From positions 1 to 62,780 of the IMG/VR virus record IMGVR_UViG_3300036828_000344: DNA of 62,780 nt; one strand, written 5' to 3'. The notes beneath the pieces are model-generated. The model saw nothing but the letters and a program-made list of their open reading frames with translations, did not search any database and was not told the DNA's origin. Positions 1 through 62,780 of the stretch are shown piece after piece (within the stretch, counting starts at the first letter, position 1; each line of letters opens with the position of its first letter). The translations under genes and the position numbers were made by a program. Source of the DNA: a virus.

Positions 1-141
1 AGCTCGCGCGCCATGACCTTGACGGCCATGTTGAGAGCGGCCTTGGAGGCGCAGTACGCGACGGAGCCGCGCATAGGGATCTCGGCCGCGTCCGACGATA
101 CCGCGACGGCCGAGAGCGCGCTGTTGGGGTATTGCAGTATG
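1..141. repeat. Terminal direct repeat, left copy (circular contig overlap)
   Basis: Bases 1-141 match 62640-62780 at a constant offset of 62,639, with one difference (G at 127, T at 62766). The repeat lies inside an SDR gene whose two halves join in frame across it, so it reflects circular closure of the assembly rather than a biological terminal repeat. The mismatch changes Pro to His in the SDR and may be a strain polymorphism or an end error. Confidence 0.9.
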
Positions 142-440
142 TGCTCGGATATAAGCGCGACGAATCCGGCGCAGTTGACCGAGAACATGTCTTCCATACG
201 GTAGACAATCTTCTGGTCGCTGACCCAGGCGAGCTGGTTGATTCCGGCCGAGTAGACGATGTGCGTGAACGGGCCGTATATCTCGCATAGCGTGATAATG
301 TCGGAGCGCGCCTCAACGTTTACCTCGGTGCGAGTAGGCATGAACTGCCATAGCTCCGGATTGCGTTTGGCTAGTAGCTCAGCAGTCGCCGCGCCGATGC
401 CGGAATGGCCGCCGATGATGAGGACTTTACCATCCTTCAT
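1..440 (-). CDS. Short-chain dehydrogenase/reductase (SDR), N-terminal part cut by contig end
   Basis: Starts at ATG 440 and runs off the left end. Joined in frame to 62390-62639 it gives a complete 229-residue protein. Visible here are the nucleotide-binding motif GGHSGIG near residue 10, the YSAG element, SVNCAG, the catalytic Ser region AVSSD and the active-site YCASK. Classical SDRs use NAD(P)H to oxidise or reduce hydroxyl/keto groups, often on sugars. The start overlaps the upstream HAD gene by 14 bp. Substrate unknown; the neighbouring glycosyltransferase and methyltransferase suggest a tailoring role. Confidence 0.9.
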   Translation of the reverse strand, partial: MKDGKVLIIGGHSGIGAATAELLAKRNPELWQFMPTRTEVNVEARSDIITLCEIYGPFTHIVYSAGINQLAWVSDQKIVYRMEDMFSVNCAGFVALISEHILQYPNSALSAVAVSSDAAEIPMRGSVAYCASKAALNMAVKVMARE

Positions 441-1128
441 TGTTTTCCTTCCACCTCTCGATGTCTTTGGTAATTCGCATCCATAGCTCTTCCAGCGATA
501 GTACCCGGACGCCTGGGATACCGTCGCGCCGATTATATGGCTGGTCCCGTAGGTAGACCTTCCGGACTCCGTTAGTCATTGCGTCGGCCACCATGTCCGG
601 GAGATCATCCACAGCCGCGACGATTCGTGTGGGATTGACTTGCTCGACTAGCTCACGGTATTTGGTGGCCGGATTGCCGCCCTCAAGCAATCCTTCAAAT
701 AGCACGGCGTCATATTCGATGTGGTTACGCCGGAGCCATTCGCGCGTGTCTGGGTCGATGTTGTCTAGCCGGAGATACGGCCGGGTAGTACAGATCCAGA
801 CTTGTGCTTCCCATTCACGGATGCTGCGGGTTAGCTCAGCCGCGAACGGATAGGCTGGCATGAAGCGCTTGAGCCCACCCTGCCGGTAGGCGAGCTTGCA
901 CTGCTGGTACAGCGGATGTGGCACGCCCATGAAATCCGAGAGGCGAAGTCCAGGGTTGATATCGGTCGCGGAAGGCATAGGCATTCCCAGCCACTTCTCT
1001 GCGAACCAGAGGAAGTGTGCGTGGTAGTCGCCTAGCGTACCGTCGATGTCGATCGCGACTACAGGCTTGCCGTCTCCTGGACCTCGTGGCTTTACCTCGG
1101 CCGGCTGTGGAAGCACAATTGCTGTCAT
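427..1128 (-). CDS. HAD-family phosphatase/nucleotidase
   Basis: 233 residues. Motif I DIDGT is at about residue 27 (nucleophile and acid/base Asp), a TTRP element at about 120 corresponds to motif II, and a late DDLPDM segment corresponds to the metal-binding motif III/IV. The arrangement resembles phage deoxynucleotidases or the phosphatase half of polynucleotide kinases. It probably removes a phosphate from a nucleotide or a sugar; the substrate cannot be read from sequence. It lies between an 83-residue unknown and the SDR with overlapping ends, so it is co-translated with them. Confidence 0.8.
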   Translation of the reverse strand: MTAIVLPQPAEVKPRGPGDGKPVVAIDIDGTLGDYHAHFLWFAEKWLGMPMPSATDINPGLRLSDFMGVPHPLYQQCKLAYRQGGLKRFMPAYPFAAELTRSIREWEAQVWICTTRPYLRLDNIDPDTREWLRRNHIEYDAVLFEGLLEGGNPATKYRELVEQVNPTRIVAAVDDLPDMVADAMTNGVRKVYLRDQPYNRRDGIPGVRVLSLEELWMRITKDIERWKENNEGW

Positions 1129-1376
1129 CGGATGATTACCGCTTCCTTGGCGAGGTCGGACACGATGAGAGCGAACGCATCATCCAGATTGATGTCTTCG
1201 ACTATGGGGTGAATTGAGGCTACCCGGATAGTCCGGTTCACCAGGCCGAAATGGTGGATGTGGTATATCGCCCGGTGTATGGGGCCGAGATCTGTGCTGA
1301 CGAGTAGTTCGGCGTCTGTTGCACCGATGTCGCGAACGGAGCCGCTAGCCGGGCCGTCTACGAATAGCGCGATCAT
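1125..1376 (-). CDS. Hypothetical protein, 83 aa
   Basis: Not recognised. It is a compact mixed alpha/beta sequence with a hydrophobic start (MIALFVDG), no cysteines and no membrane segment. It overlaps its neighbours by 4 bp at both ends (ATGA), which places it firmly in the oxidoreductase-HAD-SDR operon. Confidence 0.7.
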   Translation of the reverse strand: MIALFVDGPASGSVRDIGATDAELLVSTDLGPIHRAIYHIHHFGLVNRTIRVASIHPIVEDINLDDAFALIVSDLAKEAVIIR

Positions 1377-2143
1377 CGGATCATCTCCATTACTTCCGGG
1401 AAGGCCTGGTGGACTAGGTAAGACTTCCTCCAGGCTCCGTACCGGCCGATGCGCTTGTATTCCGGGTAGCAGTCACAGTCCGTTTCGAGCGGCTTGACTA
1501 CACGGGCATAGCTTGCGCTCGTGGCCGGAGGCTTAGGCCATTCCGTTGTCTGGTATCCGAATACTCGCGAGATCCGGTACCAGTCGTGCTCGCCGGTACC
1601 GTCACAGATGATGGAGTCTTCCGGGTACGGTACCGCATCCGTCGTGCCGTTCGCGTATATGTCATGGAACTTGAACCGGTGCTCAGGCTTGTAGCAGAGA
1701 GCCGGAGCCGGGATGGTTGAGATAATCATGTCCGGCCTGGAGCCGAATACCTCATCCGGCACGATGCCATTCTCGATTAGCGGTATCCGGTAGAAATGGA
1801 CGACCTCATCGGTAATTAGACGGTCCCACATCCGCAGGTAGGTCTCGCGAATATCCCATGCGTCGTGCTCGCCTATGAAGTCTTCCGGGCTAACCTTGCC
1901 GGTCCAGTTGCTGCCGTAGACCTTCTGCCGGTATTCGCCGGCTGTCCCAATGAGCGAATAGCTAACGCGAGTGTGGGCAGCTCGCTCGTATCCGGGAATG
2001 GGAGCGTGGAGATACTGACAGCCATAGAGCGTGCTCGGCCTAGCAGAGCTGCTCATGACGGTGGCCCTATTGCCAGAACTGACGACTGCCGCAGCAGCCG
2101 CCAGCCCAGCAGGGCCGCATCCGAGAATCGTGACACGGCTCAT
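1373..2143 (-). CDS. FAD/NAD(P)-binding oxidoreductase-like protein
   Basis: 256 residues from the ATG at 2143, chosen because AGGAAAGG lies just upstream; an in-frame ATG at 2164 lacks this. The N-terminus VTILGCGPAGLAAAAA is a dinucleotide-binding Rossmann fingerprint (GxGxxG) of flavoprotein oxidoreductases. The rest is divergent, with several Cys near the C-terminus (DCDCYPE) and no recognised substrate domain. It lies 78 bp downstream of the SSB gene and leads the tailoring cluster. Confidence 0.75.
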   Translation of the reverse strand: MSRVTILGCGPAGLAAAAAVVSSGNRATVMSSSARPSTLYGCQYLHAPIPGYERAAHTRVSYSLIGTAGEYRQKVYGSNWTGKVSPEDFIGEHDAWDIRETYLRMWDRLITDEVVHFYRIPLIENGIVPDEVFGSRPDMIISTIPAPALCYKPEHRFKFHDIYANGTTDAVPYPEDSIICDGTGEHDWYRISRVFGYQTTEWPKPPATSASYARVVKPLETDCDCYPEYKRIGRYGAWRKSYLVHQAFPEVMEMIR

Positions 2144-2221
2144 GGTGGTGGTCCTTTCCTGCAAACCTGCCCGGAAGGCTATGCCCTGTTTACCTTCCGG
2201 GCAGGCGTCTACGGTCAGCGG

Positions 2222-3079
2222 CTAGAACGGGATGTCATCCTTGGCGGCACGGCCACGGCCACGACGGGCCGGAGCCGCAGCCGGGGCCGGAGCGCGACCG
2301 GAAGAACGGCCTCCGCGCGGCGCAGAGCCGGACGCTGCGGGCCGCGCCGGAGCGCTCGCGGCCGGACGCCTACCGCGAGCCGGAGCTGCGGCCGTAGTCG
2401 CGCTCCGGGCCGCTCCGCGACGGCCACGAGCCGGAGCGGGCTCAGGCTCTGCCTCTGCCTCTTCGCCGTCCTCTTCGCCGTCCTCTTCCTCATACTCGTC
2501 ATCGGCCTCATCGTCGGCCGCTTCCTCGGCGTCCTCGCCCTCTTCATCGTCCTCATCGTCATAGGGCAGCCATTCCTTGACGCGAGGCGACATGACGCCG
2601 TTGTACGGCTCCTGTTCCGTGATGATCCGGCACCAGGCCTCATCGGAGTCCTCGCCCGGCCGGAAGCCGTCGATGGAGATGATCGGGGCACCGTTCTGGT
2701 CGGTCTTGTCTTCCACATCGACCTTGCGGGCCTTGATCGCCCGGATGGAGATCTGGAAGTTGTCGAGGAATGGGCCCCACCGGAACTTGGAGCCTGCGTT
2801 GAGCGCGGCGTTGAGCCAGAATGGGCAGTCGTTGTACTGCTCCAGGTCGCCTTCATTGTCGGCCGCGACGGTGAGAATCTTCAGCATGGGGTCGTTGCCG
2901 GAGCCGTTCGCCTTTGTGGCGGAGCGAGTCCACCACATCCGCTTGACGTAAGCGGTCAGTTCGGTGCCGACCGGAGGAACTTCGCCATAATAGCGGTCGA
3001 ATTCCTCGGTGGAGTATTCCGCTGATTCCAGTTCCTTGACGTCAAGGCTGGCGACATCTTCTGAGCGGAGCTTAGCCAT
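2222..3079 (-). CDS. ssb: Single-stranded DNA-binding protein with long acidic/Arg-rich tail
   Basis: 285 residues. The first ~165 form a folded domain (aromatic-rich, MWWTRSATKANGSG). A run of Asp/Glu follows (about 170-205), then an Ala/Arg/Pro/Gly-rich tail, and the protein ends in KDDIPF. That end matches the conserved acidic tip by which bacterial SSBs recruit partners. Phage SSBs of this layout commonly neighbour recombination genes, as here (Sak4-like ATPase and Cas4-like nuclease upstream). SD GAAAGG precedes the start. The fold assignment is by layout and tip rather than a clear OB motif. Confidence 0.7.
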   Translation of the reverse strand: MAKLRSEDVASLDVKELESAEYSTEEFDRYYGEVPPVGTELTAYVKRMWWTRSATKANGSGNDPMLKILTVAADNEGDLEQYNDCPFWLNAALNAGSKFRWGPFLDNFQISIRAIKARKVDVEDKTDQNGAPIISIDGFRPGEDSDEAWCRIITEQEPYNGVMSPRVKEWLPYDDEDDEEGEDAEEAADDEADDEYEEEDGEEDGEEAEAEPEPAPARGRRGAARSATTAAAPARGRRPAASAPARPAASGSAPRGGRSSGRAPAPAAAPARRGRGRAAKDDIPF

Positions 3080-3132
3080 TGGTGGTTTACCTTTCGGATT
3101 CGTGACTGTGATCTAGGGAATTCTGGTGAAGC

Positions 3133-4128
3133 CTATGATCTGCTGTGTGCTCCCCTCTTGTGACGTACCGGAGCAGACGATGCCGCCGCTCCACGTGCTT
3201 GCGGAGCCATCCGGCTTGCTGGCCGTCTGGGTCGGCTAGCCTTAGCGGCTGCTCCTGCGATACCACTCGCACCTCTCGATTTCTCGATTGCCTCTATCAT
3301 CCGGGACATCGCGAAGAAATCACCTTCCTCAACATCCCAGGTCTTGCCGAGGGCCATATAACGGTCCTTAGCATACCAGGGTGGGAAAGGCTGGCAGAGG
3401 GCTCGCCTAGTAACTGGTCCTGTCATCTCCCGCGATTCCCGCGCTACCGCGTAGTATAGCGCGACGGAGAACTGGGAGGAAATGGCGTCTGATATCTCGC
3501 CTTTCTTCCCTAGTAGCAGCGGGATAACGCGCGGCTCGCCTTCCGCGTCATCAACCGACATTGACGTTGTGATAAAGATCACATTGGCGGGCATGTCGAT
3601 TAGCCGGGCGCACCAGCGCTTAAATCCGTTCTGGTACTTCTGATGGTTCTGAACGGCCGGTATGTCGAGGTCGCGCTTTGGATTGATCGCGTTCTCGCGC
3701 TCTAGGATCCAGCGCATGTACATGTCCTGCATGACCGTGCCGGAGTCGATCACAAACCAGTCCTTGCCGGTCAGCTCCTGCTCGGCCTTCTGGACTCCGG
3801 CCACCGCATGTTCCCAGGACGGAGCCCGCCAGAGACCAGCCTGCGAGCCTATGGCCCGTGCGCTCGCCACGCCTTCCGTCTCGGTCGATAGGAACACGAC
3901 CTTGCGCGAGCCATCTGCTGCGCCTCCGGCTAGTAGCGTTTTGCCGTGCCCGGACGGCCCGTGTACGAGAATGTTGATCGGCCGCTTGGCTGGATTGGGG
4001 TCTGAAAGGTCTTCAACCTCAATCTCAACGTCAGTCTCGATCATTGCCAGTGGGTTTTCCCTGACCTGCTTTGCCGATGGTGCCCTGGTGCGGACTCCGG
4101 TTAGCGGCCGGTCTGTTGTATCAGTCAT
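3133..4128 (-). CDS. RecA-like recombination ATPase (Sak4-like)
   Basis: 331 residues from ATG 4128, whose A is shared with the upstream stop (TAATG). Walker A GPSGHGKT lies near residue 56, a Walker B-like WFVIDSG near 120, and a later FITTSMS strand is consistent with an AAA_24/RecA core. Family members (Sak4) promote single-strand annealing together with SSB. The C-terminal ~50 residues are Ala/Arg/Ser-rich and probably disordered. Translationally coupled to the nuclease gene upstream. Confidence 0.8.
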   Translation of the reverse strand: MTDTTDRPLTGVRTRAPSAKQVRENPLAMIETDVEIEVEDLSDPNPAKRPINILVHGPSGHGKTLLAGGAADGSRKVVFLSTETEGVASARAIGSQAGLWRAPSWEHAVAGVQKAEQELTGKDWFVIDSGTVMQDMYMRWILERENAINPKRDLDIPAVQNHQKYQNGFKRWCARLIDMPANVIFITTSMSVDDAEGEPRVIPLLLGKKGEISDAISSQFSVALYYAVARESREMTGPVTRRALCQPFPPWYAKDRYMALGKTWDVEEGDFFAMSRMIEAIEKSRGASGIAGAAAKASRPRRPASRMAPQARGAAASSAPVRHKRGAHSRS

Positions 4129-5243
4129 TATGCTGCCTTCCTCATGTCCCGGTAAGGATCTATTTTCACGAAATTGGAACGTAGTACGGACTTGTAGGAA
4201 TCTGCTCCACGGTCCTGCAGGGTACACGGAACCCAGAACGGACAGCGCGGGCAGTCCTTTGTTGGGGTTTTGGTGACTGGGATGATTCCTTTGCGGACGG
4301 CATTCATGACCGCGACCTCATCAGCTATCTTGATGAGCTGGGACTTATGTTCGCTGCTGGAGCGCGGCACTAGCTCGCGAACGAATCGCGGAGAGCCCTG
4401 GCTCTTGCTTGCCTCACCCTGTACCAGGATTGAATTCCCCTCCGCCATCGCGACTAGAGCATCCACCTTTAGCTTCCGGAGCTGAGCCTCAGTCATGCCG
4501 TCTATCCCGGCCAGCGCGGCTACATACTGATCTTTGGTAGGATTGTTGAGGTACTCACCCTGCTCATTCTGCGGCCTGTCATCAGACATCGCCTTCCGCA
4601 GGAAATTGTAGATGATTCCGGCGATTTCCTCGCTGGGCTTGATGATGCCCTTTGCGCGGAGTACCTGCGTCGCGACCGCGAGGTAACTGCCACCCTGATC
4701 GTCAAGCTCAAGGTAGGCCGTCATGATCTGCGAGGCCGTCTTGTTCTCCAGTAGGTATAGCTTTCCGTCCGCAATGCTCCGGAGTACGCCATCCCATCGG
4801 CTAGCGAAAATAGCAACAGCCTTCCCGTGTCGCTTAATTGTGACGCGGAAAGGCTGTTCGATCGAAATGATGTTCCATTGTGGGTCACGGCCGTACGTAT
4901 CGACGTAGCCCTCAAGCATGCCTATGCCGAGGTCGCGAGCATCCATCCAGACCGGCTCATCAAACGTATCATCCAGGTACGTCCGCGCGAACGCGATCTC
5001 ATCGCCGCACCACTTGTCCCAGTAGTCGGCCGGATGGTCGCCGCGACGGAGGCCGCGCTTGAAGCCTCGCTGGTACCAGAGCGCCAGAGCCTCGTGGATG
5101 CCGATGCCGAACCAGAGCGCGTCAGCCTGCACGTAGCGCGGCCGGTAGCCCTCGTGGTACTCCCACTTCCATTTCGTGACGCAGCGCTTGAAGGTGGCCC
5201 GCTCCGAGGTCCGCAGGATAGGAATGGATGCTGATGTTGCCAT
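4128..5243 (-). CDS. Cas4/RecB-like PD-(D/E)XK exonuclease with Fe-S cysteines
   Basis: 371 residues. An early cysteine (FKRCVTKW) and a late cluster (DCPRCPFWVPC) form the four-Cys set that holds a 4Fe-4S cluster in Cas4/AddB-type nucleases. In between are GIGIHEAL (His motif), FASRWDGVLR (catalytic Asp) and LYLLENKTAS (E-x-K). It likely resects DNA ends for recombination with the downstream Sak4-like ATPase and SSB. The start carries the GAAAGGCGAG-type leader. Confidence 0.85.
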   Translation of the reverse strand: MATSASIPILRTSERATFKRCVTKWKWEYHEGYRPRYVQADALWFGIGIHEALALWYQRGFKRGLRRGDHPADYWDKWCGDEIAFARTYLDDTFDEPVWMDARDLGIGMLEGYVDTYGRDPQWNIISIEQPFRVTIKRHGKAVAIFASRWDGVLRSIADGKLYLLENKTASQIMTAYLELDDQGGSYLAVATQVLRAKGIIKPSEEIAGIIYNFLRKAMSDDRPQNEQGEYLNNPTKDQYVAALAGIDGMTEAQLRKLKVDALVAMAEGNSILVQGEASKSQGSPRFVRELVPRSSSEHKSQLIKIADEVAVMNAVRKGIIPVTKTPTKDCPRCPFWVPCTLQDRGADSYKSVLRSNFVKIDPYRDMRKAA

Positions 5244-5274
5244 CGCCTCGCCTTTCTCTTGCTATCCCTTCAGA

Positions 5275-5314
5275 GGACTGCCCAGACTCCACAGCATCGC
5301 GGCCTGGGCAGTCC
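5275..5314 (-). terminator. Hairpin, likely terminator of the 42-aa gene
   Basis: Perfect 11-bp inverted repeat GGACTGCCCAG / CTGGGCAGTCC with an 18-nt loop, between the 42-aa gene and the start of the nuclease gene. There is no strong T-run, as is usual in high-GC hosts. Confidence 0.6.
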
Positions 5315-5329
5315 GCTCAGGGGACTTAG

Positions 5330-5458
5330 CTAATATGTCCAGGGTGGACGCCAGTTATCGCCTCCGTGGAGCAGGTACCATTCTTCGACACCTTCGCCAT
5401 CCACTTCATGGCCGATGTAGGTTCCACCCTCATCGGCTTCTGATTCGTTCTGCTTCAC
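5330..5458 (-). CDS. Small acidic protein, 42 aa
   Basis: GTG start at 5458 with AGGGA about 9 nt upstream, TAG stop at 5330. The protein is acidic (VKQNESEADEGG...) and ends in a Trp/Pro-rich NWRPPWTY. It lies between two hairpins, so it looks like an independent small unit. Function unknown. Confidence 0.5.
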   Translation of the reverse strand: MKQNESEADEGGTYIGHEVDGEGVEEWYLLHGGDNWRPPWTY

Positions 5459-5478
5459 TGGCCAGTCCCTAAATAGTG

Positions 5479-5514
5479 CTGGACCCTACCGCACGGGGCA
5501 TCGGTAGGGTCCAG
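5479..5514 (-). terminator. Terminator hairpin after the 5518-6237 gene
   Basis: Perfect 12-bp stem CTGGACCCTACC / GGTAGGGTCCAG with a 12-nt loop, starting 3 bp after the stop of the leftward gene. Placement and stability fit an intrinsic terminator. Confidence 0.75.
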
Positions 5515-5517
5515 CGA

Positions 5518-6237
5518 TCAGTAGGCCGCTTCCGGAGCCGCAGCGGCAGCAGCGGGCCGGCCACGCCTGCCACGCCCAGGGCCAGCCGCAGGGGCCGCAG
5601 GAGCCGTGCCGCGCGCTCCGCGACCTCGGCCGCGTCCGGTGGCCGGAGCGGTGGGCTCTGGGGCTGCCTCGGCCTCGCGCGCCGCGCGCCGTTCCGTTCG
5701 CCGCGTCTGGTTGAAGTCGGAGCGCTGGAAGTGCGTGTACAGCGAGCTGCCGAGGGCCAGGAGCCGGTCGGAATCGATCTGGTCAGGATCGCCCACGTTG
5801 TCCCGGAACCACACCGCGTAGTCGGCCATCGTCGCGGACAGCGGCTTTTCGAGGTACGGCGTGAAGTCCACCTGCTCAACTTCGGGCTCGGGAGCCGGAG
5901 CCGGAGCCTGCCGGCCACGAGGCTTGGGTGCCATTGTTGTTTCCTTTCCACGGTTTACTGGGTCACTATCTCGACTATACCCCATACGGGGCCGCTGTAC
6001 TACTCTTTTCGCCTGCTGATTCCCGGTATGATCCTCTAGGCTGAAGCGGGAAAGGCCGTAATAGCGGAGCGTTACGAATCCGCCATCAACCTTCCATTCC
6101 TTTGACCGTTTGACGGTATCCTGGACGGTGTACCGGATGACCTCATCAGCCTGGTCCCGGCTGAATCCATAGTCCGCGAGCGCATCTCGGATGTCATCGA
6201 CGTTTGCGGTATATGGCTGCGAAACTATGACGGTCAT
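5518..6237 (-). CDS. Two-part protein, 239 aa, with strong internal start at 5934
   Basis: ATG 6237 has GGAGATGAT just upstream. Residues 1-65 form one small domain (DIRDALADYGFSRDQADEV). The linker then runs through sequence that looks like a promoter (-10 TATAGT on the minus strand, 5974-5979) and an SD (GGAAAGG) before an in-frame ATG at 5934. The 138-residue second part has a short folded stretch (DFTPYLEKPLSATMADYAVWF) and an Arg/Gly/Ala/Pro-rich tail much like the SSB tail. Probably both a long form and a separately started short form are made; alternatively two genes are fused by loss of a stop. Function unknown. Confidence 0.6.
   Translation of the reverse strand: MTVIVSQPYTANVDDIRDALADYGFSRDQADEVIRYTVQDTVKRSKEWKVDGGFVTLRYYGLSRFSLEDHTGNQQAKRVVQRPRMGYSRDSDPVNRGKETTMAPKPRGRQAPAPAPEPEVEQVDFTPYLEKPLSATMADYAVWFRDNVGDPDQIDSDRLLALGSSLYTHFQRSDFNQTRRTERRAAREAEAAPEPTAPATGRGRGRGARGTAPAAPAAGPGRGRRGRPAAAAAAPEAAY
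5974..5979 (-). promoter_or_regulatory. Putative -10 element (TATAGT) for the internal start at 5934
   Basis: Reads TATAGT on the minus strand in GGGGTATAGTCGAG, 40 bp before ATG 5934. The same hexamer in the same GTATAGTC setting recurs upstream of other leftward genes (14387, 25866). Confidence 0.45.
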
Positions 6238-6238
6238 A

Positions 6239-6376
6239 TCATCTCCAGTAGATGAGGCAGAGGAATAGGATGCCGAGTAGACCGGACACAACCATGAACC
6301 AGAACTGAGAGGCCGGTGCTATTGCCTGCGAACGCCGGAGGTAATCGTGGTACGCATCGACCGCTCGCTTTATCAT
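6239..6376 (-). CDS. Small single-pass membrane protein, 45 aa
   Basis: ATG 6376 overlaps the stop of the 111-aa gene upstream (ATGA). A basic N-terminal half is followed by one membrane helix FWFMVVSGLLGILFLCLIYW. Its final codons supply the SD for the next gene. Function unknown. Confidence 0.65.
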   Translation of the reverse strand: MIKRAVDAYHDYLRRSQAIAPASQFWFMVVSGLLGILFLCLIYWR

Positions 6377-6708
6377 GACGGCTCTTGCTCCGTTATGACT
6401 AGCTGGACGCGATATCGCCGCTCCGGCTCGCGCCAGCCGGTGAACCGGACTTCAAGCTCCAGGTACCCGGCTTCATCTTCCCGTTCCTCAACCACTATGT
6501 AGCGCTGTACTCCGTCGCCTATGTTTTCGCGACGGTTGGTGACGCATGTGCCGGGATTAGTCAGGGCATCCAGGCAAAGCTCCAGAAGGTCGCCTTCCTG
6601 GAACTTTCCCATCTCCGTTCCGATACGCGCTATCTTGTCTCCACGATCAGTCACAGGCTTTCTCCAGTCCTTGAATTTCCTGCCATGGCTGCTTCCGTAT
6701 CCGTTCAT
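6373..6708 (-). CDS. Hypothetical protein, 111 aa
   Basis: Not recognised. Basic N-terminus, then alternating beta strands (RYIVVEEREDEAGYLELEVRFTG). Couples to the helicase gene upstream by a 4-bp overlap and to the membrane peptide downstream in the same way. Confidence 0.65.
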   Translation of the reverse strand: MNGYGSSHGRKFKDWRKPVTDRGDKIARIGTEMGKFQEGDLLELCLDALTNPGTCVTNRRENIGDGVQRYIVVEEREDEAGYLELEVRFTGWREPERRYRVQLVITEQEPS

Positions 6709-8648
6709 GATGCCGTCGCCTCCAGGGCTAGTTCGCTTAGCGCTCGCGGGCTCGCCTTAGCGACTGCCGCGCGCTGTTCGGTCGTTAGGCTCGCCATCCA
6801 TTCATCGATCGCGCCGACACTGACTAGCCGGTAGATGATTACCTGATGGATCCGTGAGACGCGGTGGATTCGCGCGTTGAGCTGCTCATCCTGGTCGTCA
6901 ACCCAGGGAAGGTCTAGCACTACCATCTCATCGGCCGCGTCCAGGGTAATCGACTCGCCTCCGGCCTGTCGGTTGATACACACGACCTGGAGCGTGTCGT
7001 TCATGTCCTGGAACCGGGCCACGAGGTCGGCCCGGTCGCGGTCGGAGGTCGCGCCGGTCAGCGTCAGGACTTCAAAGCCTTCCTTCCGGAGGGTAGCGGC
7101 CGCAAGCTCAACCATCTCGCTGAAGCTGCTCGCGACTACAACCTTGGCTCCGGTGCCCTGCCGTTCCTGCATGAATTCGATGAGCCATTCGATCTTGTTA
7201 CTTGGCAGCTCCGGGATGATGTGGCGGTCATCGCCCATCCGGCCGGAGGCGTTCGCGAACTGTCGGAGCCGGCTGATCTCGGCTAGCACGCCAGTCGCGG
7301 TAATCCGTACTCCGTCCGCGAGCGTAGCGGCTCCCATGTCCTCCATCGCCCAGTACATCTTCGCCTGCTCATCCGTCATGTCTAGCTGGACGTAGCACGG
7401 GCTCTCAGGATCATCTGGGTCGATGGGCGTTCCGGCGTAAGCGATCGGCGGGAGGTCGGCCGCAACCTTGTCCTTGGTCCGCTTGAGGTAATACGGCCGC
7501 AGCATACGGTCCCAGGCATCCATGTCATGAGGCTCCAGGACTTTCCGCGCCTTCCCATTCTCATCCGTACCGCCAACGATCTTGCCGAACCTTCCCTGCT
7601 CGACTCCGAAATGCTTTTCAGCCCAGCCCCAGTAGCCTCCGAACACATCGGGCCGGAGCCAGTTAAGCGTGCCCCAGCCTTTCTCGATATGACTGCGGAA
7701 CGGCGTACCGCTTAGCGCGATAGCAAGGCCGTCCTCGCGGAGCTTACGCCGGAGTATGACCGCGCCGAATCGCTGCTGTGTAATCCGCTTGCTCTGGTAG
7801 TTCGCGGTGGACGCGAGTAGGTTGTGCGACTCGTCCAGAACGATCGCATCCCATTCCTGTCCGAACAGGAACGGCCAGTCAGGAATCGGCTCATACTTGT
7901 GACGGCAGGGCTCGCCGTGAACCTGCGGGCAGACGGTTTCTTTGCTGAGACAGATTTCCTGTTTCTTAGCGCGCACCATCTCGATGTTGATAATCAGCAT
8001 CTTGCGCGTGCCGGGGATAAGAGTCGAATGGTCCGCGAATGCGGCCATGACTTCCTCGCGCTCGCGCCGAGAGCCCTGCGCCACAAACGTCGCAATGCCC
8101 GGAGCCCAGCGCGCGGTCTCCCGCTCCCACACCGTCCGGGTAGCCGTCCTACGGCAGGCCACAAGGATGGTCTTGGAGTCCGATTCCACCAGTGCGGCGA
8201 GTGTCTGCAGCGTCTTGCCTAGGCCAGGATCATCACCGAGGATAACCTGACGACCGGTCAGCATGAAAGCCGTTCCGGCAATCTGGTACTTGCGGTTGTG
8301 GAGCGCGGCGTACAGCGCTGGTGCCTCGGCCTTGACGCGGAGTAGGTCAACGTCCGTGAGCGCTTCCTCGCGGAGAGCCTCAAGCTGCTGCTCTTTGGCT
8401 ATCTGGTCGCGAGCCCATATCGATAGGGCCGGCAGCACTACTAGCTCATCACCGAACACGCGCCGGAAGGCGCGGCAGGTATCCATGTTGAGCGGGTACT
8501 TCCAGCCGAGGAACACGTTGGGCTCAACGGTCTTGTCCCAGTCGGCTCGCGCTCCGGGAACCTGCCTCGCCATGCGTGGGCCTTTGCCGTTCGCATAGTC
8601 GATGTGCGCAAGAATCTTCTTGCCGTCGGTGGTGATCTCTGCCTTCAT
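6705..8648 (-). CDS. SNF2-family DEAD/H-box helicase
   Basis: 647 residues. Walker A DDPGLGKTLQ lies near residue 140, a DESH box in WDAIVLDESHNLL near 265, motif III SGTPFRSH near 305, and motifs V/VI in the C-terminal half (NRQAGGESITLDAADE, NARIHRVSRIHQV). A HARP/SNF2-type remodelling helicase is expected to translocate on dsDNA and may act in replication restart or fork remodelling. The promoter region upstream contains TTACCCTA on the plus strand. Confidence 0.9.
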   Translation of the reverse strand: MKAEITTDGKKILAHIDYANGKGPRMARQVPGARADWDKTVEPNVFLGWKYPLNMDTCRAFRRVFGDELVVLPALSIWARDQIAKEQQLEALREEALTDVDLLRVKAEAPALYAALHNRKYQIAGTAFMLTGRQVILGDDPGLGKTLQTLAALVESDSKTILVACRRTATRTVWERETARWAPGIATFVAQGSRREREEVMAAFADHSTLIPGTRKMLIINIEMVRAKKQEICLSKETVCPQVHGEPCRHKYEPIPDWPFLFGQEWDAIVLDESHNLLASTANYQSKRITQQRFGAVILRRKLREDGLAIALSGTPFRSHIEKGWGTLNWLRPDVFGGYWGWAEKHFGVEQGRFGKIVGGTDENGKARKVLEPHDMDAWDRMLRPYYLKRTKDKVAADLPPIAYAGTPIDPDDPESPCYVQLDMTDEQAKMYWAMEDMGAATLADGVRITATGVLAEISRLRQFANASGRMGDDRHIIPELPSNKIEWLIEFMQERQGTGAKVVVASSFSEMVELAAATLRKEGFEVLTLTGATSDRDRADLVARFQDMNDTLQVVCINRQAGGESITLDAADEMVVLDLPWVDDQDEQLNARIHRVSRIHQVIIYRLVSVGAIDEWMASLTTEQRAAVAKASPRALSELALEATAS

Positions 8649-8696
8649 CTTCGCCTCGCCTTCAGGCCCAACCTTACCCTAGATTGGTGCAGAAGT

Positions 8697-8852
8697 CTAC
8701 TCGTCTGCAGGCCGAGGATGCGGCGCAGAACCCCAGTCCCAGAATCGTAGGGCTCCGTCCTCCGGCATGAGTGCAGGGGCTGGCTCTGGGCTGTCCTGGG
8801 CCGGTTCTGCGGACTCGGCTGGATCCTGGCCGTCCAGGAAGTGAGTGTTCAT
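8697..8852 (-). CDS. Small acidic Pro-rich protein, 51 aa
   Basis: Starts at ATG 8852 overlapping the preceding stop (ATGA). Rich in Pro, Asp and Glu, with a Trp pair (RFWDWGSAP). Probably disordered. It ends just before the promoter region of the helicase gene. Confidence 0.55.
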   Translation of the reverse strand: MNTHFLDGQDPAESAEPAQDSPEPAPALMPEDGALRFWDWGSAPHPRPADE

Positions 8853-9232
8853 GAGAAGAGACTTTCTGTGAATATCTCGTCAGCCGACCCAACGATCTCA
8901 TCGTTCCAGGAGAGCCGCGCGCCGGAGCGGATCGTTATGCCGTAGCTCTGCACGTAGCCGTTCCGGATCATTCCCTTTAGGACTAGCCCGCAGGGCTCTC
9001 CGGCTCTGATCCGGTCTACCGAGACAGGTGGGACGAGTAGGACATTGATCTCCAGCACAACGAGAGCGGCCATAACCGGGCCGGCCATCATAATGCCGTA
9101 GCGGCGGTAATACCGGCCATCGTCGCCTTCCGCGATCGTGACGATGGCCGGTGTGTGCCCTGTGATAGCGCGGACGGCCTTAGTCGCCGGTAGGCCGTTC
9201 TCAAGATGCTGGATGAACTGGTCTCGGTTCAT
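8849..9232 (-). CDS. Hypothetical protein, 127 aa
   Basis: Not recognised. The N-terminal ~40 residues are helical; then comes a hydrophobic stretch MAALVVLEINVLLVPPV and beta-rich sequence. It overlaps its neighbours by 1 and 4 bp, so it belongs to the 8697-10915 operon. Confidence 0.6.
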   Translation of the reverse strand: MNRDQFIQHLENGLPATKAVRAITGHTPAIVTIAEGDDGRYYRRYGIMMAGPVMAALVVLEINVLLVPPVSVDRIRAGEPCGLVLKGMIRNGYVQSYGITIRSGARLSWNDEIVGSADEIFTESLFS

Positions 9233-9423
9233 CAGGCCTCAATCACCTTGCGAGGCTGGCCGCTACCGAGTGTGGCCACGACGCGGCTGACCTTAGCCCG
9301 GAACCAGTACACGCGCGAGTATGGCATCTCACGGCCTCGCCGGAGGTCGGTAACTACCTGCTGTAGCTCCGGGATGAGCCGTTCCAGCTCATCGGCCGCT
9401 GCTAGCTCGCGCGTCCGGCTCAT
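9232..9423 (-). CDS. Hypothetical protein, 63 aa
   Basis: ATG 9423 preferred (GCGGAAG upstream, ATGA overlap with the previous stop) over an in-frame ATG at 9438. Helical, Arg/Glu-rich N-terminal half (ELAAADELERLIPELQQVV), perhaps a short coiled coil. Function unknown. Confidence 0.6.
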   Translation of the reverse strand: MSRTRELAAADELERLIPELQQVVTDLRRGREMPYSRVYWFRAKVSRVVATLGSGQPRKVIEA

Positions 9424-9623
9424 GGCGACTTCCGCCATAGGTTCTTGCGCCAGGTGTGTGGGTCGAATCCAGCCCTGTTGACGACCAGGACGACATCCTG
9501 GCTGACGAGGATTACCCGGTCCTTGTCGCCATCGGCCGTCTCGATGCCGAGAGCTTCTGCCTGCTTTAGCATCATCTGCTGCGGAGTCATCTGGCTGTAC
9601 TCCACCGGGAACTTCTGTGCCAT
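9420..9623 (-). CDS. Hypothetical protein, 67 aa
   Basis: Begins MAQKFPVEYSQMTPQQMMLKQ and contains a beta stretch RVILVSQDVVLVVNRAGFD. No family recognised. Has an SD-like GGGAGAGG on the minus strand before the start and couples to the next gene by ATGA. Confidence 0.6.
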   Translation of the reverse strand: MAQKFPVEYSQMTPQQMMLKQAEALGIETADGDKDRVILVSQDVVLVVNRAGFDPHTWRKNLWRKSP

Positions 9624-9637
9624 GTTGCTGCCTCTCC

Positions 9638-10219
9638 CTAGTACCTTCTGCCGACGTGACGCTTGTGCGGCAAGTGCTCGACTTCCCTGACCGAGATGAT
9701 CATGTCGGCCGAGATGGTCTGTGTTCCTCCGTACTGGCTGCCGTGCGTCCGGTCGGGGCCGCGAGCCGAGAACTGAAGTTCCGAACGTGCATGGCTGAGG
9801 CCACCCATGAAGCCCATACGCCAGATACGCGGGTACTTCTGCTGGCTAGTCTTGGTGGTGATCTCATACTCGTGACCGGCTATGAGCGTAAACGTTCCGG
9901 CCGTGAACGTGTCGGAAGCCTTGTGGCGATTGTGGCAGATGCCACAGATGTCCGTCTCAAGTTCCGGACTTTCCGGAGCCACTTCGATGCCGGTGCACGC
10001 GCCGATGATGCCGTAGCCGTTCTCTGCGGAGTCCAGGCCATCACGGTAGACGAGATCCGCGACGTTGAGGATGCCTTCCTCCAGAGCCGGGCTCAACTCG
10101 ATTAGCCGCGTGATGGCGTGCTTGGCTTCCTCGGAGAGCCCGATGAGGGCAATCTCACGGTCGGACAGCTCGCCTCGCAGTGCCCTGCCGAGGATGGTAG
10201 GGACTTCGCTCTCAGGCAT
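9638..10219 (-). CDS. Hypothetical protein with zinc-knuckle, 193 aa
   Basis: ATG 10219 has AAAGGGAAAGG just upstream; 25 in-frame codons before it are not needed. Helical N-terminal ~65 residues (ILGRALRGELSDREIALIGLS). A CGICHNRH zinc-binding knuckle near residue 95 is followed by a beta-rich region with RGPDRTHGSQYGG. Possibly nucleic-acid binding; no family assigned. Confidence 0.65.
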   Translation of the reverse strand: MPESEVPTILGRALRGELSDREIALIGLSEEAKHAITRLIELSPALEEGILNVADLVYRDGLDSAENGYGIIGACTGIEVAPESPELETDICGICHNRHKASDTFTAGTFTLIAGHEYEITTKTSQQKYPRIWRMGFMGGLSHARSELQFSARGPDRTHGSQYGGTQTISADMIISVREVEHLPHKRHVGRRY

Positions 10220-10400
10220 TGCCTTTCCCTTTCTTGTGGAAGAACATACGGTGGAGTACCCGGCCGACCGGCCTATCCCGGTATAGTACCGCATGCCGGA
10301 ATGCCGCCTTGAATATTGACGTGACCGCGTAGGTCGTCAGGAATACGGTGATCCAGAGCCGGACGGATGGATGGTTCAAGAACACCAGCAGGCTATGCAT
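10212..10400 (-). CDS. Small membrane protein, 62 aa
   Basis: One membrane helix (LWITVFLTTYAVTSIFKAAF) and a basic C-terminus (HRMFFHKKGKGNA). The end of the gene contains the SD of the next one. Function unknown. Confidence 0.6.
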   Translation of the reverse strand: MHSLLVFLNHPSVRLWITVFLTTYAVTSIFKAAFRHAVLYRDRPVGRVLHRMFFHKKGKGNA

Positions 10401-10605
10401 GCTTCTCTCCCGCAGACCTTATGGGCGGAAAACTTCTGATCCCGTCCTCGGTCCATTTTTCCTTATCGGAGCTGGATCTGCCGGCCCGGTAATGCGGGAC
10501 TCCGGCCTGCCGTTCCGGATCGGCCCAGTGAGCCTGGAGATCAGCAAGGTTCTCGAATTCTAGGCCACACTTACAAACGTAGTCCTCGGCCGCATCAGGC
10601 GACAT
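10393..10605 (-). CDS. C2H2-like zinc-finger protein, 70 aa
   Basis: YVCKCGLEFENLADLQAHWADPERQAGV resembles a single C2H2 finger (Cys pair, hydrophobic core Phe/Leu, His) with an incomplete second His. One of several tiny putative zinc-binding proteins in this arm. Possible DNA-binding or adaptor role, by inference. Confidence 0.55.
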   Translation of the reverse strand: MSPDAAEDYVCKCGLEFENLADLQAHWADPERQAGVPHYRAGRSSSDKEKWTEDGIRSFPPIRSAGEKHA

Positions 10606-10915
10606 TTAGATCACCCCAGTATCCTTTCCTCGGTACGGCTACGCATTCCGGGCAGTACTCGCTGTGATGCCCGTTCTGCTTGATCTTGCGCTCCAGGAGC
10701 TTACCGCCGCGAACCGTCCGCGTGACTGTGAACGGGATACCGCGCCGGTAGAATTCGTCAACGATCGGCACGCCGCTCGTGCCATTGCGATGATGGGTCA
10801 GGCGCGAGTCGGTCAGATAGCTGCCGACGTAGTGCTGTGCCCACATCCGTGGACGGCTGCGGTCGCCTATCGGCTCCGCGAAATGGAGCAGGTAGACGAC
10901 CGTAGTCCGGCTCAT
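10595..10915 (-). CDS. GIY-YIG-like nuclease domain protein
   Basis: 106 residues from ATG 10915. VVYLLHF followed by HYVGSYLTDSRLTHHRNG matches the GIY and YIG strands of this nuclease fold with the conserved Arg region. ERKIKQ near residue 80 supplies the glutamate, and a C-terminal YCPEC resembles the usual cysteine end. A free-standing GIY-YIG protein may be a homing endonuclease or a repair/resolution nuclease. The residues fit but are divergent. Confidence 0.6.
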   Translation of the reverse strand: MSRTTVVYLLHFAEPIGDRSRPRMWAQHYVGSYLTDSRLTHHRNGTSGVPIVDEFYRRGIPFTVTRTVRGGKLLERKIKQNGHHSEYCPECVAVPRKGYWGDLNVA

Positions 10916-10919
10916 GACT

Positions 10920-11519
10920 TCACTTGTTCCGGCAGACCGGGCCGCGCCGCTCGCGGCGCGAGGTCTCATCGGTCAGGGGCAGTCCGCAGTCGCGGCAGCG
11001 CTCCATCTCGTCCGCGAACCGGTCGCCACACTTGTCGACACCCTCCGCGATAATCGTGTCCAGAGCCTTCAGAGCCTCGCTCGCGGAGATCATGATTGGG
11101 CCTTGACCGCCGAGGTAGCGCTTCACGAACCGGTAGCCGGGCTTCCGGCCTTCCTTGATGTACCAGAAGTCGAAGTCATTGTGCCCGCTCGCGCTTACGG
11201 TCGCGTAGTATCCGGCCTTGATCGCGGAGTAGTCCTTGCGCGCGGGCGCAGTCTTCTGCGGAGCCGGGCACTCACCGTCAAGATGCCGGACGGTCCAGCC
11301 GCGCTCGCCGCGCTCGATAGCTCCGGCCATTTCCGCGACACGGCCCGCACACCGGTAGCAGGTTCCGGCGTACTTGTTCGGGCGGTGCTTCGCCAGGTTC
11401 TGCTCCGCAGTCGTGGCCACGCGCTCACCGGAGTGCTTGACGGCCGCACCGTGATGGCAGAGGTACACGTCCTGCACGGAGTCGTGACGTCCCTGGCAGT
11501 TTCCGCACTTGATACTCAT
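10920..11519 (-). CDS. Multi-zinc-finger protein with C-terminal DUF6011-like knuckle
   Basis: 199 residues with three cysteine clusters: CGNCQGRH...CHH at the N-terminus, CYRCAG...HLDGEC near residue 55, and CRDCGLPLTDETSRRERRGPVC at the end. The last has the look of the DUF6011 knuckle of actinobacteria and their phages. The central ~80 residues are a folded domain (YYATVSASGHNDFDFWYIKEG). Likely nucleic-acid binding. The standard GAAAGGCGAGAAAATG leader precedes it. Confidence 0.7.
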   Translation of the reverse strand: MSIKCGNCQGRHDSVQDVYLCHHGAAVKHSGERVATTAEQNLAKHRPNKYAGTCYRCAGRVAEMAGAIERGERGWTVRHLDGECPAPQKTAPARKDYSAIKAGYYATVSASGHNDFDFWYIKEGRKPGYRFVKRYLGGQGPIMISASEALKALDTIIAEGVDKCGDRFADEMERCRDCGLPLTDETSRRERRGPVCRNK

Positions 11520-11567
11520 TTTCTCGCCTTTCGTTCCGGGCCGGTCGTTCGCGGCCTCACAGAACTG

Positions 11568-11573
11568 AGTCTA
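11568..11573 (-). promoter_or_regulatory. Putative -10 element (TAGACT) for the 10920-11519 gene
   Basis: On the minus strand AGTAGGGTAGACTCAG lies about 50 bp before the start. A second AGTAGGGTAG lies about 20 bp further upstream (11592-11601), suggesting two stacked copies of the same element. Confidence 0.45.
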
Positions 11574-11598
11574 CCCTACTGCAGCTGTTTGCGCTACC

Positions 11599-11850
11599 CT
11601 ACTTGGGAAGAAAACCACGACGGGATGCTGTCGCGCGCTTGATCTCAAATTCCCTGATGATGTCTTCCGTCTGCTCAGCGTAGCGCTCGCGATCGATGCC
11701 CATGCCGATGGTCTGCTCAAGCCGGTGCTGCTCCTGATCGAGCCGGAGCCGGAGCCGCTCAACCGTCTGGAAAGCCTGAATGGCCGTGTCCGTGTTGAAT
11801 CTCCGTAGCATACCCTTGTCGGTCGCCGCGTTGTCGTGGGCGTCATTCAT
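11599..11850 (-). CDS. Hypothetical helical protein, 83 aa
   Basis: ATG 11850 with AGGAG five bases upstream; a GTG at 11856 is in frame but would overlap the SD. Charged and helical (TVERLRLRLDQEQHRLEQTIG), likely a coiled coil. Function unknown. Confidence 0.6.
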   Translation of the reverse strand: MNDAHDNAATDKGMLRRFNTDTAIQAFQTVERLRLRLDQEQHRLEQTIGMGIDRERYAEQTEDIIREFEIKRATASRRGFLPK

Positions 11851-11867
11851 AGTCACTCCTCAGTTGA

Positions 11868-11907
11868 GGAGCCCGGCTGACGGACGGTGTAACGCCAGCC
11901 GGGCTCC
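11868..11907 (-). terminator. Terminator hairpin after the DUF2786 gene
   Basis: Perfect 12-bp stem GGAGCCCGGCTG / CAGCCGGGCTCC with a 16-nt loop, 6 bp beyond the stop of the leftward DUF2786 gene. Belongs to the recurrent AGCCCGG terminator family of this genome. Confidence 0.75.
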
Positions 11908-11913
11908 GGTCTA

Positions 11914-12873
11914 CTAGCTTAGCGCGGTACGCGGAGCGGAGCCGGCTGCGGGGTTGAGGTTGGCCGTCTCGGCGTGCTGGACGCCTCGCCGGTACGCCTC
12001 CTGGTTGTAGCGTATGTCCTTTGACTTCAGCATTTCGGTCTCCGGGTAGTCTTCCGAGATCATCGCCGCGATGTTCTGCGATTTGTCGGCCAGCACCAGC
12101 TCTGCGCCTGTTGAACGGCCACCAGCGATTGCACGGAGCCGCTGCGAGATCCGGTGGAGGTAGCCCTGCGCCGCGTTGCGGCGGAAGTTCTCTGCGCCGG
12201 ACGGAGGGATACGCAGCGGAGCCTCGCCGCGCGCCTTAACCTCGGCTGCGTACGCGGCCTTGATCCGGCCGACCGACTTGGCCCAGGATACGCGCTCGCC
12301 GGTCACCCGGTGACGGTACATGAACTTGGCTTCGCCGTCGTGCCTCGCGGTCGCCTCCCAGCCGTACGCCTGCGCGATGTCGAACCAGTTGAGACCGGCG
12401 TTGTGAAGCTCATAGGCGTTGACGCCTAGTGACTTCGACTCGTCCGGCTTGGGGAAGATCGTGCCGGACATGTGGAGGTAGAGAGTGGTGAACAGCAGCT
12501 CGAAATACCGCAGGTCACTTTCGTAGCCGTAGACCCAGCAGTATTCCTCGCGGTAGCCACGGTACCCGGAGCCGCGCATCCAGATGGACGAGCACTTGCA
12601 GAACTTCGCGACCACGTTCACGAGGGTTGAGGCTTCCGAGAGGAACGGATTGCCGGCCTCGCCTATGTCTACCTTGATCCTGGTCGGCTTAACGCCGGTC
12701 GGCGCATCCTTCAGGAGCTGCCATTCCTTCACGGCGTACTTCTGCATGAGCTGGTCGGCCATCTCGCGACACGCGGTCGCCTCATTCATGCTCTCTGGGT
12801 CGCCTATGCTCTCCAGGCTCTCGGCCTTCGCGACCAGTCCGCGAATCCGCTCCAGAGTCTTGCTAAGTTCCAT
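11914..12873 (-). CDS. DUF2786-domain protein
   Basis: 319 residues from ATG 12873, which has the GAAAGGCGAGG leader. The N-terminal ~45 residues (LERIRGLVAKAESL...EATACREMADQLMQKYAV) match the DUF2786 signature found in actinobacterial and phage proteins. The rest is helical with no known catalytic motif. A -10-like TATAGT lies at 12901-12906 on the minus strand. Function unknown. Confidence 0.75.
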   Translation of the reverse strand: MELSKTLERIRGLVAKAESLESIGDPESMNEATACREMADQLMQKYAVKEWQLLKDAPTGVKPTRIKVDIGEAGNPFLSEASTLVNVVAKFCKCSSIWMRGSGYRGYREEYCWVYGYESDLRYFELLFTTLYLHMSGTIFPKPDESKSLGVNAYELHNAGLNWFDIAQAYGWEATARHDGEAKFMYRHRVTGERVSWAKSVGRIKAAYAAEVKARGEAPLRIPPSGAENFRRNAAQGYLHRISQRLRAIAGGRSTGAELVLADKSQNIAAMISEDYPETEMLKSKDIRYNQEAYRRGVQHAETANLNPAAGSAPRTALS

Positions 12874-12926
12874 TTCCTCGCCTTTCGTTCGCCTACCCCA
12901 ACTATAGCGCATACGCACACAGAGCG

Positions 12927-13100
12927 CTACTGCGGTAGCCTGCTAATTACTTCCGTCTCAAGAACGGCCGCATCAACGTCCTCCGGGATGACCATCCCCT
13001 GCTGGAACATCCAGCCGAGGTGACCTCGCCTCCACACCAGAACCTTACGCGGCCGGTCGGTGTAGGAGTGAACCTCCACCTTCCAGTTACCTGCCCTCAA
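12927..13100 (-). CDS. Small protein, 57 aa, TTG start
   Basis: Frame open from TTG 13100 just after the upstream stop to TAG 12927, with no ATG near the beginning; a GTG at codon 8 is the alternative start. Content WKVEVHSYTDRPRKVLVWRR looks beta-rich and coding. The end abuts the promoter of the DUF2786 gene. Confidence 0.45.
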   Translation of the reverse strand: MRAGNWKVEVHSYTDRPRKVLVWRRGHLGWMFQQGMVIPEDVDAAVLETEVISRLPQ

Positions 13101-13102
13101 CC

Positions 13103-13351
13103 TTACCGATCGTTCCTGTCTGCTAGAACGGCCTCTGCGCTCTCGATGGCCGCTCCAAGCTCGCGGGTAGTCGCCTCATTAACGGCGTACGCGGCCACAA
13201 CTTCGCGAAGCTCCGGAGAGCCCTCCACGAGAACAGCCGCACGCTCGTAAGCAGCCGGGTAACCGGACTTCCGGATGCCTTCCCGGAAGATGATGTCTGC
13301 GGCTACACGCCGCACATCGGCCGGATAGACCGACCAGTTAAACTTCGCCAT
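13103..13351 (-). CDS. Hypothetical protein, 82 aa
   Basis: ATG 13351 lies immediately downstream of the previous stop. Helical with Ala/Glu/Arg-rich segments (AAYAVNEATTRELGAAIES). No family recognised. Confidence 0.6.
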   Translation of the reverse strand: MAKFNWSVYPADVRRVAADIIFREGIRKSGYPAAYERAAVLVEGSPELREVVAAYAVNEATTRELGAAIESAEAVLADRNDR

Positions 13352-13353
13352 CG

Positions 13354-13557
13354 TTACCACGTCTCACAGTCGGAGTCGCGGGTGTGGCGGATGCAGCAGC
13401 CCGGAGTGCCGCGCTCGCAGGAGTCGGTCTCCGCGCGGTCATCGGCCACTTCCTCGGCCGTGACTTTCACGGAGATGATTTCCACGATCTCGACTGAGCC
13501 GCCGAGAGCTTCCACAAGCTCAGCCGCTACGGCTAGCTGCTTCGCGGTAAGTTCCAT
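13354..13557 (-). CDS. Hypothetical protein, 67 aa, Cys-rich C-terminus
   Basis: Helical N-terminal half, acidic middle, and a cysteine/histidine-rich end (CERGTPGCCIRHTRDSDCETW) that could bind metal. Preceded by the GAAAGGCGAGAAAATG leader and a TAGGGTA element at about 13583. Confidence 0.6.
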   Translation of the reverse strand: MELTAKQLAVAAELVEALGGSVEIVEIISVKVTAEEVADDRAETDSCERGTPGCCIRHTRDSDCETW

Positions 13558-13608
13558 TTTCTCGCCTTTCGTTCGCCTACGGCAAGTGTACCCTACTTCT
13601 GCCAGATA

Positions 13609-14061
13609 TCAAAATCCGGTGACTTCAAACACACGGTACCGGTACGGAGGGAAGTACGGCCGGTGCTCTTCACCGTCAATGACCGACCAGGCATGCGCCT
13701 TCCCACCCTTGCGGCCGGTCACGAAAAATCGCCGGCCAGTCAGCGAGTAGGCCATCGCACCGACCGGGCCGAGGTACGTCACCGAGGTAACGGTACAGCC
13801 TACCGACTCGAATGCGGCGGTGATGTCGGTCTCATACGTTCCGAAGCCAGGCCGGAATCCGGACGCCAGCAAGACCTCGGCCGCGAGCCCGTAGTCGCAC
13901 GCCATGATCTCCGTGAACGTCTGGACTGCGCAGTCCTTCTGAAACCGGAGGTCGCCATCCTTGGTCCGCTTCATCTTCGCCGCATCCAGGCAGTCGCCAC
14001 AGCAGACTAGCTCGTGGCGCTCGCAGCGCTCCGTCTCCCAGGTCTTGCGGTCGGTCGTCAT
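13609..14061 (-). CDS. Hypothetical protein, 150 aa
   Basis: N-terminal Cys cluster (CERHELVCCGDCLDAAK), then TFTEIMACDYGLAAEVLL and a beta domain ending in GKAHAWSVIDGE. The late HAW-DG and early Cys recall papain-fold peptidase-like phage proteins, but the evidence is thin. The leader contains GAAAGGCGAGG and a TAGACT hexamer at 14090-14095. Confidence 0.55.
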   Translation of the reverse strand: MTTDRKTWETERCERHELVCCGDCLDAAKMKRTKDGDLRFQKDCAVQTFTEIMACDYGLAAEVLLASGFRPGFGTYETDITAAFESVGCTVTSVTYLGPVGAMAYSLTGRRFFVTGRKGGKAHAWSVIDGEEHRPYFPPYRYRVFEVTGF

Positions 14062-14117
14062 CGTCCTCGCCTTTCATCGACCTGACCCAAGTCTACGCCA
14101 TGACCGCTAGAAAGCAA

Positions 14118-14144
14118 AATGGCCGGGCCGTAGCCCGGTCCATT
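14118..14144 (-). terminator. Terminator hairpin after the 60-aa gene
   Basis: AATGG-CCGGGC pairs with GCCCGG-T-CCATT (one bulge) around a 4-nt loop, 14 bp after the stop of the leftward 60-aa gene. Confidence 0.65.
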
Positions 14145-14157
14145 CTGCCTAGCTGGC

Positions 14158-14340
14158 CTACCAGTAGCCGGTGACCTTCTTGTTCAGCGCGGCCCAGAAG
14201 AACAGCCGGCGCCAGCGCCGGTATCGCTTCTGGCCTTCCGGAGTAAACTTGCCGACCATCCTGGCCTCCGCACGGAATGCGGCTCGCTCAGTCCGGTTCA
14301 CCCACCGGAGCATGGCGCGGATGTCGCGGTAAAAGCCCAT
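14158..14340 (-). CDS. Basic protein, 60 aa
   Basis: Arg/Lys/Trp-rich (RYRRWRRLFFWAALNKKVTGYW), net strongly positive. Could bind nucleic acid or the membrane. Own leader with GAAAGGCGAGAAAG and a -10-like TATAGT at 14387-14392, and its own terminator, so monocistronic. Confidence 0.6.
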   Translation of the reverse strand: MGFYRDIRAMLRWVNRTERAAFRAEARMVGKFTPEGQKRYRRWRRLFFWAALNKKVTGYW

Positions 14341-14386
14341 TACTTTCTCGCCTTTCGCTGGCCGGCCTCTCTGGCCGGACGTACTG

Positions 14387-14392
14387 ACTATA
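14387..14392 (-). promoter_or_regulatory. Putative -10 element (TATAGT)
   Basis: GCGTATAGTCAG on the minus strand about 46 bp before the 60-aa gene. The rest of 14393-14572 carries no plausible gene. It holds only promoter-like AT tracts, a GGTAACTACC-type stretch and a short GGCCGG inverted repeat (14359-14378). Confidence 0.45.
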
Positions 14393-14572
14393 CGCGATGC
14401 ATCTTGAAACGCAAAACGGTTACTGCACGCTCCGGCCGGTTACCCTGCGCAGAATAGCACTGCACGGCCCAGAGACGACTGCAGAGCGCAGCAGCCATGG
14501 GTTAGCGGTAGTTACCCTCGCAAAAGCTGCAGTGAGTTTCACCTGGTCAGAGTGGTATTTAGAAATGCGAAT

Positions 14573-14592
14573 GGCCGGGCTCTCGCCCGGCC
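14573..14592 (-). terminator. Terminator hairpin after the 165-aa gene
   Basis: GGCCGGGC / GCCCGGCC perfect 8-bp stem with a TCTC loop, 13 bp after the leftward stop. Confidence 0.75.
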
Positions 14593-14604
14593 TCTCGCTC
14601 GCGC

Positions 14605-15102
14605 TCAGCGCTGCCAGTCGCTCTGCGACGGACGGTTGAAGCCCTCCGGCCAGTAGCGGTCGGCCGCCGCGCCTCCGGTCGGCAGGTGGTGAAGCCAGTT
14701 CGCCAGCTTCTGCTGCTCGGCCGGAGTCCGCTCGCCCGCATTCGCGGCCACGAGGTCAACGAGCCAGCGGGCCAGCTCCTGATTCGTGGAGCGCTTACCG
14801 GTCGGCTCGCTCGCGGCCGGAGCCGGGCCGCCGACCGGGATGGTCACGCAGGGCTTGAACTCCATCTCCTGCATCACATCGAATGAGCCCACGCCGTTCT
14901 CGGCCTCGTGCTCTTCCAGGATTCCGTTGTCCCAGTAGTCGTGGGCGAAGTCATACTGGCTCGCCCAGTCGGTCTTGCCGAATTCGACTTGATCCTGCTG
15001 GAAGTGGCCGGTGCGCCGCGTCCGGCTGTTCGGCCGGTGGTTGCACCCTACCGCGTGGATCTCCACGGTTCCGTCGCTCATGTTCCAGGCATTCAGCTTC
15101 AT
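14605..15102 (-). CDS. Protein with C-terminal module shared with 21873-22412
   Basis: 165 residues from ATG 15102 (GAGGACA before it; an upstream in-frame ATG at 15135 would include the leader motif). The N-terminal domain has WNMSDGTVEIHAVGC and acidic stretches. The last ~65 residues (LARWLVDLV...KLANWLHHLPTGGAAADRYWP) align with the end of the histone-H1-like protein at 21873, including the LPTGGAA and RYWP-F-RP-SDW positions. Function unknown; the shared module suggests a common partner or DNA target. Confidence 0.65.
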   Translation of the reverse strand: MKLNAWNMSDGTVEIHAVGCNHRPNSRTRRTGHFQQDQVEFGKTDWASQYDFAHDYWDNGILEEHEAENGVGSFDVMQEMEFKPCVTIPVGGPAPAASEPTGKRSTNQELARWLVDLVAANAGERTPAEQQKLANWLHHLPTGGAAADRYWPEGFNRPSQSDWQR

Positions 15103-15141
15103 TGTCCTCGCCTCGCTCGCCTTTCCTTCGCTCATACCACA

Positions 15142-15147
15142 AGTCTA
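15142..15147 (-). promoter_or_regulatory. Putative -10 element (TAGACT)
   Basis: GTACGGTAGACTTG on the minus strand about 40 bp before ATG 15102. The same hexamer occurs at 11568, 14090 and 20595. Confidence 0.45.
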
Positions 15148-15252
15148 CCGTACGTTTGCCATAAACGGAACGGTTTGGCAGAAAACTTTCAGGTGAATGC
15201 AGAACGGACTGCAGCAGGAAATATAATTCGAACAAGCTTACAGAGCTGGTGC

Positions 15253-15666
15253 TCAGTCTTTCTTCGCGCGGAGCGTACCATCCTGCACGTTCCACTCAAG
15301 CTCCACGCCCTCATCCGCGAGGGTATCGGCTGCCTGGTTCATCTGGTCTTGCTCTGGCAGCACAGGCAGCTCGCCCGGCTTGCCGAACTGGATGCCGGAC
15401 GTATCCACGCCCTGCGCCCGGAGGGCTCCGGTGATGGCTGCCTGTGACCGTCGCCTCTGCCACCGGAAGGTGGAAATGGTGAACGCGACTACTCCGGCCG
15501 TACCGGCGATGATGCCGACTGCGATCAGCATGTAGATCAGCGTCTGGATGATGACCTCATGGTAGATGTAGATCATGATGCCAGCTGCGATCAGCATGAT
15601 GAGGACGGCTAGTGCTGGGGACATCTGTGCGCGGCTCGCGCTCCGCTCCATCCATCGCCTAATCAT
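15253..15666 (-). CDS. Two-helix membrane protein, 137 aa
   Basis: ATG 15666 overlaps the FtsK-like stop (ATGA). Two membrane helices (ALAVLIMLIAAGIMIYIYH and TLIYMLIAVGIIAGTAGVVAF) with a basic cytoplasmic turn and an acidic soluble tail. Last gene of the SpdB/TraB-like operon; probably an accessory membrane partner. The 15170-15252 stretch downstream holds no gene. Confidence 0.65.
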   Translation of the reverse strand: MIRRWMERSASRAQMSPALAVLIMLIAAGIMIYIYHEVIIQTLIYMLIAVGIIAGTAGVVAFTISTFRWQRRRSQAAITGALRAQGVDTSGIQFGKPGELPVLPEQDQMNQAADTLADEGVELEWNVQDGTLRAKKD

Positions 15667-17336
15667 GCCGCCAGTCCTTTCCGGTTCACCAGCGCGTAGT
15701 CGTGTAGCCACTGCTCGTCATCCATGAAGCCCTGCGTCCAGGTTCGCTTGTTGCCCTGGCACACTAGTATCTTACCCGGTCCTTCCAGACATTCCTCGCC
15801 AGGCGAGCCGATTGTGCGGATGAACTGGTTGGGCTGGAAGCCAGCTGCGCAGAACGCGCTGAACGCGAACTTGAGGGACTGGCCTCCCATCGCCCGGTCG
15901 GTCAGATCCTGGAACATGAACTCACCGAACATGTTGGCCTGCCGGCCCTGCTGGAGTAGCGGTGCGATTGCCTCAGCCCACACAGACGGGCTCGCGCTCG
16001 ATTCGCCAAGAGTCTTGGTCCAGTAGTTCTTGAGCTTGCCGCCGAGGTGGTTGCCCTCATCACAGAAGATCCAGATGTCACCGAAATCAGACAGATGCTT
16101 CCGCCGCTCGCGGACGGCCGTGTACCTTTCCTCCAGGATACCGTTGAGCTTGTAGAAGATATCCCAGATCTTATCCATCTCCGTCACCGGATTGTCGAAG
16201 ATATGGACGCCGGGAATCCCGTGGAGAGCTTCAAAGCTGACCTGCTTGGTGTCGATGCAGTATATCTGGGCCGCTGGATCCTTGTGAGCGATCTGCGCGA
16301 CCTTTACCATGAAGCTCATCGACTTGCCCGTGCCGGAGCCCATGAACCTGCACCACCATGGGAGGTCTCCGTTGTGGCTCTGCACGTACACCGAACCTTC
16401 AGCCCGGACGCCTAGCCCGGTCTCCCGTGCTCCGAGAGCCTGGATGGCCGGGAGGTAGTCGCGGAGCCGCACCATGCTCGGCAGCTTGGGGATGATGACC
16501 GGTATCCAGGCGAGCGAGCGCGGGCTGACGGTAGTGTTCCAGCTGAAGCGAACCTTGCCGATCGTATGTGCCTCAATGATCTCCTGGATTGACTCGCGGT
16601 CGCGCACCAGGGCCGCAAACGTATCCGGTAGCCGTAGCTCGCCGCGCTCCGGGCTCATCTTTAGCAGGCTCATTGCCTCGGCCGAGGAACAGCCCATCTT
16701 GCTCGCGAGTAGCGAAGCCAGGACGTTCTTGGGGATGCCTTCCAGCTGTGGCTTCTCTTCCTCAACGAGAATCGGCCTCGTGCCGACCGTCATTGCGTCG
16801 GCTCCAAACACCCGCTTGGCGACCTGCGTCTGCGCCATGGCCGGCGCATGGACCGGATGAGTCTTGCGGTAGCTCGCGCGAGCCCGGATAATCCAGATCG
16901 CGAGCCGGAGCATAACCAGGCAGAAGATCAGGATGACTATGGCGCGGATCGTATCGGCCGGAGCGAACGCCAGGCAGCTTAGCAGGACCAGGACGGTGAA
17001 GACAGCCAGGTTGTTGCGGATGGCCCGGTAAAGTCGCGAGTGGGGCGTGAAGTAGACAAGTGTGCCTTCCGGAGTCGCTTTCTTGGTGCCTCCGGCCGCA
17101 GACCGGAGTCGCCTCTCATCGCCAAAAGACTTCTCTGGATGGAAGTGTGCGCCCGTGTGGAACCGTACCAGTACGCGGTGGATCTTGCCGGGCCGTCCGG
17201 GATGTCGCCAGCCGAGGTATTCCTGACCGTAGCCGTTGAGGATCCACGCGGAAGCCGTGATAATGTACAGCCCAAAGTAGACCAGGAACGGTATCCACCA
17301 CTGTACGTGGAGGCCACGCAAGATCAGTCCGGTCAT
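15663..17336 (-). CDS. FtsK/SpoIIIE/TraB-like DNA translocase
   Basis: 557 residues. Two N-terminal hydrophobic regions (about 8-35 and 108-150) anchor it in the membrane. Walker A GSGTGKS lies near residue 333 and Walker B IWIFCDEGN near 420, followed by FMFQDLTDRA and a C-terminal sensor region. Family members pump double-stranded DNA; in Streptomyces plasmids a related protein (TraB) moves plasmid DNA between hyphae and recognises short direct repeats. At 557 residues it lacks an obvious separate winged-helix gamma domain. It is coupled to a DUF2637 protein upstream (TAATG), the partner seen on such plasmids. Confidence 0.85.
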   Translation of the reverse strand: MTGLILRGLHVQWWIPFLVYFGLYIITASAWILNGYGQEYLGWRHPGRPGKIHRVLVRFHTGAHFHPEKSFGDERRLRSAAGGTKKATPEGTLVYFTPHSRLYRAIRNNLAVFTVLVLLSCLAFAPADTIRAIVILIFCLVMLRLAIWIIRARASYRKTHPVHAPAMAQTQVAKRVFGADAMTVGTRPILVEEEKPQLEGIPKNVLASLLASKMGCSSAEAMSLLKMSPERGELRLPDTFAALVRDRESIQEIIEAHTIGKVRFSWNTTVSPRSLAWIPVIIPKLPSMVRLRDYLPAIQALGARETGLGVRAEGSVYVQSHNGDLPWWCRFMGSGTGKSMSFMVKVAQIAHKDPAAQIYCIDTKQVSFEALHGIPGVHIFDNPVTEMDKIWDIFYKLNGILEERYTAVRERRKHLSDFGDIWIFCDEGNHLGGKLKNYWTKTLGESSASPSVWAEAIAPLLQQGRQANMFGEFMFQDLTDRAMGGQSLKFAFSAFCAAGFQPNQFIRTIGSPGEECLEGPGKILVCQGNKRTWTQGFMDDEQWLHDYALVNRKGLAA

Positions 17337-18232
17337 TACCCACTCTTCTCATGAGCCTCGCGGTAGGCAGCCTTGACGTCATCCGGTAGCGGGCCGCGAC
17401 GGCCAACACGGCCACGGTACTCCGGACGGTCTAGCGCCCATTCACGAATGTGGATGTCTGGCTTGTGACGGCCTTCCCAGGTACCGTCACGTGGAGCGGC
17501 CTCGCGCCGGTCGCGGTGCTGCTTGAGAACTTCCGGAGGCGCGACCTCGGCCGTGCGTTCCTGGACCGGCTCTGCGCCGCTGCTGGCCGGCTCTGCGGGT
17601 GCGGGCTCGATACGCTCGCGGACGTTCCGGACGGCTCGCGCCTCGCGCTTGAATTCCTCAGCCAGCGTCAGCGCCACGATCTGGAGCGCAGATGAACGGG
17701 CCACGACAATGTCGCGGAGGTCGCGCAGTGTGGAGAGTGGGAACAGGATCCAGCGTATGATGCCGTACTTGGGCAGTGGCGATGGGTAGATGGAACCGGC
17801 TCGCGCTTGCGCCTTGCGCCGCTCATAGTGGATGTGAATGTCGTACAGGACGGCTGCTATGACGGGAAGGCTCGCCCACATTAGCCATGCGCCGGGAGGC
17901 TCGCCGGCCAGCCGGGCGTGGAAGGTCTGGAGGAATGCCGACACGAGCGCCAGACAGTTGACGAATATGCGCGGCTTGGAGCCAGACATTCCCTTCTGTG
18001 CATACTTTAGCGAGTAGTCGGCTCCGACCAGAGCCGCACCGTCAAAGCAGGTACTCATGAAGATCGCGATGTATGGCGGCACGCCAAAGTGGCGCGCGAC
18101 CCAGAAAAGCGAGTAAGCGCTCACGCCGAGAATTGGCACGAGTACGAGCAGCCAGATAAAGCGGGTGTAAGCTACCCGCGCGAACGCTGCCAGCCTACTC
18201 CGGTAAGAGCCGGTAGGCGTAGGATCGGACAT
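17336..18232 (-). CDS. DUF2637 (SpdB-like) membrane protein
   Basis: 298 residues. Four hydrophobic helices within the first ~140 residues (FIWLLVLVPILGVSAYSLFWVA; PYIAIFMSTCFDGAALVGADYSL; IFVNCLALVSAFLQTF; WLMWASLPVIAAVLYDIHI) match the DUF2637 family of Streptomyces plasmid spread proteins. A long charged cytoplasmic tail (Glu/Arg/Pro-rich) follows. SpdB proteins assist intramycelial plasmid spreading with TraB. In a phage genome this is unusual. Start ATG 18232. Confidence 0.8.
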   Translation of the reverse strand: MSDPTPTGSYRSRLAAFARVAYTRFIWLLVLVPILGVSAYSLFWVARHFGVPPYIAIFMSTCFDGAALVGADYSLKYAQKGMSGSKPRIFVNCLALVSAFLQTFHARLAGEPPGAWLMWASLPVIAAVLYDIHIHYERRKAQARAGSIYPSPLPKYGIIRWILFPLSTLRDLRDIVVARSSALQIVALTLAEEFKREARAVRNVRERIEPAPAEPASSGAEPVQERTAEVAPPEVLKQHRDRREAAPRDGTWEGRHKPDIHIREWALDRPEYRGRVGRRGPLPDDVKAAYREAHEKSG

Positions 18233-18269
18233 AAGCCCTCCAGTTTCTCCGCTTAGCTGGTGGGCTAGG

Positions 18270-18299
18270 CTCCACCGAGGACGGCCATTCTCGGTGGGG
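18270..18299 (-). terminator. Hairpin between the iterons and the SpdB-like gene
   Basis: CCACCGAG / CTCGGTGG arms, extended to 10 bp with one wobble, loop about 10 nt. Lies between the HTH gene and the SpdB-like gene; could end the regulator transcript or act as a leader structure. Confidence 0.5.
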
Positions 18300-18375
18300 C
18301 CGTAATAGCCCGTTATGGCAATGATACCCTCTTATCACTTACTTAGTCGAGCATCTTTCGCGGGCTCGCTTTCCG

Positions 18376-18473
18376 GTAGGCGTAAGCGGTAAGCGGTAAG
18401 CGTGGAAAGTACGCGGTTCGCGGTAAGCTGTAGGTGGTTTTAGAAAGCGCGAGCGAGTAAGCGGCCATAAGCG
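18376..18473. repeat. GTAAGCG iteron cluster upstream of the SpdB/TraB-like operon
   Basis: Three head-to-tail copies of the 7-mer GTAAGCG lie at 18382-18402, with further copies GTAAGC at 18423, GTAAGCG at 18457 and ATAAGCG at 18467, plus an overlapping GTAGGCG at 18376. All are in the same orientation, in non-coding DNA between the HTH regulator and the membrane/translocase operon. Short same-orientation repeats beside traB are the form of clt recognition sites on Streptomyces plasmids, and also of replication or partition iterons. Confidence 0.7.
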
Positions 18474-18474
18474 C

Positions 18475-18963
18475 TCAGCGGCCGGCATCCCGCAAAAATC
18501 GCCGGATCTGGCCCGGTAGCTCGCCAAGGATCACCCAGTCATCATCGGTGATGAGGTCGATGTAGGCCGGCTGCCCGACTAGCGTTGCCATGGCCATGAT
18601 GATGCCATGCGCGCTGTGGTCCTCGCCCTCGTGATCATTGCGCCGCTTCTGGCCGGTATCGCCGTCACCGTCAATGTCGCCACGAATCTCCGGCGAGTTG
18701 TAGACCGTATTGAAGTTGGGCAGCTGGTCATACGATAGGCCCAGCTTCTGGCCAACGGTATCCCAGCAGTTGAACATGTACCGGACGTGCGTATGGCTCT
18801 TGCCGATCTCGCGGCCTAGCTCGCGCCGTGACTTGCCTTCTGTGACCTCTTGCCAGATCAGCTCTGCGGCTGCCCAGCGGTGATAGCTGGTCACGTGTTC
18901 TTCGCCTTCAGCTATCGACTCGTGCTCGATGATCTCCGATACGCGGTCAAGTTTGGCGGCCAT
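18475..18963 (-). CDS. HTH DNA-binding protein (ParB/regulator-like)
   Basis: 162 residues. Residues about 42-65 (GKSRRELGREIGKSHTHVRYMF) form a helix-turn-helix of the sort found in ParB-like and plasmid regulator proteins. The middle is acidic (DIDGDGDTG) and the C-terminal ~50 residues are helical. It starts 10 bp from a perfect palindrome and ends next to the GTAAGCG repeats. Either could be its binding site, and the first suggests autoregulation. Confidence 0.7.
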   Translation of the reverse strand: MAAKLDRVSEIIEHESIAEGEEHVTSYHRWAAAELIWQEVTEGKSRRELGREIGKSHTHVRYMFNCWDTVGQKLGLSYDQLPNFNTVYNSPEIRGDIDGDGDTGQKRRNDHEGEDHSAHGIIMAMATLVGQPAYIDLITDDDWVILGELPGQIRRFLRDAGR

Positions 18964-18972
18964 TGTTGCCTC

Positions 18973-18992
18973 CCGGAAACTAGCGTTTCCGG
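18973..18992. promoter_or_regulatory. Palindromic operator between divergent genes
   Basis: Perfect 8-bp arms CCGGAAAC and GTTTCCGG around a TAGC spacer. It lies between the HTH gene start (18963, leftward) and the nuclease-like gene (19006, rightward), and touches the rightward -10 region. Position fits an operator bound by the HTH protein or another regulator. Confidence 0.65.
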
Positions 18993-18993
18993 C

Positions 18994-18999
18994 TAGTAT
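18994..18999 (+). promoter_or_regulatory. Putative -10 (TAGTAT) of a leaderless transcript
   Basis: The hexamer ends 6 bp before ATG 19006 and there is no SD. RNA starting at or next to the A of ATG would be leaderless, which is common in actinobacteria. Confidence 0.45.
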
Positions 19000-19005
19000 A
19001 GCTCT

Positions 19006-19542
19006 ATGACTATTAAGGCTATCGAGACGCGGTATGACGGATACAAGTTCCGGTCACGGCTGGAAGCACGCTGGGCTGTGTTCTTCAATGAGCTGAGGAT
19101 TGACTGGGAGTATGAGCCGGAGGGCTTTACGGTCGATACTCCGCGCGGCCGGATCAATTACCTGCCCGACTTCTGGCTAGGCACCGGGCAATGGGCCGAG
19201 GTCAAGGGATTTCTGGACCCTGCCGGAATGAGCCGTCTCTACGCGCTCGCCTGTGGGATGTCACTCTGCGGCTCCGGGCACGACCTCGTTGTGTTTGGCG
19301 ATGTGCCACGTCTCCACTCGATTGCCTGGCCGGTTCAGCTGCACTACCATCGACGGCTCTGGGGTGTGGCGTGGCGACCGGAGCCCGGCTGCCCCATGAA
19401 ACGGCCGCATGTCGCGATTGAGGACAGTTTTGAGACGGGGCAGCGCCTGACCGATGGGTTCCCGTTCGGCGTTCCCGACTGGGCGCAGGATGGCCTGCGC
19501 CGCGCTCGCGAGGCGCGGTTTGAATGGGGTGAGTCCGGATGA
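19006..19542 (+). CDS. PD-(D/E)XK nuclease-like protein
   Basis: 178 residues. YKFRSRLEARWAVFF near residue 12 supplies the Glu of motif I, YLPDFWLG near 50 the catalytic Asp, and WAEVKGF near 62 the E-x-K. This compact core is frequent in actinophage proteins with a restriction-endonuclease or resolvase-like fold. The role (repair, recombination, host takeover) is not readable. First of three rightward genes under the palindromic operator; probably leaderless. Confidence 0.7.
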   Translation: MTIKAIETRYDGYKFRSRLEARWAVFFNELRIDWEYEPEGFTVDTPRGRINYLPDFWLGTGQWAEVKGFLDPAGMSRLYALACGMSLCGSGHDLVVFGDVPRLHSIAWPVQLHYHRRLWGVAWRPEPGCPMKRPHVAIEDSFETGQRLTDGFPFGVPDWAQDGLRRAREARFEWGESG

Positions 19543-19634
19543 TGGGCTTGTGGGAAGGTCTCGCTACGGCCGGAATCGCCATCTGCGTTATCGTCGTGGC
19601 GCTGATCCTGGCGTTCTGGAGGACACAGCCATGA
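19539..19634 (+). CDS. Tiny single-pass membrane peptide, 31 aa
   Basis: ATG 19539 overlaps the nuclease stop (ATGA). It is almost entirely one membrane helix (GIAICVIVVALILAFW). Its stop overlaps the next ATG. Function unknown. Confidence 0.55.
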   Translation: MMGLWEGLATAGIAICVIVVALILAFWRTQP

Positions 19635-19804
19635 CTGTTCCGGGCGATGGCGTGGCCGAGGAAGGCGAGCCGGAGCGCGCGACCGATGGGCTTATCTTCC
19701 ATCCGGCCGACTCGATACGCAAGCTGTACCTGTGCCCGGAATGCGATGATGAGTACGTGGACGCGGCCTCGCTCGGCGCACATCGGCTCCGCGACCACGC
19801 CTAG
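19631..19804 (+). CDS. C2H2 zinc-finger protein, 57 aa
   Basis: Starts at ATG 19631 (ATGA overlap). The C-terminal half YLCPECDDEYVDAASLGAHRLRDH is a classical single C2H2 finger. The N-terminal half is acidic. Small actinobacterial phage zinc fingers may bind DNA; no target known. Confidence 0.65.
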   Translation: MTVPGDGVAEEGEPERATDGLIFHPADSIRKLYLCPECDDEYVDAASLGAHRLRDHA

Positions 19805-19811
19805 GAAAGCC

Positions 19812-19846
19812 AGAGAGCCCGGAGTCACTTCATCTCCGGGCTCTCT
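19812..19846. terminator. Bidirectional terminator hairpin
   Basis: AGAGAGCCCGGAG / CTCCGGGCTCTCT, perfect 13-bp stem with a 9-nt loop. It lies between the rightward 19006-19804 unit and the leftward 19891 gene, so it can serve both. Member of the recurrent AGCCCGG family. Confidence 0.85.
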
Positions 19847-19890
19847 TGCCCCAGTCCGGCCGGGCCGCGTGGCCTCCTGGGAGCTATGGG

Positions 19891-19980
19891 CTATCTGGTA
19901 ACCTTCCTGAATGGGTTGCCGCACGTGCAGAAGTGAATCCACCGTTTGCAGATGATGCACCTTTCGATTTTGTTACGCAT
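19891..19980 (-). CDS. Tiny Cys-rich peptide, 29 aa
   Basis: ATG 19980 with a very strong SD (GAGGAGGTGAG). Sequence MRNKIERCIICKRW...HFCTCGN has four cysteines in CxxC and CxC arrangement, a probable zinc ribbon. Last gene of the 20471-19891 operon. Confidence 0.55.
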   Translation of the reverse strand: MRNKIERCIICKRWIHFCTCGNPFRKVTR

Positions 19981-19993
19981 TTTTCTCACCTCC

Positions 19994-20125
19994 TCAGATT
20001 ATCGCGCTTGCGCGGAGGTCGATGAACATGTCAAGTAGGTGCTCCATGAAATGGAGAGCGTGCCCGCCGCAGTGCTGCAGGAGCCGGTAGAAAAACTGGA
20101 ATACGTCCCAGACCTCGGATATCAC
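19994..20125 (-). CDS. Small His/Phe-rich peptide, 43 aa
   Basis: GTG 20125 overlaps the preceding stop (GTGA), with GGAAGGCGAG upstream. Amphipathic, with FQFFYRLLQHCGGHALHFMEHLLDMFIDL. Possibly membrane associated; unknown. Confidence 0.5.
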   Translation of the reverse strand: MISEVWDVFQFFYRLLQHCGGHALHFMEHLLDMFIDLRASAII

Positions 20126-20271
20126 TTGACTCGCCTTCCGTTCCGGATCTGACCCTTGACCTGCGGCCGGAGTATCTTGCGGAGCTTACGCTGGATCTTG
20201 CGCTTGAGGTTCTGCGCTCCGACCGTCAGGAGCGCGCCGGCCACGAGGCCGACAACGAACACACCGGTCAT
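20122..20271 (-). CDS. Small membrane protein with basic tail, 49 aa
   Basis: ATG 20271 overlaps the upstream stop. One short N-terminal membrane helix (GVFVVGLVAGALLTVG) and a strongly basic C-terminus (LKRKIQRKLRKILRPQ). Unknown. Confidence 0.55.
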   Translation of the reverse strand: MTGVFVVGLVAGALLTVGAQNLKRKIQRKLRKILRPQVKGQIRNGRRVK

Positions 20272-20471
20272 ACCGGCACCACCTCCACGAGCGCGAGCTT
20301 CATGACCGGCACAAGGTCGGCTCCACGACGCCGCGCAGATTCGGGAGACGGAGCCCTAACGGTGATCTCGGCCGACCGGAACTTTGAGTGATCGCAGACC
20401 GGAGCGAACTTCAGAACGTACTCGTGAAGCTCGATATTCGGGACCACGCACCCGTCCTCGTGAAACATCAT
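20268..20471 (-). CDS. Hypothetical protein, 67 aa
   Basis: ATG 20471, preceded by GAAAGGCGAGAAA. Beta-rich (HEYVLKFAPVCDHSKFRSAEITVRAP), perhaps a small two-sheet domain. First gene of a four-gene operon of tiny proteins. The promoter may include TAGACT at 20595-20600. Confidence 0.6.
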   Translation of the reverse strand: MMFHEDGCVVPNIELHEYVLKFAPVCDHSKFRSAEITVRAPSPESARRRGADLVPVMKLALVEVVPV

Positions 20472-20628
20472 TTTCTCGCCTTTCGCCTGGGGCTGGCCCG
20501 GTGCCGCTGCCCTTGCCTTTAGCATGTCCGCAGAATTCGCCGCTTCCGGCCTACCGGGCCAACTACTACAATAGTACCGCGCAGGGCCGACCGGAGTCTA
20601 CCCCACGCGGTACTTTTCTTGTGGTTTT

Positions 20629-20754
20629 TTACCGGCTGAGCCGGTCGGTGTCGGGCCACGCGCTCAGGAGCTTGTAGCCCAGATTCTCGGTGCCGGCCTG
20701 CCTGACGTCGAGATCACCGCCGAAGCAGCTGGCACCCTGGGAATTGAAATCCAT
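20629..20754 (-). CDS. Small protein, 41 aa
   Basis: ATG 20754 with GGGAGGTGAAC upstream. Sequence MDFNSQGASCFGGDLDVRQAGTENLGY ends in a hairpin-forming segment (ACCGGC/GCCGGT). Unknown function. Confidence 0.5.
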   Translation of the reverse strand: MDFNSQGASCFGGDLDVRQAGTENLGYKLLSAWPDTDRLSR

Positions 20755-20810
20755 GTTCACCTCCCATCCATCCTGTCGCTAGCTCCGGAGGCGAATGCCG
20801 CCAGAGACGT

Positions 20811-21293
20811 TCAGCCGCCGATGAAGCCGACCTGGCCAGCCGGGCCGTCCAGGACGAGGAAGTTGCCCGACATGTGGGCGGTCACGCCGGAGCCGAATGA
20901 GCCTGAGTTCGCGAGCGGTAGGATGGCACCGATCATGGTACGGCCGGAGTCGGTCAGCTGGACCACGCCTTCGCCGGTCTTGCCGTGCGTGCCGGCAGCG
21001 ATCGCAACAACGTACGGCTCCAGCATCTTGCCGGAACTGTCGTTGAAGTCGCCTGCGGCCTTCATCTGCACAGCCGTCAGCGTCTGCGTGACGGAGTAGC
21101 CGTCAGCCGTTAGGACGCTGGCCGGGCTCGCCGGAGCGGAAGCCGTGAACGGGCCGACCGAGAGCGCGGCGCAGACGGCCACAGCCAGCCCCAGGAGGGC
21201 CGTAACGACCGCAGCGAGGATAGCGGGCCGGAGGTAGCGCGAGCGCTTAGCGGTGGTGGGCTCCTGGGCCGTGGTGGGGATAACGTAAGACAT
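20811..21293 (-). CDS. Membrane-anchored extracytoplasmic protein, 160 aa
   Basis: Residues about 24-47 (PAILAAVVTALLGLAVAVCAALSV) form one membrane segment after a basic N-terminus. The ~110-residue remainder is Gly/Ser/Ala-rich and probably lies outside the cell. Could be an exported or superinfection-related protein; no family recognised. Leader GAAAGGCGAGAACACC. Confidence 0.6.
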   Translation of the reverse strand: MSYVIPTTAQEPTTAKRSRYLRPAILAAVVTALLGLAVAVCAALSVGPFTASAPASPASVLTADGYSVTQTLTAVQMKAAGDFNDSSGKMLEPYVVAIAAGTHGKTGEGVVQLTDSGRTMIGAILPLANSGSFGSGVTAHMSGNFLVLDGPAGQVGFIGG

Positions 21294-21348
21294 GGTGTTC
21301 TCGCCTTTCAGGGCATAGTAGACGTACCGGACGGTACGCCTAGCCGGA

Positions 21349-21365
21349 GCCGGTCGGAGACCGGC
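21349..21365 (-). terminator. Hairpin after the 139-aa gene
   Basis: GCCGGTC GGA GACCGGC, 7-bp stem with a 3-nt loop, 21 bp beyond the leftward stop at 21387. Confidence 0.55.
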
Positions 21366-21386
21366 ACCAGCCAGGCAGGCCGTGCC

Positions 21387-21806
21387 TTAATCCTGAACCT
21401 TGAATGTGATCCGGGCTATGTCGGCTGCTGTGCCCATACGGGCCAGAGCCGATTCCGCGAGCTGCTTGCGTGCCTCGTTGGGCACGACGATTGTGTGAGG
21501 CTCGCCGGAGTCGATTGCTTCCCGGATGATGCGGGGAAGTTCGGTTGTCCAGTCGCCTCCGTGCGGGTAGTTGCAGGGCTCCGCGAGGTCGGGCAGGCCG
21601 TGCTCGTCGCAGCGGTACCGGAGCGGAGTCCTGGCTGCCTCGCGGAGCGCAGCTGCCTCGTGCGCGAAGTAGGCTGCGAGCGTGGCCCTAACGTGCTGCT
21701 CGAATTTCGCCGGATTGACACAGTCCATGCCGCGCATGATGAGCGGAGTCAGCTCGCTCGCGGACACATCGGCATCCTGCCAGTCCTGCATCGTAGGTGT
21801 TGCCAT
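21387..21806 (-). CDS. Hypothetical protein, 139 aa
   Basis: Helical N-terminal half (ATLAAYFAHEAAALREAARTPL), a CDEHG / CNYPHGG pair that may bind metal, and a C-terminal helix pair. Standard GAAAGGCGAG leader. Unknown. Confidence 0.6.
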   Translation of the reverse strand: MATPTMQDWQDADVSASELTPLIMRGMDCVNPAKFEQHVRATLAAYFAHEAAALREAARTPLRYRCDEHGLPDLAEPCNYPHGGDWTTELPRIIREAIDSGEPHTIVVPNEARKQLAESALARMGTAADIARITFKVQD

Positions 21807-21833
21807 GATCTCGCCTTTCGCTAGAGCGTACTG

Positions 21834-21859
21834 CTGCCGGGCTCCGGAGAGCCCGGCAG
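21834..21859 (-). terminator. Terminator hairpin after the histone-like gene
   Basis: CTGCCGGGCTC CGGA GAGCCCGGCAG, perfect 11-bp stem with a tetraloop, 13 bp after the stop at 21873. Confidence 0.8.
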
Positions 21860-21872
21860 TCTGATCGGCTTC

Positions 21873-22412
21873 CTACTCCGGCTTGCGCCAGTCCGACGTG
21901 GTCGGACGGGCGAACTTGGCCGGCCAGTAGCGCTGCCACGCGGCACCACCGGTCGGGAGAACCTTGAGCCAGTTCGCGATCTTCTCCTGGTCGGCCTTGG
22001 AGTGACCGGCGAAGTGCCCGGCCACGAGGTCGATCAGCTCGCGGGCGAGAACCTGGTTGCCCTCGCGCGCCGAGGTCGCGGAGCCGTTCTGCTCGGCCTT
22101 GGGAGTGGGGGTGGCGTTCGCCTTCGCGGCCGGAGTCCTGCCCTTGGCCGGAGTCCTCACGCCGGTCGCGGCAGCCTTCGCCGGAGTCTTCGCGGTCGCT
22201 GTCTTGGGCTTGCCGGTCTGCGCCTTCCGTCCGGCCGGAGCCGTCGCCGGAGTCTTCGCGGTCGTGGTCTCCGTCGCGGGCTTGGCGCTCGCCGCACGCC
22301 GCGAGCGGCGCGGAGGGGCATCGGTCTTGGTCTCTGCCTTGGGAGGGTTCAGGACACCCGCCAGAACCTCGGCATCCTTCGCGGCCTCGTGGGTGGTGGT
22401 CTGCTCGGTCAT
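21873..22412 (-). CDS. Histone H1-like Lys/Ala/Pro protein with shared C-terminal module
   Basis: 179 residues. Residues about 20-110 are Ala/Lys/Pro/Thr-rich with repeated KTPA-type units (TAKTPAT, TAKTPAK, VRTPAKG), like eukaryotic H1 tails and bacterial HU/Lsr2 extensions. The last ~65 residues align with the end of the 14605 protein (NWLKVLPTGGAAWQRYWPAKFARP). The tail probably coats or bridges DNA. Standard leader before the ATG; TAGAGT at 22458-22463 may be the -10. Confidence 0.7.
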   Translation of the reverse strand: MTEQTTTHEAAKDAEVLAGVLNPPKAETKTDAPPRRSRRAASAKPATETTTAKTPATAPAGRKAQTGKPKTATAKTPAKAAATGVRTPAKGRTPAAKANATPTPKAEQNGSATSAREGNQVLARELIDLVAGHFAGHSKADQEKIANWLKVLPTGGAAWQRYWPAKFARPTTSDWRKPE

Positions 22413-22460
22413 TTTCTCGCCTTTCGCCTAGGCCCAGTTTTCCGGGCCGTTGAGACAACT

Positions 22461-22691
22461 CTACCTGATGTCTGGGGTGCCGTCTACGGATTTCTGAACT
22501 TTCTCAGGAATTTCTCTGCGGTTGTTCCGGAGGTAGCGCGCGGCCGGAGCCGCGAGCACGGTTAGGCTGCCTAGTGCCTTCGCGAGAGCCCAGAACGTCG
22601 TGCCGGTCGGCTGCGTCAGCCAGATGACCGAGAGGAACGCTCCGGTCAGCCCACAGAGGACTAGCCACGATATCACGAAGGCTCGTTTCAT
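22461..22691 (-). CDS. Small membrane protein, 76 aa
   Basis: ATG 22691 overlaps the upstream stop (ATGA). Two membrane helices (FVISWLVLCGLTGAFLSVIWL and WALAKALGSLTVLAAPAARYL) and a basic tail. Function unknown. Confidence 0.6.
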   Translation of the reverse strand: MKRAFVISWLVLCGLTGAFLSVIWLTQPTGTTFWALAKALGSLTVLAAPAARYLRNNRREIPEKVQKSVDGTPDIR

Positions 22692-23329
22692 GATTCCTCT
22701 TCCGGGCCGAACAGAACGCGCTCCGCGAATTCGCGGTCGGTCAGGACTTGCCGGCACCACGCGGCGCAGGTCTCGTTAGGATCACCGTACGCGCCGATCA
22801 TTCCGACAACGTCACGCAGAAGGTGAATCAGGACTAGGCCGGTATCGCGCTCACGGCCAAGACCATAATAGGTCGCAGGAACGTCCGCACTCGGTAGCTC
22901 GCGCTCGCGCTCCGACTCCCACCAGCAAGTAGGGTTCGGCCGCTCGCACACCCAGTTCAGGTACTCCGCATCCCGCAGAGCCGGGTAGAACGGGCTCTCA
23001 GCCGGCCCACGCCTCGCGTAAGTAAACCGGCCTCGCAGGATCATCTCATCAAACTTCCGGGTAGCGCGGTAGACGACCTCATAGGCCGACTCTCCACCGA
23101 TAGTCTCGTACACGCCATCCAGGAAGCCTAGCTCATCATCGCGGTCGCGCTCCACGAACCGGATCTCTCCGTTACGCGCCACGCCAGCTAGGAACGCGCT
23201 CCACCGGCGTCCCAGTTTCTCGCCGGTCGGGAAGGTAAAGGCACAGGGCACCTTCACGGTCTCCAGGTCCAGGTACGCGACATCATCGCGGAACCTACCA
23301 GGAACCTCTATCGTCCACAGATCGTACAT
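22688..23329 (-). CDS. Possible DnaQ-like (DEDD) exonuclease
   Basis: 213 residues. AYLDLETVKV gives the D-x-E of motif I. YRATRKFDEMILRGRF near residue 90 resembles motif II (x-FD-x-x-x-L-x-GR), and LIHLLRDVVGM near 180 could supply the His/Asp of motif III. Spacing fits a divergent 3'-5' exonuclease, which would suit a phage whose PolIII alpha has no proofreading domain. No clear homology recognised, so tentative. Confidence 0.45.
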   Translation of the reverse strand: MYDLWTIEVPGRFRDDVAYLDLETVKVPCAFTFPTGEKLGRRWSAFLAGVARNGEIRFVERDRDDELGFLDGVYETIGGESAYEVVYRATRKFDEMILRGRFTYARRGPAESPFYPALRDAEYLNWVCERPNPTCWWESERERELPSADVPATYYGLGRERDTGLVLIHLLRDVVGMIGAYGDPNETCAAWCRQVLTDREFAERVLFGPEEES

Positions 23330-23344
23330 TCGCTCGCCTTTCGT

Positions 23345-23372
23345 CGCCTAGGGGCAATCTTACCCTAGTTTC
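23345..23372 (-). promoter_or_regulatory. Promoter/leader block of 22688 gene (copy 1)
   Basis: A 28-bp block identical to 23585-23612. On the minus strand it contains CTAGGGTAAGATTG, with -10-like TAAGAT at 23357-23362, and lies 16-43 bp before ATG 23329. Confidence 0.6.
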
Positions 23373-23568
23373 ACAGGCTTACCTCTCCCGGAGTGACTTC
23401 GCCGGTAATCGCGCTCATGTCCTCGGCGCAGTCCTGCGTACGGATTGCGGCCGCGAGGCTCTCAAGCGATCCGGCTACGTCCTCGCGGCTAAGGCCGTTG
23501 CCTAGCGCGAGGCGCGCGGTGAGGGTGGTCGTGAGGTAGAAGTTCGCCCACGCGGTGTTCGGGTTCAT
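23371..23568 (-). CDS. Hypothetical protein, 65 aa
   Basis: Helical, acidic C-terminus (CAEDMSAITGEVTPGEVSL). Has the full recurrent leader: TAGGGTAAGAT, then GAACGAAAGGCGAGAAAATG. Unknown. Confidence 0.6.
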   Translation of the reverse strand: MNPNTAWANFYLTTTLTARLALGNGLSREDVAGSLESLAAAIRTQDCAEDMSAITGEVTPGEVSL

Positions 23569-23584
23569 TTTCTCGCCTTTCGTT

Positions 23585-23612
23585 CGCCTAGGGGCAATCT
23601 TACCCTAGTTTC
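23585..23612 (-). promoter_or_regulatory. Promoter/leader block of 23371 gene (copy 2)
   Basis: Identical to 23345-23372, 240 bp apart. The -10-like TAAGAT is at 23597-23602. It overlaps the last 8 bp of the upstream gene. Confidence 0.6.
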
Positions 23613-23817
23613 TGCGGGAAAGCGAGCGCGAGCGAGGAAGCCATGGAACAGTATTTTCCCACTTCTCAAGGTCATCGGCCATCTTGGCGTACCGCGCTGC
23701 GTCCTCCCACATCAGCGTCACGAACCGATGGCTGACGCCTCGCTGCGCAGCGGTACTGGCGACCAGAGCCGTGCTCTCGGCGCATAGTCGCCAGTACCGG
23801 ACCTCGTAACTGGGCAT
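23605..23817 (-). CDS. Hypothetical protein, 70 aa
   Basis: Starts 3 bp after the stop of the Tat-signal protein. Helical with basic C-terminus (WLPRSRSLSRRN). No family recognised. Confidence 0.55.
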   Translation of the reverse strand: MPSYEVRYWRLCAESTALVASTAAQRGVSHRFVTLMWEDAARYAKMADDLEKWENTVPWLPRSRSLSRRN

Positions 23818-23820
23818 CGG

Positions 23821-24438
23821 TCAGGTGGAGTTGACTATCACGACGTACGGCCAGTTGCCGTTGTGGGAATGGCTCACCTTGCCGCCGAACCTGTTGGCGT
23901 TGACGTAGCAGTAGCCCCAGTCAGTACCGGAGCCGGAACCAGAGTGGTACAGAGTCGAGCACGCGGCGCACGGAGACCAGCCACCCTGATAGCCAGCGCC
24001 GGAGAGCCCGACAGCCATGGCGTAGCTGAAGCTCGCGCCGGGAGAATGTGAGCCGTCGCCACGGCTCGCGACGCACTGACCGCTAGCATTCGTGCCGGGC
24101 CAGTATTGTGAGTAGCAGTACTGGCACCAGCGCCAGCCGTTCTGGTAACCGGGCGTGCCCGGCAGGCCTCCGGTCGTGCCCTGGTTGTAGATCATCGAGT
24201 AATGCCAGCCCGGAGCGGCATGACCGTCGCCCGGCTGCTTAGGACAGACACCGCGTCCCTGGAATGGCGAGCCGCCATCGTAGGCCTGCGAGCACAGCGA
24301 GCACCATGCCCAGTTCGGCTGGTGTGTCTGCGCGAGAGCTACGCCACCGCTCGCGGCTAGCAGGGCGACACTGCCGGCTGCGGCCGCTCCGGCTCCGATG
24401 AGGAACCTACGCCTGGTTGGCCCGGTTAGTTCTGTCAT
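23821..24438 (-). CDS. Tat-exported Cys/Trp repeat protein
   Basis: 205 residues from ATG 24438. The N-terminus RRRFLIGAGAAAAGSVALLAA is a twin-arginine signal. The mature part holds three ~50-residue repeats, each with W-x-x-C-x-x-C, Y/G-rich turns, a single Cys in G-x-C, and DGxH...PG...Y. This resembles secreted actinobacterial proteins of unknown role. Phage-encoded Tat cargo suggests a lysogenic or cell-surface function, such as altering the host envelope. Unknown activity. Confidence 0.7.
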   Translation of the reverse strand: MTELTGPTRRRFLIGAGAAAAGSVALLAASGGVALAQTHQPNWAWCSLCSQAYDGGSPFQGRGVCPKQPGDGHAAPGWHYSMIYNQGTTGGLPGTPGYQNGWRWCQYCYSQYWPGTNASGQCVASRGDGSHSPGASFSYAMAVGLSGAGYQGGWSPCAACSTLYHSGSGSGTDWGYCYVNANRFGGKVSHSHNGNWPYVVIVNST

Positions 24439-24473
24439 TGTGACCTCTCTGGTTAAGCGGCCCAATTTGTTGA

Positions 24474-24520
24474 GCGAGCCCGGTCACTCGGCCGGGGGTG
24501 GTCGGCGTGACCGGGCTCGC
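24474..24520 (-). terminator. Terminator hairpin after the 165-aa secreted gene
   Basis: GCGAGCCCGGTCAC / GTGACCGGGCTCGC, perfect 14-bp stem with a 19-nt GC-rich loop, between the two secreted-protein genes. Confidence 0.8.
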
Positions 24521-24561
24521 GGTCGGGCTAGCGACAGCAAGCTAGCCCTGGGGGATGGCTA

Positions 24562-25059
24562 CTAGTGCGCCGGGAACACGAGCAGGAACGTGCCTGCGAT
24601 GTTCTCCGGCCCGGTCTCCGAGTAGTCGCCGGTGACGTGCTCGCCAGCGCCGATCACGCCGCTGAACGTCCGCACGCCCTGGTTGCCGGCGTCCGGGCCG
24701 GTCGTGGGGTAGCTGACGCTGAGAACCACATCATTGCCGAACTGGATGCCGTGCACCTGAAGGTTGACGTGCACCGGCTCGTAGTTGTCGCGGATGATCC
24801 CGGAGATCACCCACACGCCGCCACCGGCGTAGTGCGACAGGAACAGCGCCGGGTAGGTGTACGTGGTCGTGCCGTCCACGAGCTTGAGGACGTTGAAGCC
24901 GTTCAGGTGCTTCACCGGCATCGGAATGGGATGGTGAACGGCCGTCAGTGTGGCCGGCGCAGCGGTGCTGGCGGATGCGGCCGCAGCCCCACCTCCGGCG
25001 AGCGCTAGCGCGAGTGCCGCTCCGGCGAGCCCTGTGAAGAGCCGTCTCCTGCTGGACAT
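24562..25059 (-). CDS. Secreted protein with N-terminal signal peptide
   Basis: 165 residues from ATG 25059 (GGAGGGGACATAT before it). SRRRLFTGLAGAALALALAGGGAAAASAS is a signal peptide (Tat- or Sec-type) with an AxA-like cleavage site near residue 31. The mature part is beta-rich (TYTYPALFLSHYAGGGVWVISG). No cysteines. Function unknown; paired with the Tat protein downstream. Confidence 0.65.
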   Translation of the reverse strand: MSSRRRLFTGLAGAALALALAGGGAAAASASTAAPATLTAVHHPIPMPVKHLNGFNVLKLVDGTTTYTYPALFLSHYAGGGVWVISGIIRDNYEPVHVNLQVHGIQFGNDVVLSVSYPTTGPDAGNQGVRTFSGVIGAGEHVTGDYSETGPENIAGTFLLVFPAH

Positions 25060-25159
25060 ATATGTCCCCTCCTGCTGTGGGCGTGGGTGAATCCCTCGCC
25101 TACCTCGGCCTACCGTAGCGTATACATACCTGTGGTTTCTACGCACAGAGCCGAAATTC

Positions 25160-25723
25160 TTAAATCGCTTCCGGATAGAGATTTGCCATATCCCATCCAG
25201 GAGGATATGGCCATAGTTTCTTTGCGAATTCCATATTTTCCTTCGCGAGCCGGAGCGCGGTTATGGCGTGCCTTACTGCCGCTCGCATATGGTCTGGACC
25301 AGCAATCCACAATCCCCATTGCTTTAGCCGGTGATCGGTCGCCGTGCTAAAGGCGATACCTCGCGACTGGAAATGTAGTGTGGAATCGCCAAGCTGATTC
25401 TGGTGGCCGAGTAGCGTCATCATCGCGCCTAGCCGTACAGGGCTGAGCGTCTCTGGGTCAGTAGACCGGAATGATGGGTCAATGTCCCAGCCTTCCATGA
25501 TAAGAGCTGGGCCGGTCTTGTAGTCGAGTGACTGGACCTCGCGGACTAGCCGCGCGAGCGCCATCGCCTGGACGGGCTCTGCGCCGGAGAATTCGCCATA
25601 GTCCCATTCCAGGATTGCGGATGGCCCATCGCCAAATACCGAATCGCGCGGCACAGTCAGCAGCGCCCATCCGGTCGTTCCGCCTGGGTCTATGCCCATT
25701 ATGTGGAGGTGCCTGGTAGTCAT
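25160..25723 (-). CDS. RuvC-like Holliday-junction resolvase
   Basis: 187 residues. IMGIDPGGTTGWALL carries the first catalytic Asp in the RNase H-fold signature, ALIMEGWDI near residue 73 the Glu, and DHMRAAVRHAITALR near 143 the C-terminal acidic/His helix. Likely resolves branched DNA before packaging. Leader GGCGAGCCG; -10-like TATAGT at 25866-25871. Confidence 0.8.
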   Translation of the reverse strand: MTTRHLHIMGIDPGGTTGWALLTVPRDSVFGDGPSAILEWDYGEFSGAEPVQAMALARLVREVQSLDYKTGPALIMEGWDIDPSFRSTDPETLSPVRLGAMMTLLGHQNQLGDSTLHFQSRGIAFSTATDHRLKQWGLWIAGPDHMRAAVRHAITALRLAKENMEFAKKLWPYPPGWDMANLYPEAI

Positions 25724-25754
25724 CGGCTCGCCTTCCGTCGCCTTTGGTTAGAAT

Positions 25755-25807
25755 GGGCCGGCCAGGTTTACCAGGGAGTCTGCAGCTCCACCAGTCCTGG
25801 CCGGCCC
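25755..25807. promoter_or_regulatory. Long inverted repeat in the divergent resolvase/primase region
   Basis: GGGCCGGCCAGG / CCTGGCCGGCCC, perfect 12-bp arms 29 bp apart. It lies 30 bp before the leftward resolvase start, on its leader, so it may be an RNA structure or a protein site rather than a terminator. Confidence 0.5.
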
Positions 25808-25865
25808 CTTGCGCTCTATCCCCTGTCGGCAGGCGAGGGCCTCAGGGTTGGGCGGCGCAATACCG

Positions 25866-25871
25866 ACTATA
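25866..25871 (-). promoter_or_regulatory. Putative -10 (TATAGT) of the resolvase gene
   Basis: GGGTATAGTCGG on the minus strand; same context as the elements at 5974 and 14387. Confidence 0.45.
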
Positions 25872-25923
25872 CCCGGTACGGCCGGGAAAGAAAAGCCGCA
25901 AAGAATTGCGTAACGTTTAGAGG

Positions 25924-25929
25924 TAGAAT
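25924..25929 (+). promoter_or_regulatory. Putative -10 (TAGAAT) of the primase gene
   Basis: GAGGTAGAATAGAG lies 72 bp before the primase ATG, just ahead of the leader hairpin. Confidence 0.4.
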
Positions 25930-25933
25930 AGAG

Positions 25934-25969
25934 GGAGGTCCAGGCACGCTACCCGGCACCTGGACCTCC
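25934..25969 (+). promoter_or_regulatory. Leader hairpin before the primase
   Basis: GGAGGTCCAGG / CCTGGACCTCC, perfect 11-bp stem with a 14-nt loop in the 5' leader. The left arm begins with an SD-like GGAGG that would be masked; the working SD GAAAGGACC (25985-25993) stays free. Possible attenuator or stability element. Confidence 0.5.
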
Positions 25970-26001
25970 AGAGTCCCTATCTCCCGAAAGGACCACCACT
26001 C

Positions 26002-28230
26002 ATGAGTATAGCCGCTTCCGGCGAATATCGCGAGCCGCTATCTGCTGCGCATAATCTGGCCGAGATGGGTGTGCCTATATTCTGCTGCCGTCTTGGGGAT
26101 GACGGCAATCCACGTGGAGCTTTTGACTGGCAGAACACAGAGGCCGGAGACGAGTCGCACGCCGCTATTGAGCGCTGGCGTCCGGGTATGGGGCTTGGCG
26201 CTCTCGGTGGGGTTATCTTTGACATCATTGACGTTGATCCGCGTAATGGCGGAGATCTGTCATGGCGGGTATTGCTACGATGCCTAGCCGGAGATCCGCC
26301 AGAGATATTCGGCATCGCTGCTACTCCGTCGCGCGGCGCGCATTTCTACATCGCGTCGCAGGGTGTTGGCCGGCAGAAGCTGCTCAAGGGAATCGACCTC
26401 CAGGCGCGCAGCGGATTCGTGTTTATCCCTCCGACCGTTAGGCCATCTAAGGCCGCAGGCGACAACGGAGCGCTCCGGCCGTACCGCTGGGTATCGGAGG
26501 TCCACTGGCAGGCAACTCCCTGGGCACACGAGCCGTCTGCGGCGTTCGCGATGCTGCCGTGGAGTAATGGCGAGCCTACTGGCGCTAGTAGCGGTAGCTC
26601 GCGGAAGACTCCGGCCGAATGGATGGAGACCGCGCTCACAGCCGAGACAGGCGAACAGCGCGGTGCTCTGCTCGGCCTCGTGATGGAGTATATGTTCCGT
26701 GGAATGCCGGACGCGGCTATTGCCGATACGCTCCGGAACTTCCTGCTGAAGATGCCTGTGTTTGACGAGGACAGGCCATGGTACCCGGCTCGTGGCGGAA
26801 ATCCGGATAAATGGATTCATTCACTGATGCGGAAGTCGGCTAGCTTCCGGCCAGCACCGGACGCAGACAGCGATGAGCTGGAAGGCATCAGGGATGTTGA
26901 GCCGAGACGGATAACGACAGAACATGCGGAAAGTGCTGAAGAGATAGCGTTCTGGGAATCAAGGCCGGTTCTGGCGCATATCCGTACGTCGGCTCGCGCT
27001 CGCCGCGCCTCGCCGTGGGCCGTGCTTGGCGAAGCTATGGCTGAGGCGGTATGTCATACGCCATCGACTCTGCTGCTACCTCCGGTCATTGGTGGCGAAG
27101 GCACGCTCAATATGCTCATCGCTATCGTCGGCAAGCCCGGCATCGGGAAGAATGCTGCTGCGCGGGCAGCGCGAGCCGCTTTCCGATGGACCGGAATCAT
27201 GGGGATTATTGATGACAAGGTAGACCGGATTCCGATTGGCTCTGGCGAGGGTATCGCCAAGTCATACGGAATGTCCATGAAGAACAAGGAAACTGGCGTT
27301 ATCGAAGTCGCCCGTGTAGCGGAGTCGGTTATCTTCACAATTCCGGAAATCGACACCTTTGGCGCACTTCACGGCCGGTCGGGCTCTACCCTGTCGCCGG
27401 AGATGCGGAAATTTTACTCTGGTGAAGCGCTTGGATTTGGGTACTCTAACCGCGAGTCGCGAGTCATAATCGAAGACCATACTTATCGTGGATGTATCAT
27501 CGCTGGTGTACAGCCTGGGCGAGGCGAAGTTATCCTGGGTGATATGGACAGCGGATTCGCGCAACGCTGGCTATGGCTACCAGCGCGAGATGAGACCATG
27601 CCTAGGGAACGGCCGGAGATGCCCCGTCCAATGGACTGGGAGCCTCCTGGCCTAGTAGAGTCGCTTGGCTATAGCGATGGGCCGTACGTCATGCCTGTGT
27701 TCGATGGTGCGTGGGATCTCGCGGATGAAGCGATCTTCAATTACCACCTGCAGAACGACAACGACGATGACCGCGAGGCGCATGCGTTCTATACGCGGCT
27801 AAAGGTCGCGGCCGGGCTCGCGCTCCTGGACGGCTCCGATGAGCTGCGTGAGTCGGACTGGGAGCTATCAGCGTACGTCATGAAGGTTAGCGGGAATACT
27901 CGCGACTATGTGGCACGTGTACTAGCGGAGAAGGCAGCAGCAGCGAATGAGGCTGCTGGACGGTCGGAAGGTAAGCGGCGCGCTGCTGCGGAGGCGTCTC
28001 ACACCAAGACCGTTAACACTAAGATCGCAAAGCGAGTCCTCGCGCTACTCGATTACAGCGAATTCCGGACGTATACAAAGATTACGATGAGCGGATTCAA
28101 TTCTGCTGATAGAAGTCTTGTCCCAGACGTGCTGATTGAGCTTGGTCTAGCTGGGATGGTTGAGTCGGAAAATTACACATATCGGGGCCGTAAATCGATT
28201 CGATACCGCAAAATACGCAAGACAAAGTGA
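26002..28230 (+). CDS. Bifunctional prim-pol / AAA helicase-like replication protein
   Basis: 742 residues. N-terminal prim-pol: WRPGMGLGALGG, catalytic IIDVDPRNGG near residue 77, and SRGAHFYI (conserved His) near 113. Middle region ATPase: Walker A GKPGIGKN near residue 379, then IFTIPEIDTF as a Walker B-like strand near 450 and RWLWLPARDE. The C-terminal ~90 residues are basic with a winged-helix-like end. It would prime and unwind at the origin, working with the PolIII alpha encoded at 54795-58377. An iteron array follows its stop. Confidence 0.8.
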   Translation: MSIAASGEYREPLSAAHNLAEMGVPIFCCRLGDDGNPRGAFDWQNTEAGDESHAAIERWRPGMGLGALGGVIFDIIDVDPRNGGDLSWRVLLRCLAGDPPEIFGIAATPSRGAHFYIASQGVGRQKLLKGIDLQARSGFVFIPPTVRPSKAAGDNGALRPYRWVSEVHWQATPWAHEPSAAFAMLPWSNGEPTGASSGSSRKTPAEWMETALTAETGEQRGALLGLVMEYMFRGMPDAAIADTLRNFLLKMPVFDEDRPWYPARGGNPDKWIHSLMRKSASFRPAPDADSDELEGIRDVEPRRITTEHAESAEEIAFWESRPVLAHIRTSARARRASPWAVLGEAMAEAVCHTPSTLLLPPVIGGEGTLNMLIAIVGKPGIGKNAAARAARAAFRWTGIMGIIDDKVDRIPIGSGEGIAKSYGMSMKNKETGVIEVARVAESVIFTIPEIDTFGALHGRSGSTLSPEMRKFYSGEALGFGYSNRESRVIIEDHTYRGCIIAGVQPGRGEVILGDMDSGFAQRWLWLPARDETMPRERPEMPRPMDWEPPGLVESLGYSDGPYVMPVFDGAWDLADEAIFNYHLQNDNDDDREAHAFYTRLKVAAGLALLDGSDELRESDWELSAYVMKVSGNTRDYVARVLAEKAAAANEAAGRSEGKRRAAAEASHTKTVNTKIAKRVLALLDYSEFRTYTKITMSGFNSADRSLVPDVLIELGLAGMVESENYTYRGRKSIRYRKIRKTK

Positions 28231-28401
28231 ATGTAGGACGGCTTAATGTAGGACGGACTACGCGCGGCCGGAAAAACGCCCCAACCTTAAAGCTTGCCTT
28301 TACATAATAATAGCATGTCATCATCATCATCTATCCATATATTATAGGGAGGGAGAGCGCGGGGTAATGTAGGACGGTCCTACATTAAAAGTCCTACATT
28401 A
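28231..28401. repeat. Iteron array with AT-rich core: candidate replication origin
   Basis: ATGTAGGACGG occurs directly at 28231-28241, 28246-28256 and 28367-28377. The element TAATGTAGGA at 28365-28374 forms a 10-bp palindrome with TCCTACATTA at 28378-28387, and another inverted copy lies at 28392-28401. Between the outer groups is an AT-rich stretch with TAATAATAG, repeated TCA and ATATATTATA. Location right after the replication protein gene fits an origin. Gene-free from 28231 to 28477. Confidence 0.7.
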
Positions 28402-28477
28402 AAACGCTGCTATTTCGCGCTTTTCGCGTAGTTTTCCTGCAGGTGCTGTTCCGGGACTGGAATTGTTGTAATTCGCG

Positions 28478-28624
28478 CTAGTTCCGGCGCCAGAATGCAA
28501 CAGTGGCGATGACGACTGCGAAGGCGAGGAAGGTATGGAAACCAGTCGCATTCCAGGCGAATAGAGCCGGATGTGCTCTGTATAGCAGAACGGCTACTGC
28601 GATTATCGCGATTGTAGGCATCAT
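28478..28624 (-). CDS. Small two-helix membrane protein, 48 aa
   Basis: ATG 28624 overlaps the upstream stop (ATGA). Two hydrophobic helices (IAIIAVAVLLY and FHTFLAFAVVIATVAFW). Unknown. Confidence 0.55.
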   Translation of the reverse strand: MMPTIAIIAVAVLLYRAHPALFAWNATGFHTFLAFAVVIATVAFWRRN

Positions 28625-28986
28625 GAGCCTCCACAGCGCCAGTCGCCTAGAATGAGCTGGTATTCGGTACCGGAGCGGCGTACCCGGTCGATGTCGAAGT
28701 AGGCGTAAAGCTGGCCTTCCCAGTCGCGGACGAATACCTGTGCTGTGCCGTCTGGGTGCTCGGAGGTTAGACCGTCGATGAACTGCGCGACGGTCAGTGT
28801 TGCTAGCTCGCGCGTGGTTTCGATGATTGTGTCGGCCGGCATTGTGCCGGAAAGGAATGTGACCGTGCCGACGTTGTACTTGGCGTGGTCGGAGCCGTCG
28901 ACTGCAGGATTGACGACTGTGACGGAATGTTGCGCTGCGACCTCGGAGAAACTACCGATGGCGGTGATAAGCTCGTGGTTAAGCAT
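28621..28986 (-). CDS. Hypothetical protein, 121 aa
   Basis: ATG 28986 shares a base with the upstream stop (TAATG). Helical start, then beta segments (GTAQVFVRDWEGQLYAYFDIDRV). No family recognised. Confidence 0.6.
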   Translation of the reverse strand: MLNHELITAIGSFSEVAAQHSVTVVNPAVDGSDHAKYNVGTVTFLSGTMPADTIIETTRELATLTVAQFIDGLTSEHPDGTAQVFVRDWEGQLYAYFDIDRVRRSGTEYQLILGDWRCGGS

Positions 28987-29207
28987 TACTGGTCCATTCT
29001 GTGGAAGGTATCGCCCCAGCCGAGGTACATGCGGGCATGATCGTCGCAGTAACGGGCTAGCTCGCGGCTCGCGGTCGCGGGCCGGATGACTGTGGCGGGC
29101 TCCGGGCCAATGTCGCATTCGGCTGCCTTCGCGCAGAGCGGGCAGTTGGTGACCGGATGACCCTGGTGTGCTGTGACGTGGAGCCGTCGCAGCCATGGTG
29201 GTTTCAT
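28986..29207 (-). CDS. Cys/His-rich protein, 73 aa
   Basis: ATG 29207 with the GAAAGGCGAGTT leader. CPLCAKAAEC and YCDDHARMYLGWGDTFH could form a zinc site. Opens the three-gene leftward unit next to the origin candidate. Confidence 0.6.
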   Translation of the reverse strand: MKPPWLRRLHVTAHQGHPVTNCPLCAKAAECDIGPEPATVIRPATASRELARYCDDHARMYLGWGDTFHRMDQ

Positions 29208-29352
29208 AACTCGCCTTTCTAGGTACCCCAATTATATCTGCGATCTGGGGTCAAGTCGAGTAGCTTATGGATTCTGTGCGATTACTCCTGGTTAATGTCC
29301 ACTACTGTGGAGAATGGAGTATAATCACGCTCGATGGAGGGGAAGGCGACAA

Positions 29353-29670
29353 GTGAGCAGTACGTCGTGGCGGTCTACACCACTGCCACCTGGCTGGAGC
29401 GGCATCCGGTTCGCGGTCCTGGCGCGAGATCCGGTCTGCCGCTACGGCTCGCTGCCTGATGAGGAAGGCTCTTGTGGACAGGACAGTACGGAAGCGGATC
29501 ATGTAGGCGGCAGTGATGACCATCGACTAGAAATGCTGCGCGGATTGTGCCATCCGCATCATGTGGCGAGGTCGGCACGACAGGCGAGAAATGCTAAGGC
29601 CGTAATTGCTAGGGCTAGAAAACGGCCTGTTGATAACCATCCTGGGTACATACGAAGAGAGCCCGCGTGA
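29353..29670 (+). CDS. HNH endonuclease
   Basis: 105 residues from GTG 29353 with GGAAGG upstream. WSGIRFAVLARDPVCRYG, then TEADHVGGSDDHRLEMLRGLCHPHH is the HNH core (D-H, N-equivalent, H-x-x-H) with a zinc Cys pair. HNH genes just upstream of terminase genes are typical of cos-type phages, where they aid terminase cleavage. First gene of the late region. Confidence 0.85.
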   Translation: MSSTSWRSTPLPPGWSGIRFAVLARDPVCRYGSLPDEEGSCGQDSTEADHVGGSDDHRLEMLRGLCHPHHVARSARQARNAKAVIARARKRPVDNHPGYIRREPA

Positions 29671-29828
29671 ACGCCGTTCCTATCACAATATCCGTACGCT
29701 ACCTAACGACCGACCTCGCTGCTGCTGTTGCTGTGGTACTGGAATGCCCGGAATGCTTTGCTATGGTAAGGCAGGAGAAGCTACCGGAGCATATCTCTGT
29801 CCTACATAGGGAGGCTCCCAGCTCGTAA
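29667..29828 (+). CDS. Zinc-finger-like protein, 53 aa
   Basis: GTG 29667 overlaps the HNH stop (GTGA). LECPECFAMVRQEKLPEHISVLH fits a degenerate C2H2 finger with the second His two residues late. May work with HNH/terminase; unknown. Confidence 0.5.
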   Translation: MNAVPITISVRYLTTDLAAAVAVVLECPECFAMVRQEKLPEHISVLHREAPSS

Positions 29829-29837
29829 GGAACTGCT

Positions 29838-30131
29838 GTGCTGCTGGTAAAGGAACTACTGCTATGGTTAAGAGATACCTCACAACAACAAAGCGATACC
29901 TTAATGCGCCGGGATGGGTGCGGGGAGTCGCCTTGTTGCGGGCACTCCCGGTGACTGGCTGCGTCAGGGAGTCGCCTTGTGTTGTGCTGGCAGCAGCAAT
30001 GATGGTGGGGCATAGGACGGGTGGGGGTGCACCCCCTAAGCCATACGAGGCCGAGACCTTGACGCATAGGCCCATGCTGCGTGCACACAATGTTTGTGCT
30101 TTCACATGCATTCCGGAGAAAGGACTGTCTA
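29838..30131. other. Structured low-coding gap between HNH and small-terminase genes
   Basis: No convincing gene; one open frame (29864-30139) has poor composition and another (29838-29954) is very short. The stretch holds a 14-bp direct repeat GGGAGTCGCCTTGT (29923-29936 and 29967-29980) and a 14-bp palindrome GGGGGTGCACCCCC (30023-30036). Position beside HNH and terminase genes makes it a candidate packaging (cos/pac) region. Confidence 0.4.
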
Positions 30132-30230
30132 ATGGGTAAACTTACATTCCAGGAGCTTATGCTCCTGATCCTCGTCCTCGCCATGATCGTAATCACCATT
30201 GCGGTCGGGCACATTGCTGGCTGGTGGTGA
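30132..30230 (+). CDS. Tiny membrane peptide, 32 aa
   Basis: ATG 30132 with GAGAAAGGACTG upstream. One membrane helix (LMLLILVLAMIVITIAVGHI). Unknown. Confidence 0.5.
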   Translation: MGKLTFQELMLLILVLAMIVITIAVGHIAGWW

Positions 30231-30233
30231 GTG

Positions 30234-30431
30234 ATGGCGAACCTGCCAAAGCCTACGCCTAGGATCCAGAAGCAGCGCAAGCCGGGCGATGGCGAGGCCG
30301 TCTGCGACAAGTGCAGCGGCACAGGACGAGTCGATGCTCACGTCTGCACCAAGTGCTGGGGCTCCGGCGTGATGAATGAGGACGGCTCCGCGATCAAGCC
30401 AGGGAATGGCGGGAACGGAAGCGGCGGATGA
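30234..30431 (+). CDS. DnaJ-type zinc-ribbon protein, 65 aa
   Basis: CDKCSGTGRVDAHVCTKCWGSG is a pair of CxxCxGxG-like motifs as in DnaJ zinc domains. Gly/Asn-rich tail. ATG 30234 chosen; a GTG at 30231 is possible. The tail overlaps the leftward membrane gene by 38 bp. Confidence 0.6.
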   Translation: MANLPKPTPRIQKQRKPGDGEAVCDKCSGTGRVDAHVCTKCWGSGVMNEDGSAIKPGNGGNGSGG

Positions 30432-30597
30432 GCCAGGCTATCCCTCGCACGGGCCAGATCACCACTAGGTGGATCACCAGCCAGAGGACGTACCCGACAA
30501 TGAAGCTGGCCAGCAGGAACGGGCCGAGGAACAGCCAGCCCTCCAGGCCGATCCTGCGGCCATTCGGCCACCTTATCTTGAAGATGTTCACGTTCAT
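30394..30597 (-). CDS. Leftward two-helix membrane protein inside the late region, 67 aa
   Basis: ATG 30597 with the early-type leader GAAGGCGAGA. Two helices (LFLGPFLLASFIVGYVLWLVIHLVVIW) and an Arg-rich end (WLIRRFRSRHSLA). An early-style gene embedded against the late direction; unknown role. Confidence 0.55.
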   Translation of the reverse strand: MNVNIFKIRWPNGRRIGLEGWLFLGPFLLASFIVGYVLWLVIHLVVIWPVRGIAWLIRRFRSRHSLA

Positions 30598-30666
30598 TCT
30601 CGCCTTCATCGTGCCGGGCTCGTGCCCGTCGCGAACTAGAGCGTGCAGTCTGGCCGGTATATTCCC

Positions 30667-31116
30667 ATGACTGTCAGGAAGCAGCCCACGCAGCGGGGTG
30701 GCGGCGCGACCTCGGCCGTCGATGACCCACGCTACATCTCTGTGACGCAGGGTGAGGCGAGGCGCAAGGGCATACCCATCCCACAGCCCAACCCAAACTG
30801 GAATCCGGCCGTCCAGTCGTGGTACCGCGCGCTCCGGCTCTCCGGGCAGAGCCAGTTCTATGAGGCCAGCGACTGGGCCACGGCCGTCGCAGCTGCGCAG
30901 GCCTATGACATTTTCCTCAAGACTTACAACGCCTCTGTCTTCGCGAGTTTCGTGCGGCTCTCGGAGCGGCTAGGCGTCACGATCGTAGACCGGAAGCGCT
31001 CGCGTATCGAGCTATCAGACGGAGACGTTACCGACGCAGACGAGGAAGCGGCAGACAATACCATCATCGAGTGGCAGGGCAGGCTTGGCGTTGTACGCGA
31101 GGCCGGACAGGAGTAA
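30667..31116 (+). CDS. terS: Small terminase subunit
   Basis: 149 residues from ATG 30667. NPNWNPAVQSWYRALRLSGQSQFYEASDWATA matches the typical central segment of actinophage small terminases, followed by a helical oligomerisation stretch and an acidic C-terminus. It recognises the packaging site and delivers DNA to the large subunit. An in-frame ATG at 30643 lacks support. Confidence 0.8.
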   Translation: MTVRKQPTQRGGGATSAVDDPRYISVTQGEARRKGIPIPQPNPNWNPAVQSWYRALRLSGQSQFYEASDWATAVAAAQAYDIFLKTYNASVFASFVRLSERLGVTIVDRKRSRIELSDGDVTDADEEAADNTIIEWQGRLGVVREAGQE

Positions 31117-31118
31117 TC

Positions 31119-31415
31119 ATGGCAAGCAAGGGATTCACAGCAACAGCAGTAGGCGTCGTGGCCGGGCCGCTGGACGCCGGAACCGGGAACACGCTGGGGC
31201 ACTTCAACATCAAGGTCACCACGACCGCTCCGGACGCCGTTGTGGCGCTGGAGACCAGCCCAGACAACACGACCTACACCGAGGTAGCTCGCGTTACCGG
31301 CTCGCGCTGGGGTTATGGCAACAGCAACGGACGGCAGCGCTACGCGCACATCAACGTGATCTCACTCGGCACCGGTACGCCTCCGGTCGCGGCGGTCATC
31401 ACGGCCAATCCGTAG
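31119..31415 (+). CDS. Small beta-rich structural-like protein, 98 aa
   Basis: ATG 31119 starts 2 bp after the TerS stop. Thr/Val/Gly-rich, with ALETSPDNTTYTEVARVTGSRWGYG suggesting a beta-sandwich. Probably virion-associated; no family recognised. Confidence 0.55.
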   Translation: MASKGFTATAVGVVAGPLDAGTGNTLGHFNIKVTTTAPDAVVALETSPDNTTYTEVARVTGSRWGYGNSNGRQRYAHINVISLGTGTPPVAAVITANP

Positions 31416-31421
31416 TCCGTC

Positions 31422-32552
31422 ATGATCCACGACGTATCTCGCGAGCTACGCGGCGCGCACGGCCGCTGGACTCGCGGTGCTGAGGTCATGAAGCGCATGG
31501 CTGAAGAGTCTGGTTCTGCCCGGAAGGCTCCGAACCTGGAGGACATTCACAAACGAGTCCAGGAGATTGCTGGGCTGCCTTCCGGGCAGGGCCGGTACGT
31601 CAATGGGTTCTCTGTGCACAATATGGGCGACAGAGGCATTAGGGTGCGGATGCCTGGCAAGACCCAGTTCTATAAGGATCCACGCGAGGCCGCTGTTGCG
31701 GCATTCCGGAAGGAACACCACGAGGAAGGCCATTCGCCAATTACGCTGCCCGGCGTAGAGACCGGGCCGGGCTCGCCGCCATTGCGGGAAACAAAGAAAC
31801 TGGAGGATGTATTCCGTGGAACGGCCGGGAACGCTCCGCCAAAGGTTATCCATCCTCGCAAACTCGATATCGCTCAGTCGGCCAGCAAAGGCGTAGACCG
31901 CAACAAGACAATGCGGCAGAAGGTTCTGCACGCCTCCACGATTCAGGGACAGGTAACGCCGGAGCTAGTCGGCAAGACCGAGGTGACAATTACCAGGGCT
32001 CCGCACGGAAGGCGCGGCGGCAGTACGCTCGCGTCCCATTCCGGCCAGCAGAATACGCTTCACATCAAGCCGGAAGTCCTTGTTGGGAGTAATGCCGAGC
32101 AAGTGCGAGCGGCGAACGTTGGCGGCTGGTGGGTACCGACCGACTCCAAGCATGATCTAGCCACAAACGTTATGATCCACGAATACGGTCACGGCGTACA
32201 CGGAATGCTTATCAAGAATGGCGTAATGGAGGCCAATAAGCTCCGGCCGTATGCCAATTCAAAAACGGAAATGGCTTTCTGGACTAAGCTCGCGGACTCG
32301 ATGGGTGTGCCACGGCCGCACGTCATGATAGACAAGTACATTCCGGCCGGAGAGCCCGGCCACGAGTTTATGAATATCGTTGACTGGCATAAGCAGAACA
32401 ATGCCGCCATCAAAATGGCGACCTCGCGGTATGCAGGCACAAATATCAACGAGATGATGGCGGAGCTTTGGACTGAAGGCACGCTTTCCTCCAATCCGAG
32501 AGCCGGGGCCAAATTTCTGGCGAGCTTTGTGAAAGCAAAGGGAGAGAAATGA
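31422..32552 (+). CDS. Zincin metallopeptidase with shared N-terminal virion-type module
   Basis: 376 residues. Residues 1-105 (HDVSRELRGAHGRWTRG...KRMAEES) align with the N-terminus of the 32718 protein. A zinc-peptidase motif HEYGHGVHG lies at residues 253-257 (H253, E254, H257), with downstream Glu candidates 344 and 348 in NEMMAELW as third ligand. Between are beta segments. The place, between small and large terminase genes, suggests a capsid-associated or injected protease. Substrate unknown. Confidence 0.7.
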   Translation: MIHDVSRELRGAHGRWTRGAEVMKRMAEESGSARKAPNLEDIHKRVQEIAGLPSGQGRYVNGFSVHNMGDRGIRVRMPGKTQFYKDPREAAVAAFRKEHHEEGHSPITLPGVETGPGSPPLRETKKLEDVFRGTAGNAPPKVIHPRKLDIAQSASKGVDRNKTMRQKVLHASTIQGQVTPELVGKTEVTITRAPHGRRGGSTLASHSGQQNTLHIKPEVLVGSNAEQVRAANVGGWWVPTDSKHDLATNVMIHEYGHGVHGMLIKNGVMEANKLRPYANSKTEMAFWTKLADSMGVPRPHVMIDKYIPAGEPGHEFMNIVDWHKQNNAAIKMATSRYAGTNINEMMAELWTEGTLSSNPRAGAKFLASFVKAKGEK

Positions 32553-32737
32553 CTACTAGGCTAGACCCAGCCGGCCCAAAGCTGATCCTGGATGGGGAAG
32601 AGACGACCGGCGTCACTTCTGACTCGTCCTGGGAAGGCACGGCCGAGGACGAGCAGCAGGAGGCCGAGCAGCAGTCGCAGGCGAACCTCGGCCGGATAGC
32701 GCGAGCAAGGAAGCAAGATGGCAAGCGCACTTCATGA
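32549..32737 (+). CDS. Small Gln/Glu-rich protein, 62 aa
   Basis: ATGA overlap with the metallopeptidase stop. Acidic and Gln-rich (AEDEQQEAEQQSQAN) with a basic end. Could be an inhibitor, linker or assembly factor for the flanking pair; unknown. Confidence 0.55.
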   Translation: MTTRLDPAGPKLILDGEETTGVTSDSSWEGTAEDEQQEAEQQSQANLGRIARARKQDGKRTS

Positions 32738-33560
32738 CGTCAGCCGCGAGCTACGCGGCACTCATGGCCGCTGGACCAGAAGCGGATCTGCCATCAAGCG
32801 CATGGTCGATGAGTCCACGGCCGCTCGCAGCGCCGGTTCTCGCGAGGACGTACACGCGAAGGTCTCTGCACTCGCCAGGGGCACGGGCCGGACGGTCGCG
32901 GGGCACCGGGTAGACCGGACGCAGGCCGATCGCTTCCGTGTTGGGCTCCGGACGCCTAGTGGCCGTGATACAAAGGTCTACGGCTCCGCAGAACACGCCG
33001 CACAAGCCATTCATGAGGGCCAGCATCATGACGCCGGTACGGAGTCTGCTTTCCGTAAGGTAACTGGCTCTAAGCCTGATATCACAAAGATGACGACAGA
33101 AGAGATGCAGCAGCACCTCAATGCCGGCAAGATTACCACAGGCGAGATCGTAGCTGAGATGGAGCGGCGCGGCAAGATTAGGACGGAGGCCGAGAACAAG
33201 GCGAGACTTCCCGGAGGTGCCGAGACCAGATATGACAAGCCATTCCACAAGACAAACGAGCCAGCTGAATACCTCCGCAAGCTGCGTGGTGGCGCGCCTC
33301 CTACGGCCGAGGGCACGCCGATTCCCGGCTCGCGTTCACAGCTCATGGATCTCTATCACCAGTACATGGCGATGGTGGCTGATGCGCCGAAAGGATCGCA
33401 GCGTGAGAAGGATATCACAACTCGCCTTGCGGAGCTTCGCACACAGATTAGCGCCATAGATAAGCGAGCGGAGCAGTCACAACGGACTCCGAGAGTCGCC
33501 AACGAAACTGCGGCCGCTCTTGCTGCGGTAAGGGCAAGGAAGGGCAGGACAAGAGGCTAA
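32718..33560 (+). CDS. Protein sharing the N-terminal module of the metallopeptidase
   Basis: 280 residues. The N-terminal ~105 residues match those of the 31422 protein (LHDVSRELRG-HGRWTR-KRM-ES, then REDVHAKV and a beta region). The rest is helical and charged (TTEEMQQHLNAGKITTGEIVAEMERRG; LMDLYHQYMAMVADAPKGS). No catalytic motif seen. The shared module may target both proteins to the capsid. Confidence 0.6.
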   Translation: MASALHDVSRELRGTHGRWTRSGSAIKRMVDESTAARSAGSREDVHAKVSALARGTGRTVAGHRVDRTQADRFRVGLRTPSGRDTKVYGSAEHAAQAIHEGQHHDAGTESAFRKVTGSKPDITKMTTEEMQQHLNAGKITTGEIVAEMERRGKIRTEAENKARLPGGAETRYDKPFHKTNEPAEYLRKLRGGAPPTAEGTPIPGSRSQLMDLYHQYMAMVADAPKGSQREKDITTRLAELRTQISAIDKRAEQSQRTPRVANETAAALAAVRARKGRTRG

Positions 33561-33562
33561 TT

Positions 33563-35218
33563 GTGGAAATAGCACCAAGGGATAGGCTTGTTACTATCCC
33601 GGACGGACTTCCCAGCCTAACACTCGGCTGGGAGGGCATTCATTGGGCCACGAAATACCTTAGGCAGCCGGACGGCCCGAATGCTGGCGACCGCTGGCAG
33701 TTTATTGAGTCGCAGGTGCGCTTTATTCTGTGGTGGTATTCCCTGGACGAGAATGGGCGCTGGACTTATTACCACGGCGTGCGCCGGTTTGCTAAGGGAT
33801 ACGGCAAATCTCCGTTCGCGGCCGTCATGTCGATGATTGAGCTACTCGCGCCGGTACGCCTAGACCGGTTTGCGCCTAATGTGCCCGGAGGCTGTATTGG
33901 CCGGCAGGTATCGATGCCGCTAGTACAGATTGGCGCGACCTCGCATGACCAGGCTAATATCAATACAATGCGAATGGTTCGCGCGCTGCTCCCAAAGAAT
34001 TCTCGCATTCTGCGGGATTACGACGTTGAGGCCGGGAAGACAATCTTCCATGTGCCTGGTGGCGGGCAGCTAATGGTGATTACTAGCTCGCCCACTACCG
34101 AGGAAGGCGCGCTGACTACATTCGCCATTCTGGACCAGACTGAGAGCTTCCTTCCTAATAATGGCGGTGTAGACCTCGCGGAGGTAATGGACCGGAACGT
34201 CGGCAAGTCGGGCTCGCGGATTATTGAGACCAGCAATGCTTGGGAGCCCGGCAAGGAATCGGTCGCGGAGACCACATTCGATGCCTGGGTCGCGCAGGAG
34301 GAAGGCCGGCTCAAGGGCAAGGGCAAAATCCTTTATGACTGCCGGCAGGCTCCGCCAGATATTGACTTTGATGATGTGGCGTCTATCCGGAAGGCTATCG
34401 AGTATGCCTATGGCGATGCCTACTGGGTCGATGTTGAGACTATTCTGGAGCGAATTCTAAGCCCACGGACTCCGCTTGACGTTAGCAAGCGCTTTTACCT
34501 CAACTGGCCGGAGAGCCCTGAGGATGCCTGGACTACGCAGCAGCGCTGGGCGAGAATGGCTGACCGGGAATTCCGCATTCCGGACGGCTCTGACATTGCG
34601 ATGGCATTCGACGGCTCGCGAGTCGATGACGCGACCGCATTGATTGGCTGCCATATCGGGACTGGCTTTACATTCTCGCTGGGAATCTGGGAGCCGAGGA
34701 AAGGACTCAAGTATGTACCCTCGGCCGAGGTCCATGAGGCCATTAGGCAGGCCAAGGAAAGGTTCCATGTCTGTGCTTTCTTTGCTGACGTCAAGGAATG
34801 GGAAGAGAGCACAAAGATTACCTGGCGCGAGATGTTTGAGGATGATCTCGATGTATGGGCCGTTCCCGGAGGCCGCGATCCACAGCCGGTAGCCTGGGAT
34901 ATGCGGAGCCATGTAGGCGAATTTACGCAGGCTGCGGAAATGGTCCTGAGTGAAATCGAGTCGCCGGAGGATGAGCCGGTATTCCATCATGATGGCGATG
35001 GAGTCCTCGGCCGTCATGTAACGAATGCGCGCCGGAGGCCCAACCGATGGGGCACTTCCATAGGTAAGGAATCACCCAAGAGCTACAACAAGATTGACGG
35101 TGCGGTCGCTATGATTATCGCGCGACATGCCCGGAGGCTAGTCCTCGCGAGCAAGGTCTATAAGGAACGCAAATCGTCCGGCGAAAAGCGCGGCGGCAAA
35201 GTCTGGAGCTTCTCATGA
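33563..35218 (+). CDS. terL: Large terminase subunit
   Basis: 551 residues, GTG start. ATPase Walker A-like FAKGYGKSP at residues 77-84 and Walker B with catalytic Glu in FAILDQTESF near 192. The nuclease half has IAMAFDGSRVDDATAL near 348, FFADVKEWEE near 408, and KIDGAVAMIIARHA near 510 (acidic triad of the RNase H fold). Drives DNA packaging through the portal and cuts it. The portal start overlaps its stop. Confidence 0.92.
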   Translation: MEIAPRDRLVTIPDGLPSLTLGWEGIHWATKYLRQPDGPNAGDRWQFIESQVRFILWWYSLDENGRWTYYHGVRRFAKGYGKSPFAAVMSMIELLAPVRLDRFAPNVPGGCIGRQVSMPLVQIGATSHDQANINTMRMVRALLPKNSRILRDYDVEAGKTIFHVPGGGQLMVITSSPTTEEGALTTFAILDQTESFLPNNGGVDLAEVMDRNVGKSGSRIIETSNAWEPGKESVAETTFDAWVAQEEGRLKGKGKILYDCRQAPPDIDFDDVASIRKAIEYAYGDAYWVDVETILERILSPRTPLDVSKRFYLNWPESPEDAWTTQQRWARMADREFRIPDGSDIAMAFDGSRVDDATALIGCHIGTGFTFSLGIWEPRKGLKYVPSAEVHEAIRQAKERFHVCAFFADVKEWEESTKITWREMFEDDLDVWAVPGGRDPQPVAWDMRSHVGEFTQAAEMVLSEIESPEDEPVFHHDGDGVLGRHVTNARRRPNRWGTSIGKESPKSYNKIDGAVAMIIARHARRLVLASKVYKERKSSGEKRGGKVWSFS

Positions 35219-36777
35219 TAATCGACCAGGATCAGCTTGTAGAGATTACCACACAGGCAATGCTGGCCCGGTACCGCGAGCAGGCTCGCCTAGACCGGAT
35301 CGCTGCTTACTGTCGCGGCAAGCAGGATCCACCGTACACGCCGAAAGGCGTCAATGCGGAATACCGCTGGATTGCCCGGAAGTCTAGGCGGAACTTCCTG
35401 CCGCTGATTATCTCGGTGGTGAGCCAGAACCTACACGTGGATGGCTACCGGCCGACCGGCTACACTGCCAACCAGGCTCTTGCGCCACAATCTCCACAGC
35501 CGCAGTGGGAGGCGTTCAGGGCCAACCGTATGGTGAGCCGGCAGCATGGCGTACACCGGTCTATCATCAAGTACGGAACGGCCTATGTTGTTGGGCTGCC
35601 CGGCCAGATGAGTAGTGACGAGGAACAGGGTGCAGACGTTCCGGTTATCCGGCCGGTCAGCCCTCGGCGTATGACCGCATTCTATGCAGATGACGTCGAT
35701 GATGAATGGCCTCAGTTCGCGATTGAGGTCAGGGTGGTAAATCTTCCCGGCAACAAGTCGCAGGTTCAGGTATCCGTCTACGATGAGGACAAGCGCTACA
35801 TTCTGGTGGGGAATGCGAACGCAAGCTCTGCGGCACAGATGGACCTCCGGCTCGCGGATGCCGATGACAGTACGCTTGACGGGCAGCCTCCGGTCGCGTC
35901 GCACGGTCTTGGAATCTGTCCTGTCGTCCGCTTCCTGTATGAGACGGATCTCGATGGCGAGGATGACTGCAGTGGAGAGATAGAGCCGCTAATGCCGATC
36001 CAGGACCAGATCAATTTCGACACGTTCAACCTGATGATATCAACGCAGTTCGCTGCTTTCCGGCAGCGCTGGGTCACCGGAATGGCGCCTGTTGATGAGG
36101 AGGGCCGCGAGCAAGCGCCATTCCGGCCCGGCGTGGACCGGGTATGGGCTTCCGAGGACGGCACCACCAAATTCGGTGAATTCGGTGAGACCGCTCTGGC
36201 GCCATACAGCCAGGTCCGCGAGGACGGTATCAAGCACATGTCGACCATCAGCCAGGTGCCGCCATACCACCTACTCGGCCAGGTAGCCAATATGAGCGCG
36301 GAAGCGCTCGCCGCAGCCAGGGATGGCCTAGACCGGAAGATTGAGGAGCTGCAGGCCGGTCTGACCGATCCATGGCGAAATGTGTTCCGGCTAACCGCGC
36401 TCGCCAGAGGTGACAAGGAAGGCTGGAATGACATATTTGGTACCGTTGTATGGCGCGATACTTCGGCTCGTGCTTTCGGCGCGACCATCGACGGCCTAAC
36501 CAAGGCCGCCCAGATGCTTGGCGTACCGGCCGAGGAACTGTGGTCGCGGATTCCCGGAGCTACCGCCGACGATGTTGCTGCCTGGCAGCTGGCGGCGCAG
36601 CGGGAGAAGGCACAGGCACTGGTACAGCAGGCTGTTCAGGCGTCGCAGGCTCCAAAGGTTGCGCCCGGTATGCTACCGGCCAACTTTATGCAGCCAGGTA
36701 CGGCGCAGAATACCGCGCAGACCGCTGTCGCTCCGGCTCCCGGTGCTGCCGCGCTACCGGCTGGGCTTCCGCAATGA
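35215..36777 (+). CDS. Portal protein
   Basis: 520 residues, SPP1/phi29-type actinophage portal. NFLPLIISVVSQNLHVDGYR, then EIEPLMPIQDQINFDTFNLMIS and VPPYHLLGQVANMSAEALAAARDGLDRKIEELQAG are characteristic. Forms the dodecameric ring at one capsid vertex. The C-terminal Ala/Gln/Pro tail is disordered. Coupled to TerL upstream and MuF downstream by ATGA. Confidence 0.92.
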   Translation: MIIDQDQLVEITTQAMLARYREQARLDRIAAYCRGKQDPPYTPKGVNAEYRWIARKSRRNFLPLIISVVSQNLHVDGYRPTGYTANQALAPQSPQPQWEAFRANRMVSRQHGVHRSIIKYGTAYVVGLPGQMSSDEEQGADVPVIRPVSPRRMTAFYADDVDDEWPQFAIEVRVVNLPGNKSQVQVSVYDEDKRYILVGNANASSAAQMDLRLADADDSTLDGQPPVASHGLGICPVVRFLYETDLDGEDDCSGEIEPLMPIQDQINFDTFNLMISTQFAAFRQRWVTGMAPVDEEGREQAPFRPGVDRVWASEDGTTKFGEFGETALAPYSQVREDGIKHMSTISQVPPYHLLGQVANMSAEALAAARDGLDRKIEELQAGLTDPWRNVFRLTALARGDKEGWNDIFGTVVWRDTSARAFGATIDGLTKAAQMLGVPAEELWSRIPGATADDVAAWQLAAQREKAQALVQQAVQASQAPKVAPGMLPANFMQPGTAQNTAQTAVAPAPGAAALPAGLPQ

Positions 36778-37631
36778 GTGTCGCAGAGGCTCCGGCTGTC
36801 GCAGATCCTGCTGCTGGGCTAGTTCCTGGGCTTCCGGTCGGCCCGGAGCTTGGCGGGCAGCTTCTGTTTAGCAATTACCGGAATACGCAGCAGGCGATTG
36901 CGACGCAGGCCGCGACTGCGATCCATAATCTCTGGACGCAGATGATTGACCCGGCAAAATTCAATGATACCTGGACGAGACTTGATCCGGTCGTAAGTGG
37001 GATAGTCGATACGCATTATGGGATGACGGCCGCAAATGCTGCGGAGTATTATGGTACCTCCCGTGTACTGGCGGATAATCCGGCCGTCCGTGTTCCCGGT
37101 GTGACGCTGGATCCGGCCTATCTCGCCAAAGAGATCAGCATTATGGGCGAGGCTCAGTTCTATCATTACCTCAAGGATAACGAGCCGGACGCCGCAGCGG
37201 CTATGACTCGCGATGGGCTCGCCGGAACGGGCATCCGGCTGGTAATGAATGGCGGACGGGATACCATAACGCAGGCAGCGCAGAACGATCCCCTCGCAAA
37301 AGGCTGGGAGCGGGTAATCGAGCCCGGTGCCTGTAGCTTCTGTGCTATGCTGGCCGGCCGTGGAACGGTATACAAAGCGTCAACAGTAGACTTCCGGGCT
37401 CACGATCACTGTCATTGCGTGGCCCGGTCGGTATTTGTAGGACAGGAGTCGGTGAATTCCGGGCTCTCGGCGGAATGGGCCAAGGCAACAAAGGGAACGC
37501 ACGGAGCGGCCGCACGTGCCGCCTGGGACAAGCACTGGAGTGGTAAGAATGTCGAATCTATCGGGCGACCAGCTCAAGAAACTGCGCACGAGCGGCCAGG
37601 CCATGCCGCCATCGGCGGCAAACGAAAGTAA
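36774..37631 (+). CDS. MuF-like minor capsid protein
   Basis: 285 residues from ATG 36774, not the longer in-frame extension that would cover the portal. Near the C-terminus ACSFCAMLAGRGTVY...DFRAHDHCHCVARSVF carries the Cys/His pattern of the actinophage MuF (VG15-like) domain. Portal-associated, and in many phages ejected with DNA. Confidence 0.85.
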   Translation: MSVAEAPAVADPAAGLVPGLPVGPELGGQLLFSNYRNTQQAIATQAATAIHNLWTQMIDPAKFNDTWTRLDPVVSGIVDTHYGMTAANAAEYYGTSRVLADNPAVRVPGVTLDPAYLAKEISIMGEAQFYHYLKDNEPDAAAAMTRDGLAGTGIRLVMNGGRDTITQAAQNDPLAKGWERVIEPGACSFCAMLAGRGTVYKASTVDFRAHDHCHCVARSVFVGQESVNSGLSAEWAKATKGTHGAAARAAWDKHWSGKNVESIGRPAQETAHERPGHAAIGGKRK

Positions 37632-37839
37632 TGATCCACGATACCCGATAACTGCGCGCACCGGCGACAATTCCCTGGCGACCGCTATTCAGGCAGTCGG
37701 CCGGGCTCGCCCCAATACGCCAGAGGAACGCGCCAAAGTCCGGAGGTATATAATCAAGGTAGCAGCAGCGAAAGGCTGGAGTGCCGATATTCCGGATTCC
37801 TGGAGTAGCGACGGCACCCTCAAGACCGGAGGCGCATAG
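37549..37839 (+). CDS. DUF6582-like small protein, 96 aa
   Basis: ATG 37549 inside the MuF end (83-bp overlap in another frame), with GGAG upstream. PITARTGDNSLATAIQAVGRAR...RRYIIKVAAAKGWSADIPDSW follows the pattern often seen at the end of phage prohead-protease or minor head proteins. Role unknown. Confidence 0.65.
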   Translation: MSNLSGDQLKKLRTSGQAMPPSAANESNDPRYPITARTGDNSLATAIQAVGRARPNTPEERAKVRRYIIKVAAAKGWSADIPDSWSSDGTLKTGGA

Positions 37840-38081
37840 TGCCGGAATATGGCGATGAGTATGTCTATAGGCATCCACGCGGCTATGGGCTAGGCAAGGC
37901 CGCTAAAGGCGAGCCGCTAACCACTGACATGCATGAGCTTGATCTCGTGGATGGAACCACAGTCAAGTTCCTGGTGTATGATGTGGATTCCGGCTGGCCG
38001 ATAGTCGAGTGGACCGATCAGGCCGGTAACTCGCGCATCACCACAATTGATCCGGTCGAATTCGGTTCTCATTTCGCGTAG
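37839..38081 (+). CDS. Hypothetical protein, 80 aa
   Basis: GTG 37839 shares its first base with the previous stop. Beta-rich acidic domain (VDGTTVKFLVYDVDSGWPIVEWTDQAGNSR), SH3-like by appearance. Possibly a head accessory. Confidence 0.55.
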   Translation: MPEYGDEYVYRHPRGYGLGKAAKGEPLTTDMHELDLVDGTTVKFLVYDVDSGWPIVEWTDQAGNSRITTIDPVEFGSHFA

Positions 38082-38090
38082 GAGGTAGTT

Positions 38091-38552
38091 GTGCTTCTGT
38101 CGACAGGCCAGCTATTCGCTTATGCCGAGCAGCAGGCCCTCAACGCGGTATTCCTCAAGTCGCAGAGCCCTCCGGCCGGGCCGACCTATCTAGCGCTGTC
38201 GACAGCGGCTCCGGCTGGCGTACTCAACTCGAATGAGCTGACTATGGCCGGCGCTTCAATCAATGAGTGTCCGACCTCTTCCGGCTATGCCCGGCAGAAC
38301 TATGGGCCGGTACCGGCCACACTAGCCTCGCCATCGCTGATCTACAATTCGGCGCAGATTACCTGGGGCCCATTCACGGCCGCTCCGGGCACCTGTAGCT
38401 GGGCTATCTGCTGCGACTCCGCGAGCGGTGGGGCCGCGAATGCTATTGCGTCATTCCTTATGTCTTCCTCGCGGACGCCGGCCATCGGAGATAGCCTGCA
38501 GGCCATAGCAGGTACTGGCGCAGCCGGCACAGGCTTTATCTGTCAGGTGTGA
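38091..38552 (+). CDS. Predicted virion structural protein, 153 aa
   Basis: GTG 38091 with AGGAGG upstream. YLALSTAAPAGVLNSNEL and later SAQITWGPFTAAPGTCSWAI resemble phage proteins of the tail-fibre/decoration type that begin with a YLAL-T-AP strand. Cys pair near residue 100. Exact location in the virion unknown. Confidence 0.6.
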   Translation: MLLSTGQLFAYAEQQALNAVFLKSQSPPAGPTYLALSTAAPAGVLNSNELTMAGASINECPTSSGYARQNYGPVPATLASPSLIYNSAQITWGPFTAAPGTCSWAICCDSASGGAANAIASFLMSSSRTPAIGDSLQAIAGTGAAGTGFICQV

Positions 38553-38839
38553 TTATGCGACTCCCAGTCAGCCTAGCCGTTCCCGACCTCCGGCTACCGC
38601 GCGCTGCTCCGTGTAGCGCACTAGTCTTTGCCGGACAGAAGATTGAGTGTGGAGCTACCCCATCCAGTCTCTACCTACGATCGTGCGGCGTGCCCAGTCA
38701 TGAGCGCAGGATCTGGCTGTGTCCGGTCCATGCCGCCATAGCGGCCTCCGGCGCAGCGCTCTGTCGTGAGTGTGGCGCTCGCGCCGGTGTGCGGGCTGTC
38801 CGGCTAGTCCGGCTGACCGCTCCGGTACGGCTCCCGTGA
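38549..38839 (+). CDS. Cys-rich small protein, 96 aa
   Basis: GTG 38549 overlaps the previous stop (GTGA). CSALVFAGQKIECG, then CGVPSHERRIWLCPVHAA and LCRECGARAG form a probable zinc-binding domain. Unknown. Confidence 0.55.
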   Translation: MIMRLPVSLAVPDLRLPRAAPCSALVFAGQKIECGATPSSLYLRSCGVPSHERRIWLCPVHAAIAASGAALCRECGARAGVRAVRLVRLTAPVRLP

Positions 38840-38865
38840 ACGGCACAGCGCGGCCGCAGAGTCCA

Positions 38866-38898
38866 ACGGAGGCTAGCTCGCGCGCTCGCGGCCTCCGT
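38866..38898 (+). terminator. Hairpin between head genes
   Basis: ACGGAGGC / GCCTCCGT, 8-bp arms with a 17-nt loop. Lies in the 124-bp gap before 38964; possible attenuator or processing site within the late operon. Confidence 0.4.
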
Positions 38899-38963
38899 CC
38901 GTCCGTCCGGGGCCGCTCCGTCGCTCTCCGGGCCGTACAGAGCCCGTCAATAGTGGAGGAATT

Positions 38964-39239
38964 ATGGTAGCTGGTAGGGAAGCATCGCCCGCAGACGTCA
39001 AATCGACCGAACGGCTGATGAAGTACTGGGCAGAAGGCCCAGGAGCCGCTAAGGTCCAATGGGGCGTGCCGGGAGACTTTGACCGGTGTGTAACGGAGCT
39101 GTCTAAGTACGTCGGCCCTGGCACTGTCAAAGGCCTGTGCGCAAACCTACATCACCGTGCGACCGGAGGCTGGCCGGGCCACGCTCCCGGTGTTGAGGAG
39201 GCCGCAGCGAAGGCGAAGGCAGCTGAGCATAAAAGCTAG
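38964..39239 (+). CDS. Conserved actinophage small protein, 91 aa
   Basis: ATG 38964 with GGAGGAATT upstream. STERLMKYWAEGPGAAKVQWG...DFDRCVTELSKYVGPGTVKGLCANLHHRATG matches a small conserved protein found among actinophage head genes. Function unknown. Confidence 0.7.
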   Translation: MVAGREASPADVKSTERLMKYWAEGPGAAKVQWGVPGDFDRCVTELSKYVGPGTVKGLCANLHHRATGGWPGHAPGVEEAAAKAKAAEHKS

Positions 39240-39320
39240 TCTTCCCTTATGACGGCCGAGGGGTTATTATCCCGCTAGTAACGCGCGAGCTTAGGCCGCA
39301 TCGCGCCTGGAGGGGCATCG

Positions 39321-39929
39321 ATGAGCGAATCAGCAGCAGAAGGTCAGGACGGAGCCGGAACGGCTCAGGCTGATGGCGTGCAGGGAACGTCCGAAACGGA
39401 CACCGAGGACGCTGATGCTGCGCAGTTGCTCGGCGGTATGCTCAAAGATCCGGAAGCGCTCGCGGCTGAGCTGGACAGGATCAAGAAAGAATCGCGCAAG
39501 TGGGAAGGTCGCGCCAAGGCCAATTCAGAGGCCGCGAGCAAGCTGCAGGAAATCGAGAACGCCAACAAGACGGAGCTTGAGAAGGCTCAGCAGGCGGCAG
39601 CCGATGCTGCACAGCAGAGGGATGCCGCGCTCGCCACTCATGCCCGCGTCATGGCGGCCGCAGCTCACAACCTTCCCGTTGAACTCATCGATCACCTCGG
39701 CTCCGGAACGGAAGAGGAAATCAATGAGCGGGCTGAGGCAATCGCGAAGGCTATTGATGAACGGGCAAACGCGATTGCCGAGCAGCTAGTAGCAAATGCA
39801 GCAGCAGGCCGGAACGGCATGCCTATGGGCGCACGCCCAGTCGAATCCCTCAGGCCAGGATCTGCGCCGGCAAGCGGCGGAACGCCGCAGACGCCAGATC
39901 AGTGGTTCAGGAAACTGCTAGGGCAATAG
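39321..39929 (+). CDS. Scaffolding protein
   Basis: 202 residues, SD GGAGGGGCATCG. Acidic N-terminus, long coiled coil (LDRIKKESRKWEGRAKANSEA; EKAQQAAADAAQQRDAAL), Pro/Gly-rich end with the late DQWFRKLLGQ helix. Typical of siphovirus scaffold and located just before the capsid gene. Confidence 0.85.
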   Translation: MSESAAEGQDGAGTAQADGVQGTSETDTEDADAAQLLGGMLKDPEALAAELDRIKKESRKWEGRAKANSEAASKLQEIENANKTELEKAQQAAADAAQQRDAALATHARVMAAAAHNLPVELIDHLGSGTEEEINERAEAIAKAIDERANAIAEQLVANAAAGRNGMPMGARPVESLRPGSAPASGGTPQTPDQWFRKLLGQ

Positions 39930-39974
39930 CTAGTGCGCCTTGCGCCGTGAGGCGCGCGGAGAGGCCGTTCAGGC

Positions 39975-41198
39975 ATGACAACCTACAACCAGGGCATATT
40001 CCGCTCAGGCGGTACCCCTGACCCACTAGTCCCGCAGCCGCTCGCGGCCGACATCATTCAGGAAGCGCCCAAGGCAAGCGCGGCGCTGAGCCTGATGAAC
40101 CGCACAACCCTCTCGTCCAAGACCCAGCGAATGCCGGTGCTCGATGTCCTCCCGGTCGCGTACTGGGTGGGTGGCGACACAGGCATGAAGCAGACCAGCC
40201 AGCAGCAGTGGAAGAACGTCATCATGGTCGTTGAGGAACTGGCGTGCATCGTGCCGATTCCGGAGGCGTACCTGGATGACGCAGATGTGCCGCTCTGGGC
40301 CCAGGTTCAGCCGCGCCTAACGGAAGCGGTCGGCGCGCTGATCGACGCAGCCGTGCTCTGGGGCATCGGCAAGCCGGCCACCTGGGGTGAGTCGGTATTC
40401 ACCGGAGCTACCAAGTCCGGCCACTGGACCACTGAGGGCACCGGCACCGACCTCGGCGTTGATGTGTCGGTCCTTGGCCAGCAGATGGCGCAGTCCGGCT
40501 ACACGCTCAACGGTTTTGCGGCGATGCCGGGCATGAGCTGGAAGCTCACCGGGCTCCGGTCGGCGCAGGGCGTGCCGATCTACAACCCGGACATGTCGTC
40601 CAGCAATACCGGCCGTGGCCTGTACGGATACGACCTGGCCGAGATCAACAACGGCTCGTGGCAGATGCCAACGGCCGGAGCGCTGCTGCTCGCGGGCGAC
40701 TTCACCAAGTCGATCATCGGCATCCGGAACGACATCAGCTTCAAGATGTTCTCGGAAGGCGTCATCTCCGACGATACCGGCAAGGTCATCCTCAACCTCA
40801 TGCAGCAGGACTCCGTGGCGATGCGCATGACCATGCGGCTCGCCTACGCGACCGTCAACCCGGTCACGATCATGCAGCCCGGCTCCGCAATCACCGCTCG
40901 CTGGCCGTTCGGTGCGGTGCTCGGTGTCGGCACGACTGCTCCGGCCGGAGGCGCGATCAACGTCATCGGTACGTACCCAGGCGGTACGCTGCTGGCGGAC
41001 GGGCAGCTGGTTGAGGACGAGGAAGCCCTGGAGAAGCGGCACGCATTCGAGCGCGAGCAGCTGGAGCAGCGCAAGGCTGCCGCCAAGGAAACCAGGGACA
41101 GGACTGCCGCAGTCGAGCAGGGCCAGGGTGGCGGCAGTGACGAGGACGAGGACAAGGGCAAGCGCGAGCGCGAGCCCGCCAGGCAGACACGCCGGTAG
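39975..41198 (+). CDS. Major capsid protein (HK97 fold)
   Basis: 407 residues. ADIIQEAPKASAALSLMNRTTLSS, then VLPVAYWVGGDTGMKQTSQ and the E-loop/P-domain segments (PIPEAYLDDADVPLWAQVQPRL; EAVGALIDAAVLWG) match the phage HK97-like capsid family. Residues from about 355 form a highly charged Glu/Lys/Arg tail that is not part of the fold and may lie on the shell surface or interact with DNA. Confidence 0.92.
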   Translation: MTTYNQGIFRSGGTPDPLVPQPLAADIIQEAPKASAALSLMNRTTLSSKTQRMPVLDVLPVAYWVGGDTGMKQTSQQQWKNVIMVVEELACIVPIPEAYLDDADVPLWAQVQPRLTEAVGALIDAAVLWGIGKPATWGESVFTGATKSGHWTTEGTGTDLGVDVSVLGQQMAQSGYTLNGFAAMPGMSWKLTGLRSAQGVPIYNPDMSSSNTGRGLYGYDLAEINNGSWQMPTAGALLLAGDFTKSIIGIRNDISFKMFSEGVISDDTGKVILNLMQQDSVAMRMTMRLAYATVNPVTIMQPGSAITARWPFGAVLGVGTTAPAGGAINVIGTYPGGTLLADGQLVEDEEALEKRHAFEREQLEQRKAAAKETRDRTAAVEQGQGGGSDEDEDKGKREREPARQTRR

Positions 41199-41200
41199 TC

Positions 41201-41854
41201 GTGACTACGCCAACGCTGCCTAGCCTCGCCACGTCAGATGATATCGTGGCGAGGCTGGGCCGCAGCCTCAATCAGGTGGAGTCTGCGCGGGTTGATGCGC
41301 TACTCCAGGATGGCTCAGCCCTTGTCCGGCGTTACTGCCGCGAGGACTTTGTCTGGTATGACTCCGACCAGATTACCATAGCCGGAGATGGCGGCATTAT
41401 CAAGCTGCCATGGAGACCGATCGGCCAGATACTGTCGGTCACTGCGCAGTCTGGTGTTGCCGGCATTCCGGACATTCCGGTTACCTGGTACCATTTCGAC
41501 GGTATCGACAAGGTGACCGTAATGAATCCGGGCCGTTCCGGGATTATCAATCTCCCGGAATTCTGGTATGAAGAGTCATTCTGGTGGGGTGGCTCATTCG
41601 ACGTAGCGGCCTCGCACGGCTATAACCAGACGCCAGATGACGTCATTGCCGTGCTATGTACCGCGATTATCTCAGAGCTATCGGCTCCGACATTGTCCTA
41701 TTCGCTTGCGAGCGAGTCTGTTGGGGCTTATAGCTATACAATGCGCCGTACCGGTAGTGGCGCAGGCTTGAATGCTGCGCTTATCGATGCCGGCATGAAG
41801 ACTGCCCTAGCTGATTACCGGCAGGGCCAGGGAACAATTCAGGTAAGGATGTGA
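41201..41854 (+). CDS. Head-tail connector (adaptor)
   Basis: 217 residues, GTG start. LPSLATSDDIVARLGRSLNQVESARVDALLQDGSALVRRYC is the helical start of the phage connector (gp6/gp15-like) family. Binds below the portal ring. Confidence 0.8.
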   Translation: MTTPTLPSLATSDDIVARLGRSLNQVESARVDALLQDGSALVRRYCREDFVWYDSDQITIAGDGGIIKLPWRPIGQILSVTAQSGVAGIPDIPVTWYHFDGIDKVTVMNPGRSGIINLPEFWYEESFWWGGSFDVAASHGYNQTPDDVIAVLCTAIISELSAPTLSYSLASESVGAYSYTMRRTGSGAGLNAALIDAGMKTALADYRQGQGTIQVRM

Positions 41855-41855
41855 C

Positions 41856-42140
41856 ATGGCAGTCTCCTGCGATATCAATGCGACTCCGCTCGCGCCGAAC
41901 CATGGCGATACGGTAACGGTCGTCTATACGGTTACCGGCAACGACCCTATTGACCCAACTTCTGGGTCCATTACCGGTACCGTCACGGTTGGCGGCGTGG
42001 AGTATGTCGCCGCGACCACAATCACGCTTCCGGGTACTCCGTCCGCGTCCGTCAGCTACGGCACGCCGGTCGATGAGACTGGTACGCTCGCGTTCACGTC
42101 TACGGCCGACCCAGCAACATTCACCGCTGTCGTTCCGTGA
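41856..42140 (+). CDS. Ig-like/beta-sandwich small protein, 94 aa
   Basis: Thr/Val/Gly-rich. The segment ITGTVTVGGVEYVAATTITLPG recurs in the next small gene. Likely a virion decoration or neck accessory with an Ig-like fold. Confidence 0.6.
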   Translation: MAVSCDINATPLAPNHGDTVTVVYTVTGNDPIDPTSGSITGTVTVGGVEYVAATTITLPGTPSASVSYGTPVDETGTLAFTSTADPATFTAVVP

Positions 42141-42262
42141 CCGTAGTCATTGCCGGCTCTGTAACCGTGGGAGGCGTTCAGTACGCCTGCCAATGTACTG
42201 TCGATCTTCCGGAGGTGAGCGCAGATGACGTTTCCGTACGGCCAGACGGTGACGCTGATTAG
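42137..42262 (+). CDS. Tiny protein repeating the beta motif of its neighbour, 41 aa
   Basis: GTG 42137 overlaps the previous stop (GTGA). IAGSVTVGGVQYACQCTVDLP matches the neighbour's ITGTVTVGGVEYVAATTITLP, so it is probably a partial duplication. Overlaps the next gene start by 38 bp. Confidence 0.5.
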   Translation: MTVVIAGSVTVGGVQYACQCTVDLPEVSADDVSVRPDGDAD

Positions 42263-42566
42263 CCGTACCGTCTCCGGACAGGACGATTACAACAACGACG
42301 TTTATGCTGAAACGTCAGTTGATATATTTCCGTGTGTAGTCCAGCCAGCCGGAACGACTGAGGCAGTTCAGTGGACGGATCAGGTCAGTACGGACCTCGC
42401 GATATTCATGCCGTATGGTACCGATATTGAGGCTGTTGATGCGGTCTTGTATAACGGGCTTCGCTATGAGGTTCAGGGCAAGACAATTGACTGGATCTCA
42501 CCATTCACCGGCCGTGTTTCTCCGGTACAGATTAGGGTCAGCCTCATTACCGGAGCGTCAGTATGA
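42225..42566 (+). CDS. Head closure / head-tail stopper protein
   Basis: 113 residues; SD GGAGGTGAGCGCAG. FPYGQTVTLISRTVSGQDDYNNDVYAETSVDIFPCVVQPAG fits the SPP1 gp16-like stopper, a small beta-barrel that closes the portal channel. Confidence 0.75.
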   Translation: MTFPYGQTVTLISRTVSGQDDYNNDVYAETSVDIFPCVVQPAGTTEAVQWTDQVSTDLAIFMPYGTDIEAVDAVLYNGLRYEVQGKTIDWISPFTGRVSPVQIRVSLITGASV

Positions 42567-42886
42567 CTGCGACCTTTACCCCAGACCATACCGGTGTTGG
42601 TGAGATGCTTGACTCGCGGATGATGGAAGGTGCGATGCTTACCGTCGCGGGAGGTATCCTAACGCGAGCTATCGCCATTGCGCCGGTCGATGAGAAGAGC
42701 CCGCATCCGGGCCGTTACCGGGCTAGCTTCCACATTCGCTCTCACCTACATGGTGGCGCGAAGAATGACCGCGCCGAGGCAATTGTCTACAATAGCGCTC
42801 CAGAGGCTCCGTTTGTGGAATGGGGTAACTGGGGCGATGAGCCAGAGCATATTCTGGCGCGAGCAGCCTTTGTGGGGATACGATGA
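42563..42886 (+). CDS. Neck / tail-completion protein (HK97 gp10-like)
   Basis: 107 residues, ATGA overlap. RAIAIAPVDEKSPHPGRYRASF then APEAPFVEWGNWGDEPEHILARAA shows the usual pattern of this neck family (G-R/L-x-x-S with E-WG-PH-like end). Links stopper to tail tube. Confidence 0.75.
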   Translation: MTATFTPDHTGVGEMLDSRMMEGAMLTVAGGILTRAIAIAPVDEKSPHPGRYRASFHIRSHLHGGAKNDRAEAIVYNSAPEAPFVEWGNWGDEPEHILARAAFVGIR

Positions 42887-43272
42887 CAATTCCGGCATTC
42901 CCAGATATTGAGCTGATGCTGATATCCTATCTGGTACCGGCCAATCCCAGCATGAGGTTTGCGACAATTCTGCCGGCCGGAAATCCAGAAGTCATTACCG
43001 CTCGCATTCACCGGACGGCCGGAGCGAACCGGGATATTGCTGTTGACCGTCCTGTTGTTGATGTCGATGTATTCGGCCAGAAAGACAGTATGAATGACGT
43101 TTCTAATGCGGCGCTTCTGATTCAGTCACAGATCCTGTCGCTAATGGGAGCCGTTCTATCGAATGGAGTAGTTCAGCACGCAACAACGGTTATCGGCCCA
43201 CGACAGCTACCGGAGGCAAATCCAGCACTAGTCCGCTACTCCGCATCGTATGAGATACTCGTACACTCCTGA
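42883..43272 (+). CDS. Tail terminator protein
   Basis: 129 residues, ATGA overlap. Short alpha/beta protein with IHRTAGANRDIAVDRPVVDVDVFG; order between neck and major tail gene supports assignment as the terminator that caps the tail tube. Confidence 0.75.
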   Translation: MTIPAFPDIELMLISYLVPANPSMRFATILPAGNPEVITARIHRTAGANRDIAVDRPVVDVDVFGQKDSMNDVSNAALLIQSQILSLMGAVLSNGVVQHATTVIGPRQLPEANPALVRYSASYEILVHS

Positions 43273-43283
43273 AAGGGAAAGCA

Positions 43284-44009
43284 ATGTCAGACGCAAAGCA
43301 GCAAGATGATGTCGGTGAAATGGGTGTCTATGAAATCGAGCAGTTCGGGCTCACCGTTCCGGCGACCGGCACCTACAAGGACAACACGCTCATCTACGCG
43401 GCCGGTGACGTTGTGGTCTGGGTCGGCCAGCCCAACAACGCCTCGCCGCCAGTCGGATTCGAGGACCCATCGTCACTCGGCACCGGCATCTACAAGTGCC
43501 TGGGATGGGTCGATACCTCCGGCTACATCTTCAAGCTCGATGAGACCATCAAGGACATCCCGGCCGCAGGCGTCCTAACGCCGGTTCGCTCCATCCTTAC
43601 CGGAGGCTCCAAGACCGTCCAGTGTGTCTTCCTGGAGGGCCAGAATCCATATGTTCTCTCGCTGTACGACGATGTGCCGGTGTTCCCGGTCACGACCTCG
43701 CCGCTCAAGCCAGCCGCAACGCCTCCGGTCGGGCTCGGCCCGAATGCTGCGACCTACATCATCCCAGACCCACCGGCCGATAACCGGTACAGCTTCATCT
43801 TCGACAGCATCGACGGAGCCAAGCAGCAGCGGCTGTACGCTCCGTTCGCGAAGGTCACAGCGCGAGGGACCAACCAGGCTCAGCAGGGTGACATCACCAT
43901 GACCGACATGACGGTCACCTGCTATCCCGGTATCATCGGCACAACGCCAAACGCCGTACTGCAGCGCTCCGTCGGCTACGGCAAGAGCATGACGGCGTAC
44001 TTCACGTGA
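43284..44009 (+). CDS. Major tail tube protein
   Basis: 241 residues with SD GAAAGGGAAAGC. Beta-rich with VWVGQPNNASPPVGFEDPSS and a C-terminal YAPFAKVTARGTNQAQQGDITMTDMTV strand set typical of actinophage tube proteins. Codon choice shifts to C-ending codons as in the capsid gene, consistent with high expression. Confidence 0.85.
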   Translation: MSDAKQQDDVGEMGVYEIEQFGLTVPATGTYKDNTLIYAAGDVVVWVGQPNNASPPVGFEDPSSLGTGIYKCLGWVDTSGYIFKLDETIKDIPAAGVLTPVRSILTGGSKTVQCVFLEGQNPYVLSLYDDVPVFPVTTSPLKPAATPPVGLGPNAATYIIPDPPADNRYSFIFDSIDGAKQQRLYAPFAKVTARGTNQAQQGDITMTDMTVTCYPGIIGTTPNAVLQRSVGYGKSMTAYFT

Positions 44010-44386
44010 GCGCTGAGGAGATCCGCGCGGCCGATGAGCCGGGCGATGAGGTCGATGTCGATGTTGACCTTGACCTACTGGATACTGCGCTCCGTCGCGA
44101 GGCTCTTGGCGAGTCCACGACCGTGCGCATCGGCGGTACCATCATCCACATAGCGCACGCCGGAGACTGGTCGAGCAGCGCTATGCGCGCGACCGCGACC
44201 GGTGACTGGGACACGTGGGCTCGCGAGGTTATCGCGGACGACAACGAATTCCAGGCGTGGGAGGATGCCGACCTCCGCAACTACCAGATCGAAGCGGTAT
44301 TCAGTGAGTGTGGCCGGCAGGCGCGACTCAACATGGGAAAATCCAGAAGGTCGGCTGGCTCACGCAGGAGTGGCCGGAGGAAATAG
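44006..44386 (+). CDS. Tail assembly chaperone, short form (gpG-like)
   Basis: 126 residues, ATGA overlap with the tube gene. Acidic N-terminus (EEIRAADEPGDEVDVDVDLD) and helical core. Translation normally ends at 44386; a slip at 44335-44341 extends it into the next frame. Confidence 0.8.
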   Translation: MSAEEIRAADEPGDEVDVDVDLDLLDTALRREALGESTTVRIGGTIIHIAHAGDWSSSAMRATATGDWDTWAREVIADDNEFQAWEDADLRNYQIEAVFSECGRQARLNMGKSRRSAGSRRSGRRK

Positions 44387-44862
44387 AAGCAGACCTGCAC
44401 AGGTATTACGGGCTTGACCTGGTACAGTTCTATCGTCCGGGCTCCGGCCTATCCTGGCGCAAGCTGCTCGTCCTGGTGAGTCACCTACCTCCGGAGAGCG
44501 CTTTGAATACCGCAGTGCGGAATGCGACGCCAGAGGAAAGGCTGCTGGCGAATTCAGGCGACCCTGCTGATGCTCCCTGGAGCAATGTCGAGAGCCTTCT
44601 GGCTACGTTCATTGATGAGCTACGGCAGCTGTCCTGGATGTACGCGAGCGCTCACACGGACTCCGGTACAGTGCCTAGGCCGGAGCCGATTCGCCGGCCA
44701 GGGCTCTCCCGGAGGCGTAAGCGCGGTATGTCGCCGGAGAGCATTAAGGCTCTTGACCCACGACTGCGGGCCGTTCCGGATGATCAGGTACAGGATGCCC
44801 TTGATGCACTTACTGGGAGGGGTGCGTTATGGCTGCTGGTGATATTTTCGTCGGTAACGTAG
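44006..44862 (+). CDS. Tail assembly chaperone, -1 frameshift product (gpGT-like)
   Basis: Joined as 44006-44341 then 44341-44862, re-reading base 44341. The long form adds IQKVGWLTQEWPEEIEADLH and ~165 further residues rich in Arg/Pro. In lambda-like tails the G and GT proteins bind the tape measure and recruit tube subunits in a set ratio. Confidence 0.85.
44335..44341 (+). promoter_or_regulatory. Programmed -1 frameshift slippery site G GGA AAA
   Basis: In the gpG frame the codons are ATG GGA AAA, giving the heptamer GGGAAAA in the X XXY YYZ register. Slippage gives GGG AAA and continues in the frame of the downstream part. Confidence 0.88.
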
Positions 44863-47675
44863 CCGTTGGCGTAGTCCCTGATGCTCGTGGGTGGAACCAG
44901 AAGCTCCGGGCTGAGCTGGTTCCATCCTCGGCTGCGGTCGGTGAAGAGGTCGGCAGTACCATAGGTCGTGGCATCACCAGCAAGATGGGCGATGCCGGCA
45001 CAAAGGCCGGAGGCGCATTTGAGGAGACGTTCAAAAAGCGAGTCAAGGCCGCACTCGATGCGCTACCGGAGGATGCGACTGGACCTATTGCCGATCTTCG
45101 CGCAAAGCTAAAGGCACTGTATGATTCTGATATCATCGACAGTGATAAGGCCGTCCGCGAGCTAATCAAGATAGACACGGCCCTCAAGGATGTCAGCAAG
45201 AATGCGAAGGACATCCGGCTAACCTTCGACACAACGGAAGCCAGGGCGCAGCTCGCGCTACTGCGACGGGATGTCGGCAAGGAAGGCTCTGGAGCTAGCG
45301 GTGGCGGCGGAATCCTCGGCGGGATCTCCGGGATATTCGGTGGCGGAGGGGCAGCTGCGGCACAGGCACCGCAGGCAGCTGCTCCGGCTGCCGGCGTATT
45401 TTCCAATCCATACGTGATAGCCGGAGCGGTAGCAGCCGCGCTCGCGGCTCTCCCATTCATAGCGCAGGCAGCGGCCGGAGCTATCGTTGCTGCACTAGGT
45501 GGCGCAATTCTTGGGATAGGCGTTATCGGCGCGATTATGACCGGTAAGCTTACCAAGCAGTTTGACTCATTCAAGACTAGCGCCAGTGATGACCTGAAGA
45601 ATATCGGGCAGGCCTTTGTCCCAGTCTTGCAGTCTATCCTAACGACAGCACAGGGAGTCCTCAAGTACCTAACGCCGGTATTCAAGGCTGCGGCCGCGAC
45701 CATAGCCGGTCCATTCAAGATATTCTCGGATACCATACTCAGAGCATTCATGCAGCCTGCCGTAAAGAAATCAATCCAGGATATCGCGGATGCGTTCTCG
45801 GCCGTTATGAAGGCATTCACGCCGGACGTTCCCGGCATCATGCAGTCGTTTGCGGAGGCCGTCTCGCGGCTCGCTAAGGCTGTGGCTGCTAACCCAAAGG
45901 CTTTTGCGGATTTCCTCAACTTTGTATTCCAGCTAATCATCATGCTGATCGACGCAATTGCCTGGCTGACGAGGTTCGCGAATTACATTGAGCAGCGGTT
46001 CATCCCGGCCATTCAGCATCTTGTGAGTTACTGGATCGGAGCCGGGCACGCTATTGAGTCTGCCTGGGATACTACCTGGAACAATACGATCGGCCGGACG
46101 GAGCGAGGGCTCCACGATATTGCTGTCCTATTCGATAATCAGAGACATCAGATTGCGGCGGAAGTAGACCAGACTGGCCGGGATATCACCAATGTCTGGA
46201 ATTCGATCTGGAACAATACGGTCGGCCGTACCATACGTGGTGTTCATGATGTGCTGCGAGCCGCAGATGCGATCAGGGGAGTCCTTGATAGATGGCATGC
46301 GGTCGATTCGCCCTCGCGCCGGATCTGGGACGGAATGTGGTCTTACTTTGTCTCGGATACTATTCAGCGCGGGCGTGACATTGTTAGGTTTGTCAACAAT
46401 ATCGTCTCGGCGGTCATTGCTGCCTGGCGCTTCCTCGCGAACGTTTCTGCGGCGGTATGGAACCAGATATGGTCTAACACGGTAGGGCAGGCAATCAGGG
46501 GATATCAGGAGCTTTTGCCGGTATTCCGTACCATCGGCAATATGGTATCCAGTACATGGCACGTAATCGAGTCGGTCTCGTCCGCTATCTGGAACCAGAT
46601 ATGGTCTAATACCATAGGGCAGGCTATCCGTGGCGTTCAGTCTCTAACCGGAGTATTCAATACCATTCGCGGCAGGGTCGTCTCCGCGCTTAGCGGTGCG
46701 GGCTCGTGGCTTGTTGGTATTGGCGAGAGTATTATCCAGGGACTGCTCAGCGGCATCCAGAATGCTATGGGCGGTATCGGAGGCTGGCTCAAGTCACACG
46801 TTGTCGATCCAATCGTTGGTGCTGTAAAGCATTTCTTCGGTATTAGCTCGCCTGCGACCGTTATGATGCCGGTCGGCGCCAATATCATTCAGGGTGTCGT
46901 TCATGGCATGCTGACTTCCGGCGCTAATCTTGGCGGACTAGTCAAGACCATATTTGGAGGCTGGCCGCAGGCTCTCGGCTCGCTCGTGTCGAAGTCGCTT
47001 GTAGACATCACCAAACTACCGGCCAAGGCTCTGAGCGCGCTTGGATCGGTCGCCAGCAAGCTTGGTGGATTCTTTGCTAAGCTATTTGGCGGAGGTGGCG
47101 GCAGCGGGGTAAGCCGCTGGACCGGCGTGGTTATGCAGGCTCTCGCGCTTAACCATCTACCGATGTCACTCGCCGGCCAGGTTCTGCGCCAGATGTCGAC
47201 GGAGAGCGGCGGTAACCCCAACGCTATCAACCTTACCGACATCAATGCGCAGATGGGAGATCCGTCGCGCGGCCTACTCCAGACTATCGGCTCCACCTTC
47301 GCGGCATTCCACATTCCGGGCACCTCCGGCAATATCTATGATCCGCTCGCGAACGTCGCAGCCGCCATCAACTATGCGGCGCACACCTACGGTCCCAGCC
47401 TTATGCGCGGCGGTATGGGTATGGGCTCCGGGCACGGCTATGACAGCGGTGGCTGGCTTCCTCCAGGCGTGACGATGGCTGTCAACAGTACGCGCTACCC
47501 GGAGCTGGTACTGTCGCAGGACCAGATGCGCGAGGCCGTACTCAACGGAGGCGCGACCTACCATGCCCACTTCGACGGCCTAACCGGGGCCGCTATCGAG
47601 AGCCATGTGCGGACGGCCTTCCAGGCTATGTCCCTAACGTCCGGCAATCTTAACCGGCAGGGTAGGAGGCGTTAA
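44829..47675 (+). CDS. Tape measure protein with lytic transglycosylase domain
   Basis: 948 residues, overlapping the chaperone end by 34 bp. N-terminal coiled and Gly-rich segments, a hydrophobic block about residues 190-240, then five W-x-x-x-W-x-N-T-x-G-x-x-I-R-G repeats starting at residues 413, 457, 500, 544 and 588. Near residue 780 an SLT-type domain has LRQMSTESGGNPNAIN (likely catalytic Glu 792), RGLLQTIGSTF and NVAAAINYA. Sets tail length and probably opens peptidoglycan during DNA entry. Confidence 0.92.
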   Translation: MAAGDIFVGNVAVGVVPDARGWNQKLRAELVPSSAAVGEEVGSTIGRGITSKMGDAGTKAGGAFEETFKKRVKAALDALPEDATGPIADLRAKLKALYDSDIIDSDKAVRELIKIDTALKDVSKNAKDIRLTFDTTEARAQLALLRRDVGKEGSGASGGGGILGGISGIFGGGGAAAAQAPQAAAPAAGVFSNPYVIAGAVAAALAALPFIAQAAAGAIVAALGGAILGIGVIGAIMTGKLTKQFDSFKTSASDDLKNIGQAFVPVLQSILTTAQGVLKYLTPVFKAAAATIAGPFKIFSDTILRAFMQPAVKKSIQDIADAFSAVMKAFTPDVPGIMQSFAEAVSRLAKAVAANPKAFADFLNFVFQLIIMLIDAIAWLTRFANYIEQRFIPAIQHLVSYWIGAGHAIESAWDTTWNNTIGRTERGLHDIAVLFDNQRHQIAAEVDQTGRDITNVWNSIWNNTVGRTIRGVHDVLRAADAIRGVLDRWHAVDSPSRRIWDGMWSYFVSDTIQRGRDIVRFVNNIVSAVIAAWRFLANVSAAVWNQIWSNTVGQAIRGYQELLPVFRTIGNMVSSTWHVIESVSSAIWNQIWSNTIGQAIRGVQSLTGVFNTIRGRVVSALSGAGSWLVGIGESIIQGLLSGIQNAMGGIGGWLKSHVVDPIVGAVKHFFGISSPATVMMPVGANIIQGVVHGMLTSGANLGGLVKTIFGGWPQALGSLVSKSLVDITKLPAKALSALGSVASKLGGFFAKLFGGGGGSGVSRWTGVVMQALALNHLPMSLAGQVLRQMSTESGGNPNAINLTDINAQMGDPSRGLLQTIGSTFAAFHIPGTSGNIYDPLANVAAAINYAAHTYGPSLMRGGMGMGSGHGYDSGGWLPPGVTMAVNSTRYPELVLSQDQMREAVLNGGATYHAHFDGLTGAAIESHVRTAFQAMSLTSGNLNRQGRRR

Positions 47676-48575
47676 ATGTCTACACCACCGGTACCGCTGC
47701 AGATATCCTATCAGGATCCAGACGGCAATATGTGGAATCTTTCGGATTTTTCGATGAGTAAGGGATATGTCTGCTCGGCTATCTCCGGTATTGAGGGACT
47801 GCCGGTGTCTATACAGACAATTCCATTGCTTGATGGGACGGCTGTTCCTAACGTATACATTCCGCAGCCGGGCTCGATTACCCTGGCTATTCTTGTTGGG
47901 CGTCCGGCCGGCACAGATTCCGACGATTATTACACAATGGCGGATTCGGTCGTGCGAGCATTCCTTCATCGCCGCATGGAGCTACCGGCTCCGGGCTATC
48001 TCATCATCCAGAGGCCGGACGGGAGTAGCCGGCAGATAGCGGTCTATACAACTTCCGGGCTCGATACGCCGGAGGTCGGCCTCAATGATATGGCGATATA
48101 CACGCTGACGCTTCAGACGCCAGATCCGTACTGGACCGATCTTGCGCCGAGCCAGATTGTATATGGTCTTGATTATGCAAGTGGCATCCTGCCGTTGCTA
48201 CCAATTCAGCTTGCTGGTAGTACGGTATTTGGCGAGAACAACATATACAATCCCGGCACCGCTCCGGCGTACCCAACGTGGACGATTACTGGGCCTGGCA
48301 CGCCGACGATTACCAATAAGACTACCGGCCTTTCATGGTCGCTGAATGCGCCGATTCCGGCTGGGCAGGTGGTCCAGGTCGTAACGGAGCGAGGTAAGCA
48401 GTCCGCTTACAATATAACAACGGCTACCTCGGTGTGGGACTCGCTTGTGTACTCTACTCTGCGCAGTCTCTGGCCGCTAGAGGGCGGCAACAATGATGTT
48501 AGCATCGCCATACCCGGAGCTACCGCCGCGACGCAGGTGGTACTGGACTGGGTTAACCGCTGGAACCGTGCGTAA
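47676..48575 (+). CDS. Distal tail protein (Dit-like)
   Basis: 299 residues starting right after the tape measure stop. SYQDPDGNMWNLSDFSMSKGYVCS, IPLLDGTAVPNVYIPQPGSITLAILVG and GLNDMAIYTLTLQTPDPYW follow the siphovirus Dit N-terminal ring pattern. Forms the hub ring at the tail end. Confidence 0.8.
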   Translation: MSTPPVPLQISYQDPDGNMWNLSDFSMSKGYVCSAISGIEGLPVSIQTIPLLDGTAVPNVYIPQPGSITLAILVGRPAGTDSDDYYTMADSVVRAFLHRRMELPAPGYLIIQRPDGSSRQIAVYTTSGLDTPEVGLNDMAIYTLTLQTPDPYWTDLAPSQIVYGLDYASGILPLLPIQLAGSTVFGENNIYNPGTAPAYPTWTITGPGTPTITNKTTGLSWSLNAPIPAGQVVQVVTERGKQSAYNITTATSVWDSLVYSTLRSLWPLEGGNNDVSIAIPGATAATQVVLDWVNRWNRA

Positions 48576-49858
48576 TGGCTATTATAACGACTGACGGAAG
48601 GTCGGTCACCCTCTCGGCCGGAGCGGGCTCTGTTGTTGACCTTGTCAATTACACTCCGCCAGTCGCGGGCTCGCAGGACTATGTATGGGTAGAGATCCTA
48701 GACCATAACCTAGTCGTGCAGGGTGTGATTCAGTTCGCCAACCTTACGGCTACTCTCTACTACAATGCGGTTGGCTCCTGGTCTATGATCGTTCCGTATT
48801 CGGATGTACTCTGGAATATGATGATGTCGGGCGAATTCATCGTCAACATCAACTGGCGCGGGCTCTTCTCATTCGGCGGCAAATGCGAGCAGCCCGGATA
48901 CATCGACTCAATACCGAATGCAGCCGGAGGGCAGATAGCCTACTCCGGCCCGTTCATATCGCTGTCTGGAGCGGATTACCTCGCGCTGATAGCAAACCGG
49001 ATTGCGTACCCAAACCCAGCAGCATTGTGGACGGCGCAGACGGCAGCTGCAGCCGATGCGGTCAGCGCCATGAAGCTAGAGACCGCCATCAAGCATTACG
49101 TCTCGCGCAATGCGGGCTCCGGAGCGCTCGCGGCTAGGCAGGTAAGCCTGCTCGATATCGCGACCGATCAGGCGCGAGGTCCAGCCGTCAGCTATACGGT
49201 CAAGTTTGGTACTGGCGTAGACCTTAACCTGCTGGATGTGGTCCGGGCCATCATTGCGCAGGGTGGTACGCCTTTTGGGGTACAGATCCTACGTAATGCC
49301 CCGGCGCACCGGCTCACATTCGATGTTTACATTCCGCGCGATCTATCCGGCAAAGCCTGGTTTAGCGAGAGCCTAGGCAACCTGACGGCCATCAACTTCT
49401 ACATTACCGATCCTACCTGTACGGATGCACTAGTTCAGGGAGCATCGGCTTTTATCGCGCAGGAATACTCCGGTACCACGCAATGGAATAAGACAGAGCT
49501 ATTTACCGATGACAGCTCAGAGACGGATGCTAACAACCTGGCGACGGTCGCGGCTACGGCCCTGCTTACCGGAGCGCTGGGGCCGGTCATGGGCGCAACA
49601 GTAGCCGACACGCCATACCTAACGTTTGGCCGTGACTTCAGGCTGGGCGATATCGTCAGTGTTGAGGTACGGCCCGGAGCGGTCTATAGCGATGTGGTGT
49701 CCTCGGTTGTGCTAACGGCCGATCCATCTCAGACTCCGGCCATCTCGGTAGTCCCAACCATCGGGCAGTCGTCCAACGCGACCGCAACCGACACGTCGAT
49801 TATCGGCCAGCTCACAAAACGAATTCAGGCGCTGGAGAAGAAACTGGCGACGAAATGA
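48575..49858 (+). CDS. Tail-tip hub protein (ReqiPepy6 Gp37-like)
   Basis: 427 residues. LDHNLVVQGVIQFANLTATLYYNAVGSWSMIVP, IVNINWRGLFSFGGKCEQPG and FGRDFRLGDIVSVEV match the Gp37-like tail protein family of actinophages. Last ~20 residues form a helix (IIGQLTKRIQALEKKL), perhaps trimerising. Confidence 0.82.
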   Translation: MAIITTDGRSVTLSAGAGSVVDLVNYTPPVAGSQDYVWVEILDHNLVVQGVIQFANLTATLYYNAVGSWSMIVPYSDVLWNMMMSGEFIVNINWRGLFSFGGKCEQPGYIDSIPNAAGGQIAYSGPFISLSGADYLALIANRIAYPNPAALWTAQTAAAADAVSAMKLETAIKHYVSRNAGSGALAARQVSLLDIATDQARGPAVSYTVKFGTGVDLNLLDVVRAIIAQGGTPFGVQILRNAPAHRLTFDVYIPRDLSGKAWFSESLGNLTAINFYITDPTCTDALVQGASAFIAQEYSGTTQWNKTELFTDDSSETDANNLATVAATALLTGALGPVMGATVADTPYLTFGRDFRLGDIVSVEVRPGAVYSDVVSSVVLTADPSQTPAISVVPTIGQSSNATATDTSIIGQLTKRIQALEKKLATK

Positions 49859-49864
49859 GGAATC

Positions 49865-50881
49865 ATGGTTACATATGACGGAAGGCCGTCAGCATTCACT
49901 CAGCTATCGACCACTGGTGACTGGGAGAGCTTTATGTCTTCGGCCGGTATTGCCGATGGCATAGACGGCCCTAATAGCTTTGTGCCGTCGCTCGATACCG
50001 GAGGCCGTAACGCCGTCATCTCGGCCGGCCAGGGACTCATCAAGGGGCAGCTCTGGCGCGCTGACGCTCCGGTTAGTACACCCATCCCGGCTGCTTCGGC
50101 ACAGAACCGGCTCGATATCCTAGCGCTCCAGCTGAACCGTGGAGCCACTAGCTCGCCTGCGGTAGTCGCGCCAGTAGTCATTACCGGTACGCCATCGGGT
50201 ACGCCTACCCTGCCGCTACTGACGCAGACGCCTACCGGCATTTACCAGATACCTATCAGCAACTGGCTGGCGACCTCGGCCGGAGGGCTCACCACCCTGG
50301 TGGATCAGCGGCAGTACTCCGGCCGTAGCATCGTGATGATGACGAGTGCATGGCACCCATCACCGGTGAGCCCGTGTCTGGGATTCGAGACGGACACCGG
50401 ATTCCTCTGGCGCTGGGATGGTTCTGCCTGGCATTACGTCAACGCTAATCAGAATGTAAATGGAGGGCCATTCCCGCAGACTATTAACACAACTGCAGCC
50501 GCTACAGTAGCTGGCACAACTATGGCCGGAGTCGTGCCTGGCACATATAAGGTGACTGCGGAAGCTCAGTTTACCGGAGGTGCCGGTGGCGGTAACCCCT
50601 CATTCCAGATAGGAATGAACTTTGCCACTTCCTCAATATGGGGCAACGGATATATTCTGCAGGCTGACGGAACGGGCGCAGGAGCTGCGCGCGATACCGT
50701 GAACCTGACCGGCCTTGTATTCACAGGGCCTGGAATGGTCTCTGGTGCGCATTACACAATGCAGATCAGCGGAACAATTGTAGCTACCGGCAGCGGAGCG
50801 ATGTCGGTGCAGGCATTTACATCGGCCGGTACAGCTCCATTCACAGTTAACAACTGTATCTTCAGCCGGTCTCCGTCATGA
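49865..50881 (+). CDS. Minor tail / receptor-binding protein
   Basis: 338 residues. N-terminal domain (YDGRPSAFTQLSTTGDWESFMSSAGIADG...GRNAVISAGQGLIKGQLW) is the usual upper-baseplate start, then LVDQRQYSG and GFLWRWDGSAWHYVN. The C-terminal ~130 residues are a beta sandwich (VAGTTMAGVVPGTYKVTAEAQF). Likely host-binding tail tip; the C-terminal domain is the probable receptor module. Confidence 0.75.
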   Translation: MVTYDGRPSAFTQLSTTGDWESFMSSAGIADGIDGPNSFVPSLDTGGRNAVISAGQGLIKGQLWRADAPVSTPIPAASAQNRLDILALQLNRGATSSPAVVAPVVITGTPSGTPTLPLLTQTPTGIYQIPISNWLATSAGGLTTLVDQRQYSGRSIVMMTSAWHPSPVSPCLGFETDTGFLWRWDGSAWHYVNANQNVNGGPFPQTINTTAAATVAGTTMAGVVPGTYKVTAEAQFTGGAGGGNPSFQIGMNFATSSIWGNGYILQADGTGAGAARDTVNLTGLVFTGPGMVSGAHYTMQISGTIVATGSGAMSVQAFTSAGTAPFTVNNCIFSRSPS

Positions 50882-51021
50882 GCATCATTCGTGTCGACCT
50901 ATCCGGCGAAGGCAGCAAGCGCGTTGGCGATGTTGTCCTGAATTTCGTATTCATCGGCTTTGGCGTACTCGAATGGGTGCTAGTCGCGTATGTCATAGAC
51001 CTAATTGTCCGGTCAATCTAG
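50878..51021 (+). CDS. Small membrane protein, candidate holin, 47 aa
   Basis: ATG 50878 overlaps the previous stop (ATGA). One membrane helix (VVLNFVFIGFGVLEWVLVAYVIDLIV). Position between tail and endolysin genes suggests a holin or lysis accessory. One helix only, so tentative. Confidence 0.5.
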   Translation: MSIIRVDLSGEGSKRVGDVVLNFVFIGFGVLEWVLVAYVIDLIVRSI

Positions 51022-51052
51022 CGAGCGTAGAATACCGATAGGAGGTGTGGCC

Positions 51053-51238
51053 ATGGATTTGGATGAAGGCCGTAGGCGTGGCCTTGAAGAGCGAGAGCCG
51101 ACGCAGGGCGTGGACGAGGATGAGCGAATGGAGCCCTGGGGCCTGCGTGACAAGAGGCCGTCAAGGCATATCCGGCATAAGCTCCGGCTGTACCGGGAAT
51201 TCCTGGAAGGGCTAGGTGACCGCGATGGCGATCAATGA
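51053..51238 (+). CDS. Charged protein, 61 aa
   Basis: ATG 51053 with AGGAGG upstream. Nearly half Asp/Glu/Arg (DEGRRRGLEEREPTQGVDEDER), then a basic helix (RHIRHKLRLYREFLEGL). Overlaps the endolysin start by 14 bp. Unknown. Confidence 0.6.
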   Translation: MDLDEGRRRGLEEREPTQGVDEDERMEPWGLRDKRPSRHIRHKLRLYREFLEGLGDRDGDQ

Positions 51239-52088
51239 ACTATGGATCCCATCGCCACACTATTCGACCGGCCGGAGCGCGTACAACAAGATCGTATTCC
51301 ACACGACGCAGGGTGCGATGAAGATTCGCGATCTCGGCTCGTGGTTCCAGAATCCATCCGCGCAATGCTCATCGCATCACGGGGCCGACAGCTATGAGCG
51401 CGGGCTGTTCGGCGCGTACGTGTACGAGAACTACGCGGCCTGGACGCAGGGGAATGCGAACGGCTACTGTCTTTCGATAGAGCTATGCGGATTCGCGGAA
51501 TGGTCGCGGAGCGAGTGGCTCAATAACCGGCCTATCCTGGTCGACAATGCGGCCGAGTGGCTGCGGTACATGGTCGACAAGTACAGCGTCCCGTGGACGC
51601 TACTCAGCGACTCGCAGGCGCAGAACGCGAGCGCTCGCGGAATCTGCCAGCACGTCAACCTAGGCTCGTGGGGTAGCGGTCACTGGGACTGCGGCGACGG
51701 ATTCCCCATCGACGTCATCCTAGACAAAGCAAAGCACTGGGGTGGCAGTACCGAGCCCATCCCACCCAAGCCAGAACCAATTCTGGAGGATGATGACCTC
51801 ATGATCTCAATTCCACCCGCCGATGTCGACAACCGTGAATTCGGGATTTCGCTGCCCGGTGCATTCAGCGCGATGGGGCTCTGTGCGGACGCCTCGCTTT
51901 ACGGTGACTCGATTCACCTACGGTGCGCGTTCCATCGCCACAACAACACCGGCTTCGATGTGGTTGATGCATACGTGGACCGGTCGCACGTGAAGGTCGT
52001 TATCCGGCCTCCCAACAAATTCGACGGTGTGAGCCTCAAGCGGATCGACAACATGCCCGTCAACGTCACGCCAGATTTCGGGAGGTAG
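51225..52088 (+). CDS. Endolysin: N-acetylmuramoyl-L-alanine amidase
   Basis: 287 residues from ATG 51225 (GGTGA upstream); GTG 51216 is an alternative. Amidase_2 zinc ligands: IVFHTTQG (His 26), a late GSGHWDCGDGFP (His/Cys), with CSSHHGADSYERG and ICQHVNLG between. After a Pro-rich linker (EPIPPKPEPILEDDD) a ~100-residue C-terminal domain probably binds the cell wall. Cleaves the peptide from MurNAc to lyse the host. Confidence 0.88.
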   Translation: MAINELWIPSPHYSTGRSAYNKIVFHTTQGAMKIRDLGSWFQNPSAQCSSHHGADSYERGLFGAYVYENYAAWTQGNANGYCLSIELCGFAEWSRSEWLNNRPILVDNAAEWLRYMVDKYSVPWTLLSDSQAQNASARGICQHVNLGSWGSGHWDCGDGFPIDVILDKAKHWGGSTEPIPPKPEPILEDDDLMISIPPADVDNREFGISLPGAFSAMGLCADASLYGDSIHLRCAFHRHNNTGFDVVDAYVDRSHVKVVIRPPNKFDGVSLKRIDNMPVNVTPDFGR

Positions 52089-52091
52089 GCC

Positions 52092-52265
52092 ATGCCAGAA
52101 GTTACGCTTAGGCTGCACCGGTTCAGTGCCCTGGAGGACGCTGCCAAGGTGGCCGACGATATCCGCGCGGCCGGCAGCGTCAGCTATACGGACGCGACCG
52201 GAGCTGACGTCAGCGTTACGGTCGGAGACGTTACCGTGGAGGGTGACGTCACCACTACCGGCTGA
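52092..52265 (+). CDS. Small Val/Thr/Asp protein, 57 aa
   Basis: ATG 52092 with GGGAGGTAGGCC upstream. Helical start then repeated DVxVT-type strands (ADVSVTVGDVTVEGDVTTTG). Unknown. Confidence 0.5.
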   Translation: MPEVTLRLHRFSALEDAAKVADDIRAAGSVSYTDATGADVSVTVGDVTVEGDVTTTG

Positions 52266-52274
52266 GGAGGCATC

Positions 52275-52880
52275 ATCCTTACCAGGGAACAGCTCTGGGA
52301 GATAGAGCTGGCGCAGCTAGTCCAGGAACACGAGACTACTTCGCCAGATCCAGATATGTGGCGCTGGAGCCCGCTTGAGCTAGCAGAATTCGACCGCATG
52401 CTTACCATCGCGGTTCAGGTTCTGGCGGCTGGTGGCGGGCTCCGGCAGCTATTCTTTGCGGAGGCCGGTAGCGGAATAGGAACCAAGCTCTATCTCGCGA
52501 AGAATTACTTTGGTCTCCACGAGACCGGCTATGAGATATCGCCAGAGTACCTAGTCCGGTCGGGCGAGCTAGGCGTGAACGCATTCCGCTGGGATCTCCG
52601 CGAGAAAGACCCACCATGGTCTCACTTCGATATCGTCTACACGGCCCGGCCGTTCAAGAATGATGACTATGAGGTCGAATGGGAGCGGTCGGTTCAGGCC
52701 GCCATGAAGCCAGGAGCCGTCCTGATATCGGCATACACGGCCGACAAGCCATACAAGTGGCCCTGCTACTATCGCGCTCCGTTCCGTGGGATATGGCGGA
52801 AGCCTCGCGCCGGTAACTACAGCAACATCATTCAGCGGGTAGCGCCACACGATCCGCTAGTGCCAGAACCAGGGCCGTAA
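52275..52880 (+). CDS. SAM-dependent methyltransferase-like protein, apparent ATC start
   Basis: The first in-frame ATG is at 52356, but coding-like sequence (LTREQLWEIELAQLVQEHE) extends upstream to ATC 52275, just after a very strong GAGGAGG at 52264-52270. No ATG, GTG or TTG fits. From 52275 the protein is 201 residues. FFAEAGSGIGTKLYLAKNYFG is motif I (GxGxG-like), TGYEISPEYL motif II, FDIVYTARPF motif IV. Target unknown; it follows the lysis genes. Confidence 0.6.
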   Translation: MLTREQLWEIELAQLVQEHETTSPDPDMWRWSPLELAEFDRMLTIAVQVLAAGGGLRQLFFAEAGSGIGTKLYLAKNYFGLHETGYEISPEYLVRSGELGVNAFRWDLREKDPPWSHFDIVYTARPFKNDDYEVEWERSVQAAMKPGAVLISAYTADKPYKWPCYYRAPFRGIWRKPRAGNYSNIIQRVAPHDPLVPEPGP

Positions 52881-52922
52881 GCCTGGAGAGTAATCGCAAT
52901 TCCAACCCGGAAGGAAAGTCAG

Positions 52923-53147
52923 ATGACCGCAGTAGTCCCGGAGCCTCCGCGCAGCGGGCAGTACCTCCCGACCTACACCCACGTCGATCAGGAGGGTGGT
53001 GGCGACCTGCACGTCAACGCCAGGATGTGCGACACGTGCTTCGCTCTCGTGGATGAGAGCCATTACGACGCACATGCCGGCCAGCACGAGGCCGAGGCAG
53101 CAGGCGAAGGCCCAGGTGGGCCTTCTGGGCCCAAGTCCAGTAGGTAG
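52923..53147 (+). CDS. C2H2-like zinc-finger protein, 74 aa
   Basis: SD GGAAGGAAAG. MCDTCFALVDESHYDAHAGQH has the Cys pair and His pair of a short finger; the tail is Gly/Pro-rich. Unknown target. Confidence 0.6.
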   Translation: MTAVVPEPPRSGQYLPTYTHVDQEGGGDLHVNARMCDTCFALVDESHYDAHAGQHEAEAAGEGPGGPSGPKSSR

Positions 53148-53156
53148 CCAGGACCA

Positions 53157-53198
53157 CGCGAGCCCGGAGCGGCGGCATTAAGTCTCTCCGGGCTCGCG
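53157..53198 (+). terminator. Terminator hairpin
   Basis: CGCGAGCCCGGAG / CTCCGGGCTCGCG, perfect 13-bp arms with a 16-nt loop, 10 bp after the stop at 53147. Recurrent family member. Confidence 0.8.
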
Positions 53199-53274
53199 GC
53201 ATCCCTATAGACTGCATTCCGGTCGTGAGGTATAGTCGGAGCGAAGGCCGGATGCACCGGCCGGGAAAGGCGAG

Positions 53275-53595
53275 ATGATGAAGGAAGTAGTTTTTGAGCT
53301 AGACCGGACGGCCTACGATGGCGACCGGGCCGAGTATGGCTCGCTCTCCGGAGCGTTCAGTTTCTCGGTTGACCCATCCTTCCTGGATGAAGAGCCACCG
53401 CGCCGCATCGAGCTACGGATGACGGGCCGGAACGCTCCGTCACCGGCACGCATCATTGAGCTGGGAAGGCTCGCGGAGTCGGGTGACCGGGCGACGGCCT
53501 ACCGGGCACAGGCCGAACTGGAGGACATCGCGGATGGTCACTGGGATGGCCCGCGCACCGATGACCCACCGAAGTCGTGGCGGTCGGTGATCTAG
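53275..53595 (+). CDS. Hypothetical protein, 106 aa
   Basis: ATG 53275 with the GGGAAAGGCGAG leader; TATAGT at 53232-53237 could be its -10. An N-terminal beta part and a helical Ala/Arg part (IIELGRLAESGDRATAYRAQAELEDIAD). Early-type promoter signals beyond the late operon. Unknown. Confidence 0.6.
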   Translation: MMKEVVFELDRTAYDGDRAEYGSLSGAFSFSVDPSFLDEEPPRRIELRMTGRNAPSPARIIELGRLAESGDRATAYRAQAELEDIADGHWDGPRTDDPPKSWRSVI

Positions 53596-53633
53596 CCGCG
53601 AGAGACCGGCTAGGCGCACGACCCTAGCCGCAA

Positions 53634-53673
53634 GAGAGCCCGGAGCGCCACAGGGAGGCCGCTCCGGGCTCTC
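53634..53673 (+). terminator. Terminator hairpin
   Basis: GAGAGCCCGGAGCG / CGCTCCGGGCTCTC, perfect 14-bp arms, 12-nt loop, after the 106-aa gene. Confidence 0.85.
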
Positions 53674-53705
53674 GCCTTCCCGTAGCGGAAAACTCAGATG
53701 TAGGG

Positions 53706-53711
53706 TAAGAT
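53706..53711 (+). promoter_or_regulatory. Putative -10 (TAAGAT) of the 91-aa gene
   Basis: TGTAGGGTAAGATTCC precedes GTG 53743 by about 32 bp; same sequence as the leftward leaders at 23357 and 23597, here on the plus strand. Confidence 0.55.
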
Positions 53712-53742
53712 TCCGGTAACTACAAACGGAAAGGCGAGATTA

Positions 53743-54018
53743 GTGAGTGATCTTACCGCAGAAGAGATGGAAGCAATCGACCGGGAGGCCGACAAGAGGT
53801 TTGCGCAGGATGACCTCTATGAGGCCGCTCTTGCGTTCGTGAACGCAGGGCTCGATTCCGGTCACAAGGCGAACTTCACCGCGCACGACACCGTCAACGT
53901 CGTGTCATGGAACCGGGATGACTCCGGCTCCATCGATTCCCGGTGGTACCTGGCCATGGTGTGCTTGCTCGCGTCTGCTAGGGCCGCGAAGGAAATGCTG
54001 GAGGATATTAACCCATGA
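53743..54018 (+). CDS. Hypothetical protein, 91 aa
   Basis: GTG start with GGAAAGGCGAG upstream. Helical (AEEMEAIDREADKRFAQDDLYEAALAFVNAGL). Last rightward gene. Unknown. Confidence 0.6.
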   Translation: MSDLTAEEMEAIDREADKRFAQDDLYEAALAFVNAGLDSGHKANFTAHDTVNVVSWNRDDSGSIDSRWYLAMVCLLASARAAKEMLEDINP

Positions 54019-54042
54019 CCAGGTCACGGCCGCCGACCTGGT
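54018..54042 (+). terminator. Hairpin at the end of the 91-aa gene
   Basis: ACCAGGTC / GACCTGGT, 8-bp arms, 9-nt loop, beginning at the last base of the stop. Confidence 0.5.
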
Positions 54043-54058
54043 AAGCTAAAGCGGCACA

Positions 54059-54101
54059 CGAGAGCCCGGAGACGCCCACAGAGGGCAGCTCCGGGCTCTC
54101 G
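54059..54101. terminator. Terminator hairpin at the convergence point
   Basis: CGAGAGCCCGGAG / CTCCGGGCTCTCG, perfect 13-bp arms, 17-nt loop. Separates the rightward late region from the leftward arm. The following 54102-54273 is GC-rich and gene-free. Confidence 0.8.
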
Positions 54102-54273
54102 GCGTCTCTAGGGCCGGTCGCGGGCTCTCCGGCCGTCTCCGTCGCGCTCCGGGGCCGTTACGGGCCGGTCTAGCCGCGAGCCCGGACGGAGCCCGGCCGT
54201 AATCGGCACGTGGCAGCAGCAAAGCCCACAGCTCCGGCCATCGGGGCGAAAATTCGTATAGCCGGATCTCGCG

Positions 54274-54546
54274 CTAGGCAGAGGGCTTACCGTCCGGCTC
54301 CGGGCCGCTATCCTGCTCAGGCTCCCAGCCGAGATCCCGCATCAGCTCGCTGTCCGGCGTCTCCATGATCACCGGGTTGCGGTCTAGCTCTGCGATCACG
54401 GGATCAGGCGGTGGGTCTGGGAAGATGAACAGCTGACGGATCTCCGGTCGGCCAAATCCGATGCTTGTGATGAGATCCGTCCGGGCATCCTCCGGGCTCA
54501 TCGAGTCCGGGAGCCGGAGCACCACGAGGTAGCCGACCGTGTTCAT
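54274..54546 (-). CDS. Hypothetical protein, 90 aa
   Basis: ATG 54546 overlaps the previous stop. YLVVLRLPDSMSPEDARTDLITSIGFGRPEIRQLFIFPDPPPD looks like a small alpha/beta domain with an acidic tail. Last gene of the polymerase operon. Unknown. Confidence 0.6.
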   Translation of the reverse strand: MNTVGYLVVLRLPDSMSPEDARTDLITSIGFGRPEIRQLFIFPDPPPDPVIAELDRNPVIMETPDSELMRDLGWEPEQDSGPEPDGKPSA

Positions 54547-54791
54547 CCCCATGACACACCGTGCTTGTGGTCTAGGTGCTCCTGGAGGCCGAGGGCGTGG
54601 AGCTGCTTATGGAAGGCTCGCCAGCACTGCTCGACATAGTCACTTGTGAATAGTGGGTCAGGGTCAACGCTATCGAGCCCACCAAGAGACTCGTCATGTC
54701 TCAGGGTCATGTGCCGGCAGAAATCATCTCGCGGCATGTCCTCGGCCGCGCGAACGGTAATGACTTCCTCTTTGTCTGCCATCTGAGTCAT
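54543..54791 (-). CDS. Hypothetical protein, 82 aa
   Basis: ATG 54791 with GGATGAGAA. Acidic helical; DFCRHMTLRHDES and HALGLQEHLDHKHG are His-rich. Starts 3 bp after the polymerase stop. Unknown. Confidence 0.6.
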   Translation of the reverse strand: MTQMADKEEVITVRAAEDMPRDDFCRHMTLRHDESLGGLDSVDPDPLFTSDYVEQCWRAFHKQLHALGLQEHLDHKHGVSWG

Positions 54792-54794
54792 TTC

Positions 54795-57107
54795 TCATCC
54801 TTCTGGATCGATTACCCAAATCTTTTCGATCATTACCGGAGTGCCGAATCCGGCTATCCGGTACCCGGCTATCACCACTACATCGTGGTTGACATGAATG
54901 GTGCCTAGCTTTCTCTGTAGGTGTGGGAACTTCCACCGGTTTACCCGGCCATAGACTTCCTCATCACTCGTGTCGTACATATGCAGGGTAGCTCGCTTGA
55001 TAAGGTCGGGCCGCTTCAGCTCCGCAAGGATTTCCTCAACTTCACGGCCGCTGCGGCTCCGCTCGTCCTCCACAATGTCCTTATACTCTACTCTCCGGAC
55101 AACGCCTTCATAAACCACCCATGGTCCGGGCGCGAATCGCCTGCCGCGATCTGCGTTCCTTACTACTTCTATAGAAGCTAGCTGTTCACCGTTATGTGTC
55201 GGCTGTGGGACTTCCTTCTGTCGCCGGAGCCAGCGGTTAACGGAGGCGAGCTTGCGCTCTGTCCGGTAAAGACCGAATGGGTCGTTGGCGGCCGCAAACT
55301 CGGCCATACGCTCGGCGGTACGGTCTCCGATACCCGGAACGACCGTAAGGTCATAGAAGCTACCCCAGCCGCTTGCAGGCCGGGCTGCATCGATTCGCGC
55401 GGCTATCTTATCACCGATTTTTGGCACCTGGTTCCAGCCTGCCAGGATTTCCATGCGCCGCTCGCCGCGCTCGGCCGTGTAATGATGCGGCACCCAGGTC
55501 TGCCGGGAATGGCGCGCGACCGGAGGCTTGATATCTATCGAGTGCGCTAGTGCGTCGCGCATGAGCCGGAATCGCGTCTCTTCCTTACCGGCCTTCGCGA
55601 GCGAGGCCGCATAAAACTCAAGCGGGTAATTTGCCTTGAGCCAGGCAGTCCAGAAGGCCAGCATGCTGTAGCTGATAGCGTGCGCGATGTTGAAGCTATA
55701 GGTACCGGACGTCACGAGCCGCTTCCAGATCCGGTCGGCTAGCTCGCGGTCTATCCCGTGTAGCCGTTCCGCTCCGTCCGCAAAGCTGCCATAGCTGACG
55801 TTGAATGCGGCCTCGCCTAGTTTCTTTGATATGATCCGGCGAATCTGCCCGGCGTGCGTCCAGTCGAATCCCCCGACATCCCGCACAATCTTCAGGATCT
55901 GCTCCTGATATATTATCTGTCCGTAGGTGTCCTTTGTGATTTCGTCCACCACTGGATGAAGCGGCTGAGCTTTCTTTCGTCCATGTCGAACGTCAACGTA
56001 CTCTGCGGTCTGTCCGGAAAATAGCGGGCCAGGACGCGATAGCGCATTGACGTCTGTGATATGCTGGAAATGATCTGGATGGACATCTCGGTTGACGAGC
56101 CTAGTAGCTCTACCCTCAAACTGAAATACTCCGATGACATCTCCGGTACTGAAAATCGAGACGGCTCCAGGGTCAGTATCGGGAATCGCATACAAGTCCT
56201 CCAGGGTTAGGCCGGCCATCTCCAGACAGCGGGCGATCATTCCCATGGTCGATAGGCCAAGGAAGTCTAGCTTTAGGGCTCCGACGTATTCGGCATCATA
56301 CTTGTCGATCGACATTACCTGCGAGCCGTTCTTGGTATACACGGCGCAGATGTCGGTCAGTGGGCTATTCGCGATTACCAGGCCGGCTGCGTGTACGCTC
56401 ATTCCGCGAACGTCGCCTTCAAGCCGGGTAGCCTTTATCAGGTCTGGGTACTCTAGCAGGATATCCTGTGCGGCCGGGAACATATCAAATGTGTCGCCCA
56501 GGGTAGCGTCAAAGCGCGAGTCACCACCCGACCTCTCAATTAGCAGGTTCGCGACTATTTCTGTAGCCCAGGGCGGAATGTCGTATACACGAGCCACATC
56601 CTTGAGGGAATTCTTGCCACGGTACCGGACGAAATTGCCGATGTGTCCGAAACATTCCTTACCGTACTTACCCTCAAGGTACTGCCAGACGAGGTACCGG
56701 TGCTCATCGGAGCAGTCGACGTCAATGTCTGGTGGATCCGGTCGCGATAGGTCAAGGAAGCGCTCGAATACCATCATGGGATAGCGGTGCGGGTCAATCT
56801 CGGTAATCCGGAGTAGCCAAGCTACTACACTGGCCGCTGTGGAGCCGCGACCGGGGCCAAACGGTATGCCGTGATCCTTGCCCCATCGGATCGTGTCGGA
56901 GGTAAACAGGAAGAAATCAGCGAGGCCGCGCTCCAGGATCAGCTCCATCTCATATCTGACGCGGTCAGCGTACCAGTCACGGTGCTCCTGCGGCCGCTCG
57001 CCTATGTTGCGGTACTCCCAGCCAAACCGGAGCCACTTCCACAACAGTTCCTCGGCTTCCGGGCGCGAGCGCTCGCTAATCTTCTCCGCTGTTGCGGTTG
57101 CGGTCAT
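54795..57107 (-). CDS. dnaE: DNA polymerase III alpha subunit, polymerase part (split gene)
   Basis: 770 residues from ATG 57107, which shares a base with the upstream stop (TGATG); longer in-frame starts would run into the 111-aa gene. IPFGPGRGSTAASVVAWLLRITEIDP and PDPPDIDVDCSDEHR (two catalytic Asp) with LKLDFLGLSTMG (third Asp) are the C-family palm; GVFQFEGRATR and the SYSMLAFWTAWLKANYPLEFYAA finger region follow, then a helix-hairpin-helix (TVVPGIGDRTAERMAEF) and an OB-like end. All catalytic residues are present. The PHP domain is encoded separately at 57391. Confidence 0.92.
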   Translation of the reverse strand: MTATATAEKISERSRPEAEELLWKWLRFGWEYRNIGERPQEHRDWYADRVRYEMELILERGLADFFLFTSDTIRWGKDHGIPFGPGRGSTAASVVAWLLRITEIDPHRYPMMVFERFLDLSRPDPPDIDVDCSDEHRYLVWQYLEGKYGKECFGHIGNFVRYRGKNSLKDVARVYDIPPWATEIVANLLIERSGGDSRFDATLGDTFDMFPAAQDILLEYPDLIKATRLEGDVRGMSVHAAGLVIANSPLTDICAVYTKNGSQVMSIDKYDAEYVGALKLDFLGLSTMGMIARCLEMAGLTLEDLYAIPDTDPGAVSIFSTGDVIGVFQFEGRATRLVNRDVHPDHFQHITDVNALSRPGPLFSGQTAEYVDVRHGRKKAQPLHPVVDEITKDTYGQIIYQEQILKIVRDVGGFDWTHAGQIRRIISKKLGEAAFNVSYGSFADGAERLHGIDRELADRIWKRLVTSGTYSFNIAHAISYSMLAFWTAWLKANYPLEFYAASLAKAGKEETRFRLMRDALAHSIDIKPPVARHSRQTWVPHHYTAERGERRMEILAGWNQVPKIGDKIAARIDAARPASGWGSFYDLTVVPGIGDRTAERMAEFAAANDPFGLYRTERKLASVNRWLRRQKEVPQPTHNGEQLASIEVVRNADRGRRFAPGPWVVYEGVVRRVEYKDIVEDERSRSGREVEEILAELKRPDLIKRATLHMYDTSDEEVYGRVNRWKFPHLQRKLGTIHVNHDVVVIAGYRIAGFGTPVMIEKIWVIDPEG

Positions 57108-57442
57108 CAGGTGAGCCAGAGCCAGGGATGGTAAACGGTACCGCTGGCCGTTCTGAATATCGGCGCATGGCATATAACACATTCGCCATAACGGCTCGCT
57201 ATCTCGACTGCTGTCGCGGAAACCGGAGGATTCCGGTAAGAGACCCAGCGGTCATCCGGTCCAAGGTTGACGACCTCCGCATCGGCATTCTCGGTAACGA
57301 CCGTAATGACATCGCGCTCGTGCTCGTTACGCCAGACGAGGATTACCCGGCCGACGAAACAGCGAGCCGGATAGCTCTGCTCGATATAGATTAGCTCACC
57401 CTGGACGGGATTGCCGATGGCCGCTTCCCAGTTGATGTCCAT
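57107..57442 (-). CDS. Small protein inserted between the two dnaE parts, 111 aa
   Basis: ATG 57442 with AAAGAGG upstream, overlapping the PHP gene end by 52 bp, and stop fused to the polymerase start. Beta-rich N-terminal half (GELIYIEQSYPARCFVGRVILVW) and a late CVICHAPIF knuckle. No nuclease or intein motif. Unknown; may be an accessory to the polymerase halves. Confidence 0.65.
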   Translation of the reverse strand: MDINWEAAIGNPVQGELIYIEQSYPARCFVGRVILVWRNEHERDVITVVTENADAEVVNLGPDDRWVSYRNPPVSATAVEIASRYGECVICHAPIFRTASGTVYHPWLWLT

Positions 57443-58377
57443 GGTCTGTCATCCTCTTTGCTGATTGGGTACTGGAGCCGGTCTGCCTTAGGCAGGGTTA
57501 CGTTACAGCCCTCCGCTATCCGGGCCGAGGTCTCGATGGCCTCCCAGGCAGCCGTCCGCGAAAGGCCAGTCTTCATCAGCCGTCCGGCTAGCTCGCGATC
57601 GGATTCCGGTAGCGTCATCGGCACTTCATAATTCCACTCGCGAAGTACGTCATCAATCGAATGCTTGCCGCGATGAACGGCATGAAGGATAGCCTGCATT
57701 TCGCCATCCTCCGGCCGAGGGTAATGGACGTCACAAGTGACTACAAGCGGCACGCCAGTTTCTTTCGACAGCTTTTCATACGCGCGGTTTATCCGGCCGG
57801 ACTTATCCAGCTCCCAGAATGGCTGGACCTCAAGATAGAAGTCATCGCCAAACAGACGCTGGAACCGGTGAATGACTAGCCTTGCATCATCCCAGCCGTA
57901 GCCGTCTCGCGAGGTCGGCTCCGGTATATTCTTACCACCGACCAGAGAGCAGGCGAGCAGCGAGCCCGTACAGCCGGATAGCGCCACGAGACCTTCGCGG
58001 TTAGCCGCGAGGCTTACGCCGGAGACGGTCGGATGATAATGGTAATCCTTCCAGGACTGCGTTATGACCTTGTTGAGGTTCCGGTATCCCGTCTGATTCC
58101 TCGCGAGAATCGTTAGGTGGAATTTGTACTGTCCCCTGTGTTCCTCGTCAACGGCTCCGGTATAAGCCTCCAGCCCAAAGATAGGCTTGATGCCGGCAAT
58201 GAGCGCGTACTTCTCAAGCTGGAAGTGAGAGCTATTCCCGCCATGCTCGGTAAGCGCCATAGCGGTATAGCCGAGGGCGGCAGCGCGCTCGACATGGAAC
58301 CGTGGCAGCTTATGTCCGTCTCCGTGGCTGAAGGTCGAATGGCCGTGGAGATTGACATACTCCATAGCGGGATTCAT
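57391..58377 (-). CDS. dnaE: DNA polymerase III alpha subunit, PHP domain part (split gene)
   Basis: 328 residues. NLHGHSTFSHGDG, ALTEHGGNS, KPIFGLEAYTG, LTILARNQTGYRNL, GLVALSGCTGSLLA and VVTCDVHYPRPED are the successive PHP motifs; metal-binding His residues look largely kept. The sequence ends in CNVTLPKADRLQYPISKEDD, which in intact DnaE leads straight into the segment that opens the polymerase gene. Confidence 0.9.
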   Translation of the reverse strand: MNPAMEYVNLHGHSTFSHGDGHKLPRFHVERAAALGYTAMALTEHGGNSSHFQLEKYALIAGIKPIFGLEAYTGAVDEEHRGQYKFHLTILARNQTGYRNLNKVITQSWKDYHYHPTVSGVSLAANREGLVALSGCTGSLLACSLVGGKNIPEPTSRDGYGWDDARLVIHRFQRLFGDDFYLEVQPFWELDKSGRINRAYEKLSKETGVPLVVTCDVHYPRPEDGEMQAILHAVHRGKHSIDDVLREWNYEVPMTLPESDRELAGRLMKTGLSRTAAWEAIETSARIAEGCNVTLPKADRLQYPISKEDDRPWTSTGKRPSAIPSRVS

Positions 58378-58529
58378 TGCTTCCAGCCCGCGAGCCGCTT
58401 ACGCCACCAGGTTGCCATACGGAAGTCTAGGCACCCACATTCCGGCATAGAGCAGTCAAGCCCCATCCGGTGATGCTCGTGGGCGAGGTACCTGTGGCCG
58501 CACATACACAGCCGGTTATCGAGAGGCAT
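58374..58529 (-). CDS. Zinc-knuckle protein, 51 aa
   Basis: ATG 58529 shares its T with the upstream stop (TAATG). CMCGHRYLAHEHHRMGLDCSMPECGCLDF has a CxCxH...H...C-CxC zinc pattern common in actinophage orphans. Unknown. Confidence 0.6.
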   Translation of the reverse strand: MPLDNRLCMCGHRYLAHEHHRMGLDCSMPECGCLDFRMATWWRKRLAGWKQ

Positions 58530-58903
58530 TAGCCGGGCTCCCCTAGCTCGCCCCACTTTGTGCCCTTGTTCCGGAGGCGCCAGTACATACCGCCGAACGT
58601 CACAAGGTCGATGGCTGAGTCGCCGTCGAATTCGTCATGCCGCCAGGAGCGGTACCTGAGGCGTCCGGCCTTGTTGAGGATATCGAGCACGAGACCTTTC
58701 CAGCCTTTGCTCCGCCAGGTTGAGCCGTCCGGGGCATAGCCGCGAGTCGACATAATCATCAGCGAGAGCGCGTACGGCCCGGCCAGCTGATCGATGGCGT
58801 CTGGGGTCGGGTTGACTCCGAGGACTTTGATGAAGTCGAATGCGGCGTCATGGATGACGTCATCATCGATTTCCTCCAGGATCATTTCCTCTTGGGTATT
58901 CAT
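58529..58903 (-). CDS. Hypothetical protein, 124 aa
   Basis: Acidic helical N-terminus (EEMILEEIDDDVIHDAAFDFIKVLG), then WRSKGWKGLVLDILNKAGRLRYRSW and YWRLRNKG. Standard GAAAGGCGAG leader and 4-bp overlap with the upstream gene. Unknown. Confidence 0.6.
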   Translation of the reverse strand: MNTQEEMILEEIDDDVIHDAAFDFIKVLGVNPTPDAIDQLAGPYALSLMIMSTRGYAPDGSTWRSKGWKGLVLDILNKAGRLRYRSWRHDEFDGDSAIDLVTFGGMYWRLRNKGTKWGELGEPG

Positions 58904-59166
58904 TCGCTCGCCTTTCTGACTTGCTCTTTGGTCCAGATACCGTCAAGCTCAGTAGTCGCCGGCCATTGACAGCCGCGACATTTGAGGAGTACGGTCGTTG
59001 TGCTGCTCGCCGGCATACGCGGGTGAATAGGGCTCGCCGGTAGCTTTACCCCTAGTATATCCCACATATGGACGTGCGCATTACTCGCCATTACCTGGAA
59101 TGCGCCGATGATGTGCTCGGCTATCCGCTGGAATGCCTCGGCGTCTGATGGTGCGTCCTCGGCCAT
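58900..59166 (-). CDS. Hypothetical protein, 88 aa
   Basis: Helical start, then LLKCRGCQWPATTELDGIWT, a half zinc site. Translationally coupled between ThyX and the next gene. Unknown. Confidence 0.55.
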   Translation of the reverse strand: MAEDAPSDAEAFQRIAEHIIGAFQVMASNAHVHMWDILGVKLPASPIHPRMPASSTTTVLLKCRGCQWPATTELDGIWTKEQVRKASE

Positions 59167-60077
59167 TATGGCCTCCGGGCTGCGCCGTAGCTAAGCGGCT
59201 CGTGCGGGTGAATGTCGGTCCACGTCTCCGGCCGGTCGCCTTTTCTGTGGTGCTCTTCCACGCGGTCGCGGATGTCGCAGTGCCGGTCAGCTGGGCCCAT
59301 GAACTCACAGCGGCCGGTCTGATAGCAGACGGGCCGGAACATCCGCACGATTGCTTCCTGCTGCCAGCGTTCCTCGTCCGGGCCGTAGGCGAGGATGGCG
59401 CGGATGATCTGTGCCCAGACCTGCTTCCACTCATACTGCGCTTGCGAGCAGAGCCGGAGCCCGGCGTGATCGATGAGGTTCCGGAGATTCGTGTGGTAGT
59501 GCATCCGGGTACCGATGTTGGTCGGCAGGACTCCGCGAGCGTCCTCGGCCGGAACGCCACCGTTCACCATCCGGCCGTAGCTCGCGGCTATGTACCGGGA
59601 TGTGGTCGTCCACTCGACTCGCAGCGGGTGATCTTCCGCTAGCCTCGCGATGAATTCCGGCATGATGATTGCCGTCTCGGCATCATCCTTGACCGCGAAT
59701 CGCATCGACTCCTGGACGTAGGTAGCCGTCCTCTGCCGGACGGCCTGGTGCGTCCAGCCTCGCGTGACGCCGGAGATGTGGAGGGAGATGCTGACCCATT
59801 CGAGCGGAGCCGGTAGGCCGCGCGCCTTGAGCGCACCGTGGTACCACTCCATCGCCCGTTCCTGCGTCACCAGGCGTGGGTCAGTAAAGACTCCACCCCG
59901 GTATAGCTCGCTGACCGCCGCGACTAGCCGGAGCGGATTCGCGGTCATGTCGACTACCGTGACCGTGGGGCCGCTTGCGTCAACGGGCTCGGCCGAGTAC
60001 ATCGCCTGATCGGCCCAGCGGACGGGCAGCCTAGGCCGGTCGCCCGGATCGTTGGGGTGTGGTCCTGGTCCAGCCAT
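59166..60077 (-). CDS. thyX: FAD-dependent thymidylate synthase-like (ThyX)
   Basis: 303 residues. HQAVRQRTATYVQESMRF near residue 115 aligns with the ThyX signature RHRxxSxxxxSxRY, but the central His is Gln and the first Ser is Thr. LPTNIGTRMHYHTNLRNLIDHAGLRLCSQAQYEWKQV is the C-terminal dUMP/FAD-binding half. It would methylate dUMP to dTMP, or another C5 if divergent. It neighbours the MazG-like and glycosyltransferase genes. Confidence 0.8.
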   Translation of the reverse strand: MAGPGPHPNDPGDRPRLPVRWADQAMYSAEPVDASGPTVTVVDMTANPLRLVAAVSELYRGGVFTDPRLVTQERAMEWYHGALKARGLPAPLEWVSISLHISGVTRGWTHQAVRQRTATYVQESMRFAVKDDAETAIIMPEFIARLAEDHPLRVEWTTTSRYIAASYGRMVNGGVPAEDARGVLPTNIGTRMHYHTNLRNLIDHAGLRLCSQAQYEWKQVWAQIIRAILAYGPDEERWQQEAIVRMFRPVCYQTGRCEFMGPADRHCDIRDRVEEHHRKGDRPETWTDIHPHEPLSYGAARRP

Positions 60078-60340
60078 CAGTTCTTCTCCGGTTCTGGTGC
60101 GTTGAGTATGAGTGATGCCATCTCCAGGAATACCTCGGAGAGATCATGCTTGCTAAAAGTTTTGTTGGCCGGAAGCCAGAACGTAATGGCGCTCCGGTCG
60201 TCATCGTCGGCCGTGTGGTGAAGGATGTCCGGGCTCGCGAGGTACATGCGGGCTCCGAAATACCGGATGCCGGTATCGGCTAGCTTGGATACCAGCTCAA
60301 TTTCCGGGGTGAGTTCCTGAGAGTAGACGTTAATGCGCAT
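60077..60340 (-). CDS. Hypothetical protein, 87 aa
   Basis: ATG 60340 chosen over 60376. Mixed alpha/beta with ASPDILHHTADDDDRSAITFWLPANK. Overlaps the MazG-like gene by 11 bp and abuts ThyX. Unknown. Confidence 0.6.
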   Translation of the reverse strand: MRINVYSQELTPEIELVSKLADTGIRYFGARMYLASPDILHHTADDDDRSAITFWLPANKTFSKHDLSEVFLEMASLILNAPEPEKN

Positions 60341-60791
60341 TGCCGTCTCCGTTCTGATTCGCCTGCATTCGCGCATATATCGTCGCGAGCTTACCCATTA
60401 GTATATCGCGCGTCATCTGCGCATCCTTTGTAAAATGCTGAAGCGCGAGAATTCCGGTGAATACCACATCGGCTATCTCGTCCAGCATCGCGCCGAATGC
60501 CTCTGCGTTCTCCGGCTTGCGGGGATTCTGGCCGGTAAACAGGATGAGGTCGGCAATCGACTTGCCGAGAGGAATGAGGATATGGCTAATGCGCGAGTAG
60601 TCCTCATCGGTCGCGTCCGTCATGGAGTCCAGGGCTTCCATGGCCTCGCTCAGTTCCTCGGTGATCTTCGCCACACGGGCCCAGTCCTGCGCCATGGGCT
60701 GGTTCTGGTACTTGACGGCTACCGCTCCGTCCAGCCAGAGGTCGATACTCGCGACTGACTGCCAGTCGATTGTGTCTACCTGATAATTCAT
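60330..60791 (-). CDS. MazG-like nucleotide pyrophosphohydrolase
   Basis: 153 residues. VAKITEELSEAMEALD carries the EExxE pair and GAMLDEIADVVFTGILALQHF the ExxD of the all-alpha NTP pyrophosphatase family. Hydrolyses (d)NTPs or modified nucleotides to NMPs, clearing unwanted precursors or feeding ThyX with dUMP. Confidence 0.8.
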   Translation of the reverse strand: MNYQVDTIDWQSVASIDLWLDGAVAVKYQNQPMAQDWARVAKITEELSEAMEALDSMTDATDEDYSRISHILIPLGKSIADLILFTGQNPRKPENAEAFGAMLDEIADVVFTGILALQHFTKDAQMTRDILMGKLATIYARMQANQNGDGNAH

Positions 60792-61657
60792 TTCTCTCCG
60801 ACCTCCCAGTCAAATGCCTTTGTGGTATGGATATTGCCGAGAATGTAATCGTCAACGTTGAGGCAGTCGGTTATGAAATTCCTCCACCGACAGCGGTACT
60901 TGGCCGGAGGCCGCGAGATATAGCGCTCGCCCCAACGGTCGAAGAATGCCTGGTGAACGCGCGCCCAGGATTCGGCCGACCGGTCATCCATCGACACGCC
61001 ACCGAATTCCGGCCCTGGATTCTGCCGCAACATTCCGTTTGTGGATATCCCGGTATAGATATACCAGGGAACGTTCATGCCTTTGTAGGCATACCGGGCT
61101 AGCTCGACATCCTCGGCCATCCGGAGCTTAGGGTCAAATCCTCCGACGTACTGAACGTTGCCGACGTTCAGGCCAAAGCAGTGATAGCCCAGGCTTCCGT
61201 TGTGGAGCCAGATACCGGGCTCGCGGTAGTTCTCCGCCATAGCGGTACCGCGCGAGAACAGGCCGTGTATTGACTCCCAGGCTCCGATTCCGACAACGTC
61301 ATCACGGGAGGCTGCCGCCAGGAGGCCCATAAGGTCTCCCTTGATGACCTGATCGTCATCGATCATGACGATAGCTTTGTAGCCGCGAGCGTTCGCGTGC
61401 CTGACGCAGAGGTCTCTGGCGTAGCCGATGCCCTTGGCGGGCTCGCTCCATTCCCGTCCGTCGCGCCACATAGGCAGCGCGAGACGGCTCCGGGTAATCG
61501 CCTCTCCGGTCTCCCGCTGGAACTGCCTAGCGGTCGTAACGTGAACCGGTACGGTGGCGTCCTGGGCTGCCAGAGCCTCGTGCACGGCCCTGATAGCGCG
61601 GATGAGGTACCGCGTCCGGTCGCGAGTCGGGATGTAGACTGCGTACTTGTCCGGCAT
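60788..61657 (-). CDS. GT-A glycosyltransferase, possibly of the TET-associated type
   Basis: 289 residues. VYIPTRDRTRYLIRAI at the start, AKGIGYARDLCVRHANARGYKAIVMIDDDQ near residue 100 with the DxD metal motif, and KLRMAEDVELARYAY near 190 as the catalytic acidic region. The pattern recalls phage glycosyltransferases that decorate DNA bases, though protein or surface-sugar targets are possible. It lies in an operon with methyltransferase, SDR and HAD genes. Confidence 0.75.
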   Translation of the reverse strand: MPDKYAVYIPTRDRTRYLIRAIRAVHEALAAQDATVPVHVTTARQFQRETGEAITRSRLALPMWRDGREWSEPAKGIGYARDLCVRHANARGYKAIVMIDDDQVIKGDLMGLLAAASRDDVVGIGAWESIHGLFSRGTAMAENYREPGIWLHNGSLGYHCFGLNVGNVQYVGGFDPKLRMAEDVELARYAYKGMNVPWYIYTGISTNGMLRQNPGPEFGGVSMDDRSAESWARVHQAFFDRWGERYISRPPAKYRCRWRNFITDCLNVDDYILGNIHTTKAFDWEVGEK

Positions 61658-62238
61658 CAGTACTCCACAAAGTCCTCGGTGCGGATCAGCTGCGTCACGA
61701 GAACCGTGTTGCGCTCCGTTAGGCCCATGATCATGTTGAAGCCAATCCGGAGCTTCCAGCCTCTCCCATCATCACCGTCAACGGCTCCGTCTCCGGTGTC
61801 ATAGTAGTGGTCGCTGAAGGCATTCTTCCAGACGTCAGTCGCGAACCGGGTACGGTGCTCGAAACAGTTGTGCGCTAGCTCCGAGGTATAGTGGCCGGCT
61901 ATGTTGACGAACCAGCCGCCCACCTTGAGGACTCGCTGTGCTTCTGCGAGCACAAAGACCGGCCGGGCGAAATGGTCCATGGCGTGGGAGGTAAAGATGC
62001 CATCGACCGACTCATCGTCATACGGTAGCTGGTCCTTGTTGGCGTCCCATTCCGGGTAATCAAGATTGCGCCAGTCGTATGTGGCCATAGGGCTGCCGTC
62101 GATTGTCTTCCGGCCGGAGCCTAGGTGAAGGTACAGGCCTCCGGTAACCGGGTATGTGTCGATAAATCTGGGGAAGTCACGGATCATCCCGATATTGAAA
62201 TGGTCCCAGAGGCTTACCGGGTGGCTGAAGTCGGTCAT
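61657..62238 (-). CDS. Class I SAM-dependent methyltransferase
   Basis: 193 residues. LYLHLGSGRKTIDG (motif I), NLDYPEWDANKDQLPYDDESVDGIFTSHAMDHFARPVFVLAEAQRVLKVGGWF (motifs II-IV then the post-strand Gly-Gly) follow the Methyltransf_11 layout. Coupled to the glycosyltransferase by a 1-bp overlap and to a 51-aa gene by ATGA. Substrate unknown; sugar O-methylation is plausible. Confidence 0.8.
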   Translation of the reverse strand: MTDFSHPVSLWDHFNIGMIRDFPRFIDTYPVTGGLYLHLGSGRKTIDGSPMATYDWRNLDYPEWDANKDQLPYDDESVDGIFTSHAMDHFARPVFVLAEAQRVLKVGGWFVNIAGHYTSELAHNCFEHRTRFATDVWKNAFSDHYYDTGDGAVDGDDGRGWKLRIGFNMIMGLTERNTVLVTQLIRTEDFVEY

Positions 62239-62390
62239 TTTGCTTCCTCCGGGATGGGGTGTTCTACCATTACTGAAGTCCAGCCGTTGTCGCCCATCCG
62301 GCCGTAAAGCGCCGATAGGATCTGCGACATCAGCTTGTCGTCCGGTATCTCTTCCTTACGGCCAAGATGAATTCTGACGTCGATAAACAT
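62235..62390 (-). CDS. Hypothetical protein, 51 aa
   Basis: ATG 62390 shares a base with the SDR stop (TAATG) and its stop overlaps the methyltransferase start (ATGA). FIDVRIHLGRKEEIPDDKLMSQILSALYGRMG looks like a small beta-alpha protein. Unknown. Confidence 0.6.
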   Translation of the reverse strand: MFIDVRIHLGRKEEIPDDKLMSQILSALYGRMGDNGWTSVMVEHPIPEEAK

Positions 62391-62780
62391 TAGCGGCCTC
62401 CGTTGATTGAGATGATAGAGCCGGTCATCTGTGCCGGGCCGGTCAGGACCCAGGCGATTGTCTCGGCTACCTCTGCGAGGCTCGCTCGCCGCTTAGTTGG
62501 GACGTTCTGCCGTTCATAGTTGCGGGCCTGATCCGGAGTCCAGCCACGGAATGTGGGCACGGCATCATCGATGTAGTCGGTCATGTCCGTGTCCTCCACC
62601 ATGCCGGGCGCGACCGCGTTGATGCGATGGAGCGGAGCTAGCTCGCGCGCCATGACCTTGACGGCCATGTTGAGAGCGGCCTTGGAGGCGCAGTACGCGA
62701 CGGAGCCGCGCATAGGGATCTCGGCCGCGTCCGACGATACCGCGACGGCCGAGAGCGCGCTGTTGTGGTATTGCAGTATG
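62390..62780 (-). CDS. Short-chain dehydrogenase/reductase (SDR), C-terminal part
   Basis: Continuation of the gene that begins at 440; within this window it lacks its start. Contains the active-site YCASKAAL, the RINAVAPGMVEDT segment that closes the cofactor site, and the terminal MTGSIISINGGR strand. Bases 62640-62780 duplicate 1-141. Confidence 0.9.
   Translation of the reverse strand, partial: ILQYHNSALSAVAVSSDAAEIPMRGSVAYCASKAALNMAVKVMARELAPLHRINAVAPGMVEDTDMTDYIDDAVPTFRGWTPDQARNYERQNVPTKRRASLAEVAETIAWVLTGPAQMTGSIISINGGR
62640..62780. repeat. Terminal direct repeat, right copy
   Basis: Matches 1-141 except T at 62766 (G at 127). See the left copy; marks circular closure. Confidence 0.9.

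Follow-up and report, generated by a model that had tools for sequence, protein, structure and literature searches.

A conserved plasmid-transfer-type gene block in uncultured actinobacterial phages suggests passage of phage DNA across membranes without virus particles

We found that a phage genome from IMG/VR (virus record IMGVR_UViG_3300036828_000344, positions 1-62,780; this whole stretch is referred to below as the window) carries an intact, conserved four-gene block of the plasmid-transfer type. The phage group consists of uncultured soil phages of actinobacteria; beyond this group, the block has its closest homologs on linear plasmids of Streptomyces, where the gene order is identical. 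The conserved block suggests that phage DNA may pass through membranes or hyphal cross-walls without virus particles.

Results

Layout and conservation of the gene block

The block lies on the minus strand and consists, in order, of an HTH gene, a DUF2637 gene, an FtsK-class ATPase gene, and a small membrane protein gene, all of which are present where a sequence-only reading of this DNA had placed them. Its description of a coupled operon also holds for the last three genes, whose start and stop codons overlap (TAATG for the DUF2637 stop and ATPase start; GGCATGA for the ATPase stop and small-protein start). The block is surrounded by small non-structural genes. The ends of the record share a 141-bp overlap with one mismatch; the record thus probably represents a complete genome of about 62.6 kb.

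In related uncultured phage contigs (designated by L numbers), where the reading had proposed to look for the block, it is intact and syntenic rather than decayed, and all four genes occur together in six contigs. The DUF2637 protein and the ATPase show 44-83% identity across phage contigs, with the lowest ATPase value (45%) in L012. The dN/dS ratio is ≈0.15-0.32 for the genes of these two large proteins and 0.3-0.5 for the two small genes; conservation extends over at least six phage contigs, with dN/dS of about 0.2-0.28. Judged by these ratios, the block is under purifying selection in the related contigs. The conservation, synteny, and low dN/dS together imply that the block is more than a chance arrangement.

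The ATPase belongs to a linear-plasmid family distinct from TraB

The ATPase (557 aa; 15,663-17,336, minus strand) contains two hydrophobic segments (residues 15-33 and 132-150) and a motor region that is almost invariant across relatives. Its Walker A motif, MGSGTGKS (residues 332-339; 16,320-16,343), contains the GSGTGKS noted earlier and has the xGSGxGKS form common to most of the plasmid family; its Walker B motif, WIFCDEGN (residues 422-429; 16,050-16,073), includes the [DE]E-x-N motif common to that family. In the TraB and FtsK proteins examined, Walker A takes the form GxSGSGKS or GATGSGKS, and the [DE]E-x-N motif is absent. The protein is a RecA-like motor of the FtsK/SpoIIIE class with both Walker motifs; the match to FtsK_SpoIIIE (E 3.9e-5) falls slightly below the curated cutoff.

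An HMM built from nine plasmid ATPases, including pRL2-11, scored the phage ATPase at 140 bits (E 8e-41), compared to about 0-3 bits for TraB sets (no hit with the TraB HMM, ≈3 bits with TraB plus FtsK). In the tree, the phage copies form their own clade, which nests within the plasmid clade with support of 0.99 for the node that unites plasmids and phages and 0.90 for the one that unites phages with two plasmid groups. By these sequence comparisons, the protein is a member of the linear-plasmid (pRL2-11-type) ATPase family. It stops shortly past the motor, and no winged helix was found at its C-terminus. In canonical TraB, a C-terminal winged helix reads the 8-bp repeats of clt; pIJ101 TraB shows MarR-type matches at 594-631, and the phage ATPase has none. 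Direct hhalign comparison of the phage ATPase with pIJ101 TraB was not significant. Thus, the earlier designation as an FtsK/TraB-like translocase was borne out for an FtsK-class motor of the plasmid-transfer type, whereas identity with canonical TraB was rejected, since the protein lacks a TraB-profile score and the winged helix and groups in the tree with pRL2-type plasmids.

Foldseek searches with the AlphaFold model of the ATPase returned FtsK, TcpA, and EccC as best matches, all of them DNA or protein pumps, although the model is poor (mean pLDDT 53) and these matches rest on a low-confidence fold. We also considered the ATPase as a large terminase and rejected this assignment, since it shows no TerL profile match and TerL is encoded by a separate gene (33,563-35,218).

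Neither the ATPase nor its distant L012 counterpart gave a tblastn match in 50,697 phage records, and scanning genome contigs with the alignment of phage ATPases gave none either. Among genomes related to a plasmid-bearing Streptomyces (396 from its phylum, 298 from its family), there were weaker plasmid-type matches only (≤126 bits) and no phage-type copy; therefore, we assign no host. The closest relatives of the terminase are from Corynebacterium phages (50%).

An Lsr2-type domain at the C-terminus of the DUF2637 protein

The second gene (17,336-18,232, minus strand) encodes a 298-aa membrane protein with hydrophobic segments that matches Pfam PF10935 (E 1.9e-6; 28.3 bits, above the cutoff of 22.8) and PHROG 10376 (E 2.7e-28), as expected from its earlier description as a DUF2637 protein. 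Its profile also matches plasmid DUF2637 proteins (hhalign 95.6%, E 1.2e-8). It had also been called SpdB-like; any homology to classical SpdB is weak (pIJ101 SpdB: one hhalign comparison, with a probability of 38% and E 3e-4). In a 7-kb plasmid, a DUF2637 gene occupies the place of spdB.

At the C-terminus (17,345-17,461), we found a predicted Lsr2-type DNA-binding domain that is newly described here. The top matches to a profile of six phage DUF2637 homologs were solved Lsr2 DNA-binding domains (E 3e-5), and PF23359 matched five of the six members (best E 5.7e-7; 0.0088 for the member in the window). This tail could provide the DNA contact missing from the ATPase, which has no C-terminal winged helix. 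DUF2637 homologs also occur in Streptomyces BE-type phages and in the satellite phage Mulchroom with no adjoining ATPase; hence, the role of the protein may be unrelated to transfer. A fold search with its AlphaFold model was discarded as meaningless (pLDDT 50), and a hairpin before the gene was discounted, as hairpins are common in this genome.

HTH protein, direct repeats, and small membrane protein

The first gene (18,475-18,963, minus strand) encodes a 162-aa protein conserved at 35-59% identity in five relatives, with a possible KorB/ParB-type HTH at about residues 30-62. KorB was the top match among PDB profiles but weak (E 0.36 and 0.62), and nothing in Pfam scored above cutoff.

Direct repeats had been noted ahead of the coupled genes, and between the HTH and DUF2637 genes we located a degenerate 7-bp array (18,367-18,443; GCTTACC-like on the minus strand) whose lag-7 periodicity (41/70 matches) exceeds that of any other stretch of the window (runner-up 34). 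Repeats are similarly placed in several relatives, a feature also newly found here: the best lag at the corresponding place is likewise 7 in L002 and L004, L038 has a different array with a 12-bp unit, and the repeats of L005 are weak, so that the repeat unit varies among relatives. The array is a candidate cis-acting site, either clt-like or an operator, and could be an operator only. Known clt sites are repeat arrays, with 7-bp units in pWTY27 (PMC3583192).

The last gene (15,253-15,666, minus strand) encodes a small membrane protein of about 137 aa and lies downstream of the ATPase gene in L002-L005, L012, L037, and L038 as well. Its presence and coupling agree with the sequence-only reading, but its start is most likely the ATG at 15,666 and not the GTG at 15,711 given there, because this ATG overlaps the ATPase stop (ATGA). 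The small proteins of L004 and L037 start at the equivalent position.

Comparison with plasmid transfer systems and phage-plasmids

In pRL2 (which carries pRL2-11 and a DUF2637 gene), pPR2 of Planobispora rosea, and a plasmid of Streptomyces sp. NBC_00691, the order is that of the phage: a regulator or small gene comes first, then DUF2637, the ATPase, and another small gene. The ATPase motors are homologous and have in common xGSGxGKS and, in part, the E-x-N and GR...FQD motifs. In contrast, the plasmid DUF2637 proteins have C-terminal tails other than the Lsr2 type, the small genes are dissimilar by inspection, and only the phage genome has structural genes. Giant linear plasmids carry a DUF2637 gene upstream of the ATPase, followed by TcpC-like and VirB4-like conjugation genes. 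In our literature search, we found no experiment demonstrating transfer by a pRL2-11-type ATPase.

Resemblance to the canonical TraB/SpdB systems of pIJ101 and pSVH1 appears to be one of working parts: an FtsK-class membrane ATPase, a multi-spanning membrane protein with DNA binding (predicted in the phage), and a direct-repeat site. SpdB2 binds dsDNA, oligomerizes, and interacts with TraB (PMC4170104). By Foldseek, the ATPase fold class is also shared with the coupling protein TcpA of pCW3 and with EccC; no T4SS or T7SS partner genes were recognized adjoining the block.

Searches of the window and of the relatives examined gave no hit to ParA, ParB_N, tyrosine integrase, or serine recombinase (repA and repressor genes being covered in part), whereas identical tests found ParA, ParB_N, and tyrosine integrase in pZL12-type Streptomyces phage-plasmids. 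Consequently, the suggestion that the phage segregates as a plasmid was not supported. Like the phage described here, pZL12 and the pZL12-like NBC_01353 combine a phage genome with plasmid-transfer functions, and NBC_01353 has a DUF2637 gene and an FtsK-like gene; its ATPase, when tested, was not a member of the phage subfamily. No match to DUF2637 or FtsK_SpoIIIE was found in pZL12. Phage and plasmid transfer are thus already joined in pZL12, and the block is a variation on that theme.

Discussion

Our preferred reading, held with about even confidence, is that the block encodes a membrane-bound dsDNA translocase that was acquired from, or shares ancestry with, actinobacterial linear-plasmid transfer-type loci and that moves phage DNA across cross-walls or between hyphae. 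The ATPase would be anchored by its N-terminal hydrophobic segments and pump phage DNA. The DUF2637 protein would build the membrane assembly and grip DNA by its Lsr2-like tail, in place of the winged helix absent from the ATPase. The HTH protein, the Lsr2 tail, or both may act on the 7-bp array, as an operator or a transfer/recognition site, and the small membrane protein would complete the complex. As a result, phage DNA would cross hyphal cross-walls or move between hyphae during infection, which agrees with the possible spread between hyphal compartments put forward in the sequence-only reading. Homology, order of the genes, conservation, domain make-up, and repeats are observations; assembly in the membrane, binding of DNA, and the direction and goal of its movement belong to the proposal. 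A more tentative extension, which we regard as possible but doubtful, is that a non-integrating, possibly lytic lineage spreads in the mycelium as naked DNA by this translocase, so that one infection takes many compartments before virion release. Several observations count against DNA transfer: the affinity of the terminase to Corynebacterium phages, whose hosts are not mycelial; the lone DUF2637 genes of BE-type and satellite phages; the poor ATPase model; and the possible operator role of the repeats.

Alternatively, the translocase might act within the cell, as FtsK/SpoIIIE does, clearing or distributing the DNA of the phage where septa close or into the prespores of the infected host. The FtsK-class fold and the centromere-like look of a weakly KorB/ParB-like HTH protein beside a repeat array are consistent with segregation, as is a published view that actinophage ftsK and parB genes may act on host development (PMC10117723; PMC7650747 does not mention ftsK in actinophages). 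However, ParA and ParB_N domains were not found, the FtsK-type winged helix is missing, and the ATPase is distant in sequence from FtsK and near the plasmid transfer-type ATPases, which leaves this alternative unlikely. Host takeover or superinfection exclusion, through a complex in the membrane that keeps competing DNA out or changes the membrane of the host, would suit the DUF2637 homologs without adjoining ATPase and the setting among small non-structural genes; exclusion needs neither a conserved DNA pump with intact Walker motifs nor a DNA-binding tail, the gene order is that of plasmids, and we consider it quite improbable.

We judge similarly improbable that the block confers conjugation and stability on an extrachromosomal lysogen, as in pZL12. 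Conjugal transfer of pZL12 has been published (as cited in PMC3583192), and NBC_01353 provides a DUF2637 and FtsK-like precedent, but the partition and integration genes of pZL12-type records gave no hits here. That the block is functionless cargo from a recent plasmid insertion, as the residence of its homologs on plasmids might suggest, is contradicted by its conservation in at least six phage contigs, down to the L012 ATPase, and by the low dN/dS; this reading is very improbable. Least credible of all is a packaging role, the obvious first thought for an ATPase within a phage genome, which is contradicted by the separate TerL, the FtsK-class fold, and the zero terminases among Foldseek matches.

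If the translocase reading holds, this virus would have two modes of travel, by particles and as DNA through the cell network of its host. The boundary between phage and conjugative plasmid would be blurred in a lineage where neither partition nor integration genes were detected, and phage spread inside multicellular bacteria would become testable. The Lsr2-tailed DUF2637 protein hints at a modular design, in which a single membrane part may be fitted with swappable DNA-binding tails.

A conserved four-gene block in a phage genome

The virus record has a 141-bp overlap between its two ends, in which one base is mismatched, so the window probably represents a complete genome (about 62.6 kb). 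Its genes include those for a terminase, portal, head protease, major head protein, tape measure, and endolysin. The minus strand carries all of the block genes named in the sequence-only reading. DUF2637 (17336-18232) and the ATPase gene (15663-17336) overlap at a TAATG, and the stop codon of the ATPase gene overlaps an ATG at 15666, which is likely the start of the small membrane protein gene. Related blocks were found in the IMG/VR contigs L002, L003, L004, L005, L012, L037, and L038. The full set of four genes (for the HTH protein, the DUF2637 protein, the ATPase, and the small membrane protein) is found in the window and in L002, L004, L005, L037, and L038. In L003 and L012, the upstream genes are cut off, because these contigs start near or within the block. 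In pairwise comparisons, dN/dS ranged from 0.20 to 0.28 for the ATPase gene and from 0.15 to 0.32 for the DUF2637 gene, which contradicts decay of these genes. Together with the conserved blocks, these values speak against the possibility, raised earlier, that relatives carry the block as a decayed remnant. Homology and conservation of the block are firmly established.

Several other genes in this genome were observed. A divergent endonuclease/Holliday-resolvase-like gene (19006-19542, plus strand) adjoins the block, and this position is kept in L002, L004, and L005. DNA polymerase I is apparently split into two adjoining genes on the minus strand (54795-58377), one of them (54795-57182) encoding the polymerase part and the other (57391-58377) matching the same PHROG over its N-terminal portion. 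Modified bases are hinted at by two further minus-strand genes within 59166-61657, one for a ThyX thymidylate synthase (59166-60077) and one that weakly matches a TET-associated glycosyltransferase (60788-61657).

The direct repeats noticed from the sequence correspond to a degenerate 7-bp array between the HTH and DUF2637 genes (18367-18443), which is the most strongly 7-periodic stretch in the window. In the equivalent region of L002 and L004, a lag of 7 was best with a 70-base frame; with a 60-base frame, a lag of 14, twice 7, was best in L004. Periodicity is weak in the matching region of L005, and L038 carries at 1594-1784 an AT-rich array with a unit of about 12 bp (AATTTCCGCGAA) where the window has 7-bp repeats. 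Published clt sites from Streptomyces plasmids consist of arrays of direct repeats (PMC3583192). The 7-bp array is a candidate clt-like site or a candidate operator for the HTH protein, and these two roles fit it equally well.

The ATPase belongs to a plasmid family distinct from TraB

The ATPase had been described as an FtsK/TraB-like translocase. The FtsK part of this description holds, in line with a Pfam match to FtsK_SpoIIIE (E = 3.9e-5), and the TraB part does not. The ATPase gave no score against an HMM of three TraB-type proteins and about 3 bits against an HMM of TraB plus FtsK, compared to 140 bits against an HMM built from nine plasmid ATPases of Streptomyces and Planobispora. The phage ATPases are nested inside this plasmid family in a motor-domain tree, with support of 0.992 for the joint plasmid-phage clade and 0.896 for the phages plus two plasmid groups. 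Unlike those of TraB and FtsK, the Walker A motif xGSGxGKS of the phage ATPase is common to most of the plasmid family, and the E-x-N behind Walker B and the GR...FQD motif are common to part of it. Foldseek searches with a low-confidence model of the ATPase were led by FtsK motors, followed by TcpA and EccC, and contained no terminase among their matches. This result and the presence of TerL as a distinct gene elsewhere in the window contradict a packaging ATPase, the alternative that had been set against a transfer function.

The gene order of the phage block recurs on the small linear plasmids pRL2, pPR2, and NBC_00691, where a regulator or small gene comes first, then DUF2637, then the ATPase gene, and last a small gene. 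Giant linear plasmids have a DUF2637 gene 5' of the ATPase gene, directly or across small genes, with TcpC-like and VirB4-like conjugation genes downstream.

The DUF2637 protein and its predicted Lsr2-type tail

The DUF2637 protein had been described as SpdB-like. A 7-kb plasmid has an FtsK/SpoIIIE gene followed by DUF2637 in the spdB position. Compared directly, the phage protein and pIJ101 SpdB show weak similarity. Lsr2 structures were the first matches to a profile of six phage DUF2637 homologs (E = 3e-5), and PF23359 matches five of the six. The C-terminal end of the phage protein is thus a predicted Lsr2-type DNA-binding domain. The C-terminal tails of other DUF2637 and SpdB proteins are unlike the phage tail, and this variation suggests that the tail may be an exchangeable DNA-binding module. 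DUF2637 genes also occur without an adjoining ATPase gene in the satellite phage Mulchroom and in BE-type Streptomyces phages (L009:11331-12287 and L008:5941-6825).

Lifestyle and proposed function

Segregation as a plasmid had also been proposed. However, searches for tyrosine integrase, serine recombinase, ParA, and ParB_N gave no match in the window or the tested relatives, whereas identical searches matched integrase, ParA, and ParB_N in pZL12, a known Streptomyces phage-plasmid, and in pZL12-like records. Plasmid-type maintenance is therefore not supported, although repA and repressor genes are not exhaustively excluded. A phage genome with such genes is of a kind already known. Conjugal transfer is reported for pZL12 (as cited in PMC3583192). 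On the 93-kb plasmid of NBC_01353, virion genes stand beside genes for ParA, integrase, and DUF2637 and beside an FtsK-like gene from a subfamily other than that of the phage-block ATPase, and DUF2637-bearing phages are described above. The record NZ_CP108353.1 (L010, L051), a 93-kb circular Streptomyces plasmid, looks like an unannotated pZL12-type phage-plasmid: besides a major capsid protein, it encodes ParA, an integrase, DUF2637, and an FtsK-like product of 707 aa. What is new here is the lineage, the Lsr2 tail, and the fact that a phage carries an ATPase of this subfamily.

The main weakness of an account based on mycelial spread concerns the host, where the terminases nearest to that of the window come from Corynebacterium phages, whereas the plasmid homologs are mostly from mycelial genera. 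The best account of the block is that its product would be a membrane dsDNA pump, which may carry phage DNA through cross-walls or between hyphae.
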